Source of the DNA: Sinomonas sp. ASV486
GTDB lineage: Bacteria; Actinomycetota; Actinomycetes; Actinomycetales; Micrococcaceae
Reading direction: 5' to 3'
Assembly: GCF_030908215.1 (NCBI RefSeq)
Contig: NZ_JAVFJK010000003.1
Span: forward strand, 1 to 37,376
DNA length: 37,376 nucleotides
The number at the start of each line of letters is the position of its first letter. The stretch's first letter is position 1. A program made the position numbers and the translations under genes. Shown here piece after piece: positions 1 through 37,376 of the stretch. The notes under the pieces were generated by a model. That model had not been told where the DNA came from. It did not search any database and saw nothing but the letters and a program-made list of their open reading frames with translations.

Positions 1-1112
1 TCGGCGAGGATCTCGCCGGTGCCGTGCTCGATGGCGGTGGCCTCGGCGTCGTGGACGAGCAGGATGATGCGTTTGTGCCTGTGGGCGCGGCCGATGCCGA
101 GGTGACGGAGGCGTCCCGCGTGGCGGAGGGTGACCTTGCCGTCGGCGTCGACGCGGTCGGTCCGGACGCGGAAGTGTGCCCCCTGGGCGGCGGCCGCGGG
201 GCCGGCCTTGGGGGTCTGGGCGTAGGCCTCGGCGGGTGTGTGCCTGCCGAGCGCGCGGTGGGGGCGTTCGTGGTTGTAGACGTGGCGGAATCTGGTGAGC
301 TGGTCGTTCAGGTCCTCGATGGTCTGGGCCGGAGGCTGGCTGTGGAGCCATTTCTTCAGGGTCTGGTGGAAGCGCTCGATCTTGCCCTGGGTCTGGGGGT
401 GGCCGGGGGATCCGTTCTTCTGGACGATCCCGAGCCCTGCGATGAGGCTCTCGAAGGCGTTGCGGCCTCCTTTCCCGCCGGCCAGGCGGGTGGTGTAGAC
501 CATGCCGTTGTCGGTCAGGGTGCTGGCGGGCAGGCCGTGTTCCTGTGCGGTGTCCAGGAAGGCGTCCACGACGATGGCGCCGGTCGTCCTGGGGTGGGCG
601 GTGAGGTGGAGCAGGCAGCGGGAGTGGTCGTCGAGGAAGTCGATGATCTCGGTGTCGGTGCCGTCGGCCAGGTGCCAGTGGGTGAAGTCGGACTGCCAGG
701 TCTCGTTGGGCTGGGCCGCGGCGAAGCGTCGCAGGGAGGACTTGGGACGCTTGTGGGGTTCGGGGGCGACCGCGCCGGCGGCCCGGAGGATGCGGTGGAT
801 GGTGGTGCTCGCGGGCACCGGGAGGCCCTCGCGTCCGAGATGGGCAGCGATGGTCTCGGCCCCGGAGTCCAGGCCCTTGGCCTGCAGGTCGGCGCGTAGG
901 ACCAGGATCCTCTCCTGAACGTTGGCCGGCGTCTGCTGCGGGCTGGTGCGGGGCCGCCGGGAGCGGGCCTCGAGGCCGGCCTCTCCTTCGGCTGCGTGGC
1001 GGGCGATGAGTTGGTGGACCCATTGGCGGCTGATGCCGTACCGGCGGGCTGCTTCGGCCTTGGACATCCCACCCTCAAGGACTGCGACGACGATGACCTT
1101 GTTCTTCGACAT
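1..1112 (-). CDS. IS481-family transposase, 3' end cut by window edge
   Basis: DDE transposase that would cut and rejoin the ends of an insertion sequence. Translated from the ATG at 1112 on the minus strand, the frame stays open for 370 codons to the window edge, so the C-terminus is missing. The N-terminus is a helix-turn-helix (AARRYGISRQWVHQLIARH, residues 21-39) followed by a second winged-helix segment. The rve-type catalytic core shows WQSDFTHWH (D142), LTDNGMVY (D201) and GKIERFHQTLKKW (E246), the usual DDE spacing and IS481 signature. The following NHERPHRALG motif is also typical. No frameshift is seen, so it may be active. Its upstream side carries four copies of a GTCAACGATGTCC box (see repeat entry). 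The family call is confident; the exact element name is not known. Confidence 0.93.
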   Translation of the reverse strand, partial: MSKNKVIVVAVLEGGMSKAEAARRYGISRQWVHQLIARHAAEGEAGLEARSRRPRTSPQQTPANVQERILVLRADLQAKGLDSGAETIAAHLGREGLPVPASTTIHRILRAAGAVAPEPHKRPKSSLRRFAAAQPNETWQSDFTHWHLADGTDTEIIDFLDDHSRCLLHLTAHPRTTGAIVVDAFLDTAQEHGLPASTLTDNGMVYTTRLAGGKGGRNAFESLIAGLGIVQKNGSPGHPQTQGKIERFHQTLKKWLHSQPPAQTIEDLNDQLTRFRHVYNHERPHRALGRHTPAEAYAQTPKAGPAAAAQGAHFRVRTDRVDADGKVTLRHAGRLRHLGIGRAHRHKRIILLVHDAEATAIEHGTGEILA

Positions 1113-1135
1113 GGCAGAAGCCCAATGGGCGAGGT

Positions 1136-1246
1136 GTCAACGATGTCCCGCGACATGCCGGAAGGCGTCAACGATGTCCCGCCACAGCAGTCAACTGTCA
1201 CCTGTCAACGATGTCCCGCCACATGCGTCAACGATGTCCTGACATC
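1136..1246. repeat. IS end with four repeated GTCAACGATGTCC boxes
   Basis: Four near-identical boxes, GTCAACGATGTCCCG or ending CTG, start at 1136, 1167, 1204 and 1227, giving spacings of 31, 37 and 23 bp. The first copy continues into CGACATG, so TGTC-CG-GACA dyads are embedded. They lie between the transposase start (1112) and unrelated sequence from about 1247. This fits multiple transposase-binding sites in the subterminal part of an IS481-type end. The outer tip, read on the minus strand, would begin near TGTCAGGACATCGTTGAC. The other end of the element is outside the window, so the terminal inverted repeat cannot be confirmed. Confidence 0.7.
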
Positions 1247-1251
1247 ACACA

Positions 1252-1266
1252 CCCCTCCGCGCACCA
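1252..1266 (+). pseudogene. tRNA 3'-end remnant next to the IS end
   Basis: CCCCTCCGCGCA at 1252-1263 is identical to the last 12 bases of the tRNA-Leu gene at 1571-1582 (T-stem 3' side, acceptor 3' strand, discriminator A). Here it is followed by CCA. A strong terminator follows 5 nt after the matching A, as it does 6 nt after the intact tRNA. Sequence upstream of 1252 has no T-loop or other tRNA part. It is therefore either the tail of a tRNA gene broken by the IS or the attachment-site copy of an island inserted in a tRNA. Confidence 0.5.
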
Positions 1267-1268
1267 CG

Positions 1269-1298
1269 GGAAGCCCCGGTCTTCGGACCGGGGCTTCC
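1269..1298 (+). terminator. strong hairpin after the tRNA remnant
   Basis: Perfect 13-bp stem (1269-1281 and 1286-1298) closed by a TTCG tetraloop, with CCCCGGTC/GACCGGGG at its core. The terminator after tRNA-Leu at 1589-1618 has the same core, which supports the view that this one originally ended a tRNA gene. Confidence 0.8.
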
Positions 1299-1351
1299 GT
1301 GCTTTCTTGGCCTCATCCGCCGATCAGCTCTGGGGTCGTTTCGCCCCGCAC

Positions 1352-1379
1352 GCACGACGGCGAGGGCGCGCCGTCGCGC
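1352..1379. terminator. GC-rich inverted repeat of the CGCCGTCG family
   Basis: GCACGACGGCG (1352-1362) pairs with CGCCGTCGCGC (1369-1379) with one mismatch and a 6-nt loop. It belongs to the recurring hairpin family seen at 2012, 8939, 22706 and 34434. No gene visibly ends just upstream, so its job here is unclear. Confidence 0.45.
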
Positions 1380-1425
1380 ATCGCCGCGCCTTCCTCTGTG
1401 GTCACGGGCGCGGACTCCGGTGGTG

Positions 1426-1431
1426 TATGCT
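1426..1431 (+). promoter_or_regulatory. possible -10 element of tRNA-Leu
   Basis: TATGCT fits the actinobacterial -10 pattern TANNNT and lies 67 nt before the tRNA. No convincing -35 is visible at the usual spacing, so this is a weak call. The rest of 1301-1498 shows nothing else recognisable except the inverted repeat at 1352. Confidence 0.3.
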
Positions 1432-1498
1432 TGGATATCGCTGCCGGGGCCAGAAACGCCTGCAATGACGTTTCATGCGATGGACTCGGAGGCCGCCC

Positions 1499-1582
1499 GC
1501 GCGGGTGGCGGAATGGCAGACGCGCTAGCTTGAGGTGCTAGTGCCCTTATTGGGCGTGGGGGTTCAAGTCCCCCTCCGCGCA
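1499..1582 (+). tRNA. tRNA-Leu (anticodon GAG)
   Basis: Full cloverleaf of a class II tRNA, 84 nt without an encoded CCA. The acceptor stem GCGCGGG (1499-1505) pairs with TCCGCGC (1575-1581). The anticodon stem-loop CTAGC-TTGAGGT-GCTAG places GAG at positions 34-36, reading CUC and CUU. A long variable arm (TGCCC-TTAT-GGGCG type) is diagnostic for leucine, and the T-arm is GGGGG-TTCAAGT-CCCCC. The discriminator is A1582. A strong terminator follows. Confidence 0.97.
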
Positions 1583-1588
1583 CGATCT

Positions 1589-1618
1589 GATTGCCCCGGT
1601 CTTGGGACCGGGGCAATC
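1589..1618 (+). terminator. terminator of tRNA-Leu
   Basis: Perfect 13-bp stem GATTGCCCCGGTC (1589-1601) with GACCGGGGCAATC (1606-1618) around a TTGG loop, followed by CGTCGTTT. It starts 6 nt after the tRNA. Confidence 0.88.
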
Positions 1619-1713
1619 GTCGTTTCCGGAGTGAACCGCCGCGGTCCTCTGAGCGTCTTCTACAGCGTGGGGACGCCACCCCGACGCCTCCGCCGCTGAG
1701 GAGGAACAAGCCA

Positions 1714-1980
1714 ATGAAACGCCTTCTGTACTCTCTGGGTGCTGCCTTGATGCTGTGCGCGGCCGCCGCCGCACCCGCGCTGGCTGACAGCACCGGAACT
1801 CCGGGCCCGCCGAGCCAGTCGTGCCAGGACCTTGGGCTGACCACGCCGGGCAACGCGGCAAGCAGCCCAGGTTCACCGTTCAACGAGCCGCTCGGATCAA
1901 ACCCCGGCGGCACCGGCGGGCAGCACTACAACGCGATGTCCCAGTACGACGTCGCATGCTTCCAGCAGTCTGTGCACTGA
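1714..1980 (+). CDS. small secreted protein of unknown function
   Basis: An 88-residue protein. The start at 1714 is chosen because GAGGAGG lies 9 nt upstream (1699-1705) and the sequence begins with a classic signal peptide: MKR, a hydrophobic run through about residue 20, and a likely cleavage after APALA. The mature part of about 64 residues is rich in Gly, Pro, Ser and Asn and has two cysteines (in SQSCQDL and DVACFQQ) that could form a disulfide. I do not recognise a family. The stop is followed by a strong inverted repeat at 2012-2053, so it is probably a single-gene transcript. Export is well supported; function is unknown. Confidence 0.8.
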   Translation: MKRLLYSLGAALMLCAAAAAPALADSTGTPGPPSQSCQDLGLTTPGNAASSPGSPFNEPLGSNPGGTGGQHYNAMSQYDVACFQQSVH

Positions 1981-2011
1981 CCGCGGCGCACCGCTCCGCG
2001 GGTGCCCCACG

Positions 2012-2053
2012 ACGACGGCGCGCCTCACCACATATGGCGAGGCGCGCCGTCGT
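2012..2053 (+). terminator. hairpin terminator, CGCCGTCGTGCGT family
   Basis: A perfect 15-bp stem, ACGACGGCGCGCCTC (2012-2026) with GAGGCGCGCCGTCGT (2039-2053), and a 12-nt loop, 32 nt after the small secreted protein. There is no U-tract; the 3' arm runs into GCGTGG as in the other family members. Confidence 0.75.
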
Positions 2054-2141
2054 GCGTGGATGGGAACTCGGGCCGATAGGCCTCGGTGGAGTCGCCCCGG
2101 GTGCGCATAGAGTCGGAAGTGTCACCGAGAGGAGAGTCACC

Positions 2142-3095
2142 ATGAAGGCATGGCAGTTCAACGGTACAAACAAGCCACTGGAACTCAACGAGGTCCCCGA
2201 GCCGCACGCCGGCCCGGGGCAGGTCGTTGTCGAGGTCAAGGCCGCAGGGGTGTGCCATTCGGATGTGACCGCGCTTGACGATGCGGGCTGGATGCCGCTC
2301 TTCCACGAGCTCCCGCGGACGATGGGCCACGAAAATGCCGGCGTGATCGCCGAGGTCGGCGACGGCATGGACGAGTGGCATGTAGGCGACCGCGTCGGGC
2401 TCGCACCCGTGATGAGCGACGGCGACGCCCTCGGCTACGGCAAGTGGGACGGCGGGTTCGCGCCGAAACTCGTGGCGACGGCCGACAACCTGGTCAGGCT
2501 TCCCGATGAGGTGGCCTTCGACTTGGGCGCGATGGCGACCGACGCCGGTCTCACGGCGTACCACGCCATCATGGCCGTCGGCGGCGCCAAGGCGGGCATG
2601 AAGGTCGGCGTGATCGGGCTTGGCGGTCTCGGCTACATTGGTGCACGCTGTGCCGCACTGGCCGGCGCTGAAGTGTACGGCGCCGAGATCAACCCCGAGA
2701 CGCGCAAGCTCGCCGACGAGATCGGCCTCGCCGGGGTCGCCGACTCCATCGACGCGTTCAAGGACAAGGGCCTCCAGCTCATCGTCGACTACGCGGGCTT
2801 CGGAACGACTACGAGCGCGGCCATCGAGACGCTCGCCGAGTTCGGCACCTTCGTGCAGGTCGGCATGGGTCGGCTCGAGGCCACCATCAACACCTACCCC
2901 CTCATTATCAACCAGCTCACGCTCAAGGGCTCCAAGTCCGGCACGCGCGAGGACCTCGCGGGCATCTACGAGCTCATGAAGACCGGCAAGCTGAACCCGC
3001 CGATGAACCTCATCACTCACGCGGACATTCCCGGCGCCATTGACAAGCTGCGCGCCGGTGGAGTGATCGGTCGATTCATCGCGATGTACGAGTAG
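2142..3095 (+). CDS. zinc-type alcohol dehydrogenase, compact form
   Basis: Medium-chain NAD(P)-dependent alcohol dehydrogenase, 317 aa, predicted cytosolic oxidation of alcohols to aldehydes. The ATG at 2142 follows GAGAGGAG (2127-2134); no signal for an earlier start is seen. The GroES-like half carries the catalytic zinc ligands C38-H39 (GVCHSD) and H63-E64 (GHENAG), with D134 in TDAGLTAYHA at the position of the third ligand. The Rossmann half carries GLGGLG (159-164). The family is usually about 340-350 aa. Here the lobe with four structural-zinc cysteines is absent, and the segment between GDRVGLAP and GGFAPKLV is short and cysteine-free. The substrate cannot be told. It is followed by a terminator and then an SDR gene with its own operator, so the two need not be co-transcribed. 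Confidence 0.9.
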   Translation: MKAWQFNGTNKPLELNEVPEPHAGPGQVVVEVKAAGVCHSDVTALDDAGWMPLFHELPRTMGHENAGVIAEVGDGMDEWHVGDRVGLAPVMSDGDALGYGKWDGGFAPKLVATADNLVRLPDEVAFDLGAMATDAGLTAYHAIMAVGGAKAGMKVGVIGLGGLGYIGARCAALAGAEVYGAEINPETRKLADEIGLAGVADSIDAFKDKGLQLIVDYAGFGTTTSAAIETLAEFGTFVQVGMGRLEATINTYPLIINQLTLKGSKSGTREDLAGIYELMKTGKLNPPMNLITHADIPGAIDKLRAGGVIGRFIAMYE

Positions 3096-3119
3096 ACCCC
3101 GGCCATCCCTGCACCGCAC

Positions 3120-3161
3120 GACGGCCCAGACTCACGCCCCATGCGGTGGATCTGGGCCGTC
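3120..3161 (+). terminator. terminator after the alcohol dehydrogenase
   Basis: GACGGCCCAGA (3120-3130) pairs perfectly with TCTGGGCCGTC (3151-3161) over a 20-nt loop, 24 nt past the stop codon. Confidence 0.7.
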
Positions 3162-3180
3162 CAGAGGCCAGAGCCCGCGT

Positions 3181-3207
3181 GTTCCAGAGTGGAACATCTG
3201 TGTTCCA
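3181..3207. promoter_or_regulatory. overlapping palindromes, probable operator of the SDR gene
   Basis: Two perfect inverted repeats share a central half-site. GTTCCA-GAG-TGGAAC spans 3181-3195 and TGGAACA-TCTG-TGTTCCA spans 3190-3207. The array lies 88 bp before the SDR start at 3295 and after the previous terminator, so it should control that gene. The GTTCCA/TGGAAC half-sites are compatible with an IclR- or GntR-type regulator, but no regulator gene is adjacent. Confidence 0.65.
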
Positions 3208-3294
3208 GACCACATGCCTACGGTGAACGCAGCGACCGGCGCACACACGTCGCCGCCGTCGCTTGATAAGCCAGGATGCAGGGAAGGGACAAAG

Positions 3295-4050
3295 ATGACC
3301 AAGCGTGTTGAAGGCAAGATCGCGGTGGTAACCGGCGGGGCGGCGGGCATGGGCCGCGCCCACGCGCGCCTCCTCGCCAGCGAGGGGGCCCGCGTCGTCG
3401 TCACAGATGTCGACGCCGCGGGAGGCCGCGAGACGGTGGCCCTCATCCAGGGCGAAGGCGGGACAGCGACTTTCGTGGAGCACGACGTCTCGAAAGCGAA
3501 GGACTGGGAGTCGGTGGTCGGCCACGCCACGGAGGAGTACGGCCGCATTGACGTGCTGGTGAACAACGCCGGCATCTTGGCCTTCACTGCTCTCCAGGAC
3601 ACTGAGGAGGAGGTGTGGGACCGGATCTTTGCTGTCAACGCCAAGGGCACCTATCTGGGGTGCAAGGCTGTGCTTCCGGCGATGCAGCGGTCGACGGCGC
3701 CGTCGATCATCAACATCTCGTCGATGTACGGGATCATTGGTGCCCCGAACGCTGCCGCCTACGAGGCGTCGAAGGGCGCGGTACGCACCCTGACGAAGGC
3801 GGCTGCCGTGGATTTCAAGGAGTTCGGGATCCGTGTGAACTCCGTGCACCCGGGCGTGATTGCGACCGCGATGACCAACGACATCCTTGCCGATGCCGAG
3901 GGCACGAAGGCGCTCCTCGGCACGACCATCCTCGACCGGCCGGGCCAGCCTGAGGAGGTGTCCGCGGTAGTGCTCTTCCTGGCCTCCGACGAGTCCTCGT
4001 TCATGAACGGTTCCGAGGTAGTCGTCGACGGCGGGTATATCGCCCAGTAG
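3295..4050 (+). CDS. SDR-family dehydrogenase
   Basis: Classical short-chain dehydrogenase/reductase, 251 aa, cytosolic and NAD(P)-dependent. The start at 3295 is preferred over an upstream in-frame ATG because AGGGAAGGGA lies just before it and the SDR fold begins at once (KIAVVTGG). Visible motifs are the cofactor loop TGGAAGMG (13-20), NNAG at about 90-93, the catalytic Ser in NISSMYG (142-143), and Y156-x3-K160 (YEASK). The D37 region (VVTDVD) suggests NAD rather than NADP. The C-terminus VVDGGYIAQ is typical. The family includes glucose, hydroxysteroid and cyclohexanol dehydrogenases, and the substrate cannot be assigned from sequence. The upstream palindromic operator (3181-3207) implies regulated expression. 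Confidence 0.92.
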   Translation: MTKRVEGKIAVVTGGAAGMGRAHARLLASEGARVVVTDVDAAGGRETVALIQGEGGTATFVEHDVSKAKDWESVVGHATEEYGRIDVLVNNAGILAFTALQDTEEEVWDRIFAVNAKGTYLGCKAVLPAMQRSTAPSIINISSMYGIIGAPNAAAYEASKGAVRTLTKAAAVDFKEFGIRVNSVHPGVIATAMTNDILADAEGTKALLGTTILDRPGQPEEVSAVVLFLASDESSFMNGSEVVVDGGYIAQ

Positions 4051-4066
4051 TCCTTCGTCTGGGCAC

Positions 4067-4105
4067 AGAGCCGCCGCGCATGCCGATGGCATGCACGGCG
4101 GCTCT
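4067..4105. terminator. bidirectional terminator between convergent genes
   Basis: AGAGCCGCCG (4067-4076) pairs with CGGCGGCTCT (4096-4105), and inside it CATGCC pairs with GGCATG. The nested stem lies between the SDR stop (4050) and the stop of the convergent HNH gene (4156). Confidence 0.75.
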
Positions 4106-4155
4106 CGCCGGTGGATAGCCGCGGTCCGCAGCCGAACAAAGGCAAGCACGCCTGC

Positions 4156-5616
4156 TCAGGCTGCCGTGTGGAAGACCATTCGGCCACGGGGGAACCCGAC
4201 TCGGTGCCCGACGATCTGCCGGGTTCCAGGTAGCGGCGGCGCGGTCGAACTGTAGCGACGGCCGGTCGGTGTAGTCACCGTGACGGTGTGCCGGGTGGCA
4301 GGAGTGGTCCCATGGCTCCAGCCGGGCGCTTCCTTGACCTGGTTGCAGCGCTCGCACAGGCCCTGGCCGTTGGCTGCGTTCGTGGGGCCTCCGCGTGCAG
4401 CGGGGATGACGTGGTCGTGCTGCCGGATCGGCGCGTTGCACCACGGGTTCCTGCAGGTGGCGTCCCTCAGAGCGATGAACGCCTTGAGTCCCTCGGGGAA
4501 GAGGCGGGATCGCGATTCCATCGACGTGAGAGCGCCGGACTCGGGTGCTGTGTAGAGCCGGCGCAGCGTGGCGCGCTCTGCGGCGCTGAGCACGAGGTCG
4601 CGTCCCACCTGTGCGGGCAGCACACCGAATCCTTCAAGGAGGGCAGGCTCGGAGGAGCCACGGACCAGCGCGCTCTCCGCCATGACGAGGTTGACCGCCA
4701 CCGCCACATCCTCGGCGTGCTCCTGCCCGGTCAGCCTCTCCACCGCGGTGTCCGCCATGATTTGGTCGCGCGTGCGGTCCTCACGCACTTCAGGCCCCGC
4801 GGCACGAGCAGAATCCGCGTTGACGGTCAACGCTTTGTATGAGGCGACGGCTTGGGCGGCCGGCAGCAGACAGGACAGGACTGCCATCGAATCCGGTGCG
4901 GGCCTGAGCCAGACGCGGCGCTCAGCTACCGCACGCCGGGCGCGCTTCACGGCCGCCGCGGGATCGAGCCGCTGAGCATGCGCCCGAGCCTCTGCTGCGA
5001 GCTGGCGGTCCCCGACGCCCCCGCGAGCGTAGGCGGGCACCATGGCTTCGTCCACCCGCACCCGGTCCTCAACATCGAGGCAGGCCGTCTCCCGGACGAC
5101 AAGGGTCGCCCGCCATTCGTTGATCCGTCCCGCAGCGAGGGCGTTGAGCGTGTGCGGCATCTCGTTCACGAGTGCCTTCGCCAGCCCCAGCAGGCGGCCT
5201 CCCCGCGCTGGCGACTCACTGCGGGCCAGGGCGATGGCCTGCCCGGCCTCGACCGAGGGGTCCACGGGACGCGGTCCCTCGCCGAGCCGATCGCCCGAAA
5301 GTGGCTCATCGGTCGCCGCCCGCCGCTCCCGGACCCGCTTCTCGAAAAGGACGCTGAACCGGGCCTGATAAGCCGAGGCTGCGGCCTTCAGCCGCTCCGC
5401 CGCACCGATCCGCTCGATGAGTTCCGCCTCGCTCAGCTGACCGTCGTCCTCCGCACCGGATACGAGCGCCGTCGCCCAGGTCCCGATGACAGCGGCGCTC
5501 GGCGAGCTCCGGCCGACAGACATCAGAACATCCGCGATGAGCTGTGAGAAGTCGTCCGCATCCTGCGGACCTCCCACGCTCGCTGGCGTCTCCGCCATCA
5601 CTGATAGTTCGAACAT
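4156..5616 (-). CDS. DUF222 / HNH endonuclease-domain protein (13E12 repeat-like)
   Basis: A 486-aa protein of the family named after the mycobacterial 13E12 repeats: a long helical DUF222 region (about residues 25-330) followed by an HNH nuclease domain. The HNH part has a zinc-type C388-x4-C393 and C421-x2-C424 around H400-D-H402, an Asn-rich GGPTNAANGQGL loop, and CNQVKE. The ATG at 5616 has no Shine-Dalgarno. It lies 7 nt after TAGAGT (5629-5624 on this strand), so it is probably translated from a leaderless mRNA; a second ATG at 5598 also lacks an RBS. A perfect LexA box (5609-5624) overlaps the start, which points to induction by DNA damage. The family is common in many copies in actinobacteria and its cellular role is unsettled. 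A nuclease function is inferred from the domain. Confidence 0.9.
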   Translation of the reverse strand: MFELSVMAETPASVGGPQDADDFSQLIADVLMSVGRSSPSAAVIGTWATALVSGAEDDGQLSEAELIERIGAAERLKAAASAYQARFSVLFEKRVRERRAATDEPLSGDRLGEGPRPVDPSVEAGQAIALARSESPARGGRLLGLAKALVNEMPHTLNALAAGRINEWRATLVVRETACLDVEDRVRVDEAMVPAYARGGVGDRQLAAEARAHAQRLDPAAAVKRARRAVAERRVWLRPAPDSMAVLSCLLPAAQAVASYKALTVNADSARAAGPEVREDRTRDQIMADTAVERLTGQEHAEDVAVAVNLVMAESALVRGSSEPALLEGFGVLPAQVGRDLVLSAAERATLRRLYTAPESGALTSMESRSRLFPEGLKAFIALRDATCRNPWCNAPIRQHDHVIPAARGGPTNAANGQGLCERCNQVKEAPGWSHGTTPATRHTVTVTTPTGRRYSSTAPPLPGTRQIVGHRVGFPRGRMVFHTAA

Positions 5617-5624
5617 GTGTTCGA
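5609..5624. promoter_or_regulatory. LexA/SOS box over the start codon of the HNH gene
   Basis: TCGAACATGTGTTCGA matches the actinobacterial LexA consensus TCGAAC-N4-GTTCGA at every fixed position. It covers the ATG (5616-5614) and touches the last base of the -10 hexamer TAGAGT (5629-5624), so bound LexA would block both transcription and access to the start. Confidence 0.88.
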
Positions 5625-5639
5625 CTCTACCGTGACCCC

Positions 5640-6130
5640 GCGTCCCGGGCCAGACCTGTGGAGGACAACTGAGAAGGACGGTGCCGCCCCCATGGATACG
5701 GCGCCGCCCGGTCGGCTAAGGGCTACTTGGCGTGGCTCCATTCCCAGCCCGCCGGCGCCCCGGGTGCGGTGGAGAAGCCGGCCGAGGCGAAGGTGCCAGA
5801 ACGGTGTCGGGCTGGCCAGCGTGGCCGGGCGGCGAGGTACGCGACTCGAACAGTGGGATGGCCTAGGGTGGCCCGCAGGACCTACCTGGCCGAGCGCGCC
5901 CGCTTGCCGATCGCGGCGCGCCGCTCTCCCCCGGCGACAGGCAGGCACATTTCGCTGAGGACCACGTCCACGATCCCGTCGAGGATCTCCGCCCTGTTGG
6001 CCACGCGTCCTCCACCGAGACGGCGGGCGCCGCTGGCCGCCCCGGGTCAGGTCACGATCGGCACCGCGGTGAGTGGCGCCGTCGTGCGTCACCGGCCAGC
6101 GCTGTGCACCTGCTTGATCATCCTTGCCGG
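5640..6130. other. about 490 bp without a convincing gene; possible decayed coding remnants
   Basis: No ORF here has a good start and believable composition. On the minus strand a 40-codon frame (6004-5882, GTG start, GGAGG 4 nt upstream) reads ANRAEILDGIVDVVL, which faintly resembles the N-terminus of a TetR-type regulator before it ends. A second frame of some 47 codons ends at 5723 with GWEWSHAK and a stop. Neither is recognised. A single copy of CGCCGTCGTGCGT lies at 6077-6089, here without its usual partner arm. The best reading is a degraded region. Confidence 0.4.
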
Positions 6131-6143
6131 CCCGCGCAGATGA

Positions 6144-6170
6144 AAGGGACCAGCCTCAGGCTGGTCCCTT
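6144..6170 (-). terminator. terminator of the 74-aa gene
   Basis: Perfect 12-bp stem AAGGGACCAGCC (6144-6155) with GGCTGGTCCCTT (6159-6170) and a 3-nt loop. On the minus strand it follows the stop at 6196 and runs into TTTCATC. Confidence 0.8.
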
Positions 6171-6195
6171 GGCGTTTCCGCCCGCCGGCGTCAGC

Positions 6196-6420
6196 TCAGG
6201 ATGCTGCCGCGCGGGGGCTCGAAGCCTTGGTTCCACTCGGCTGCGCGCCCATGCCGCCGATACGGGCCAGGATCGTCTGCATGCCCTTGTCAGCTTGGGC
6301 TCGGCTCAATCCGCTGTTCTTGCCGATGAGTGAACCGGCGCCGAGGTCGATTCGGGCATCGGACAAGACCGACCGGCGCGGTGATTCGTGACGGCGGATC
6401 TTCTTGTGGTTCAGTGCCAT
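6196..6420 (-). CDS. small basic protein of unknown function (74 aa)
   Basis: The ATG at 6420 has an excellent AGAAGGAGG 6-7 nt upstream; an apparent upstream extension of this frame has no such support. The protein begins MALNHKKIRRHESPRR, is rich in Lys and Arg at its N-terminus, then has SDARIDLGAGSLIGKNSGLS and an Ala/Ser-rich tail. No signal peptide or membrane segment is seen. It starts 23 nt after the stop of the upstream membrane-protein gene on the same strand, so the two probably form an operon ended by the hairpin at 6144-6170. I do not recognise a family. The ribosome-binding site and terminator make it a credible gene. Confidence 0.72.
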   Translation of the reverse strand: MALNHKKIRRHESPRRSVLSDARIDLGAGSLIGKNSGLSRAQADKGMQTILARIGGMGAQPSGTKASSPRAAAS

Positions 6421-6443
6421 GGCGACCTCCTTCTGCCCCGAGT

Positions 6444-7766
6444 CTACTGTGAGCGGGCCGATTTCCACAGGGACCTGGCCATCCGCCGCGCGTTCATGAG
6501 GTACAGGACAAGCCCGAGGAGGATCGCCACCGCGACGACCACGACCACGAGCCAGAGAAGGTCCCACCACCACGGCTCGAGCGGAACCCCGACGCCGATC
6601 CCAGCTGTGAGCAGCACTCCGGCACACGCGATGAGCATCAGCCTGAGCGGCAGCAGCATGACTGCAAGCGCTCGGTGTTCGGGGGCGCGCGCCATCCATG
6701 ACAGGAACAGAGCTGGCCCTACGAGGAGCAACGAGACCGCCTGCGACGGCACCGTGAAGCGGGGCGAGAGGATCGGAGCGCCGAAGAACTTCTGCGCCGC
6801 CACAGCCACGGCGAACAAGAGCACGACCAGCACGCCCACGACCGTGAAGGTGAAGACACCGGAAGCTGCCGGGACGAGCTCGACACTCACCTCCGCCCCC
6901 GAATAGTTCTCCGACGGCGCGAACGCGACATGGGCGGTGCTCCGCGGCTTGGCGGGGACGTCCTCGCGAGGGTCTGCGACATACTCGTCGCCAGCCGTCT
7001 CCTGCACGCTGAGCCGGCGGACGACCAGGCCGGCAGGTGCACTGAACTCAACATGCTGGCTGTGCGCCAGGCCCGCGTCTGGGAGGTCGAACTCGATGAT
7101 CCCGACCCTGTTGCCGAGATCCGGGATCGGCAGGCTGCGGTCATAGGAGAACTTGACCACAGTCCTCTTCCCGACGAGGTCTCCTTCGACCTCGACCACG
7201 AGGAGGAACTGGTCCAGAAACCCCTTCACCATCCGGGCGACAACCGCCCTGCTCTCCGGGTCGGCGATGCCGCTCAAGGGCATGAGCTTCCGGTCGACCT
7301 CGTCCTCGATTGCTTTCCTCGTCTCCGCGGACGTCTCGGCAGGGTTGAACCCGACGACGCGGTGTATGAGGTCGCGCATCTGCTCGGACTCCTCAGTCGG
7401 GCGGGGCACCCCGGGGCTCGTGATCTGGACCAGCATCTCAACGGCGAGCTGCGTGTTGTCGTCACGTCCGAGCACGGGCATCGGGTGGTCATCGGGCCCG
7501 GTAGCCGAGACACGGCGAAGCGCGCCCTTCTCGATCAGAGCGAGCGGTACCAGGACGCGGCCGTCCGACCCAGGCACTGCAAGGTCCGAGGGAAGCGTGA
7601 AGTCAAAGGAGATCGCGCGACGGGTGGTGCCGGTGGCGCCAAGGCTGATCGAGTCAACCCGCCGGTGCACCCAGAGGGGCGCCCCGAACAGCAGCGCCGC
7701 AATCCGCCGGCCCCTGTCTGGAGAGCCACTGAGGCCAGGCCAATTGATCTCGTTGGTCACCACCAC
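6444..7766 (-). CDS. membrane protein of unknown function with large N-terminal soluble domain
   Basis: A 440-aa protein. Residues 1-300 form a soluble part with alternating beta-like stretches (SFDFTLPSDLAV, KFSYDRSLPIPD, EVSVELVPAASG) and a helical piece at about 125-195. Then come four membrane segments at roughly 303-325, 342-360, 366-391 and 400-424, and a basic tail (NARRMARSLWKSARSQ) likely on the cytoplasmic side. There is no signal peptide. The start is a run of three GTG codons. TAGGGT lies 6 nt before the first (7766), which fits leaderless expression, and no Shine-Dalgarno is visible. I do not recognise the family. It shares a strand with, and lies 23 nt from, the 74-aa gene. Its upstream neighbour is a pseudogene on the other strand. 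Confidence 0.78.
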   Translation of the reverse strand: MVVTNEINWPGLSGSPDRGRRIAALLFGAPLWVHRRVDSISLGATGTTRRAISFDFTLPSDLAVPGSDGRVLVPLALIEKGALRRVSATGPDDHPMPVLGRDDNTQLAVEMLVQITSPGVPRPTEESEQMRDLIHRVVGFNPAETSAETRKAIEDEVDRKLMPLSGIADPESRAVVARMVKGFLDQFLLVVEVEGDLVGKRTVVKFSYDRSLPIPDLGNRVGIIEFDLPDAGLAHSQHVEFSAPAGLVVRRLSVQETAGDEYVADPREDVPAKPRSTAHVAFAPSENYSGAEVSVELVPAASGVFTFTVVGVLVVLLFAVAVAAQKFFGAPILSPRFTVPSQAVSLLLVGPALFLSWMARAPEHRALAVMLLPLRLMLIACAGVLLTAGIGVGVPLEPWWWDLLWLVVVVVAVAILLGLVLYLMNARRMARSLWKSARSQ

Positions 7767-7804
7767 GCCCCAACCCTATCGACACCGGAAGGATTGCATG
7801 CGCG

Positions 7805-8205
7805 GACGGCGTCGTGCTGGGCCAGCGTGACCCTGCAGGCCTGCGACGCCGCCCGCATCGCCCAAGGGCAGACGGTTTTGGTCATCGGTGCGTCGGGCGG
7901 TGTCGGCTCACAAGCGGTGCAGCTGGCAACAGGGCTCGTCGCCGGCAGCACCCCGCTCCCCGACTCCGCGGCGGGCGGTTGACCGGCATGGGTCGGCAGC
8001 TGAAGGCTCTGGCCCTGTCCTCCTTCGTCCGCCGGCGCCTGACAATGCTCGCCGCGGGCCCAGCGCGCAAGCGACCTCGCCCGACTCATCGAGGCTGGAA
8101 CCCTGAGGCCCGGGATCGACCGGACCTACCCGCTCGAGCAGCTGCTCGGTGCGATCCGCGCCCTCGTCGCGGGCACGTTCCTGCGGAAAGGTCGCCATCT
8201 CGGTC
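7805..8205 (+). pseudogene. decayed zinc-type quinone oxidoreductase / NAD(P)-dependent dehydrogenase
   Basis: Pieces of one medium-chain dehydrogenase are spread over several frames. Around 7812-7940 one frame gives LQACDAARIAQGQTVLV and IGASGGVGSQAVQLA, the nucleotide-binding start of a quinone-oxidoreductase Rossmann domain, and then hits a stop at 7980-7982. From 7988 a second frame gives GRQLKALALSSFVRRRLTML. From 8071 a third gives SDLARLIEAGTLRPGIDRTY followed by PLEQ. From 8185 another shift gives GKVAISV, the usual C-terminal end. About 150 codons between the glycine motif and the RRLTML helix are missing, as is the whole N-terminal half. The order matches the family, so this is one gene wrecked by deletion and at least two or three frameshifts. 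Confidence 0.82.
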
Positions 8206-8290
8206 CGAGTGCGCACGACGACGGTGCCTTGCCCAAGAAATGTCGGAGGGCCCAATTAGGTTCTGATCATCGCTGACGGACGGGGGACCG

Positions 8291-8737
8291 ATGGGCAGGG
8301 GACCGATCGAATGGTGGGAGTGGCTGGTCTTGCTGGGACCGATCGCCGCGCCGCTCCTTATCGCCGCGGCTACTTTGACCGCGGCCGGTATCGCCGCTCG
8401 GGTCGCCATACGGACTCTCCGACAGCGGGATCTCGCCGACCGAAAGGCCGAATGGTGGCGCAGGACCCAGTGGGCCTTCGACACCGTTCACGCAGATTCG
8501 GCTTCCCGACGTGAGCTGGCGCTCGACGTACTCGACGTCCTCGCCGAGAGCGACCTGCCGACACTCGAGGAGGTCCTTCTCCTGGAGACAGCCAACCGAC
8601 TGCCACTGCGGGCGGCACAAGGCAGGCTGGACGCTGAACTGGAGGTCATCGACAATGGAGATTCAGAGGGAGAGGCGGAAGCCGATGAGCACCACGACGC
8701 CGGCGCACAGCCCGGGAAAGCAGCAGGCGGCATCTAA
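8291..8737 (+). CDS. small protein with one N-terminal membrane segment
   Basis: A 148-aa protein of unknown function. The N-terminus MGRGPIEWWEWLVLLGPIA leads into a single hydrophobic helix (about residues 10-33). A charged helical stretch follows (RTLRQRDLADRKAEWWRRTQ), then a soluble part with repeated Leu/Asp/Glu helices and an acidic tail. This is an anchored topology with a cytoplasmic body. The ATG at 8291 is preceded by GGGGGACC, only a moderate RBS. Its 3' end overlaps the next gene (start 8685) by 53 nt in another frame, which suggests translational coupling. It lies next to a pseudogene in an accessory-looking stretch. No family is recognised. Confidence 0.65.
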   Translation: MGRGPIEWWEWLVLLGPIAAPLLIAAATLTAAGIAARVAIRTLRQRDLADRKAEWWRRTQWAFDTVHADSASRRELALDVLDVLAESDLPTLEEVLLLETANRLPLRAAQGRLDAELEVIDNGDSEGEAEADEHHDAGAQPGKAAGGI

Positions 8738-8870
8738 GAGGGTCGTCCGAGTCCCGCGCGGAGAGCTGCGAGTGCAGGCAGCAGCAGCACGGCTCCAGGT
8801 CACCATCGACAAGCGGCTTGACCGCGAAACCCCCGAGTGGATCAAAGAGCTCGCGAAGAAGCAGTACTGA
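8685..8870 (+). CDS. small basic protein overlapping the previous gene (61 aa)
   Basis: Reads MSTTTPAHSPGKQQAASKRV at its start, then VPRGELRVQAAAARLQVTID and a C-terminal helix TPEWIKELAKKQY. The ATG at 8685 follows GAGGCGGA and is preferred to the in-frame ATG at 8655, although the earlier one cannot be excluded. It starts inside the upstream membrane-anchored gene and ends before a strong hairpin, so the pair forms a two-gene unit. The size, the charge and the overlap resemble toxin-antitoxin or phage-accessory pairs, but no family motif supports either. Confidence 0.6.
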   Translation: MSTTTPAHSPGKQQAASKRVVRVPRGELRVQAAAARLQVTIDKRLDRETPEWIKELAKKQY

Positions 8871-8938
8871 CGTCCCAGCACAGCCGGGGGTCTGGCCAAA
8901 CGACGGGTGCGCACCCTTCCCGCACGAGGTGGGTGCTG

Positions 8939-8980
8939 ACGACGCCGCCGCCCCACCAAGGGGACGGGCGGCGCCGTCGT
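8939..8980. terminator. hairpin terminator, CGCCGTCGTGCGT family
   Basis: ACGACGCCGCCGCCC (8939-8953) pairs with GGGCGGCGCCGTCGT (8966-8980) with one mismatch in 15 bp. It lies between the convergent 61-aa gene and idnD and can serve both. Confidence 0.75.
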
Positions 8981-9049
8981 GCGTGAAAGAAGTGGCCTAC
9001 GCGACCCCGAGCTCGTTGTTTCGGTGATGCGGCCATGGGCGGCCGGCGC

Positions 9050-10090
9050 TCAGAACGAGATGAGGACCTTGGAAGAGACCGAGGCGTCGGCGGCGGTCTC
9101 GAAACCCCGGAGCGCGTCCTCCACAGGCACCACGTGCGTCACGATCCCCTCGGTCCTGAGGGTGCCGTCGCCCAGCGCGGCCAGGACGTCGCCGAACTCC
9201 CCCGCGAAACGGAACGAGCCCGCGAGGGTGAGTTCCCGTGTGATGGCCGTCGCCATGGGTGCCTCGACGCCACCGGCGCGCTGCAGGCCCAGCATGACGA
9301 CGGTGCCCCCGCGGGCCGCGGCCGAGACTGCCGCCGCGAGCCCGGGCACCGTCCCGCTCGATTCGACGACGACGTCGGCGTGGAGCGCCTCGATGGCCTC
9401 GTCGTCGCGCGCGTCCAGGGTCCGCGCGCCCTGTTGGCGGGCTATACCCAGCGGGACCTCGAAGACGTCCGTCGCGACGACTTCGGCGGCCCCGTGGTGG
9501 TGGGCGGCCGCAATGACGAGCTGGCCGATGGGCCCCGCGCCGATCACCGCCACGCGCTTGCCCCGCACGTCGCCGGCGCGCTCGAGTCCGTGCCACGCGA
9601 CGGTGGCCGGTTCGGCGAGCGCCGCGGTCTCGAGCGAGAGGCCCTTGGGCACGCCGTGGAGCATGCGGGCTGGAAGGGCCACCCGGCGGGCGAACGCGCC
9701 TTGCGTGTGGGGGCGGTGCATGGCCGAGCCCAGATAGGTGGACGCGGGCGCGAGGTTTGGCCGGTCGGCCGGATACGGGGTCCTGCCGTCGCCGCGCGGG
9801 GTGAGCGGATGGGCCGCCACGCGGGTCCCCGCCGTGGGGCCGGTGCCGTCGGCCGCGGCCCGGATCACGCGCCCCGAGACCTCGTGCCCGAGGATCATGG
9901 GCTCTCGGAGGATGGAGGCCCCGGCCGCCCCGTGCTTCCAGTAGTGCAGGTCGGAGCCGCACACGCCGCCGAAGGCGACCTCCACGACGGCCTCGTCGTC
10001 CGCGGGCACGGGCTCCGGCACGGGCCCGATCCGCAGGTCGCCCGCCGCGTGGGCGACGACGCCGAGGTTCTCCCGCGCAGCACCCGTCAT
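9050..10090 (-). CDS. idnD: L-idonate 5-dehydrogenase-like zinc dehydrogenase
   Basis: Medium-chain dehydrogenase, 346 aa, expected to convert L-idonate to 5-keto-D-gluconate. The GroES-like domain has the catalytic Cys in GGVCGSDLHYWKHG and His-Glu in LGHEVSG. The segment YLGSAMHRPHTQGAFARRV is characteristic of IdnD, and the Rossmann motif is GAGPIG. The four cysteines of the structural zinc lobe are missing; that stretch reads HPLTPRGDGRTPYPADRPN with no Cys, which is odd for this subfamily. The ATG at 10090 overlaps the idnO stop by 1 nt (TGATG), so it is translationally coupled. It is the last gene of the permease-idnO-idnD operon. A related hexonate or sorbitol-type substrate is possible. 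Confidence 0.85.
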   Translation of the reverse strand: MTGAARENLGVVAHAAGDLRIGPVPEPVPADDEAVVEVAFGGVCGSDLHYWKHGAAGASILREPMILGHEVSGRVIRAAADGTGPTAGTRVAAHPLTPRGDGRTPYPADRPNLAPASTYLGSAMHRPHTQGAFARRVALPARMLHGVPKGLSLETAALAEPATVAWHGLERAGDVRGKRVAVIGAGPIGQLVIAAAHHHGAAEVVATDVFEVPLGIARQQGARTLDARDDEAIEALHADVVVESSGTVPGLAAAVSAAARGGTVVMLGLQRAGGVEAPMATAITRELTLAGSFRFAGEFGDVLAALGDGTLRTEGIVTHVVPVEDALRGFETAADASVSSKVLISF

Positions 10091-10872
10091 CAGACGACCG
10101 CCGTCATGCCGCCGTCGACGAACAGCGTCTGTCCGTTGACGAAGTCGCTTGCGGAGCTTGCGAGGAACACGAGCGCGCCGACCAGGTCGCGGGTGTCTCC
10201 CCAGCGCGCCGCGGGGGTGCGCTGGCGCACCCAGTCGGAGAAGTCCTCGTCGGCCACGAGCGCCTGGGTCAGCTCGGTGGCGAAGTAGCCGGGAGCGATC
10301 GCATTGGCCTGGATGCCATGGGGGGCGAGGTCTGCGCACAGTCCCTTCGTCAGCATGACGATGGCGCCCTTCGTCGCCGAGTACGGCGCGATGGAGGGCC
10401 GTGCGAGCTGGCTCTGCACGCTGCCGATCTGGATGATCTTCCCGCTCCCCCGCTCGACCATGCCGCGGCTCACACGGCGTGCCAGGTAGAACGCGCTCGA
10501 GACGTTGGTGGCCATGAGGACGTCCCAGTCCTCGTCGCTGAACTCGCCGATCGGCGCGCGCCGCTGGATGCCGGCGTTGTTGACCAGTACGTCGAGCACG
10601 CCGACCTCCGCTTCGAGCGCGGCGATTCCGGCGTCGACGGCGGCCGGGTCGGTGACGTCGAACGTCACGCTGCGTGCTTGTGAGCCGGTCGCGTCGGCAA
10701 CTTCGGCCGCGGCGCGGGCCGCCTTCCCTGCGTCCCGGCCGTGCACGACGACGCTGGCTCCCGCCGCGGCGAGCCCCTCCACGAGTGCGCGCCCGATGCC
10801 CTGGCTGGACCCCGTGACGAGCGCGGACTTCCCTTCGAGGCCGAAGGCGGCAATCCCGGTGGGTGCCCTCAC
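10090..10872 (-). CDS. idnO: gluconate 5-dehydrogenase-like SDR
   Basis: Short-chain dehydrogenase, 260 aa, expected to reduce 5-keto-D-gluconate to D-gluconate with NADPH, the step after IdnD. Motifs are TGSSQGIG (20-27), VVHGRD for cofactor choice, NNAG at about 98-101, S151 in IGSVQSQLARPS, and Y164-x3-K168 (YSATK). The tail VDGGMTAVV is typical. The start is GTG at 10872, overlapping the permease stop by 4 nt (GTGA), which argues against any later start. Its position between an MHS permease and idnD supports the sugar-acid assignment. From sequence alone an SDR substrate is uncertain. Confidence 0.87.
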   Translation of the reverse strand: MRAPTGIAAFGLEGKSALVTGSSQGIGRALVEGLAAAGASVVVHGRDAGKAARAAAEVADATGSQARSVTFDVTDPAAVDAGIAALEAEVGVLDVLVNNAGIQRRAPIGEFSDEDWDVLMATNVSSAFYLARRVSRGMVERGSGKIIQIGSVQSQLARPSIAPYSATKGAIVMLTKGLCADLAPHGIQANAIAPGYFATELTQALVADEDFSDWVRQRTPAARWGDTRDLVGALVFLASSASDFVNGQTLFVDGGMTAVV

Positions 10873-12281
10873 GGCCGGACCCTGACGAGTCGCTGGGTGG
10901 TGGCTTCCACGCCGTCGCCCACCTCGTCGCGGGAGAGCTTGAGGGCGTCGTCCGCGCGGAGCAGGTCGCGGCGGAGCGTCTCGGGGACGAGGAAGGTGGA
11001 GCAGGTCGTGATGAGGGCCAGGGTGGCCATGTAGGTGGCGAGCAGCACCCAGTTCCCGTGGCTGACGGCGATGATGTAGGCGCCCAGCACGCCGGCCAGA
11101 CCCCCTGCCAGTACCGCAGAGATCTCCCGGGCCATGGCGACGCCGAGGTAGCGGTGCCTGTTGCCGAACATCTCAGGCAGCATGGCACACTGCGGACCGA
11201 GCATCGTGTTGACGGCGATGCCGATGCCGACCGCCACGACCGCGACCGCGAGGACGTGGTTCCCCAGCGAGAGCAGCCACCACGCCGGGAACGAGTACAG
11301 GAGCATGAAGACCGCACCGAAGCGGTAGACGGTGCGTCGTCCTACCCGGTCGGAGATGGCGCCGGCGAGCGGTACCGAGAAGACGCCGATGAGGGAGCCG
11401 ATCGTGACGCCCCAGGCGAGCAGGCCCTTGTCGGCGCTGCTGCCGACGACCGAGACGAAGAAGCTCAGGGCGAGGGTCTGGAACATGTAGGAGCCGCCGT
11501 TCTCGGCCATGCGCAGGCCGATGCCCACGATGACGCCCGGCAGTCCCTTGGTGAAGATCTCCCGCACCGGCTTGTCCTGGAGCTGCTCATGCTTCTCGAG
11601 CGGCACGAACGTGGGAGTCTCGCGGAGCTTGGTCCGGATGACAATGGCCACGAGGATGAGCACGAAGGAGAGCAGGAAGGGCACGCGCCAGCCCCAGCTC
11701 ATGAGCTGGTCCTTGGGCAGCAGCGAGATGGCGCTGAAGACCAGCCCCGCGAGCAGGGTTCCCGCCTGGATGCCGATGAAGGGCAGCGCCGCGAAGAAGC
11801 CACGCCGCTTGACCGGAGCGTATTCGGCCATGAGCACTGTGGAGCCCGCCTGCTCCGCCCCGGCGCCGAATCCCTGGAGCAGGCGGAGCGTGACGAGGAG
11901 GACCGGCGCCAGCAGCCCGATCTGGTCGTACGTGGGCAGGAGGCCGATGAGGGTCGAGGCGCCGCCCATCAGCAGGATGGTCACCACGAGGATGGTCTTA
12001 CGACCCAGGCGGTCACCGAGCCGGCCGAAGAACAGGCCGCCGAAGGGCCGTGCCAAGAAGCCGACGCCGTAGGTCGCGAAGGCGGCGACGGTCGCCATCG
12101 CTGGGTCGCCCTGGGGGAAGAACAGCAGGTTGAAGATGAGGGCTGTCGAGAGCCCATAGAGCGCGAAGTCGAAGTACTCGAGCGCGCTGCCGACGCTCGA
12201 GGCGAGCGTTGCGCGCTGCAGGTTCTTGGCATAGTCCGGATCCGACGATCCCGGATGCTGGGCGGTGTCCCTAGTGGTCAC
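10869..12281 (-). CDS. MHS-family major facilitator permease (sugar-acid uptake)
   Basis: Proton-coupled permease of the metabolite:H+ symporter group (relatives of KgtP, ShiA and ProP), about 470 aa with twelve predicted membrane segments. The loop GRLGDRLGRKTIL after helix 2 is the MFS signature, and DRVGRRTVYRF is its counterpart in the second half. The N-terminal ALEYFDFALYG motif is typical of MHS. A GTG at 12281 is preferred because AAGGGAG lies 6 nt before it; the ATG at 12287 directly abuts that sequence. It overlaps idnO by 4 nt and leads the operon. The promoter is visible as TTGAAC (12378-12373), a 17-nt spacer, and TAAGGT (12355-12350), with an operator over the -35. The substrate is inferred from its neighbours. 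Confidence 0.9.
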   Translation of the reverse strand: MTTRDTAQHPGSSDPDYAKNLQRATLASSVGSALEYFDFALYGLSTALIFNLLFFPQGDPAMATVAAFATYGVGFLARPFGGLFFGRLGDRLGRKTILVVTILLMGGASTLIGLLPTYDQIGLLAPVLLVTLRLLQGFGAGAEQAGSTVLMAEYAPVKRRGFFAALPFIGIQAGTLLAGLVFSAISLLPKDQLMSWGWRVPFLLSFVLILVAIVIRTKLRETPTFVPLEKHEQLQDKPVREIFTKGLPGVIVGIGLRMAENGGSYMFQTLALSFFVSVVGSSADKGLLAWGVTIGSLIGVFSVPLAGAISDRVGRRTVYRFGAVFMLLYSFPAWWLLSLGNHVLAVAVVAVGIGIAVNTMLGPQCAMLPEMFGNRHRYLGVAMAREISAVLAGGLAGVLGAYIIAVSHGNWVLLATYMATLALITTCSTFLVPETLRRDLLRADDALKLSRDEVGDGVEATTQRLVRVRP

Positions 12282-12349
12282 GGCCATCTCCCTTGATTGG
12301 CTGGAACAGGAGGTGCCTGCACGTGCGTGCTTCTCGGCTCCTGTGACCT

Positions 12350-12378
12350 ACCTTACCAACCTGATGAATCCTGTTCAA
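12350..12378 (-). promoter_or_regulatory. promoter of the permease-idnO-idnD operon
   Basis: On the minus strand, TTGAAC (12378-12373) and TAAGGT (12355-12350) are separated by exactly 17 nt. The -35 is part of the operator at 12365-12388. Confidence 0.6.
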
Positions 12379-12388
12379 CCCTCTGAAC
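12365..12388 (-). promoter_or_regulatory. three-half-site operator, probable IclR target
   Basis: Read on the minus strand: GTTCA-N6-TGAAC-N4-TTCA. The first two half-sites form an inverted repeat (12388-12373) and a third lies at 12368-12365. It covers the -35 and part of the spacer of the permease promoter, and the 3' end of the IclR gene. The same arrangement occurs at 14437-14460. Confidence 0.65.
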
Positions 12389-13220
12389 TCCGTCGACTTT
12401 CCTCGAGATCCCGACGTGCCGATGCCCCGAGGGGGTTCGTCAATTGCAGGGCCGCATCCTTGAGCGCCTCGGCCACTCGTTCCAGGTGCTCCGGGGTCGC
12501 GCGGGCCTCCTGGATGGCGACGCCCAGCGCCAGCGGCGGATCACCCGGCGCCCAGCCCTCGAGCGGCACGGCGACCCCGACGAGCCCGGGCATCCCTTGC
12601 CCCGGATCGAGCGCCCAGCCGCGCTCGCGGGCGCGGTGGAGCTTCTCGAGAAGCTCCGGCAGCTCGCGCACGCTGCGGTCCGTGACATGGGGGAACGGGA
12701 CCTGATCAGCCATGATCGCCTCGATCCGGGAATCATCCATGACCATGAGCAGGGCGTTCCCCGTGGCGCTCAGGGCGGCGTGGATCCTTGACCCCAGCGG
12801 GGTTCCGAAGCGGACTGTGCGCGAGCCCTCGTGGCGGGCCAGGTAGAGCGCGTCATGGTCGTCGAGCATGGCCACCTGCACCACCTCGTGACGGAGCACG
12901 GGCGAGGCCTGGCAGACGGCGTAGAACTCCCGCACCTGGTTGAACTGGGCGGCGAAGGCGCCGCCCAGTTCGGCGTTGCGGCGGCCCAACTGGTAGCCCG
13001 AGGGGACCCGCTGGACCATGCCGCCCTCCTCGAGCGCCAGGCACAGGTTCATGGTCGAGGACTTGGGCAGCCCGAGCGCCGTGGCAATCTCGGTGAGCGT
13101 CAGGGGGCCGTTGGCCTCCGCGAGCACGCCCAGGATCTTCAGGCTGCGCGTGACCGCGGGGGCGGGGTCCCGGCGCTCGCGGTCCTGCTCATCGCCATCG
13201 TTCGGAATGGACTTCGCCAT
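12375..13220 (-). CDS. IclR-family transcriptional regulator
   Basis: A 281-aa regulator: an N-terminal winged helix-turn-helix (about residues 20-85, with LTLTEIATALGLPKSSTMNL as recognition unit) and a C-terminal effector-binding domain (HEVVQVAMLDDHDALYLARH through the GWALDPGQGMPGLVGVAVPL region). The start at 13220 has AGAGGAG 7 nt upstream; an earlier in-frame ATG at 13253 lacks one. It sits between the dehydrogenase at 13308 and the permease operon, on the same strand, so it most likely controls both. The shared operator found at 12365-12388 and 14437-14460 fits this. Whether it represses or activates is not shown; overlap with the -35 suggests repression. The effector is probably the hexonate or a keto derivative. 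Confidence 0.92.
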   Translation of the reverse strand: MAKSIPNDGDEQDRERRDPAPAVTRSLKILGVLAEANGPLTLTEIATALGLPKSSTMNLCLALEEGGMVQRVPSGYQLGRRNAELGGAFAAQFNQVREFYAVCQASPVLRHEVVQVAMLDDHDALYLARHEGSRTVRFGTPLGSRIHAALSATGNALLMVMDDSRIEAIMADQVPFPHVTDRSVRELPELLEKLHRARERGWALDPGQGMPGLVGVAVPLEGWAPGDPPLALGVAIQEARATPEHLERVAEALKDAALQLTNPLGASARRDLEESRRSSEG

Positions 13221-13307
13221 GCAGGTCTCCTCTTGCTCCCCGTGCTTGCGCACGCGTGTGTGCCCAGCTGTCGGGCCGGGCCCATTATGGCCGAGAGTCC
13301 TGCGGTC

Positions 13308-14366
13308 TCAGTAGAACTCCACCGTGTTGACCACATTGCGCATGGCCTGCCCGTCCAGCAGCCGGCTCGCGTTCGCGGCGAAGAGCCGCGCGATCCGCTC
13401 CTCCTCCTGGGAGTTCAACGCTGCCGTGTGCGGGCTGATCAGCACATCGTCGCGTCCCCACAGCGGAGAATCCGCCGGCAGCGGCTCCACTTCGAACACG
13501 TCCAGCGCGGCGAAGGAGACTCTCCCGCTCTCGAGCGCCGGCACGAGCGCGGACTCATCGATCACCGTGCCACGGCCCACGTTGACCACGATGGCTCCGG
13601 GCTTGATGGACCCGAGCACCTCATGGCCTACGAGGTGGTGGGTATGCTCGGTCCCGGGCAGCGTGACGACGAGGGCATCAGCCTCGGCGGCGGCGCGCGC
13701 GAGCTCGTCCACCGGCACGAGCCGATCCACGCCGTCGACCGGCTCCCCGCTGCGGGTCGTGCCCCACACGGTGGCGCCGAGCGCCTTGAAGCGGCGGGCA
13801 CACTCGGCGCCGATGCCGCCCAGGCCGACGACGAGCACCGTCATCTCTTCGAGCTGCTTCATCTCCCAGCGGTCGGTCCACACGCGCCCACGCTGCTGCG
13901 CGATGAGGCGTGGCAGGGACTTCGCGCCCGCGAGCACGCCGAAGACGGCGAATTCAGCGAGCGGGCCGCCATGCATTCCGGCCGAGGTCGTGAAGGCAAC
14001 GCGCTGGAGCGCCTCCTCCGGCAGCCCGGCGGCCTTGACTTGGCTGCCGCCGCCCGCCGCTGTCGTGTGCACCCAGCGCAGGCCGGGATTGGACGCGACG
14101 GCGCGGTGGAGCGCGGCCGGGTCGACGTCGGGAATGCCGAACAGGAAGTCCGCCGAGTCGACGAGGGCCTCGAACGCCGCCTGCTCCTGTGAGGTGCGGA
14201 CGCGGTCGGGGTCACCGGACCAGTCGGCCGGTCCGCGCATGGGACGGTAGAGTCCGTGGTCGCGCACGACCTCGAGGCGGGGTTCGAGCGCCTCAATGAG
14301 TTGGCAGTGCTCTTCGGAGAGCGGGACAGCGACGACAGCGCGGACCGAACCAGTGGTCTCGGACAT
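13308..14366 (-). CDS. D-2-hydroxyacid dehydrogenase (NAD-dependent)
   Basis: A 352-aa member of the D-isomer-specific 2-hydroxyacid dehydrogenases, which interconvert 2-keto acids and D-2-hydroxy acids. The NAD-binding motif is VGLGGIGAECARRFKALG. Catalytic residues are visible as Arg in NVGRGTVIDESAL, Glu in LDVFEVEPLP and His in ISPHTAAL. The ATG at 14366 follows GAAGGGGAT; an upstream frame extension to 14423 lacks a start signal. A minus-strand promoter, TTGTTC (14454-14449), 18 nt, TACCCT (14430-14425), overlaps the operator at 14437-14460. In this cluster a 2-keto-sugar acid such as 2-ketogluconate, glyoxylate or hydroxypyruvate is a plausible substrate; this is inference from context. 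Confidence 0.9.
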   Translation of the reverse strand: MSETTGSVRAVVAVPLSEEHCQLIEALEPRLEVVRDHGLYRPMRGPADWSGDPDRVRTSQEQAAFEALVDSADFLFGIPDVDPAALHRAVASNPGLRWVHTTAAGGGSQVKAAGLPEEALQRVAFTTSAGMHGGPLAEFAVFGVLAGAKSLPRLIAQQRGRVWTDRWEMKQLEEMTVLVVGLGGIGAECARRFKALGATVWGTTRSGEPVDGVDRLVPVDELARAAAEADALVVTLPGTEHTHHLVGHEVLGSIKPGAIVVNVGRGTVIDESALVPALESGRVSFAALDVFEVEPLPADSPLWGRDDVLISPHTAALNSQEEERIARLFAANASRLLDGQAMRNVVNTVEFY

Positions 14367-14424
14367 GGGATCCCCTTCGTTGCGGCAGTTCCGATGGCGT
14401 CCACGGGAGCGAACGACTCCCACA

Positions 14425-14454
14425 AGGGTAGCGTGGGTTCAACGTACTGAACAA
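14425..14454 (-). promoter_or_regulatory. promoter of the D-2-hydroxyacid dehydrogenase gene
   Basis: TTGTTC (14454-14449) and TACCCT (14430-14425) with 18-nt spacing on the minus strand. The operator at 14437-14460 covers the -35 and much of the spacer. Confidence 0.55.
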
Positions 14455-14460
14455 AGTTCC
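14437..14460 (+). promoter_or_regulatory. three-half-site operator shared with the permease promoter
   Basis: GTTCA (14437-14441), 6 nt, TGAAC (14448-14452), 4 nt, TTCC (14457-14460). Half-site order and spacing equal those at 12388-12365 on the minus strand. It lies between two divergent genes and can act on both. Confidence 0.65.
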
Positions 14461-14465
14461 ATATT

Positions 14466-14497
14466 TTGACCGCACCGCACTCTGCGGCCGCTACGCT
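14466..14497 (+). promoter_or_regulatory. possible promoter of the HIBADH-like gene
   Basis: TTGACC (14466-14471) and TACGCT (14492-14497) are 20 nt apart, longer than ideal. TACGCT lies 6 nt before the ATG, so the transcript may be leaderless. Confidence 0.45.
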
Positions 14498-14503
14498 GGG
14501 AAG

Positions 14504-15379
14504 ATGACGACGATTGCACTCGGCATGATCGGCCTCGGCGCCATGGGCGCCCCGATGGCCCGGCACCTGCTCTCCCACCACGGATCCCTCGCAATCACGG
14601 CCCGGCGCCCGCAGTCGGAGCTCGTGGGCGAGGGAGCACACTGGGCCGATACGCCGCGAGAGCTCGCCGCCTCCGTCGACGCCCTCCTGGTCATGCTCCC
14701 TGACCTCCCCCAGCTCGAGGAGGTCCTGGCCGGGGACGACGGCATCCTGGCCGGCGTGCGCGACTCGGGCCTGACGCTGATGGTCGGGTCGACGAGTTCG
14801 GCCACAGGAGTGCGGGACCTCGCCGCCCGGTTGGCGGACGAGACCGACGGCCGTGTACGCGTCGTGGACTGCCCCGTCTCGGGTGGGGAGGACGGGGCGA
14901 TCGCCGGGACCCTGTCCATCATGCTCGGCGGCACCGAGCCCGATGCGGCCCTCGCCCGCCAGCTGCTCGCTCCCTGCGGCAGCCCCGTGCACCTAGGCCC
15001 GCTCGGGGCCGGACAGGTGGCCAAAGCCTGCAACCAGCTCGTGGTCTCCGCGACCATCCTGGCCCTCGGCGAGGCAACCGTCCTCGCCGAACGCTCAGGG
15101 ATCGACCTGGCCCTGATGTGGGACCTGCTGGGCGGCGGCTACGCCGGGTCGCGGCTCCTCGACTCCCGCAGGGAGAAGCTCGTCAGCGGCGACGACTCGC
15201 CTTCCGGCGTCGCGAAGTACATGGTCAAGGACCTGGTCTCCGCCGAGGAGATCGCGCGCGCCACGAACACCAACCCCGTCCTGCTGCCCGCGCTCCGCGC
15301 CGCGTTCGACGAGATCGTGGCGTCCGGGCTTGGCGATCAGGACATCTCCGTGACCCGGCGGTTCGTGGCCGGGCGGTAG
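14504..15379 (+). CDS. 3-hydroxyisobutyrate dehydrogenase-like oxidoreductase
   Basis: A 291-aa beta-hydroxyacid dehydrogenase (tartronate semialdehyde reductase / 3-hydroxyisobutyrate dehydrogenase / 2-(hydroxymethyl)glutarate dehydrogenase group). The N-terminal Rossmann motif is GMIGLGAMGAPMARHL. The substrate loop is DCPVSGGEDGAIAGTLSIML, and the catalytic Lys is in GQVAKACNQLVV. The all-helical C-terminal half is complete. The start at 14504 follows GGGAAG directly, too close for a normal RBS, while TACGCT sits 6 nt upstream, so leaderless initiation is likely. It diverges from the D-2-hydroxyacid dehydrogenase over a shared operator, which links it to sugar-acid breakdown, for example reduction of tartronate semialdehyde. 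The exact substrate is open. Confidence 0.9.
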   Translation: MTTIALGMIGLGAMGAPMARHLLSHHGSLAITARRPQSELVGEGAHWADTPRELAASVDALLVMLPDLPQLEEVLAGDDGILAGVRDSGLTLMVGSTSSATGVRDLAARLADETDGRVRVVDCPVSGGEDGAIAGTLSIMLGGTEPDAALARQLLAPCGSPVHLGPLGAGQVAKACNQLVVSATILALGEATVLAERSGIDLALMWDLLGGGYAGSRLLDSRREKLVSGDDSPSGVAKYMVKDLVSAEEIARATNTNPVLLPALRAAFDEIVASGLGDQDISVTRRFVAGR

Positions 15380-15418
15380 AGCTCGGGCGCTCTGCCGGAG
15401 CCAGCCCGAGGGGCCCGG

Positions 15419-15450
15419 TGACGGCGGGCGGTGGGCGCGCACCGCCGTCA
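15419..15450. terminator. inverted repeat between convergent genes
   Basis: TGACGGCG (15419-15426) pairs with CGCCGTCA (15443-15450), with an internal alternative stem GGCGGTG/CACCGCC. It lies between the HIBADH-like stop and the MaoC-gene stop and resembles the CGCCGTCGTGCGT family (here CGCCGTCATGCGC). Confidence 0.65.
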
Positions 15451-15467
15451 TGCGCGCCCACGCGCTG

Positions 15468-16400
15468 CTACCCGAGCTGGACCACGGACCCCACGAAATG
15501 CCGCCGGCCCGACTTCGCGTTCCATCCGACGAAGTCGGAGCGTTCCCAGCCGCCCTCGCCGTCAACCACGTCTGAGATGTTCACCGACACCCGTGCCGGC
15601 AGGAAGACGGGCGCCTCGAACTTGACGTCCCAGACGAATGCGTCGCCCTTCTGGGTCCCCACCTCCGCAAGGACACGCGAGGCGGTGTACATGCCGTGCG
15701 CGATGGAGCGCCGCATCCCGAGGGCCCGCGCGGAGATCGAGCTCAAGTGGATGGGATTGAAGTCTCCGGACACGGCCGCGTACTCGCGCCCCGTCTCGGA
15801 CCCGAGGCGCCAGATAGCCGTCGGCAGCGGCGCGCGGAAGTCTTCGCGCGGCTCGGAGGCGACAGGCTTGTCGATGCCGGGCAGGAACACGCCCTTCGCC
15901 AGGTAGGTCGAGACGCCGCGCCACACGGGCTCCCCTCCCCCGGCCCCGCTGCGTCGCACCTCGGCAACCACATCGACCTGGGTCCCGGCCCGGTGTCCGG
16001 AGAGATTCTCAGCCCACGTGGTCACATCGAGCAGGTCGTTGTAGGTGACCGGTTCGCGATACTCGACGTGGTTTCGCAAGTGCACCATCCCCAGAAGCGG
16101 GAGCGGGAAGTCCTCGCGGCCCATGAAGCTCATCGCCACCGGAAACGCGAGGGCGTGCAGGTACCCCGCCGGCACGACGTCGCGTGCGGCTTCGCCCAGC
16201 AGATGCTGGAACTCCGTGAGCTTGGCAAGGTCTTGGCGCACGACGGCGACGTGGTGCCTCGCGCTCGGAAGCCGCCTCGCGCCGTTGCTCCTGGAGATCA
16301 TGAGCCGCGCGGCCTCGGCGGCCGCGGCGACGTAGAGCTTCGAGAGCGAAGGCACCTCCGGCAGCTCGACGGTCTCGATCCCCCGCGGCGGCGCGCTCAC
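15468..16400 (-). CDS. MaoC-type (R)-3-hydroxyacyl-CoA/thioester dehydratase (HtdX-like)
   Basis: A 310-aa double hot-dog protein: an N-terminal FAS1-like dehydratase domain and a C-terminal MaoC domain carrying the hydratase 2 motif SGDFNPIHLSSISARALGM with D213 and H218. It should interconvert trans-2-enoyl-CoA and (R)-3-hydroxyacyl-CoA. The GTG at 16400 overlaps the stop of the FabG4-like gene by 4 nt (GTGA), which fixes the start and shows translational coupling; an upstream frame extension is a shadow. The gene order htdX-fabG4-fadA2 matches the Mycobacterium tuberculosis Rv0241c-Rv0243 locus, known for this family. Here the neighbour acyl-CoA oxidase and thiolase suggest beta-oxidation. 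The last gene of its operon, it ends at a bidirectional hairpin. Confidence 0.88.
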   Translation of the reverse strand: MSAPPRGIETVELPEVPSLSKLYVAAAAEAARLMISRSNGARRLPSARHHVAVVRQDLAKLTEFQHLLGEAARDVVPAGYLHALAFPVAMSFMGREDFPLPLLGMVHLRNHVEYREPVTYNDLLDVTTWAENLSGHRAGTQVDVVAEVRRSGAGGGEPVWRGVSTYLAKGVFLPGIDKPVASEPREDFRAPLPTAIWRLGSETGREYAAVSGDFNPIHLSSISARALGMRRSIAHGMYTASRVLAEVGTQKGDAFVWDVKFEAPVFLPARVSVNISDVVDGEGGWERSDFVGWNAKSGRRHFVGSVVQLG

Positions 16401-17830
16401 TGCCCCACCAGATTCTGCCCGCACACGCGGAGCACGTTACCCGAAATGCCGCCAGCCGCATCAGAGGCGAAGAACCCTATCGCCTCGGCCACGTCGAGCG
16501 GCAACCCGCCCTGCTGGAGGGAATTGAGGCGGCGGGCCACCTCGCGCGTCGCGAAGGGGATCTTGGCGGTCATCTCGGTCTCAATGAATCCGGGGGCCAC
16601 GGCGTTTGCGGTCCCGCCGGTGGCGGCGAGCCGGGCCGCCGTCGAGCGGACCATACCCATGACACCGGCCTTGGACGCCGCATAATTCGTCTGGCCGCGG
16701 TTGCCCGCGATGCCAGAGGTCGAAGCGACGGAGACAATGCGGAACCCGTCGGGAAGCCTCCCGGACCCCATCAGCGCGTCGTTGATCCGCAGCTGCGCCG
16801 CGATGTTCACCGCGATGACAGCGTCCCACTTGGCCGCGTCCATGTTGGCCAGGAGCTTGTCCCGCGTGATGCCGGCGTTGTGCACGAGGATGTCGAAAGC
16901 GCCGTGCCGGGACAGGGCGTGCTCGAGGATCCGCTCCCCCGCGTCCGGCTTGGTGATGTCCAGTTGGAGGGCGGTCCCGCGGACCTCGTTGGCGACCTTC
17001 GCGAGGGAGTCGCCTGCCGCGGGGACGTCGACGACCACGAGCTTCGCCCCATCCCGCGCGAGCGTCCGTGCAATCGCCGCGCCGATGCCCCGGGCGGCCC
17101 CGGTCACCACGGCGACCTTCCCCGCGAGCGGCTTGTCCGGATCGGCGGGCAGTTCGCCCTTGGCCGTGCCGACGGTCAGGAACTGGCCATCCACGAACGC
17201 GGACCGTCCGGAGAGCAGGAAGCGCAGGGCCCCGAGCGCACTGGGCACCTCCGCCGAGACGCCCTCGGCCAGGAGGATCCCATTGCCAGTCGCCCCGGAC
17301 CGCAGCTCCTTGGCCAGCGAGCGCAGGATGCCCTCGACGCCGGCACGGGCCGCGGCGAGCGCCGGCTCGTCGGCCGTGGAGGATCGACGCGACACGGTCA
17401 CGACCCGGGCGTTCGGCGCGAGCGAGCGCAGCGCCCGCCCGGCAGCGAGGACCGGGCCCGCGAGGTCCTCGGGCCGCGTGATCGAGTCGAGGGCGAGGAC
17501 GATTCCCCCCAGCTTCGCGGTGCCACCGGTTGGCGCGTTGGCGCCCGGAGCGGCGGGTGAGGCGGACGACGACGCCGACCCGCCGGCGTCGTGCGTCCCA
17601 CCGGCGGCGGTGGCGATCCCCGGATCCCGAAGGACCTCGACGTCCCAGCCCTTGAGCGCGGTCTCGAGCGAGTCGGCCCCGGGACCGGTCCCGATGAGCA
17701 GCACGGGCCCAGGCACGAGCGGCGCGCCCGGCTCGTAGCGGCGCAGCCTCACGGGCTGCGGGAGTCCGAGCCTCTTGGCGAGGTCACGGCCCCAGCCGCG
17801 CGAGACGAAGTCGGTGTATTTGTCAGCCAT
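16397..17830 (-). CDS. fabG4: FabG4-like 3-oxoacyl-thioester reductase, two-domain SDR
   Basis: A 477-aa protein of the high-molecular-weight FabG class. Residues 1-230 form a degenerate flavodoxin/SDR-like N-domain (LLIGTGPGADSLETALKGWD). Residues 235-477 form the active SDR domain with TGAARGIG (243-250), NAG (318-320), S370 in SVASTSGIAGNRGQ, and Y383-x3-K387 (YAASK). It should interconvert 3-oxoacyl- and (R)-3-hydroxyacyl-CoA. The ATG at 17830 follows GGGAAGGGAAA. A linker of about 30 residues (77-106) made almost only of Ala, Ser, Gly, Pro and Thr interrupts the N-domain; this is unusual. It sits 28 nt after fadA2 and overlaps the MaoC gene by 4 nt, forming one operon. Direction in vivo (degradation or synthesis) is inferred from the neighbours. 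Confidence 0.92.
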   Translation of the reverse strand: MADKYTDFVSRGWGRDLAKRLGLPQPVRLRRYEPGAPLVPGPVLLIGTGPGADSLETALKGWDVEVLRDPGIATAAGGTHDAGGSASSSASPAAPGANAPTGGTAKLGGIVLALDSITRPEDLAGPVLAAGRALRSLAPNARVVTVSRRSSTADEPALAAARAGVEGILRSLAKELRSGATGNGILLAEGVSAEVPSALGALRFLLSGRSAFVDGQFLTVGTAKGELPADPDKPLAGKVAVVTGAARGIGAAIARTLARDGAKLVVVDVPAAGDSLAKVANEVRGTALQLDITKPDAGERILEHALSRHGAFDILVHNAGITRDKLLANMDAAKWDAVIAVNIAAQLRINDALMGSGRLPDGFRIVSVASTSGIAGNRGQTNYAASKAGVMGMVRSTAARLAATGGTANAVAPGFIETEMTAKIPFATREVARRLNSLQQGGLPLDVAEAIGFFASDAAGGISGNVLRVCGQNLVGQ

Positions 17831-17858
17831 GTGTTTCCCTTCCCCCGGGTTGTCCTGG

Positions 17859-19211
17859 TCAGCGTCCCTCGAGGACGGCGACAACGCCCATGCCGCCAGC
17901 CGCACACACGGAGATGAGACCGCGCGCGGGCCGCCCGAGGTCGCCGGCATCGGTCCGCTCGTGCAGCTGCTTTGCGAGCGAGGCGACGATGCGCCCGCCG
18001 GTCGCGGCGAACGGGTGCCCCGCGGCGAGTGAGGAGCCGTTGACATTGAGCTTGGCTCGGTCCACCTTGCCGAACGCGCCCTCGAGTCCGAGCCGCTCGC
18101 GGCAGAAGTCGGCATCCTCCCACGCGGCGAGCGTCGCCAGGACGGTGCCGGCGAACGCCTCGTGGATCTCGAAGTAGTCGAAGTCTTCAAGGGTGAGGCC
18201 GAGCCGGGCGAGCAGGCGCGGCACCGCGAACACGGGCGCCATGAGGAGACCGTCCTTGCCGTGCACGAAGTCCACCGCGGCGGCCTCGCCGTCCACGACG
18301 TCCGCGAGGATCGGCAGGTCGCGCGCGGCGGCCCACTCCTCGGAGGCGAGCAGCACGGCCGCGGCGCCGTCGGTGAGCGGGGTCGAGTTGCCAGCCGTCA
18401 TCGTCGCGTCCGCGCCAAGATGCCTGCCGAAGACGGGCGAGAGCTTGCCCATCTTCTCCATCGAGGTGTCGGCGCGGAGGTTCGAATCCTTCGTGAGTCC
18501 TCGGTAGGGGGTCACGAGGTCGTCGAAGAAGCCGCGGTCATAGGCGGCGGCGAGGTTCTTGTGCGAGGCGAGGGCGAGCTCGTCCTGCGCCTCCCGCGTG
18601 ATGTTCCACTGCTTGGTGGTCAGCGCCTGGTGCTCGCCCATGGACAGGCCCGTGCGCGGCTCGCCCGTCCCGGGGGCATCGGGCGCGAGGTCCTTGGGGC
18701 GCAGGCGGGAGACGGCCTTGAGCTTCTGCTGGAGCGTCTTGGCACGGCTGAGTTCGAGGAGTACATCGCGCAGGCCCTCGCTCACGGCGATCGGCGCATC
18801 CGAGGTCGAGTCGACCCCGCCCGCGATGCCCGATTCGATCCGGCCGAGCTTGATCTTGTCGGAAAGCTGCAGAACTGTCTCGAGGCCCGTGGCACACGCC
18901 TGCTGCACATCGTAAGCGGGGGTCTCGGGGCTGAGGGCCGAACCGAGCACTGACTCGCGCGTGAGGTTGAAGTCGCGACTGTGCTTGAGCACCGCGCCGG
19001 CAGCCACCTCTCCGATGCGCTCGTCCTGCAGGCCGAACCGCGCCACGAGGCCGTCGAGCGCGGCCGTGAGCATGTCCTGGTTCGAGGTGCGCGTGTACGC
19101 GCCGTTGGCGCGGGCGAACGGGATGCGGTTGCCGCCGACGACGACAGCCCTCCGGATGCCAGCCGGGGACGAGGGGGAAGACGGGGAAGACGCGGAAGAG
19201 GGGGTCGACAT
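17859..19211 (-). CDS. fadA2: acetyl-CoA acyltransferase (thiolase), FadA2-like
   Basis: A 450-aa thiolase that splits 3-ketoacyl-CoA to acetyl-CoA and a shortened acyl-CoA. The nucleophile is C106 in DVQQACATGLE. The C-terminal catalytic elements are EIHEAFAG, the NVNGSSLAAGHPFAATGGR loop and SVCAAGGMGVVAVLEGR. The ATG at 19211 has CGGAGGCA 7 nt upstream; an upstream frame extension to 19253 runs into the operator. The N-terminus carries a Ser/Pro-rich extension (MSTPSSASSPSSPSSPAG) before the fold begins at IRRAVVVGG. It is the first gene of the fadA2-fabG4-maoC operon and is divergent from the TetR gene, with a shared inverted repeat at 19245-19277. Confidence 0.92.
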   Translation of the reverse strand: MSTPSSASSPSSPSSPAGIRRAVVVGGNRIPFARANGAYTRTSNQDMLTAALDGLVARFGLQDERIGEVAAGAVLKHSRDFNLTRESVLGSALSPETPAYDVQQACATGLETVLQLSDKIKLGRIESGIAGGVDSTSDAPIAVSEGLRDVLLELSRAKTLQQKLKAVSRLRPKDLAPDAPGTGEPRTGLSMGEHQALTTKQWNITREAQDELALASHKNLAAAYDRGFFDDLVTPYRGLTKDSNLRADTSMEKMGKLSPVFGRHLGADATMTAGNSTPLTDGAAAVLLASEEWAAARDLPILADVVDGEAAAVDFVHGKDGLLMAPVFAVPRLLARLGLTLEDFDYFEIHEAFAGTVLATLAAWEDADFCRERLGLEGAFGKVDRAKLNVNGSSLAAGHPFAATGGRIVASLAKQLHERTDAGDLGRPARGLISVCAAGGMGVVAVLEGR

Positions 19212-19244
19212 CTGAATGCCTCCGATGATTGTGACCTGAGTTAC

Positions 19245-19277
19245 CGATACCAAGCGTACCTGATACGCTGGGTATCG
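19245..19277. promoter_or_regulatory. 14-bp inverted repeat, probable TetR operator
   Basis: CGATACCAAGCGTA (19245-19258) and TACGCTGGGTATCG (19264-19277) are inverted repeats with one mismatch and a 5-nt spacer. The right arm contains a -10-like TACGCT (19264-19269) and ends on the first base of the tetR-type GTG start. Bound repressor would block tetR and, 34 bp from the fadA2 start, probably fadA2 as well. Confidence 0.8.
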
Positions 19278-20086
19278 TGAACTACCCCACCCCCCGTGCT
19301 GAAGGTCTCGGTACCGTCACGTACGACGTCGCGAGGCAGCCCATCGTCGACGGCCGCACCGCCCGCTGGGCGAACCACCGAGAGGAAAGGCGCGTCGAGC
19401 TGGTCCACGCGGCCCGCCGGGCCGTGCATCGGCTCGGACCGGACGTCCCCATGGAGGAGATCGCCGCCGCCGCGAGTACGTCGAAGTCCGTCTTCTACCG
19501 GTACTTCCGCGACAAGGCCGGGCTTCAGGCGGCGATGGGCGCCCTCGTGCTGGCTCAGATGCAGGTCCGCATCGCCCAGGCTGCCGCCGCGGCCCAGACC
19601 CCCTACGAGGGGCTCCGCGCAATGGTCGCCGCGTACCTCGGCATGGCCGTCCGTTCGCCCAACGTCTACGAATTCGTCACCCGCGTGCCGGTGGGCTCGG
19701 CACCGTCGGAGCCGGCCGTCCAGCGCGCCACCGCCGGCCGGAGCAGTGCCGCCGGGCACGCCGCGGATGAAGCGTTCGGAAGCTTCTTCGACGCGATCGC
19801 CACGATGATCCAGGCGCCGATGAGCCGCTACCTCGACCCCGCGGCGTCGGCCACCCTCGACTACTGGCCCAGCGCTGCCATCGGGCTCGTGCGGACCGCC
19901 GGCGAGCGCTGGCTCGCTGCTCCCCCCTCGCCCGAGAAGCCCGGCCTCGAACAGATGGCCGCCCTGATCGCCGACTGGCTCTTCGCCGGCATCGCCGCGC
20001 AGGCGAGCCACACGCAATCGGCGAGCGCCGCCGTCGTCCATGAACCACACCCCACCGCAGCCGTTCCCGCAAAGGAGACCCCGTGA
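19277..20086 (+). CDS. TetR-family regulator of the lipid cluster
   Basis: A 269-aa regulator. After an N-terminal arm of about 35 residues, the DNA-binding helices are at about 40-90 with VPMEEIAAAASTSKSVFYRY as the HTH and FRDKAGLQAAM after it. The remainder is an all-helical ligand domain with an Ala-rich C-terminal tail. The start is GTG at 19277, 7 nt after TACGCT, so a leaderless mRNA is likely. The operator covers this start. Its 3' end overlaps the acyl-CoA oxidase gene by 4 nt (GTGA), placing regulator and oxidase in one transcript, and it diverges from fadA2. It most likely represses both arms and responds to an acyl-CoA. The ligand is inferred. Confidence 0.92.
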   Translation: MNYPTPRAEGLGTVTYDVARQPIVDGRTARWANHREERRVELVHAARRAVHRLGPDVPMEEIAAAASTSKSVFYRYFRDKAGLQAAMGALVLAQMQVRIAQAAAAAQTPYEGLRAMVAAYLGMAVRSPNVYEFVTRVPVGSAPSEPAVQRATAGRSSAAGHAADEAFGSFFDAIATMIQAPMSRYLDPAASATLDYWPSAAIGLVRTAGERWLAAPPSPEKPGLEQMAALIADWLFAGIAAQASHTQSASAAVVHEPHPTAAVPAKETP

Positions 20087-22155
20087 CCGATCCGACCACC
20101 GCTACCGCGACCGCCCCTGCCGAGGCAGACCTGGCCGACCTCGAGCCGTCCCCCCGTGTCGACGTTGCCGCCCTCGGGGAGTACCTCCTCGGTGCGTGGG
20201 CCGATGTCCGCAGGCAAGCGCGGGAGCTCGCCGCCAAGCCCGAGTTGCACAAGCTCGAGGGCCTGACCCACATCGAGCACCGCGAGCGGGTGTTCGGCCA
20301 GCTCAAATACCTCGTGGACCACCAGGCAATCCAGCGCGCATTCCCGAAGGAACTCGGCGGCGAAGACAACCACGGCGGCAACGTTGCGGGCTTCGAGGAG
20401 CTCGTGACCGCAGACCCGTCGCTGCAGATCAAGGCGGGCGTGCAGTGGGGCCTCTTCGGTGCCGCAGTGATGCACCTGGGCACCGCAGAGCACCACAGGA
20501 AGTGGCTGCCGGACATCATGGACCTGACCGTGCCGGGCGCGTTCGCCATGACCGAGATAGGGCACGGCTCCGACGTCGCGAGCATCGCGACGACCGCCAC
20601 GTATGACGAGGCAGCCGACGAGTTCGTGATCAACACCCCGTTCCGCGCGGCGTGGAAGGAGTACCTCGGCAACGCGGCCAAGGACGGCATCGCGGCGACG
20701 GTGTTCGCCCAGCTCATCGTCAAGGGCGTCAACCACGGCGTGCACGCGTTCTACGTGCCCATCCGCGACGCGCAGACCAGGGAACCGCTTCCCGGGATCA
20801 AGACCGAAGACGACGGCGTCAAGGGCGGCCTCAACGGCATCGACAACGGCCGCCTCTGCTTCGAGGACGTACGCATCCCGCGGACCAACCTGCTCAACCG
20901 GTACGGCGACGTCTCCGCGGAGGGCACCTACACCTCCCCCATCGCGAGCCCCGGCCGGCGCTTCTTCACGATGCTCGGCACCCTCGTCCAGGGCCGCGTC
21001 TCGCTCGACGGCGCCGCGGTCGCCGCCTCGAAGGTCGGCCTCACCGCGGCCATCAGGTACGCGAGCGAACGCCGCCAGTTCAACGCTTCCTCCGAGACTG
21101 CCGAGGAGGTGCTCCTGGACTACCAGCGCCACCAGCGCCGCCTCTTCCCGCTGCTCGCGGCCACGTACGCGATGAGCTTCGCCCACGAGGAGCTGCTGGG
21201 GAAGTTCGACGGCGTGTTCTCCGGTCAGCAGGACACCGACGAGGACCGCCAGGACCTGGAGACCTTCGCCGCCGCGCTCAAGCCGCTCTCCACGTGGCAC
21301 GCGCTCGAGACGCTCCAGGAGTGCCGCGAGGCGTGCGGCGGCGCGGGCTTCATGATCGAGAACCGCTTCGCTTCCCTGCGCGCGGACCTCGATGTCTACG
21401 CGACGTTCGAGGGCGACAACAACGTGCTCCTCCAGCTCGTCGCCAAGCGGCTCCTGAACGACTACGCCAAGGAGTTCCGCGCCATGACCGTGGGGGCCCT
21501 GGCCAAGTTCGCGCTCGGCCAGGCACGCGGCGTAGCGTTCAAGACCGGCCTCGGCGCCGTGGGCCAGTTCATCGCCGACTCGGGGCGCGCCCAGCGATCA
21601 GCCCTCGCCCTGCGCGACCCCGACACCCAGCGGCTGCTGCTCGCCGAGCGGGTCCAGACCATGGTTGCGCAGGTGGCGCAGGCCCTCCAGGGCGCCAACA
21701 GGCTGCCGCAGGCCGAGGCGGCCGCGCGCTTCAACGACCACCAGAACGAGCTCATCGAGGCCGCCCGTGCGCACGCCGAGCTCCTGCAGTGGGAGGCGTT
21801 CACCGAGGCGCTCGAGAAGATCGAGGATCCCGGTACCAGGCAGGTCCTGACCTGGCTGCGCGACCTCTTCGGCCTGACACTCATCGAGAAGCACCTCGAG
21901 TGGCACCTCATGAACGGCCGCCTGTCGATGCAGCGCGGACGCACCGTCGGCGAGTACATCAACCGGCTCCTCGCCAAACTCCGCCCCCACGCCCTCGACC
22001 TCGTGGATGCGTTCGGTTACACCCAGGACCACATCCGGTCAACCGTGGCGAGCGGGATCGAGGCGAAGCGCCAGGAGGAGGCCGCGGCGTACTTCGCCCA
22101 GCTGCGGAAGTTGGGCACGGCTCCTGTGAAGGAGAAGAACCTGAAGCGGCCGTAG
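20083..22155 (+). CDS. acyl-CoA oxidase / acyl-CoA dehydrogenase, 690 aa
   Basis: Flavoprotein that oxidises acyl-CoA to trans-2-enoyl-CoA. At 690 aa, with an extra C-terminal helical domain (LTLIEKHLEWHLMNGRLSMQ and after), it fits the acyl-CoA oxidase architecture better than the roughly 380-aa acyl-CoA dehydrogenases. Signatures are AMTEIGHGSDVASIATTATY (FAD/substrate loop), YASERRQFN, and E443 in YATFEGDNNVLLQLVAKRLL as likely catalytic base. The GTG at 20083 overlaps the tetR stop by 4 nt and has AAAGGAG upstream. In the comparable mycobacterial locus an acyl-CoA dehydrogenase (fadE5) holds this place. If it is a true oxidase it will make H2O2; sequence does not settle oxidase versus dehydrogenase. 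Confidence 0.88.
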   Translation: MTDPTTATATAPAEADLADLEPSPRVDVAALGEYLLGAWADVRRQARELAAKPELHKLEGLTHIEHRERVFGQLKYLVDHQAIQRAFPKELGGEDNHGGNVAGFEELVTADPSLQIKAGVQWGLFGAAVMHLGTAEHHRKWLPDIMDLTVPGAFAMTEIGHGSDVASIATTATYDEAADEFVINTPFRAAWKEYLGNAAKDGIAATVFAQLIVKGVNHGVHAFYVPIRDAQTREPLPGIKTEDDGVKGGLNGIDNGRLCFEDVRIPRTNLLNRYGDVSAEGTYTSPIASPGRRFFTMLGTLVQGRVSLDGAAVAASKVGLTAAIRYASERRQFNASSETAEEVLLDYQRHQRRLFPLLAATYAMSFAHEELLGKFDGVFSGQQDTDEDRQDLETFAAALKPLSTWHALETLQECREACGGAGFMIENRFASLRADLDVYATFEGDNNVLLQLVAKRLLNDYAKEFRAMTVGALAKFALGQARGVAFKTGLGAVGQFIADSGRAQRSALALRDPDTQRLLLAERVQTMVAQVAQALQGANRLPQAEAAARFNDHQNELIEAARAHAELLQWEAFTEALEKIEDPGTRQVLTWLRDLFGLTLIEKHLEWHLMNGRLSMQRGRTVGEYINRLLAKLRPHALDLVDAFGYTQDHIRSTVASGIEAKRQEEAAAYFAQLRKLGTAPVKEKNLKRP

Positions 22156-22240
22156 GTCCCTTCCCCCTCCCAGCGGCCGGGACTAGCCTGAAGTCAGGAC
22201 CCGGCCGCACCGGCGCCCGGGGCAACTCAGGAGGTTATCC

Positions 22241-22684
22241 GTGGGCGAGGGATGGGGCCGCAGAGGCCCGTGGGACATGATGCCGGAGGGCATGCGCCGC
22301 TTCGGCCTGCCGGACCAGTTCAGGCGATTCGTGGACGAGTGGGAGACCGCCTGGCTGCGAGTCGAGCAGTTCCGTGACGGCGACGCCCTCGTGGTGCGCG
22401 TCGAGCTGCCCGGCATCGACCCCGAGAAGGACGTGGACGTCACGGTGCACGACAGCGTCCTGTCGATCAAGGCGGAGCGCCGCGAGGACACCGAGAACAG
22501 ATCGAAGGGCGGGTTCCGCAGCGAGTTCCGCTACGGCTCGTTCGCCCGCACGATCGACCTTCCCCGTGGCGCACACGGCGAGGACGTCAAGGCCAGCTAC
22601 CACGACGGCGTCCTCGAGGTCCGCGTCCCGGTGGTCCCCGAAACGGGGCCTGGGCCCACCAAGGTCAACGTCAGTCGGGACTGA
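22241..22684 (+). CDS. Hsp20-family small heat-shock protein
   Basis: A 147-aa ATP-independent holdase chaperone. The alpha-crystallin domain runs from about residue 40 to 135 (DALVVRVELPGIDPEKDVDV, FRSEFRYGSFARTIDLPRGA, KASYHDGVLEVRVPV). The short N-terminal arm is aromatic and Met-rich (WDMMPEGMRRFGLPDQFRRF). It lacks a clear IxI motif at the C-terminus and ends KVNVSRD. The GTG at 22241 has CAGGAGG 6 nt upstream. TAGCCT (22184-22189) could be its -10. It is a single-gene unit that ends at a large hairpin shared with glgA. No HAIR or CIRCE element is seen upstream. Confidence 0.92.
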   Translation: MGEGWGRRGPWDMMPEGMRRFGLPDQFRRFVDEWETAWLRVEQFRDGDALVVRVELPGIDPEKDVDVTVHDSVLSIKAERREDTENRSKGGFRSEFRYGSFARTIDLPRGAHGEDVKASYHDGVLEVRVPVVPETGPGPTKVNVSRD

Positions 22685-22705
22685 GGTCCGTAGCAGGCGA
22701 GACGC

Positions 22706-22753
22706 GACGACGGCGACGTACCCCGCGCGGGGTGCGCCGCCGTCGTCGTGCGT
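22706..22753. terminator. large hairpin between hsp20 and glgA
   Basis: ACGACGGCG at the left arm pairs with CGCCGTCGT at the right; inside, CCCC-GCGC-GGGG forms a second stem. It belongs to the CGCCGTCGTGCGT family, with one extra CGT in the 3' arm, and serves two convergent genes. Confidence 0.75.
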
Positions 22754-22762
22754 AGTGACCCC

Positions 22763-23977
22763 TCAGAGGACGCTGCGGTAGACCTCGAGCGTGGATTGGG
22801 CGATGGTGTCCCACGAGAAGTTCGCCTCGGCACGGGTCCGGCCGGCCTCTCCCATCTCACGTGCGCGCGCCGGGTCCGAGACGACCTCCTCGAGCGCGGC
22901 GGCGAAGTCCGCGACGAACTTCTCGGGATCGGTCGGAGTGCCGGTGCCGTCCGTGACCTGCTCGATCGGGACAAGCAGGCCGGTGATGCCGTGGTCGACG
23001 ACCTCGGGAATGCCTCCGGTCGCGGTCGCAACAACGGCTGCACCGCACGCCATGGCCTCGAGGTTCACGATGCCGAGGGGCTCGTAGATGCTCGGGCACG
23101 CGAACGCCGTCGCGTGGCTGAGCACCTGGATGAGCTCGGCACGCGGGAGCATCCGCTCGATGAGGATCACACCCTCGCGCTCGGCCCTGAGCCCGTCGAT
23201 GAGCGTGGCCGTCTCGGCCGCGAGCTCCGGGGTGTCCGCGGCTCCGAGGCAGAGCACCAGCTGGATGTCGGCGGGCAGCTTGGCCGCGGCACGCAGCAGG
23301 TACGGGACGCCCTTCTGGCGCGTGTTGCGGCCGACGAAGACGACCGACGGCTTGGCGGGGTCGATACCCAGTGCCCGGACATGCTCGGTGCCCTCATCGC
23401 GGCCCCACAGGGAGACGTCGATGCCGTTGTGCACCACCTTGACCTTGTTCGGGTCCACCTCGGGGTAGCAGCGCAGGATATCCGCGCGCATGCCGTGGGA
23501 GACGGCGATGATCGCGTTGGCGGCCTCATAGGCGGTCTTCTCGACCCAGGACGAGAGGCGGTAGCCGCCTCCGAGCTGCTCGGCCTTCCAGGGGCGCAGG
23601 GGCTCGAGGCTGTGCGCCGAGAGGACGTGCGGGATGCCGTGCATGAGCGAGGCGAGGTGGCCGGCCATGTTCGCGTACCAGGTGTGCGAGTGCACGAGGT
23701 CCGCGCCCCCGACGTCGGGCACGATCCCCAAGTCGATGCCGAGGGTCTCGAGGGCCGCGTTGGACCCCTTGAGGTACTCGGGCACCTGGTATGAGGTCAC
23801 CGTCGCGCCATTGACCTGCGGCTCGCGGGCAGCGCCGAAGGCGTGCACGTGCAGATCCACCTCGCGGGCGAGGACCCTGCTGAGCTCGGCCACGTGGACC
23901 CCGGCGCCGCCATAGATCTCCGGGGGAAATTCCTTGGTCACAATGTCAATTCGCACGGGTTCAACGTAGTCCGTCAT
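22763..23977 (-). CDS. glgA: glycogen synthase, GT4 family
   Basis: A 404-aa glycosyltransferase of the actinobacterial GlgA/GlgM type. It uses ADP-glucose to extend alpha-1,4-glucan or make maltose 1-phosphate. The N-terminal fold starts RIDIVTKEFPPEIYGGAGVH, the donor-binding KxGG-like loop. The C-terminal domain has VVFVGRNTRQKGVPYL and the E-x7-E motif in CPSIYEPLGIVNLEAMACG. The ATG at 23977 has no RBS, but TAGATC lies 8 nt upstream, so a leaderless start is plausible; GTG at 23956 is an alternative nearer the conserved start. It diverges from glgC, whose product makes its ADP-glucose donor, with 91 bp between the two starts. Confidence 0.94.
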   Translation of the reverse strand: MTDYVEPVRIDIVTKEFPPEIYGGAGVHVAELSRVLAREVDLHVHAFGAAREPQVNGATVTSYQVPEYLKGSNAALETLGIDLGIVPDVGGADLVHSHTWYANMAGHLASLMHGIPHVLSAHSLEPLRPWKAEQLGGGYRLSSWVEKTAYEAANAIIAVSHGMRADILRCYPEVDPNKVKVVHNGIDVSLWGRDEGTEHVRALGIDPAKPSVVFVGRNTRQKGVPYLLRAAAKLPADIQLVLCLGAADTPELAAETATLIDGLRAEREGVILIERMLPRAELIQVLSHATAFACPSIYEPLGIVNLEAMACGAAVVATATGGIPEVVDHGITGLLVPIEQVTDGTGTPTDPEKFVADFAAALEEVVSDPARAREMGEAGRTRAEANFSWDTIAQSTLEVYRSVL

Positions 23978-24068
23978 TCGATCGTGATCTAGTGTGAAGA
24001 CAACCGCGCTCCGCAGCGGCGGAGGCTAGGTTACACAGGCCTTAACGACAGATGACGGGGGTTGCGCA

Positions 24069-25511
24069 GTGGCACCGAAGAAGGTATTGGCGATTGTGCT
24101 CGCCGGAGGCGAGGGGAAGCGCCTCATGCCGCTGACGGCGGACCGGGCCAAGCCCGCGGTTCCGTTCGCCGGTGGGTATCGGCTCATCGATTTCGCCATG
24201 TCGAATCTGGTGAATTCAGGATTCCTCCAGATCGTCGTCCTCACGCAGTACAAGTCCCATTCTCTGGACCGCCATATTTCCGAGACATGGCGGCTCTCTC
24301 CGCAGCTCGGGAACTACGTCGCCTCGGTGCCTGCGCAGCAGCGCGTGGGCAAGAGCTGGTTCCTCGGGAGCGCCAACGCGATCTACCAGTCGCTCAACCT
24401 CATCTACGACGCCCAGCCTGACATCGTCGTCGTGGTCGGCGCGGACCACGTCTACCGCATGGACTTCGGCCAGATGGTCGACTCACACATCGCGTCGGGC
24501 GCAAAGGCGACCGTCGCGGCCGTTCGGCAGCCGCTGAATATGGCGGACCAGTTCGGCGTCATCGAGACCGACGCCGCCGAGCCGGCCAAGATCGGCGCGT
24601 TCGTCGAGAAGCCGGCCACCACGCCTGGCCTGCCCGACGATCCCGAGCAGTTCCTCGCGTCGATGGGCAACTACGTGTTCGACGCCGATGCCCTCGTCGA
24701 CGCGCTCAAGAGCGACGCCGAGCGGCTCGACACGAAGCACGACATGGGCGGGGACATCATCCCGTTCTTCGTCGAGCGCGGCGAAGCCGGCGTCTACGAC
24801 TTCACCACGAACGAGATCCCGGGCGCCACCGAGCGGGACCGCACCTACTGGCGGGACGTGGGTACGCTCGACTCCTTCTACGACGCCCACATGGACCTCA
24901 TCTCGCCGCTGCCGGTGTTCAACCTCTACAACGCGAAGTGGCCTATCTACACCCACCAGAGCGTCTCCCCGCCCGCCAAGTTCGTCCGCGGCGCCGGCGG
25001 GACGGTCGGCATGGCGTTGGACTCCATCGTCTCGAGCGGTTCGGTCCTCACTGGCGGCATCGTCGAGGGATCGGTGCTCTCGCACGACGTGCGGGTGGAA
25101 TCGGCTGCCCGCGTGCTCGGCTCCGTGCTCATGGACGGGGTGAAGATCGGCGCCGGTGCCGTCGTGAACCACGCGATCCTTGACAAGAACGTGGTCGTCC
25201 CGCCCGGTGCGACCATCGGCGTCGACGAGAAGCTGGACCGGCGCCGCGGGTTCGAGGTCACTGCGTCTGGCATCACCATCCTGTCCAAGGGCCAGGAGGT
25301 CCCCGAGCCGGACGAGGACGAGCGCAAGCTCGCTGCCGCGTGGCTGTCCAGGCTGCCGGCGGTCCTCGAGGAGGTCGCTTCGGACATGCCCGAGGTCGCC
25401 GAGAAGATCCAGGAGATCCACGCAACCGCTGCGGCCCGCGCCGTCACGGGTGAGCCGACCCACGACGGCGCGTCCTCACCGTCGTCCGCGACCACCCACG
25501 CCCAGGGCTGA
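24069..25511 (+). CDS. glgC: glucose-1-phosphate adenylyltransferase with C-terminal extension
   Basis: Makes ADP-glucose from ATP and glucose 1-phosphate, the committed step of glycogen synthesis. The nucleotidyltransferase motif [20 protein letters not shown] is at residues 13-32, the [10 protein letters not shown] active-site segment and FVEKP sugar-phosphate loop are present, and the left-handed beta-helix ([20 protein letters not shown]) ends at about residue 411. Most GlgC proteins stop near there. This one has about 69 extra residues: an acidic [10 protein letters not shown] stretch, a predicted helix ([20 protein letters not shown]) and a low-complexity tail. The start is GTG at 24069 after GGGGG. 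TAGGTT (24026-24031) may be the -10. It is divergent from glgA. Confidence 0.95.
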
Positions 25512-25563
25512 GCGTCCGGGCCGAGCATCAGGGCAGCCTGGTCCGCCGGTAGAATGGGAAGCC

Positions 25564-27027
25564 ATGAGCTCCCCCGACGTGCCCGCCGAACTGACCCCTG
25601 AGGAAATCCAGGCTGCCCTGAAGGTGCTCGGCACGATCCACACGTACGACGAGGAGCATCCCGATTACGTCGCGGTTCGGCGTGCCACCGGCAAGATGTT
25701 CAAGGCGCACCGGCGCTTCACGCGCACCCAGAAGCGAGACGCGGTGGCCGAGGCGGACAAAGCTGTCATCGCCCAGACGGCCACCGCGGCCCCGGACCGG
25801 ATCGACGACGAGACGAGGGGCAATAAGCTCAAGCCATCGGCGACGGGCGACGTCGCCGGGCATCTCCTCCGCTCGCGGCCCTGCTACATTTGCAAGCAGC
25901 ACTACACCCAGGTCGACGCGTTCTACCACCAGCTGTGCCCGGACTGTGCCGCGATGAGCCATGCGAAGCGGGACGCACGCACCGATCTGACCGGGCGGCG
26001 CGCGCTCCTCACGGGCGGCCGTGCCAAGATCGGAATGTACATCGCCCTACGGCTCCTGCGCGACGGCGCCCACACGACCATCACGACGCGCTTCCCCAAG
26101 GATGCCGCGCGCCGCTTCGCCGCGATGGAGGACTCCGGCGAATGGCTCGACCGGCTCACGATCGTGGGGATCGATCTGCGCGACCCGTCCCAGGTCATGT
26201 CGCTCACCGACGCGCTCGACGCCTCGGGTCCGCTCGACATCATCATCAACAACGCCGCCCAGACAGTGCGTCGTTCGGGCAACGCCTACAAGCCGCTCGT
26301 GGACGCCGAGTCCGAACCCCTGCCTGCGGCCCTTCTGGCCTCCAACGGCGGTCCCGAGCTGCTCACGTTCGGGCATGCGCACGACAAGCACCCGCTCTCG
26401 ATCGCCGGATCCGTCGCGGAGCATCCAGCGCTCGCGGGCGACGCCGTGACTGCGCTGGCGCTCTCGACTGGATCCGCTTCGCTCGACCGGATCGCTGCGG
26501 GGACCGCGATCGATGCTGGCGGCCTTGTCCCGGATGTTGCCACGATCAACTCGTGGACGCAGGTCGTGGACCAAGTAGACCCGCTCGAGATGCTCGAGGT
26601 CCAGCTCTGCAACGTCACCGCGCCCTTCCTCCTCGTCTCACGGCTACGGCCCGCAATGGCGCGTTCGACGGCGCGGCGCAAGTACGTGGTCAACGTCTCC
26701 GCGATGGAGGGCCAGTTCGGGCGGAAGTACAAGGGCCCTGGCCACCCGCACACGAACATGGCGAAGGCCTCGCTGAACATGATGACCCGCACGAGCGCCG
26801 GGGAGATGTTCGAGACCGACAGGATCCTCATGACCGCCGTGGACACCGGCTGGATCACCGATGAGCGGCCGCACTACACCAAGGTCCGGCTCGCCGACGA
26901 GGGCTTCCATGCTCCTCTGGACCTCGTGGACGGGGCTGCGCGCGTGTACGACCCGATCGTCATGGGCGAGGGCGGCACCGACCTGTACGGGGTCTTCCTA
27001 AAGGACTACAAGCCAAGCCCCTGGTGA
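25564..27027 (+). CDS. SDR-like protein with N-terminal Cys4 motif
   Basis: A 487-aa protein. Residues 1-100 are helical and charged. Residues 107-128 hold C107-x2-C110 and C125-x2-C128 (CYICKQHY, CPDC), a probable zinc knuckle. From 140 an SDR fold follows with TGGRAKIG (150-157), D204 in GIDLRD, and NNAA (229-232). An insert of about 100 residues (235-335) comes before the second half. Ser is kept (VNVSAMEG, S379) and Lys at 401 (TNMAKASLN), but the catalytic Tyr position is T397, so classic SDR chemistry is doubtful. I know of a conserved group of such Cys4-SDR proteins in bacteria and eukaryotes, but not of a function. TAGAAT (25551-25556) and GGGAAG precede the ATG. Confidence 0.82.
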   Translation: MSSPDVPAELTPEEIQAALKVLGTIHTYDEEHPDYVAVRRATGKMFKAHRRFTRTQKRDAVAEADKAVIAQTATAAPDRIDDETRGNKLKPSATGDVAGHLLRSRPCYICKQHYTQVDAFYHQLCPDCAAMSHAKRDARTDLTGRRALLTGGRAKIGMYIALRLLRDGAHTTITTRFPKDAARRFAAMEDSGEWLDRLTIVGIDLRDPSQVMSLTDALDASGPLDIIINNAAQTVRRSGNAYKPLVDAESEPLPAALLASNGGPELLTFGHAHDKHPLSIAGSVAEHPALAGDAVTALALSTGSASLDRIAAGTAIDAGGLVPDVATINSWTQVVDQVDPLEMLEVQLCNVTAPFLLVSRLRPAMARSTARRKYVVNVSAMEGQFGRKYKGPGHPHTNMAKASLNMMTRTSAGEMFETDRILMTAVDTGWITDERPHYTKVRLADEGFHAPLDLVDGAARVYDPIVMGEGGTDLYGVFLKDYKPSPW

Positions 27028-27035
27028 CGCCGCCA

Positions 27036-27057
27036 CGCCCCGCCCCGCCCCGCCCCG
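27036..27057. repeat. CGCCC microsatellite
   Basis: Four tandem CGCCC units directly after the SDR-like gene and next to the 22-bp repeat array. Confidence 0.8.
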
Positions 27058-27065
27058 TCGATCCC

Positions 27066-27125
27066 GTTGAGGGGTCCCTGGCGGACCGTTGAGGGGTCTC
27101 TGGCGGACCGTTGAAGGGTCCCTGG
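27066..27125 (+). repeat. 22-bp tandem array, left of the DUF559-like gene
   Basis: Two full units (27066-27087, 27088-27109) and a third partial unit (27110-27125) that runs into the stop codon of the next gene at 27126. Each unit begins GTTGAGGGGTC or GTTGAAGGGTC and contains the core GGTCTCTGGCGG or GGTCCCTGGCGG. The period is exactly 22 bp. The same family occurs in inverse orientation at 28094-28159. Confidence 0.92.
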
Positions 27126-28055
27126 TCATGCCGCCTTATCGCTCAAGAGAATCCGAAGCTCGTGGCGCACGCGAGCAAAGTCATCGTGCAGGTCGTCGAC
27201 CGTCGCGTGAATGAGGTCCCACCCAACGCGCCGGAAAGCGGTATCGCGCCATAAATCGATGTGCTGCTGCTCAGGCTCCAGATGGTGGCCGCCCTCATAG
27301 TGGATACCGATGCGACCCAGCGGGTAGCCAATATCAATGCTCGGGGACCGAGGGTCCGTGGGATCCAGCCGGATCTGGAGCTCGGGCTCGGGGAATCCGT
27401 GGGCGATGAGGCACATCCGCAGGAGTGACTCCGGGACAGAATCGGAACCAACCCGCATGTCAGCAAGCGCCTCTTTGCACTTGCCGACCCCTTTGACCTT
27501 TGGATGGGCCCGTAGAAGGCGTGCAAGGGAAGCCTTCGTCTCGTAGGGCTCCCCTCGTCCTTCGAACTCGGGGCGGGGAACGCGGATCAGCTGATCGCCC
27601 AACGCAACGAGCGCGACGGGTGTTAGTTCATGCCCCAAGTCCAGCCACGTTCGGCCCCGACTGGTGAGACGCAAGCCCTCGCGTGCCTCGAGCTCGCCTT
27701 CCAGGATCCGCACACGGTGCCCCACGACACCGGGACGGCGAACCCGAGGAAGGTGGGACGGCTTGCTCAGGTGAATCGCCGAGTGGTCCTCGATCCATCG
27801 GGGCAGCCACAGCCCGAGGATCGCGCCCGCTGTCCGATGGGACGCCCACGCCTCGGGGTTGACCGCCAGATGCGCACGAACGAGATCCTCCAGCCCGGGA
27901 GGTGCGGAACCTGGTACGAAGACGCCCCGACTGACCTGCCGGATGTCCTCGAGCCTGAGGTCAACAGGATTCAATCCGTGTGCCCGAGCCTCGTTGGCCG
28001 AGAAGGGACGTCCTAGGAGACTGTTCAAGTGCTCATCGGCGTTCATGCGCCCCAT
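27126..28055 (-). CDS. DUF559-like protein bracketed by inverted 22-bp repeat arrays
   Basis: A 309-aa protein. The N-terminal 50 residues look like the winged-helix of AbiEi-type proteins (RPFSANEARAHGLN, QVSRGVFVPGS). The middle is helical and basic. The C-terminal 100 residues resemble DUF559 / very-short-patch-repair-like nuclease folds: E209 (PESLLRMCLIAHGFPEPELQ), D241 (DIGYP), E254 (IHYEGGHH), Q264 and GWDLIHATVDDL. The usual Lys of a PD-(D/E)xK site is not evident, so activity is uncertain. The ATG at 28055 has GAAGG about 12 nt upstream; 28046 is an alternative. Both flanks are tandem 22-bp repeats of one family in opposite orientation, which no neighbouring gene shows. This suggests the gene and arrays are one unit. 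The function is not known. Confidence 0.8.
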   Translation of the reverse strand: MGRMNADEHLNSLLGRPFSANEARAHGLNPVDLRLEDIRQVSRGVFVPGSAPPGLEDLVRAHLAVNPEAWASHRTAGAILGLWLPRWIEDHSAIHLSKPSHLPRVRRPGVVGHRVRILEGELEAREGLRLTSRGRTWLDLGHELTPVALVALGDQLIRVPRPEFEGRGEPYETKASLARLLRAHPKVKGVGKCKEALADMRVGSDSVPESLLRMCLIAHGFPEPELQIRLDPTDPRSPSIDIGYPLGRIGIHYEGGHHLEPEQQHIDLWRDTAFRRVGWDLIHATVDDLHDDFARVRHELRILLSDKAA

Positions 28056-28093
28056 GCTGGCATACCTTCACAGAGGGGGCCGCAGAAGTTATC

Positions 28094-28159
28094 CACAACC
28101 CTGCGCCAGAGACCTCACAACCCTGCGCCAGAGACCCCACAACGCCCCGCCAGAGACCC
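28094..28159 (-). repeat. 22-bp tandem array, right of the DUF559-like gene
   Basis: Three full units (28094-28115, 28116-28137, 28138-28159) with exact 22-bp period. On the minus strand the units read GGTCTCTGGCG followed by CAGG or GGGC and then GTTGTG, matching the left array's GGTCTCTGGCG-GACC-GTTGAG in the same phase. The array lies 38 bp upstream of the DUF559-like start. Confidence 0.92.
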
Positions 28160-28182
28160 AACGCCGCGAAGGATGGGGCGCG

Positions 28183-29034
28183 TCAGGCGACTCGCGTGAT
28201 CTCTACCGTGACCTCCAGGTGCGAGCCTCCGCCGCCGGACAGGATGCCCTTGAGCGGGGGCACGTCGCGGTAGTCGCGGCCGCGGGCCACGGTCACGTGG
28301 AAGTCGCCGGCCGGCTTGTGGTTGGTCGGGTCCCACGAGCGCCACTCGCCGTCCCACCATTCGAGCCACGCGTGCGACTGCCCGGCAACGACCTCGCCGA
28401 TCTCAGCCCCCGAGCGCGGATGGAGGTAGCCGGAAATGTACCGGGCCGGGATGCCGAGGCTCCGCAGCGACCCGATCGCGAGGTGCGCGAGGTCCTGGCA
28501 CACGCCCTGGCGCTGGTTCCAGGCCTGCTCGGCGTCCGTGGTCACGCCGGTGGACCCCGGCATGTAGCGCATCTCCCCGCGCATCCAGTCGAAGACGGAG
28601 TGGGCGGCCTGGTTCGGGTCCATGTCGCCGGCAAGGCCGGGGACGATTCCGAGCACCTCGGAGCCCGGGGCTGAGAGCCGGGACTGCGGCAGCCAGTCGC
28701 TGAACTGGTCCTCGACCTCGGGGCTGCGCAGCCGCTCCCACGAGACGACCTCGCCCTCCAAGGGGACGCGCTCCACCCGGTGCACTTCGACAGTGGTCGA
28801 AGAGACAACCTCGAGGTACTCGTGCGGGATCTGCATGTCGAACGCAGTGACGCGGCTGCCCCAATAGTCCTTGTAGGAGCTGACGGCGGCCTGGGTCGGC
28901 GCAACGCGCACCTGCGACTCCAGCACCACCTGCTGGGGCTCTGTCAGCGGCGTCATCCGCGCCTCGTTGTACGAGAGGGTGACCCTCTTGTTGTACCGGT
29001 AGACGGTACGGTGAAGGATCTTCAGCCGGGTCAT
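28183..29034 (-). CDS. transglutaminase-like cysteine protease family protein
   Basis: A 283-aa protein with an N-terminal beta-domain (KILHRTVYRYNKRVTLSYNE) and a transglutaminase-like papain-fold core. The catalytic triad is visible as C179 (GVCQDLAHLAIGSLRSLGIP), H221 (GQSHAWLEW) and D235 (WDPTNHK). Such proteins are predicted to act as peptidases or transamidases rather than true transglutaminases. The ATG at 29034 overlaps the alpha-E gene stop by 4 nt (ATGA), so it is coupled. It is the third gene of the ATP-grasp/alpha-E/transglutaminase operon, a widely conserved set in bacteria. Cytosolic; no signal peptide. Confidence 0.93.
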   Translation of the reverse strand: MTRLKILHRTVYRYNKRVTLSYNEARMTPLTEPQQVVLESQVRVAPTQAAVSSYKDYWGSRVTAFDMQIPHEYLEVVSSTTVEVHRVERVPLEGEVVSWERLRSPEVEDQFSDWLPQSRLSAPGSEVLGIVPGLAGDMDPNQAAHSVFDWMRGEMRYMPGSTGVTTDAEQAWNQRQGVCQDLAHLAIGSLRSLGIPARYISGYLHPRSGAEIGEVVAGQSHAWLEWWDGEWRSWDPTNHKPAGDFHVTVARGRDYRDVPPLKGILSGGGGSHLEVTVEITRVA

Positions 29035-29957
29035 GAAACCTCTCCCACCCAGGCCTGCTCGTCGGCCCTGTTGAAGTACTTGCGCGAGACCGCGTCGGAC
29101 GTCTGGGCGACCGCCCGCTGGACCCGTTCCATGTGCTCGGGCAGCTCCGCCATGAGGTCGTCGGTGCGGTGGAACTCGAGGAACGTGCGTGTCTGCCCCA
29201 CGATGCGGCGGGCGTCATTGATGAAGCCCACGCGCGTGTCGGACGGGTCGAGCTTGGCCAGCGCATCGTCGGCGTCGCGGAGCGCGTACACGATCGAGCG
29301 CGGGAAGAGGCGGTCCATGAGCAGGAACTCGGCGGCGTGACGGTCGTCGAACGCGGCGCGCCGTGTCCGCAGGAACGACTCGTAGGCGCCCGCGCACCGC
29401 AGCATGTTGACCCACGACATCCCCGCAGTGTGCACCTCGCGTGTCGAGAGCATGCGGGCCGTCATGTCCGCCCGTTCGAGCGAGCGGCCCAGCACGAGGA
29501 ACAGCCATCCCTCGTCGTGGCTCATCGTCGTGTCGGCGAGGCCCCGGACCATGGCCGTGCGCTCGAGGACCCAATTGCAGAAGCGGTAGGTCCCCACCAC
29601 ATCCTTGCGGTGCTGGCTGAGCCCGTAGTACGTCGTGTTGAGGCACTCCCACAGGCTCGACGACACGGTCTCGCGGGCGCGGCGGGCGTTCTCGCGTGCG
29701 GCACCGAGGGAGCCGGCGATGCTTGTCGCGTGGGAGCGGTCGTACGCGAGGGACTGCAGGAGGTCCGTGAGCCGGAAGTCCTCCTTGTCGGACTGGGAGC
29801 CCATGACGCCGAGCAGTTCCTGCGCGACGGTGCGCTGCTCGGAGGCCGGCAGGTGGTTGAGCCGCTCTAGGTGGACGTCGAGGATGCGGGCGGTCCCGTC
29901 GGCACGCTCCACGTAGCGGCCGATCCAGAACAGGGATTCAGCGATGCGGCTGAGCAA
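29031..29957 (-). CDS. alpha-E domain protein
   Basis: A 308-aa, all-helical alpha-E family protein. The start is taken as TTG at 29957, because GAGGAGG lies 7 nt upstream and the family begins almost exactly there (LLSRIAESLFWIGRYVERAD). A longer frame to 30017 lacks such support. Conserved features include RYVERAD, HDEGWLFLVLGRSLERADMT and SFLRTRRA. The family is always found with a circularly permuted ATP-grasp and a transglutaminase-like protein, as here. It is predicted to take part in making or modifying a peptide tag, but no biochemical role is settled. It overlaps the next gene by 4 nt. Confidence 0.93.
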   Translation of the reverse strand: MLSRIAESLFWIGRYVERADGTARILDVHLERLNHLPASEQRTVAQELLGVMGSQSDKEDFRLTDLLQSLAYDRSHATSIAGSLGAARENARRARETVSSSLWECLNTTYYGLSQHRKDVVGTYRFCNWVLERTAMVRGLADTTMSHDEGWLFLVLGRSLERADMTARMLSTREVHTAGMSWVNMLRCAGAYESFLRTRRAAFDDRHAAEFLLMDRLFPRSIVYALRDADDALAKLDPSDTRVGFINDARRIVGQTRTFLEFHRTDDLMAELPEHMERVQRAVAQTSDAVSRKYFNRADEQAWVGEVS

Positions 29958-30035
29958 GTCGGCCTCCTCGGGCGGGATGGGCGGGTCGGACAGGATGGGA
30001 CGGACGACGGCGCGCACTCACGCGGGCGGCCGGCC

Positions 30036-31595
30036 TCACTGCTGCTGCTGTTCTGCCTGGCGGTCGCGCCAGTTGCTCTCGACAGGCCAGACGCTCGTGC
30101 GCTCGCGGATGCTGATCGAGTGCCGCGGCTCGGCCTCGATGGGCACATCGGAGGACTGGGCGAGCACCCATGTGTCCTTCGACCCGCCGCCCTGGCTCGA
30201 GTTCACGATGAGCGACCCCTCCTTGAGGGCCACCCGCGTGAGGCCGCCGGGGAGGACCCACACGTCGTCGCCGTCGTTGAGGGCGAACGGGCGCAGATCC
30301 ACGTGGCGGGGCCCGAACCTGTCTCCCGAAAGCGTCGGAACGGTCGAGAGCTGCAGGACGGGCTGGGCGATCCACCCGCGCGGATCGGCGATCACGCGCT
30401 TGCGCAGGGTGTCCAACTCCTCGCGACTCGCGTCCGGCCCGATCACGAGCCCCTTGCCGCCGGAGCCGTCCACGGGCTTGACCACGAGCTCGGCGAGGCG
30501 GTCGAGGACCTCCTCGCGCGCGGCGTCCTCCTCGAGGCGGTAGGTGTCGACGTTGGCGATGATCGGGTCCTCTCCCAAGTAGTACCGGATGAGGTCCGGA
30601 ACATAGGAGTAGACGAGTTTGTCATCGGCGACGCCGTTGCCCACAGCGTTGGCGATCGTCACACCGCCGGCACGGGCCGCGTTGACGAGGCCGGGGCAGC
30701 CGAGCATCGAGTCGGACCGGAACTGCAGAGGGTCGAGGTAGTCATCGTCAATGCGCTTGTAGATGACGTCGACGCGCTGCTCGCCCGCCGTCGTGCGCAT
30801 GTACACGCGGTTTCCGCGGCAGATGAGGTCACGGCCCTCGACGAGCTCCACGCCCATGAGCCCTGCGAGGAGCGTGTGCTCGAAGTACGCCGAGTTGAAC
30901 ACTCCCGGCGTGAGGACCACGATGGTCGGCTCGTCGACGCCCGCCGGTGCGGTCTTGCGCAGGGCCGCGAGAAGGCGGCGGGGGTACTCCTCGACGGGAC
31001 GGATCGGCTGCTGGCTGAACGCCTCGGGGAGGCCCTTGGCCATGGCGCGACGGTTCTCGAGCACGTAGCTCACGCCGGAAGGGACGCGCACGTTGTCCTC
31101 GAGGACGCGGAACGTCCCGGCCGAGTCCCGCACCACGTCGATTCCCGAGATGTGCACGCGCACTCCGCCGGCCGGCTCGAACCCGTGGACCTGACGGTGG
31201 AAGTGCTGGCTCGTCGTGATGAGCCGCCGGGGGACGACGCCGTCGCTCACCAAGGCCATCTTGGAGTACACGTCGTTGAGGAACGCCTCGAGCGCCCTGA
31301 CCCGCTGGGCGACGCCGCGCTCGAGGACGCTCCACTCGTCCGCGGGGATGATGCGCGGAACGATGTCGAGGGGGAAGGGCCGCTCCTCGCCCGCGAAGTC
31401 GAACGTGACGCCCCGGTCGAGGAAGGTGCGGGCCATCGAGTCCGCGCGCGAGCTCACATCCGCGAGGTCGAGTCCTGCGAGAGCCTCCGCGAGATGGCCG
31501 TAGCTGGGGCGTGCCGCTTGGCGCGGCGCGAACATCTCGTCGTACGCGCCGGTACGCTCGGCGGCGACTGAGTAGTCCTCGAAGAGATCCGACAT
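30036..31595 (-). CDS. circularly permuted ATP-grasp ligase
   Basis: A 519-aa protein of the circularly permuted ATP-grasp type 2 family, predicted to form an amide bond by an acyl-phosphate, perhaps making a small peptide. Conserved stretches are RGVTFDFAGEERPFPLDIVP, EDNVRVPSGVSYVLENRRAM, ANAVGNGVADDK, VVKPVDGSGGKG (ATP loop) and IVNSSQGGGSKDTWVL. The ATG at 31595 begins MSDLFEDYSVAAERTGAYDE, the usual family start. A longer reading of the same frame upstream into the aminopeptidase gene is a shadow. No RBS is visible. It is the first gene of the operon, 78 nt before the alpha-E start, and is divergent from pepN with 111 bp between starts. Confidence 0.93.
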   Translation of the reverse strand: MSDLFEDYSVAAERTGAYDEMFAPRQAARPSYGHLAEALAGLDLADVSSRADSMARTFLDRGVTFDFAGEERPFPLDIVPRIIPADEWSVLERGVAQRVRALEAFLNDVYSKMALVSDGVVPRRLITTSQHFHRQVHGFEPAGGVRVHISGIDVVRDSAGTFRVLEDNVRVPSGVSYVLENRRAMAKGLPEAFSQQPIRPVEEYPRRLLAALRKTAPAGVDEPTIVVLTPGVFNSAYFEHTLLAGLMGVELVEGRDLICRGNRVYMRTTAGEQRVDVIYKRIDDDYLDPLQFRSDSMLGCPGLVNAARAGGVTIANAVGNGVADDKLVYSYVPDLIRYYLGEDPIIANVDTYRLEEDAAREEVLDRLAELVVKPVDGSGGKGLVIGPDASREELDTLRKRVIADPRGWIAQPVLQLSTVPTLSGDRFGPRHVDLRPFALNDGDDVWVLPGGLTRVALKEGSLIVNSSQGGGSKDTWVLAQSSDVPIEAEPRHSISIRERTSVWPVESNWRDRQAEQQQQ

Positions 31596-31706
31596 AGGGG
31601 TTAGCTTTTCACCATTCGCGCCGCAACGCATGTCCGGTCGGGAATCCGGCGTGTTTCCGGCTTCAGGGGGCGATGGCGCCCCGTCGCGGGCGTGGTTGAA
31701 TGGCGT

Positions 31707-34385
31707 GTGCCAACCCACAGCCTGAGCCGGGATGAGGCCGCCGAGCGGGCCCGTCTCATCGCCGTCGACTCCTACACAGTGACCCTGGACCTGCGCGAGG
31801 CGGAGGATCCCGCCTCGACCTCGTTCCCCACGACGACCGCCGTCGAGTTCCGCGCTGAGCCGGGCTCCACGACCTTCGCCGACTTCCTCGGCGAGTCCGT
31901 GGTGCGGGTCGAGCTCAACGGCCGGCTCCTCGACGAGGCGGTGGTGTACGACGGCGCACGGATCCGCCTGACGGGCCTCGCGGCCCAGAACCGGCTCGTG
32001 GTCACCGGCTTGGCCCGGTACTCGCGCAGCGGCGAAGGACTGCACCGGTTTGTCGACCCGGCCGACGGCCGGACCTACCTGTACACCCAGTGCGAGCCTG
32101 CGGACGCACGCCGCTACTTCGCGAACTTCGAGCAGCCCGACCTCAAGGCGACGTTCGCGTTCACGGTGCTCGCGCCGTCGTCGTGGGTCGTGAGCGCGAA
32201 TGGTGAGGCCACCGCGCAGGCCGAGCCGATTCCCGGCGACCCGACGGCGGGCCGCTGGGACTTTGCTCCGACGCCGCCGATGCCCACCTATCTCGCCGCC
32301 GTGCTCGCGGGGCCGTACCACCGCGCAGAGGCGTCCTGGACCGGCACCACGCGCGACGGCGAGCCGGTCACGCTGCCGCTCGCCGCGTTCTGCCGCGCCT
32401 CTCTCGCCGAGCACTTCGACGCCGAGCGGATCTTCGACCTCACGCGGCGTGGCCTGGACTTCTACCACTCCGTCTTCTCCCCGGCCTACCCGTGGGGCAA
32501 GTACGAGCAGGCGTTCGTGCCCGAGTACAACCTCGGCGCGATGGAGAACCCGGGACTCGTGACGTTCACGGAGCACTACGTCTTCACGTCCCGCGCGGCG
32601 GAATCCCAGTACGAGGGCCGCGCGAACACCCTCATGCACGAGATGGCGCACATGTGGTTCGGCGACCTCGTGACGATGCGCTGGTGGGACGACCTGTGGC
32701 TCAAGGAATCCTTCGCCGAGTACATGGGGACCCTCGCGGTGGACCGCGCGACGGACTTCTCCACGTCCTGGGTGAACTTCGCGAACCGCCGCAAGGCGTG
32801 GGCGTACCTCCAGGACCAGCTCCCCACGACCCACCCGATCGTTGCGGACATCCCGAACCTCGAGGCCGCCGAGCAGAACTTCGATGGCATCACGTACGCC
32901 AAGGGCGCCTCGGTCCTCAAGCAGCTCGTCGCGTACGTCGGTGAGGACGCCTTCCTCGCGGCCGCACGGGAGTACTTCGCCACACATGCCTACGGGAACA
33001 CGACCCTGGCGGACCTTCTCGACGCCCTCGAGCGCGCCTCAGGACGACCCATGCGCGAGTGGGCGGCGGCGTGGCTGCAGACCGCAGGTCTGCCGGTGCT
33101 GGAGACGATCGTGGAGACGGCCAGCGGGCGGGACGCTGGGACCGACGGAGCGCACGACGACGCACGGCTCACCCGGGTGGCCGTGCGGCAGATCGCCGTC
33201 GATCCCGTCACCGGCAAGTCCGCGCCGCGACCGCACGTGCTGCGCGTCGGACTGTACTCGCGGACGACCGGCGCCGCGGGCGGGGCAAGCTTGATCGAGC
33301 GGACACACCAGATCGAGGTGGACATTCGTGCGGACGCGCCGGACGGGGTCACAGAGCTGCGATCGCTGGCCGGGCTTCCGGTGCCGGACCTCCTGCTCGT
33401 CAACGACGATGACCTCACGTATGCGAAAGTGCGCCTCGACCGCCGCTCCGAGGACACGGTCCGCGAGAGCCTCGGATCCATCGCCGATCCGCTCGCCCGC
33501 GCCCTCGCCTGGACGGCCCTGTGGCATGCGACGCGCGACGGCGAGATTCCCGCCGGAGACTACGTGCGCGCCGTCGAACGCTTCGGCGCGGCCGAGTCCA
33601 CGATCGGCGTCCAGCTGACGGTGATCGACAACGCCCGCACCGGGATCGAGCGGTACACGCACGGCGAGGGCCGGCCCGAGCTGCGCGCTACGTACCTGGC
33701 CGCCGTCGCGCGGGAGCTGCACGTGGCCGAGCCGGGCTCCGACCAGCAGCTCGCCTGGGCGCGGGCGTTGGCCAAGGGCAGCCGCTACGGCGGTGGACAG
33801 CTCGACCTCGTGCGCGGCCTCGTGGACGGCACCGAAACGCTCGGTGGCCTCGCAGTCGACCAGGACCTGCGCTGGTCGCTGTGGCAGGCTCTGGCAGCCC
33901 AGGGCCGGGCCGCGGTCGCCGAGCTCGACGCCGAGCTCAAGCGGGACCGGACGGCCAAGGGCAGCGTGGGCCACGCGGTCGCCGTCGCGGCGCAGCCGGA
34001 TCCGAAGGCCAAGCAGGCTGCATGGCACGCACTCATCGAGGGAGACGCGCTCTCGAACGACCTCGTCGGAGCGACCGTGGAGGGCTTCATGCTCGGGCTC
34101 GAGGCGCTGCGCCACCCGTTCATCGAGCGCTACTTCGCTATGCTCACCCGAGTGTGGGAGGAGCGCTCTCAGGAGATCGCCACGCGGCTCGTGGGCGGAC
34201 TCTTCCCGGGCGACTCGACGCTCGCGTGGGACCAGACGCCTGCCCAGAACCCCGTGCTCGAGAGAACCGACCAGTGGCTCGCCGAGAACACCTCAGCGCC
34301 GGCCGCCCTCCGGCGCATCGTCATCGAGGAACGGGACCACCTCCACCGCGCGCTCGTCGCCCAGGCGCGGTCGCGGGAGGGGTAG
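31707..34385 (+). CDS. pepN: aminopeptidase N (M1 metallopeptidase)
   Basis: A cytosolic zinc aminopeptidase that trims N-terminal residues from peptides, 892 aa. The exopeptidase motif GAMEN lies at about residues 277-281 (YNLGAMENPGLVTF), and the zinc site is H311-E312-x2-H315 with E334 (HEMAHMWFGDLV, KESFAEY). The C-terminal ERAP1-like helical domain is complete. The start is taken as GTG at 31707, where the family normally begins (PTHSLSRDEAAERARLIAVD); a GTG at 31692 would add five residues. TTGAAT lies 5 nt upstream and no RBS is seen, so a leaderless mRNA is likely. It is divergent from the ATP-grasp operon, whose products may act on peptides; that link is only positional. Confidence 0.96.
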   Translation: MPTHSLSRDEAAERARLIAVDSYTVTLDLREAEDPASTSFPTTTAVEFRAEPGSTTFADFLGESVVRVELNGRLLDEAVVYDGARIRLTGLAAQNRLVVTGLARYSRSGEGLHRFVDPADGRTYLYTQCEPADARRYFANFEQPDLKATFAFTVLAPSSWVVSANGEATAQAEPIPGDPTAGRWDFAPTPPMPTYLAAVLAGPYHRAEASWTGTTRDGEPVTLPLAAFCRASLAEHFDAERIFDLTRRGLDFYHSVFSPAYPWGKYEQAFVPEYNLGAMENPGLVTFTEHYVFTSRAAESQYEGRANTLMHEMAHMWFGDLVTMRWWDDLWLKESFAEYMGTLAVDRATDFSTSWVNFANRRKAWAYLQDQLPTTHPIVADIPNLEAAEQNFDGITYAKGASVLKQLVAYVGEDAFLAAAREYFATHAYGNTTLADLLDALERASGRPMREWAAAWLQTAGLPVLETIVETASGRDAGTDGAHDDARLTRVAVRQIAVDPVTGKSAPRPHVLRVGLYSRTTGAAGGASLIERTHQIEVDIRADAPDGVTELRSLAGLPVPDLLLVNDDDLTYAKVRLDRRSEDTVRESLGSIADPLARALAWTALWHATRDGEIPAGDYVRAVERFGAAESTIGVQLTVIDNARTGIERYTHGEGRPELRATYLAAVARELHVAEPGSDQQLAWARALAKGSRYGGGQLDLVRGLVDGTETLGGLAVDQDLRWSLWQALAAQGRAAVAELDAELKRDRTAKGSVGHAVAVAAQPDPKAKQAAWHALIEGDALSNDLVGATVEGFMLGLEALRHPFIERYFAMLTRVWEERSQEIATRLVGGLFPGDSTLAWDQTPAQNPVLERTDQWLAENTSAPAALRRIVIEERDHLHRALVAQARSREG

Positions 34386-34433
34386 CAGCCGGACCGGCAG
34401 TCCGGCGTGCCACCCAGCGCGTCTGGGGAGCGC

Positions 34434-34461
34434 GCACGACGGCGACCGCTCGCCGTCGTGC
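34434..34461. terminator. perfect 12-bp hairpin, CGCCGTCGTGCGT family
   Basis: GCACGACGGCGA (34434-34445) and TCGCCGTCGTGC (34450-34461) around a CCGC loop, between the convergent pepN and lipoate-ligase genes. Confidence 0.85.
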
Positions 34462-34493
34462 GTCCCGGTCACCGCTGCGGTGCCGCGGCCGCG

Positions 34494-35552
34494 CTAGGGG
34501 ACGCGGTGCAGCCACTCGCGGGTGGCGAACTTGCGCTCGGCGAGGGCGCGCGCATCGGCGAGCGACGCCTCGGAGAGCGTCGCCCGGCGTGCACTGTAGC
34601 GGCCCTCGAACGTGGCCATCATGGCCTCGAAGATGTCCTCACGGGACATCCCGGTCTGCCGCTTGAGCGGGTCGACCCGCTTCTGGGCGCTCGCGATGCC
34701 CTTGTCCGAGATCTTCTCGCGTCCGATCCGCAGGACCTCGGTCATCTTGGCCGCATCGATGTCATAGCTCATGGTCACGTGGTGCAGCATGCCGCCCGTG
34801 ACGAGCCGCTTCTGCGCCGCTCCGCCGATCTTCCCGGCGTCCGTGGCGATGTCATTGAGCGGCTTGTAGAACGCCTTGACGCCGATCTTTGCGAGCGCCT
34901 CCATGACCCACGCGTCCAGGAAGGGGTAGGAGTCCGCGAACGAGAGCCCGTCGACGAGCGAGGAGGGAAGGTACAGCGAGTACGTGATGCAGTTGCCGGC
35001 CTCCATGAACATCGCGCCGCCGCCCGAGATGCGGCGCACCACGGTGACGCCGTGCTTCGCGACGCCGTCCGGATCGACCTCGTTGCGGTAGGACTGGAAG
35101 CTGCCGATCACCACCGAGCGTTCGTCCCACTCCCACAGGCGAAGGGTCGGATTGCGGCGCCCCTCCCCCACTTCACGGGTGAGGACCTCGTCCAGCGCGA
35201 CGTTCTCGGTGATGGTCAGGGTGCTCGGCGGGATGATCTCCCACTCGTGGTCCGCCCACGTGGTCGCGTGGCCAAGAGCGCGGCGGACCGCGACCGCCAC
35301 GGAATCGGGGTCGAAGCCGAACATGACGGTGGAGGGACCAACCGCGTCGGCTACCGCCTGGCTGATCGTCGAGTTCGGTGCTTGCGTGGAGAGGCCGACG
35401 AGGGCCTCGTTGATGTCCGCGAGAGCCTCGTCCGGCTCAAGGAAGAAGTCGCCATTGATGCTCGCCCAGGTAATCGAGCCGTCCTCGGTCGCGAGGTCCG
35501 CGATCACGAGCTTGCCGCCTGGCACTTTGAATTCGCCGTGATGTTCAGCCAC
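34494..35552 (-). CDS. lipoate--protein ligase family protein with N-terminal accessory domain
   Basis: A 352-aa cytosolic enzyme predicted to attach lipoate or a related acyl group to a lysine of 2-oxoacid dehydrogenase or GcvH proteins. Residues 1-95 resemble the accessory domain (GEFKVPGGKLV) that lies at the C-terminus in E. coli LplA, so the domain order is permuted. The catalytic domain follows with RRISGGGAMFMEAGNCITYS (173-192) and the active Lys K241 in NDIATDAGKIGGAAQKR. The family also includes octanoyltransferases, so ligase versus transferase cannot be told. The start at 35552 (MAEHHGEFKV) matches the family. No partner genes of lipoate metabolism are near. It ends at the hairpin shared with pepN. 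Confidence 0.88.
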   Translation of the reverse strand: MAEHHGEFKVPGGKLVIADLATEDGSITWASINGDFFLEPDEALADINEALVGLSTQAPNSTISQAVADAVGPSTVMFGFDPDSVAVAVRRALGHATTWADHEWEIIPPSTLTITENVALDEVLTREVGEGRRNPTLRLWEWDERSVVIGSFQSYRNEVDPDGVAKHGVTVVRRISGGGAMFMEAGNCITYSLYLPSSLVDGLSFADSYPFLDAWVMEALAKIGVKAFYKPLNDIATDAGKIGGAAQKRLVTGGMLHHVTMSYDIDAAKMTEVLRIGREKISDKGIASAQKRVDPLKRQTGMSREDIFEAMMATFEGRYSARRATLSEASLADARALAERKFATREWLHRVP

Positions 35553-35608
35553 GGATCCAGCCTAGACCCGGCCCGGCGCCGTCGGACCGCACCCGGCGTG
35601 CAGACAGC

Positions 35609-35642
35609 GAAGGCGCCGTCCCCGCGAGGGGACGACGCCTTC
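35609..35642 (-). terminator. terminator of the L31 gene
   Basis: GAAGGCG and CGTCCCC (35609-35623) pair with GGGGACG and CGCCTTC (35628-35642) with one C/A mismatch and a GCGA loop. It lies 19 nt after the L31 stop on the minus strand. Confidence 0.85.
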
Positions 35643-35661
35643 GGGTGGCAGTTGCCTGAGG

Positions 35662-35919
35662 TCAGGCCTTCTTGCCGAAGTTCTTGAAGCGAGCGTTGAA
35701 GCGCTCGACGCGGCCGGCCGAGTCCATGATGCGCTGCTTGCCCGTGTAGAACGGGTGCGACTCGGAGGAGATTTCGACGTCGATGACCGGGTAGGTCTTG
35801 CCGTCCTCCCACTCGGTGGTCTTGTCCGAGGAGACCGTGGAGCGCGTGAGGAACTTCTGGCCGGAGGCGAGGTCGTTGAAGACCACGTAATCGTACTTGG
35901 GGTGAATATCAGACTTCAC
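35662..35919 (-). CDS. rpmE2: 50S ribosomal protein L31 type B
   Basis: An 85-aa ribosomal protein that bridges the subunits. It reads [20 protein letters not shown] at the N-terminus and has the long C-terminal tail of type B ([20 protein letters not shown]). There are no cysteines, so it is the zinc-free form that replaces the CxxC L31 under zinc limitation in many bacteria. The start is GTG at 35919 after AAAGGG. I looked for a Zur box in the 100 bp upstream and did not see a convincing one. It is a single gene with its own terminator. Confidence 0.97.
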
Positions 35920-36029
35920 AATAGGCCCTTTGCTTCTGCCCCTGGATTTTGCCAGAGGCCAGGTGTGAACGCCCTCCCGATTGGAGGACCAGCAGTCAAT
36001 GCTACCAGTTCAGCGCGGGCGGAGCTCGC

Positions 36030-36078
36030 AAAAGCCCACGGCAATGGTGAGGCACTGGCGCCAGTGATGCTGGGCTTT
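36030..36078. promoter_or_regulatory. nested dyad upstream of the secreted-protein gene
   Basis: A perfect 14-bp palindrome CACTGGCGCCAGTG (36053-36066) lies inside a wider inverted repeat AAAGCCCA (36031-36038) / TGGGCTTT (36071-36078). It sits in the divergent region between L31 and the secreted protein. It could be an operator or an RNA hairpin; nothing decides between them. Confidence 0.4.
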
Positions 36079-36195
36079 CAGGGTCTTCCCACGACCCGGC
36101 AAGCCGGAATTCACCCGATGGCCACGCGGGAGCCACTCGGCAGGCGGATGGTGGCCACCGGGGGACGGACCGACACAACCGAACAGAGGACCGCC

Positions 36196-37248
36196 ATGAA
36201 CATCGAGACTCCCCGCCGCCGCGCGCTCGCGCTCGGCGCCGCTCTTTCCGCCGCCGTCCTGACCGGAGCCGCGATGCCCGCGCTGGCCGCCGCCACGACC
36301 CCGACCGGCACGGCCGATTCCTATACCGTGAAGACCTTCGCGGCCGTGGGCAGCGAGACCAAGCCCGATGACATCGTCCGCCTCGGCGACAGCATCTACG
36401 TCGCGTTCCAGAACGGCGTCGGCTCGAACGGCGAGCCCGCCGCGAACGGCACCACCGCCAGCACGATCCAGCAGTACTCGCTCGACGGCAAGCCGGGCGC
36501 CTCGTGGAACATCACGGGCAAGATCGACGGTATGGGCGCCGACGCCGCCAACTCCCGGCTGCTCGTCACGACCAACGAGGACGGCAACTCCTCATTCCAC
36601 ACCCTGACCCCGGCCGCGGGCACCCACGCCGTCAAGACCTACGCCTACACCGGGCTCACCCACGGCGGCGGGACCGATGCGATCTCCGTCTACCAGGGCA
36701 AGATCCTTGTCAGTGGCTCGAACCCGGCGACCGCCTCCGGCCCGGCCGTCTACCAGGTGACGCTCTCCGGCTCCGCTGCGGCGCTCACTCCCGTCTTCCG
36801 GGACAACTCCACGGCCCAGCTCGCCGACGGCGCCCAGGCCAACTCGACGACCCTCGCGCTCACGGACCCCGACTCCAACACCGTGGTCCCCTCCTCGAGC
36901 CCGCGGTTCGCCAACGACTTCATGCTCGACTCCCAGGGCGACCAGCAGCTCATCTTCGCGAACAGCGCGACGGCACCGCAGCTGCAGGTGCTGAACCTGA
37001 ACAAGCAGGTGGACGACACGGTCTTCGCCTCCGGTGCAGGTCAGACCCTCTGGCTCACCGACCCGGACCACAACACGGTCGACGCCGTGACCGGCAACTT
37101 CGCCAGCGGCACGGCCGTGTCCACCGTGACCCCTAAGTCGGGCGCGAACTACCTCGCCTCGCTCAACCTCGACAACGGAACGCTCACGCCCATCGCCGGC
37201 CTCGCCGCGGTCCACCCCAAGGGCCTGCTCTTCACGAGCGCAGGCTGA
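36196..37248 (+). CDS. secreted protein, probably beta-propeller-like
   Basis: A 350-aa protein with a signal peptide: MNIETPRRRALALGAALSAA then a hydrophobic run ending at ALAAA (about residue 34). The RRR before the hydrophobic core could direct it to Tat, but a complete Tat motif is not present. The mature part is rich in Thr, Ser, Asn and Gly, with no cysteines. It has recurring short patterns such as GDSIYVAFQNG, NSRLLVTTNED, QGKILVSGSNP and GQTLWLTDPDHNTVDAVTG spaced by 50-70 residues, as in beta-propeller repeats. The ATG at 36196 follows CAGAGGA. I do not recognise a specific family; an extracellular or wall-associated role is likely. Confidence 0.85.
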   Translation: MNIETPRRRALALGAALSAAVLTGAAMPALAAATTPTGTADSYTVKTFAAVGSETKPDDIVRLGDSIYVAFQNGVGSNGEPAANGTTASTIQQYSLDGKPGASWNITGKIDGMGADAANSRLLVTTNEDGNSSFHTLTPAAGTHAVKTYAYTGLTHGGGTDAISVYQGKILVSGSNPATASGPAVYQVTLSGSAAALTPVFRDNSTAQLADGAQANSTTLALTDPDSNTVVPSSSPRFANDFMLDSQGDQQLIFANSATAPQLQVLNLNKQVDDTVFASGAGQTLWLTDPDHNTVDAVTGNFASGTAVSTVTPKSGANYLASLNLDNGTLTPIAGLAAVHPKGLLFTSAG

Positions 37249-37321
37249 CCGCGCACCAGGGCATCCAGCGGAGCGCGCTGCCAGGGCGCATCACCTGACT
37301 GCGCATCAACAGACCACGGAG

Positions 37322-37352
37322 CGCGGGGCCGTGCCCGGGAAGGGCCCCCGCG
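37322..37352 (+). terminator. GC-rich hairpin near the window end
   Basis: CGCGGGGCC (37322-37330) pairs with GGCCCCCGCG (ending 37352) with one bulged base and a loop of about 12 nt, 73 nt after the secreted-protein stop. Confidence 0.5.
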
Positions 37353-37376
37353 ACCGGGTGGGTGGCCCCCACCGGT

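Follow-up and report, generated by a model that had tools for sequence, protein, structure and literature searches.

What is a putative nuclease gene doing between two mirrored arrays of the same 22-bp repeat? The question is raised by a locus of the soil bacterium Sinomonas sp. ASV486 that lies in the window, the whole 37,376-nucleotide stretch of DNA analysed here (NZ_JAVFJK010000003.1, positions 1 to 37,376). An initial annotation, made from the sequence alone, described a DUF559-like gene bracketed by inverted arrays, and proposed that gene and arrays form one cassette that is mobile, autoregulated or a defence-type unit. That observation is genuine and understates what the locus holds. 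We put at about 0.6 the probability that the window contains one master locus of a system of REP-like repeats with an enzyme of its own, not a RAYT but a putative nuclease related to Vsr and DUF559 proteins.

Architecture of the window locus

The features of the locus are collected in Table 1. Two 22-bp arrays in opposite orientation around the gene, as first described, are borne out by Tandem Repeats Finder (left, 27064–27125, 2.8 copies, score 110; right, 28093–28159, 3.0 copies, score 106), and the arms are 80–84% complementary. On the left, the third unit is drawn out to 27129 by the repeat finder. The coordinates also confirm that the left array overlaps the stop codon of the gene and that 38 bp separate the end of the right array from its ATG. 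The unit reads approximately KTTGNGGGGTCYCTGGCGNNNC. An exact core common to both arrays had also been claimed. This holds for the right array, where all three units carry GGTCTCTGGCG, but not for the left, where one unit of three carries it and the others read GGTCCCTGGCG and GGTCCCTGGTC. The G+C content of the cassette gene is 64.0%, versus 69.1% for the window.

Table 1. Features of the cassette and its neighbours, in window coordinates
Feature	Position	Strand	Context or basis
Short-chain dehydrogenase gene (PF00106), convergent with the cassette gene	25600..27027	+	Profile match; 5′ limit approximate
Left array, three 22-bp units of GTTGAGGGGTCYCTGGCG type	27064..27129	+	36 bp 3′ of the stop of the convergent dehydrogenase gene
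Cassette gene, 309 aa, AbiEi-like N-terminal part and DUF559/MTES_1575-related C-terminal part	27126..28055	-	ORF, profile searches
Right array, three 22-bp units, orientation opposite to left	28094..28159	-	23 bp 3′ of the transglutaminase-like stop codon
Transglutaminase-like gene (PF01841, PF08379)	28183..29034	-	Profile matches

The encoded protein has two recognizable parts. Residues 18–142 match the PADLOC AbiEi profile (E 4.1e-10). Taken alone, the window protein matches DUF559/MTES_1575 weakly (E 0.075, 13.6 bits versus a cut-off of 38.2), and its best PDB sequence match, 3hrl, is weak as well (E 0.044). Among 38 aligned relatives, AbiEi profiles match 37, while at E<=0.01 PF18741 matches 24, PF04480 matches 21 and the vsr profile (TIGR00632) matches 1. 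Residues E209, D241, Y253, H258, D267, R270 and W279 are invariant among these 38. The relative in Sinomonas atrocyanea DS1015, sole match in a scan of genome contigs, shares 73% protein identity with the window protein. The orthologue at L089 and L093 (G004:C5; S. atrocyanea DS1015) looks frameshifted near its 3′ end, as its last residues match in another reading frame.

Known RNA families were also considered and dropped, one tRNA being the sole match across the seven sources searched. In the window, a tRNA gene at 1499–1582 is the sole Rfam match at the gathering threshold.

Most examined homologues are bracketed by lineage-specific repeats

Homologues occur in all 15 Sinomonas genomes (E<=1e-15), in 91 of 149 Micrococcaceae genomes (E<=1e-25) and, phylum-wide, in 14 of 296 genomes (E<=1e-12). 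We compared 350 bp on each side of a homologue by local alignment and counted a score of at least 40, inverted or direct, as a shared repeat. The 95 loci comprise those returned by searches plus 40 picked by hand from a ranked list to spread over genera; they are related by descent, and the thresholds were set by the analyst. Left out before counting were L039 (a weak match with a stop), L040–L049 (Pfam profile only) and L211 (near a contig end).

A repeat is shared by both sides at 66/95 loci, or at 70/95 if arrays on both sides also count, versus 0/181 control genes from pieces of genome G005 and the window. Recomputed controls gave 0/168 in G005 and 0/154 in G045 (0/165 and 0/150 with 500-bp flanks). 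When left and right flanks of different family loci were mispaired, 8/368 passed, at least four of them between close relatives. The 25 loci with no shared flanking repeat include L050, just under the threshold, and L128 and L166, near contig ends. Outside the Micrococcaceae, 19 of 23 loci pass, bringing the phylum-wide figure to 21/25. At the level of these alignments, then, most examined members of the family are bracketed by copies of one lineage-specific repeat, and the proposal that gene and arrays form one unit is upheld.

The form of the repeat varies. By the analyst's thresholds, the 95 loci comprise 40 with palindromes, 27 with arrays, 3 with other inverted repeats and the 25 without. 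Unit length differs by lineage (14, 19, 21, 22, 31 or 32 bp), and several units have a GGGGTCAC-like core. The 22-bp period, which had been read as two helical turns, is thus not essential, given homologues with units of these approximate lengths or with simple palindromes. In a tree of 92 proteins, 19 of the 22 rows of the window's clade have arrays, and the nearest sister rows, with moderate support, have palindromes. Upstream of a homologue, the repeat is usually found no more than about 200 bp from the start. A Tsukamurella homologue with 27% identity has 64-bp palindromes on both sides; in the plasmid collection its palindrome matches 8 records from one organism at 20 places, and that of an Arthrobacter StoSoilB13 homologue matches 2 records from one organism at 39 places.

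Homologues within the window genome (G000) are distinct, at 100% and 58% identity to the window protein and then at 33% or less, and their repeats are different; no second near-identical cassette was found in this genome, the next homologue being that at 58%. Two of the further homologues, L036 (G000:C1:66259-67161, 58% identity) and L037 (G000:C16:169274-170062, 29%), have arrays of their own on both sides, with units of about 19 bp and 21 bp. At L094 (G005:C1, about 12700–12921), a 22-bp-type array pair has at its centre a palindrome similar to those of a different family (GACCTGACCC...GGGTCAGGTC), which looks like an element nested inside another one.

On mobile DNA the family is rare: homologues occur in 5 of 72,556 plasmid records and 1 of 50,697 phage records, and none were found in viral contigs. 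We set aside phage or plasmid carriage on these counts. The sole match in the phage collection (MT837503.1 4977-5930, 29% identity) belongs to a 'Bacteriophage sp.' record of 6.7 kb that was obtained from samples of human faeces.

Gene-less copies lie at gene ends

The repeat is not limited to the cassette. With up to two mismatches, the 18-bp core GTTGNGGGGTCYCTGGCG has 115 matches in the 4.28-Mb genome, versus 5 for the backwards pattern used as a control. At least 30 array sites of two or more units lie beyond the two of the window, among the matches listed, around which stretches were fetched. Context was scored at 28 of them, two being left out for overlap with a predicted ORF; gene calls came from a simple codon-usage model, which missed the window's own cassette gene. 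A stop codon lies within 50 bp at 27/28 sites. By their neighbouring genes, 15 sites are convergent, 13 tandem and none divergent. This distribution led us to reject iterons, the unit being found at gene ends across the whole genome.

Units occur in both orientations at 19 of the 28 sites. Eight inverted-pair sites, chosen by hand, were predicted to fold as RNA at -51.2 to -91.5 kcal/mol, and at each of them 0/200 shuffles folded as well. The same genome thus has gene-less copies dispersed at the ends of genes, most of them as inverted pairs with a predicted hairpin fold. Linkers within one arm are often alike, which suggests growth by local duplication. In G011, which belongs to the same species as the window genome, most array sites appear to be held in common, judging by order and spacing in unaligned sequence.

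The initial annotation had named two observations that would count against it. Genome-wide scatter of the repeats is indeed found; lack of a link to this gene family is not, as the comparisons between genomes also indicate.

Gene and repeat tend to come and go together

Counted as an exact 16-mer, the window unit occurs 86, 85, 38 and 25 times in the four genomes that have this type of gene, 32 times in G001 and between 0 and 6 times in each of the remaining ten Sinomonas genomes. At G001:C4 (L053/L085) the gene is bracketed by 7–8 copies per side of another 22-bp unit, GTTGYGGGGTCYCGTCCGGCCG. We read the 32 copies of the window unit that G001 has despite this other unit at its own gene as relics. 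The palindrome CGACTGCTCCGTAANTGTCG behaves more sharply, with 22, 29 and 33 matches in G006, G007 and G012, whose homologue it brackets, and 0 in the other 12 Sinomonas genomes (reversed control, 0). For another palindrome the counts are 77 in G045, 72 in G070 and 68 in G127, and a search of seven further genomes, four of which belong to the same genus, gave no match. Judging from these counts, a repeat family accompanies its matching gene and is scarce or absent in relatives without that gene. This presence and absence along with the gene, within the genus, again favours the view of gene and arrays as one unit.

The window's own locus tells a similar story. Among 15 Sinomonas genomes, the junction next to the transglutaminase gene is occupied by a cassette in 8 and the neighbourhood differs in 3; in the other 4 (G006, G008, G010 and G013) the cassette is absent and the dehydrogenase and transglutaminase genes adjoin. 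Across the eight genomes there are four unit types, and each gene has one type on both sides. In G006 (L081, G006:C1 2353-2386), a perfect 34-bp palindrome of the G001 unit type stands alone directly after the transglutaminase stop. Among 13 junctions compared between the window genome and G005, 4 have at least three same-family units in G005, 2 have one unit and 7 have none; at least 3 of these 7 show units of another family by eye. Clean empty sites with target duplications were not found in alignments inspected by eye, the 13 G005 junctions among them, nor did the genome comparisons reveal any transposition, excision, cutting or recent movement.

One orthologue pair appears to have switched repeats. 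The homologues of G070 and G045 are syntenic, with 85.7% DNA identity over 3.8 kb and 79.6% identity between the proteins, and the palindromes on both sides differ in family. We tested 15 dispersed G070 elements, 12 of which have both flanks in one piece of G045; of the other three, one is split across two pieces, one has one flank matched and one has none. In G045, ten of the 12 compared sites keep the same family, and at the other 2 the new family occupies the corresponding position. A 390-kb portion of G045 contains 31 arms of the old family and 8 of the new one. The 77 matches of the old palindrome in G045, kept though its own orthologue is now bracketed by another, are likewise read as relics. 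By sequence comparison, then, this pair differs in repeat family at the gene, on both of its flanks and at some of the dispersed sites.

The two proteins differ at 43/120 residues in the N-terminal part and at 8/120 in the nuclease part, while L165 and L152, which have a common palindrome, differ at 7/63 and 10/120, respectively. Of 146 pairs compared, most vary more in the N-terminal part, which makes the G070/G045 switch simply an extreme case. Excess of N-terminal over C-terminal divergence follows repeat difference weakly (Spearman -0.23, 146 non-independent pairs), and on this weak correlation we rejected a general rule that a repeat switch goes with N-terminal divergence. Overall, as far as these comparisons indicate, gene and repeat tend to change together between species.

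Stems of dispersed palindromes were also compared. Among 36 palindromes the outer arm is nearly invariant and the inner stem pairs covary, with 40 cells changed on both sides versus 18.7 in shuffles (0/500 as high); pairing is lost when the partners are shifted. Two stricter measures are unremarkable, namely pairs with a double change (7 versus 5.2 in shuffles, 34/500 as high) and further pair types (12 versus 10.3, 92/500 as high). Such covariation fits hairpin-based copying as well as selection on RNA.

Discussion

How might such a system work? We infer that the enzyme spreads the repeats. The AbiEi-like N-terminal part would recognise the repeat and the C-terminal part would nick or cut at repeats or repeat-like hairpins; repair from another copy would then spread the repeat. 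The same repair would overwrite other repeat families at the same gene ends and keep the two arms matched. In the window's clade, a single hairpin would have given rise to tandem arrays, probably through local duplication. The dispersed hairpins may double as 3′-end or terminator structures, which would account for where they persist. Generalized, this becomes a second, independently evolved kind of REP system across the Actinomycetota, in which a chromosomal AbiEi-like/Vsr-like nuclease would read a lineage-specific hairpin through its N-terminal part and cut DNA; copying driven by repair would then seed hairpins at the 3′ ends of genes, homogenise them and overwrite them, so that the dispersed copies shift to a new sequence when the recognition part changes. 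We would give this broader scheme even odds.

Several other explanations deserve consideration. The repeats may be bidirectional 3′-end elements, either terminators or hairpins that stabilise mRNA, maintained through selection on RNA structure, with the nuclease-like gene among them or a passive user of them. The closeness of nearly all scored sites to stop codons (27/28), their 15 convergent, 13 tandem and 0 divergent settings, the strong predicted folding of all eight hand-chosen inverted pairs and the covarying inner stems of a dispersed palindrome family are what this predicts. However, it does not account for the two-sided bracketing (66/95 versus 0/181), for the absence of a palindrome from genomes that lack the matching gene, or for a repeat switch that affected both flanks together with some dispersed sites, and we consider it unlikely. 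Less likely again is that the repeats serve autoregulation only, the protein binding upstream repeats to control its own gene and the dispersed copies being extra operators or decoys. AbiEi antitoxins bind upstream repeats and control their own gene, and an AbiEi-like N-terminal part in 37/38 relatives, together with an upstream repeat usually less than about 200 bp from the start, is in keeping with such control. Yet the repeat is also found on the downstream side, and copies without a gene are located at the 3′ ends of genes, with 0/28 between divergent genes; such 3′-end positions are not those expected of operators.

An insertion-sequence-like element, moving the gene and flanking repeats together and leaving gene-less copies as miniature derivatives, would be expected to have inverted repeats around a nuclease-like gene, and could produce a junction that has the cassette in 8 and lacks it in 4 of 15 genomes. 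We nonetheless find it improbable, given that homologues within a genome are distinct, carry different repeats and include no near-identical copies, and given their rarity in the phage and plasmid collections. A defence or toxin–antitoxin unit, a nuclease with an AbiEi-like part whose repeats mark self or serve as targets, is very improbable. PADLOC AbiEi matches in 37/38 relatives speak for it; but no AbiEii toxin gene stands beside the AbiEi-like part at the window locus, where the neighbours are the dehydrogenase and transglutaminase-like genes, and genome-wide dispersal of the repeats has no obvious place in such a unit. For the defence-type unit of the initial annotation, we saw no evidence in that direction.

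A master locus of a REP-like repeat system, with a dedicated nuclease-related enzyme, thus remains our preferred reading, and the likeness to REP elements with their nucleases that the initial annotation mentioned in passing was apt. In the accessible text of earlier work, REPINs are described as inverted REP doublets that form hairpins and are tied to single-copy RAYTs (PMC3116915), and TnpA-REP groups as having co-evolved with their REPs (PMC8266576). As these sources and PMC3733652 portray it, in the portions available, the REPtron comprises an enzyme gene flanked by its own repeat, as at 66/95 loci here versus 0/181 controls. It likewise has gene-less inverted pairs elsewhere in the genome, predicted to form hairpins; the counterpart here is the 19/28 sites with both orientations and the two palindrome families counted genome-wide. 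The same portions describe several different enzymes that coexist in a genome, each paired with a repeat of its own, and joint change of enzyme and repeat sequence. Unlike the REPtron, the present system has an AbiEi-like and DUF559/Vsr-related protein and not a Y1/HUH transposase, its Sinomonas repeats form tandem arrays, and no GTAG tag was noticed on casual inspection. A Y1 transposase (RAYT; PF01797) was sought at E<=0.001 and found in 0/13 genomes, compared with 5/14 control (ring) genomes, and a hidden RAYT as mobiliser was set aside on this count. The system therefore works like a REPtron but is not one, since the defining transposase is missing from these 13 genomes; it looks like an unrelated counterpart of the partnership between REP repeats and a transposase.

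Other known systems share single features with this one. CGTC-tagged REPs are, in the part of PMC3733652 that treats them, dispersed palindromes without a known dedicated transposase; the main text of that paper does not contain the words actinobacter, arthrobacter, mycobacteri or nocardioides. Caulobacter VsrA has a DUF559 domain of the PD-(D/E)XK superfamily, but the accessible sections of PMC12907096 discuss it as a mismatch-repair endonuclease linked to a cytosine methyltransferase and make no mention of flanking REP-like repeats. The N-terminal part of the window protein matches profiles of AbiEi from type IV toxin–antitoxin systems; unlike AbiEi, the protein adds a nuclease-related C-terminal part, and the window has no adjacent toxin gene. 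In the portion of the open-access literature available to our search, we found no account linking DUF559 or AbiEi-type genes with REP-like repeats.

The orthologues of G045 and G070 provide a natural switch pair in which recognition can be mapped. More generally, RAYTs with REP or REPIN sequences are, to our knowledge, the established example of a chromosomal enzyme with a partner population of dispersed hairpins, and the persistence of this association still calls for an explanation. If an unrelated enzyme has the same architecture, the arrangement arose more than once. Our reading, if true, would also assign a role to hypothetical proteins of the DUF559/AbiEi type, a common group in the Actinomycetota, and would explain lineage-specific repeats at gene ends.
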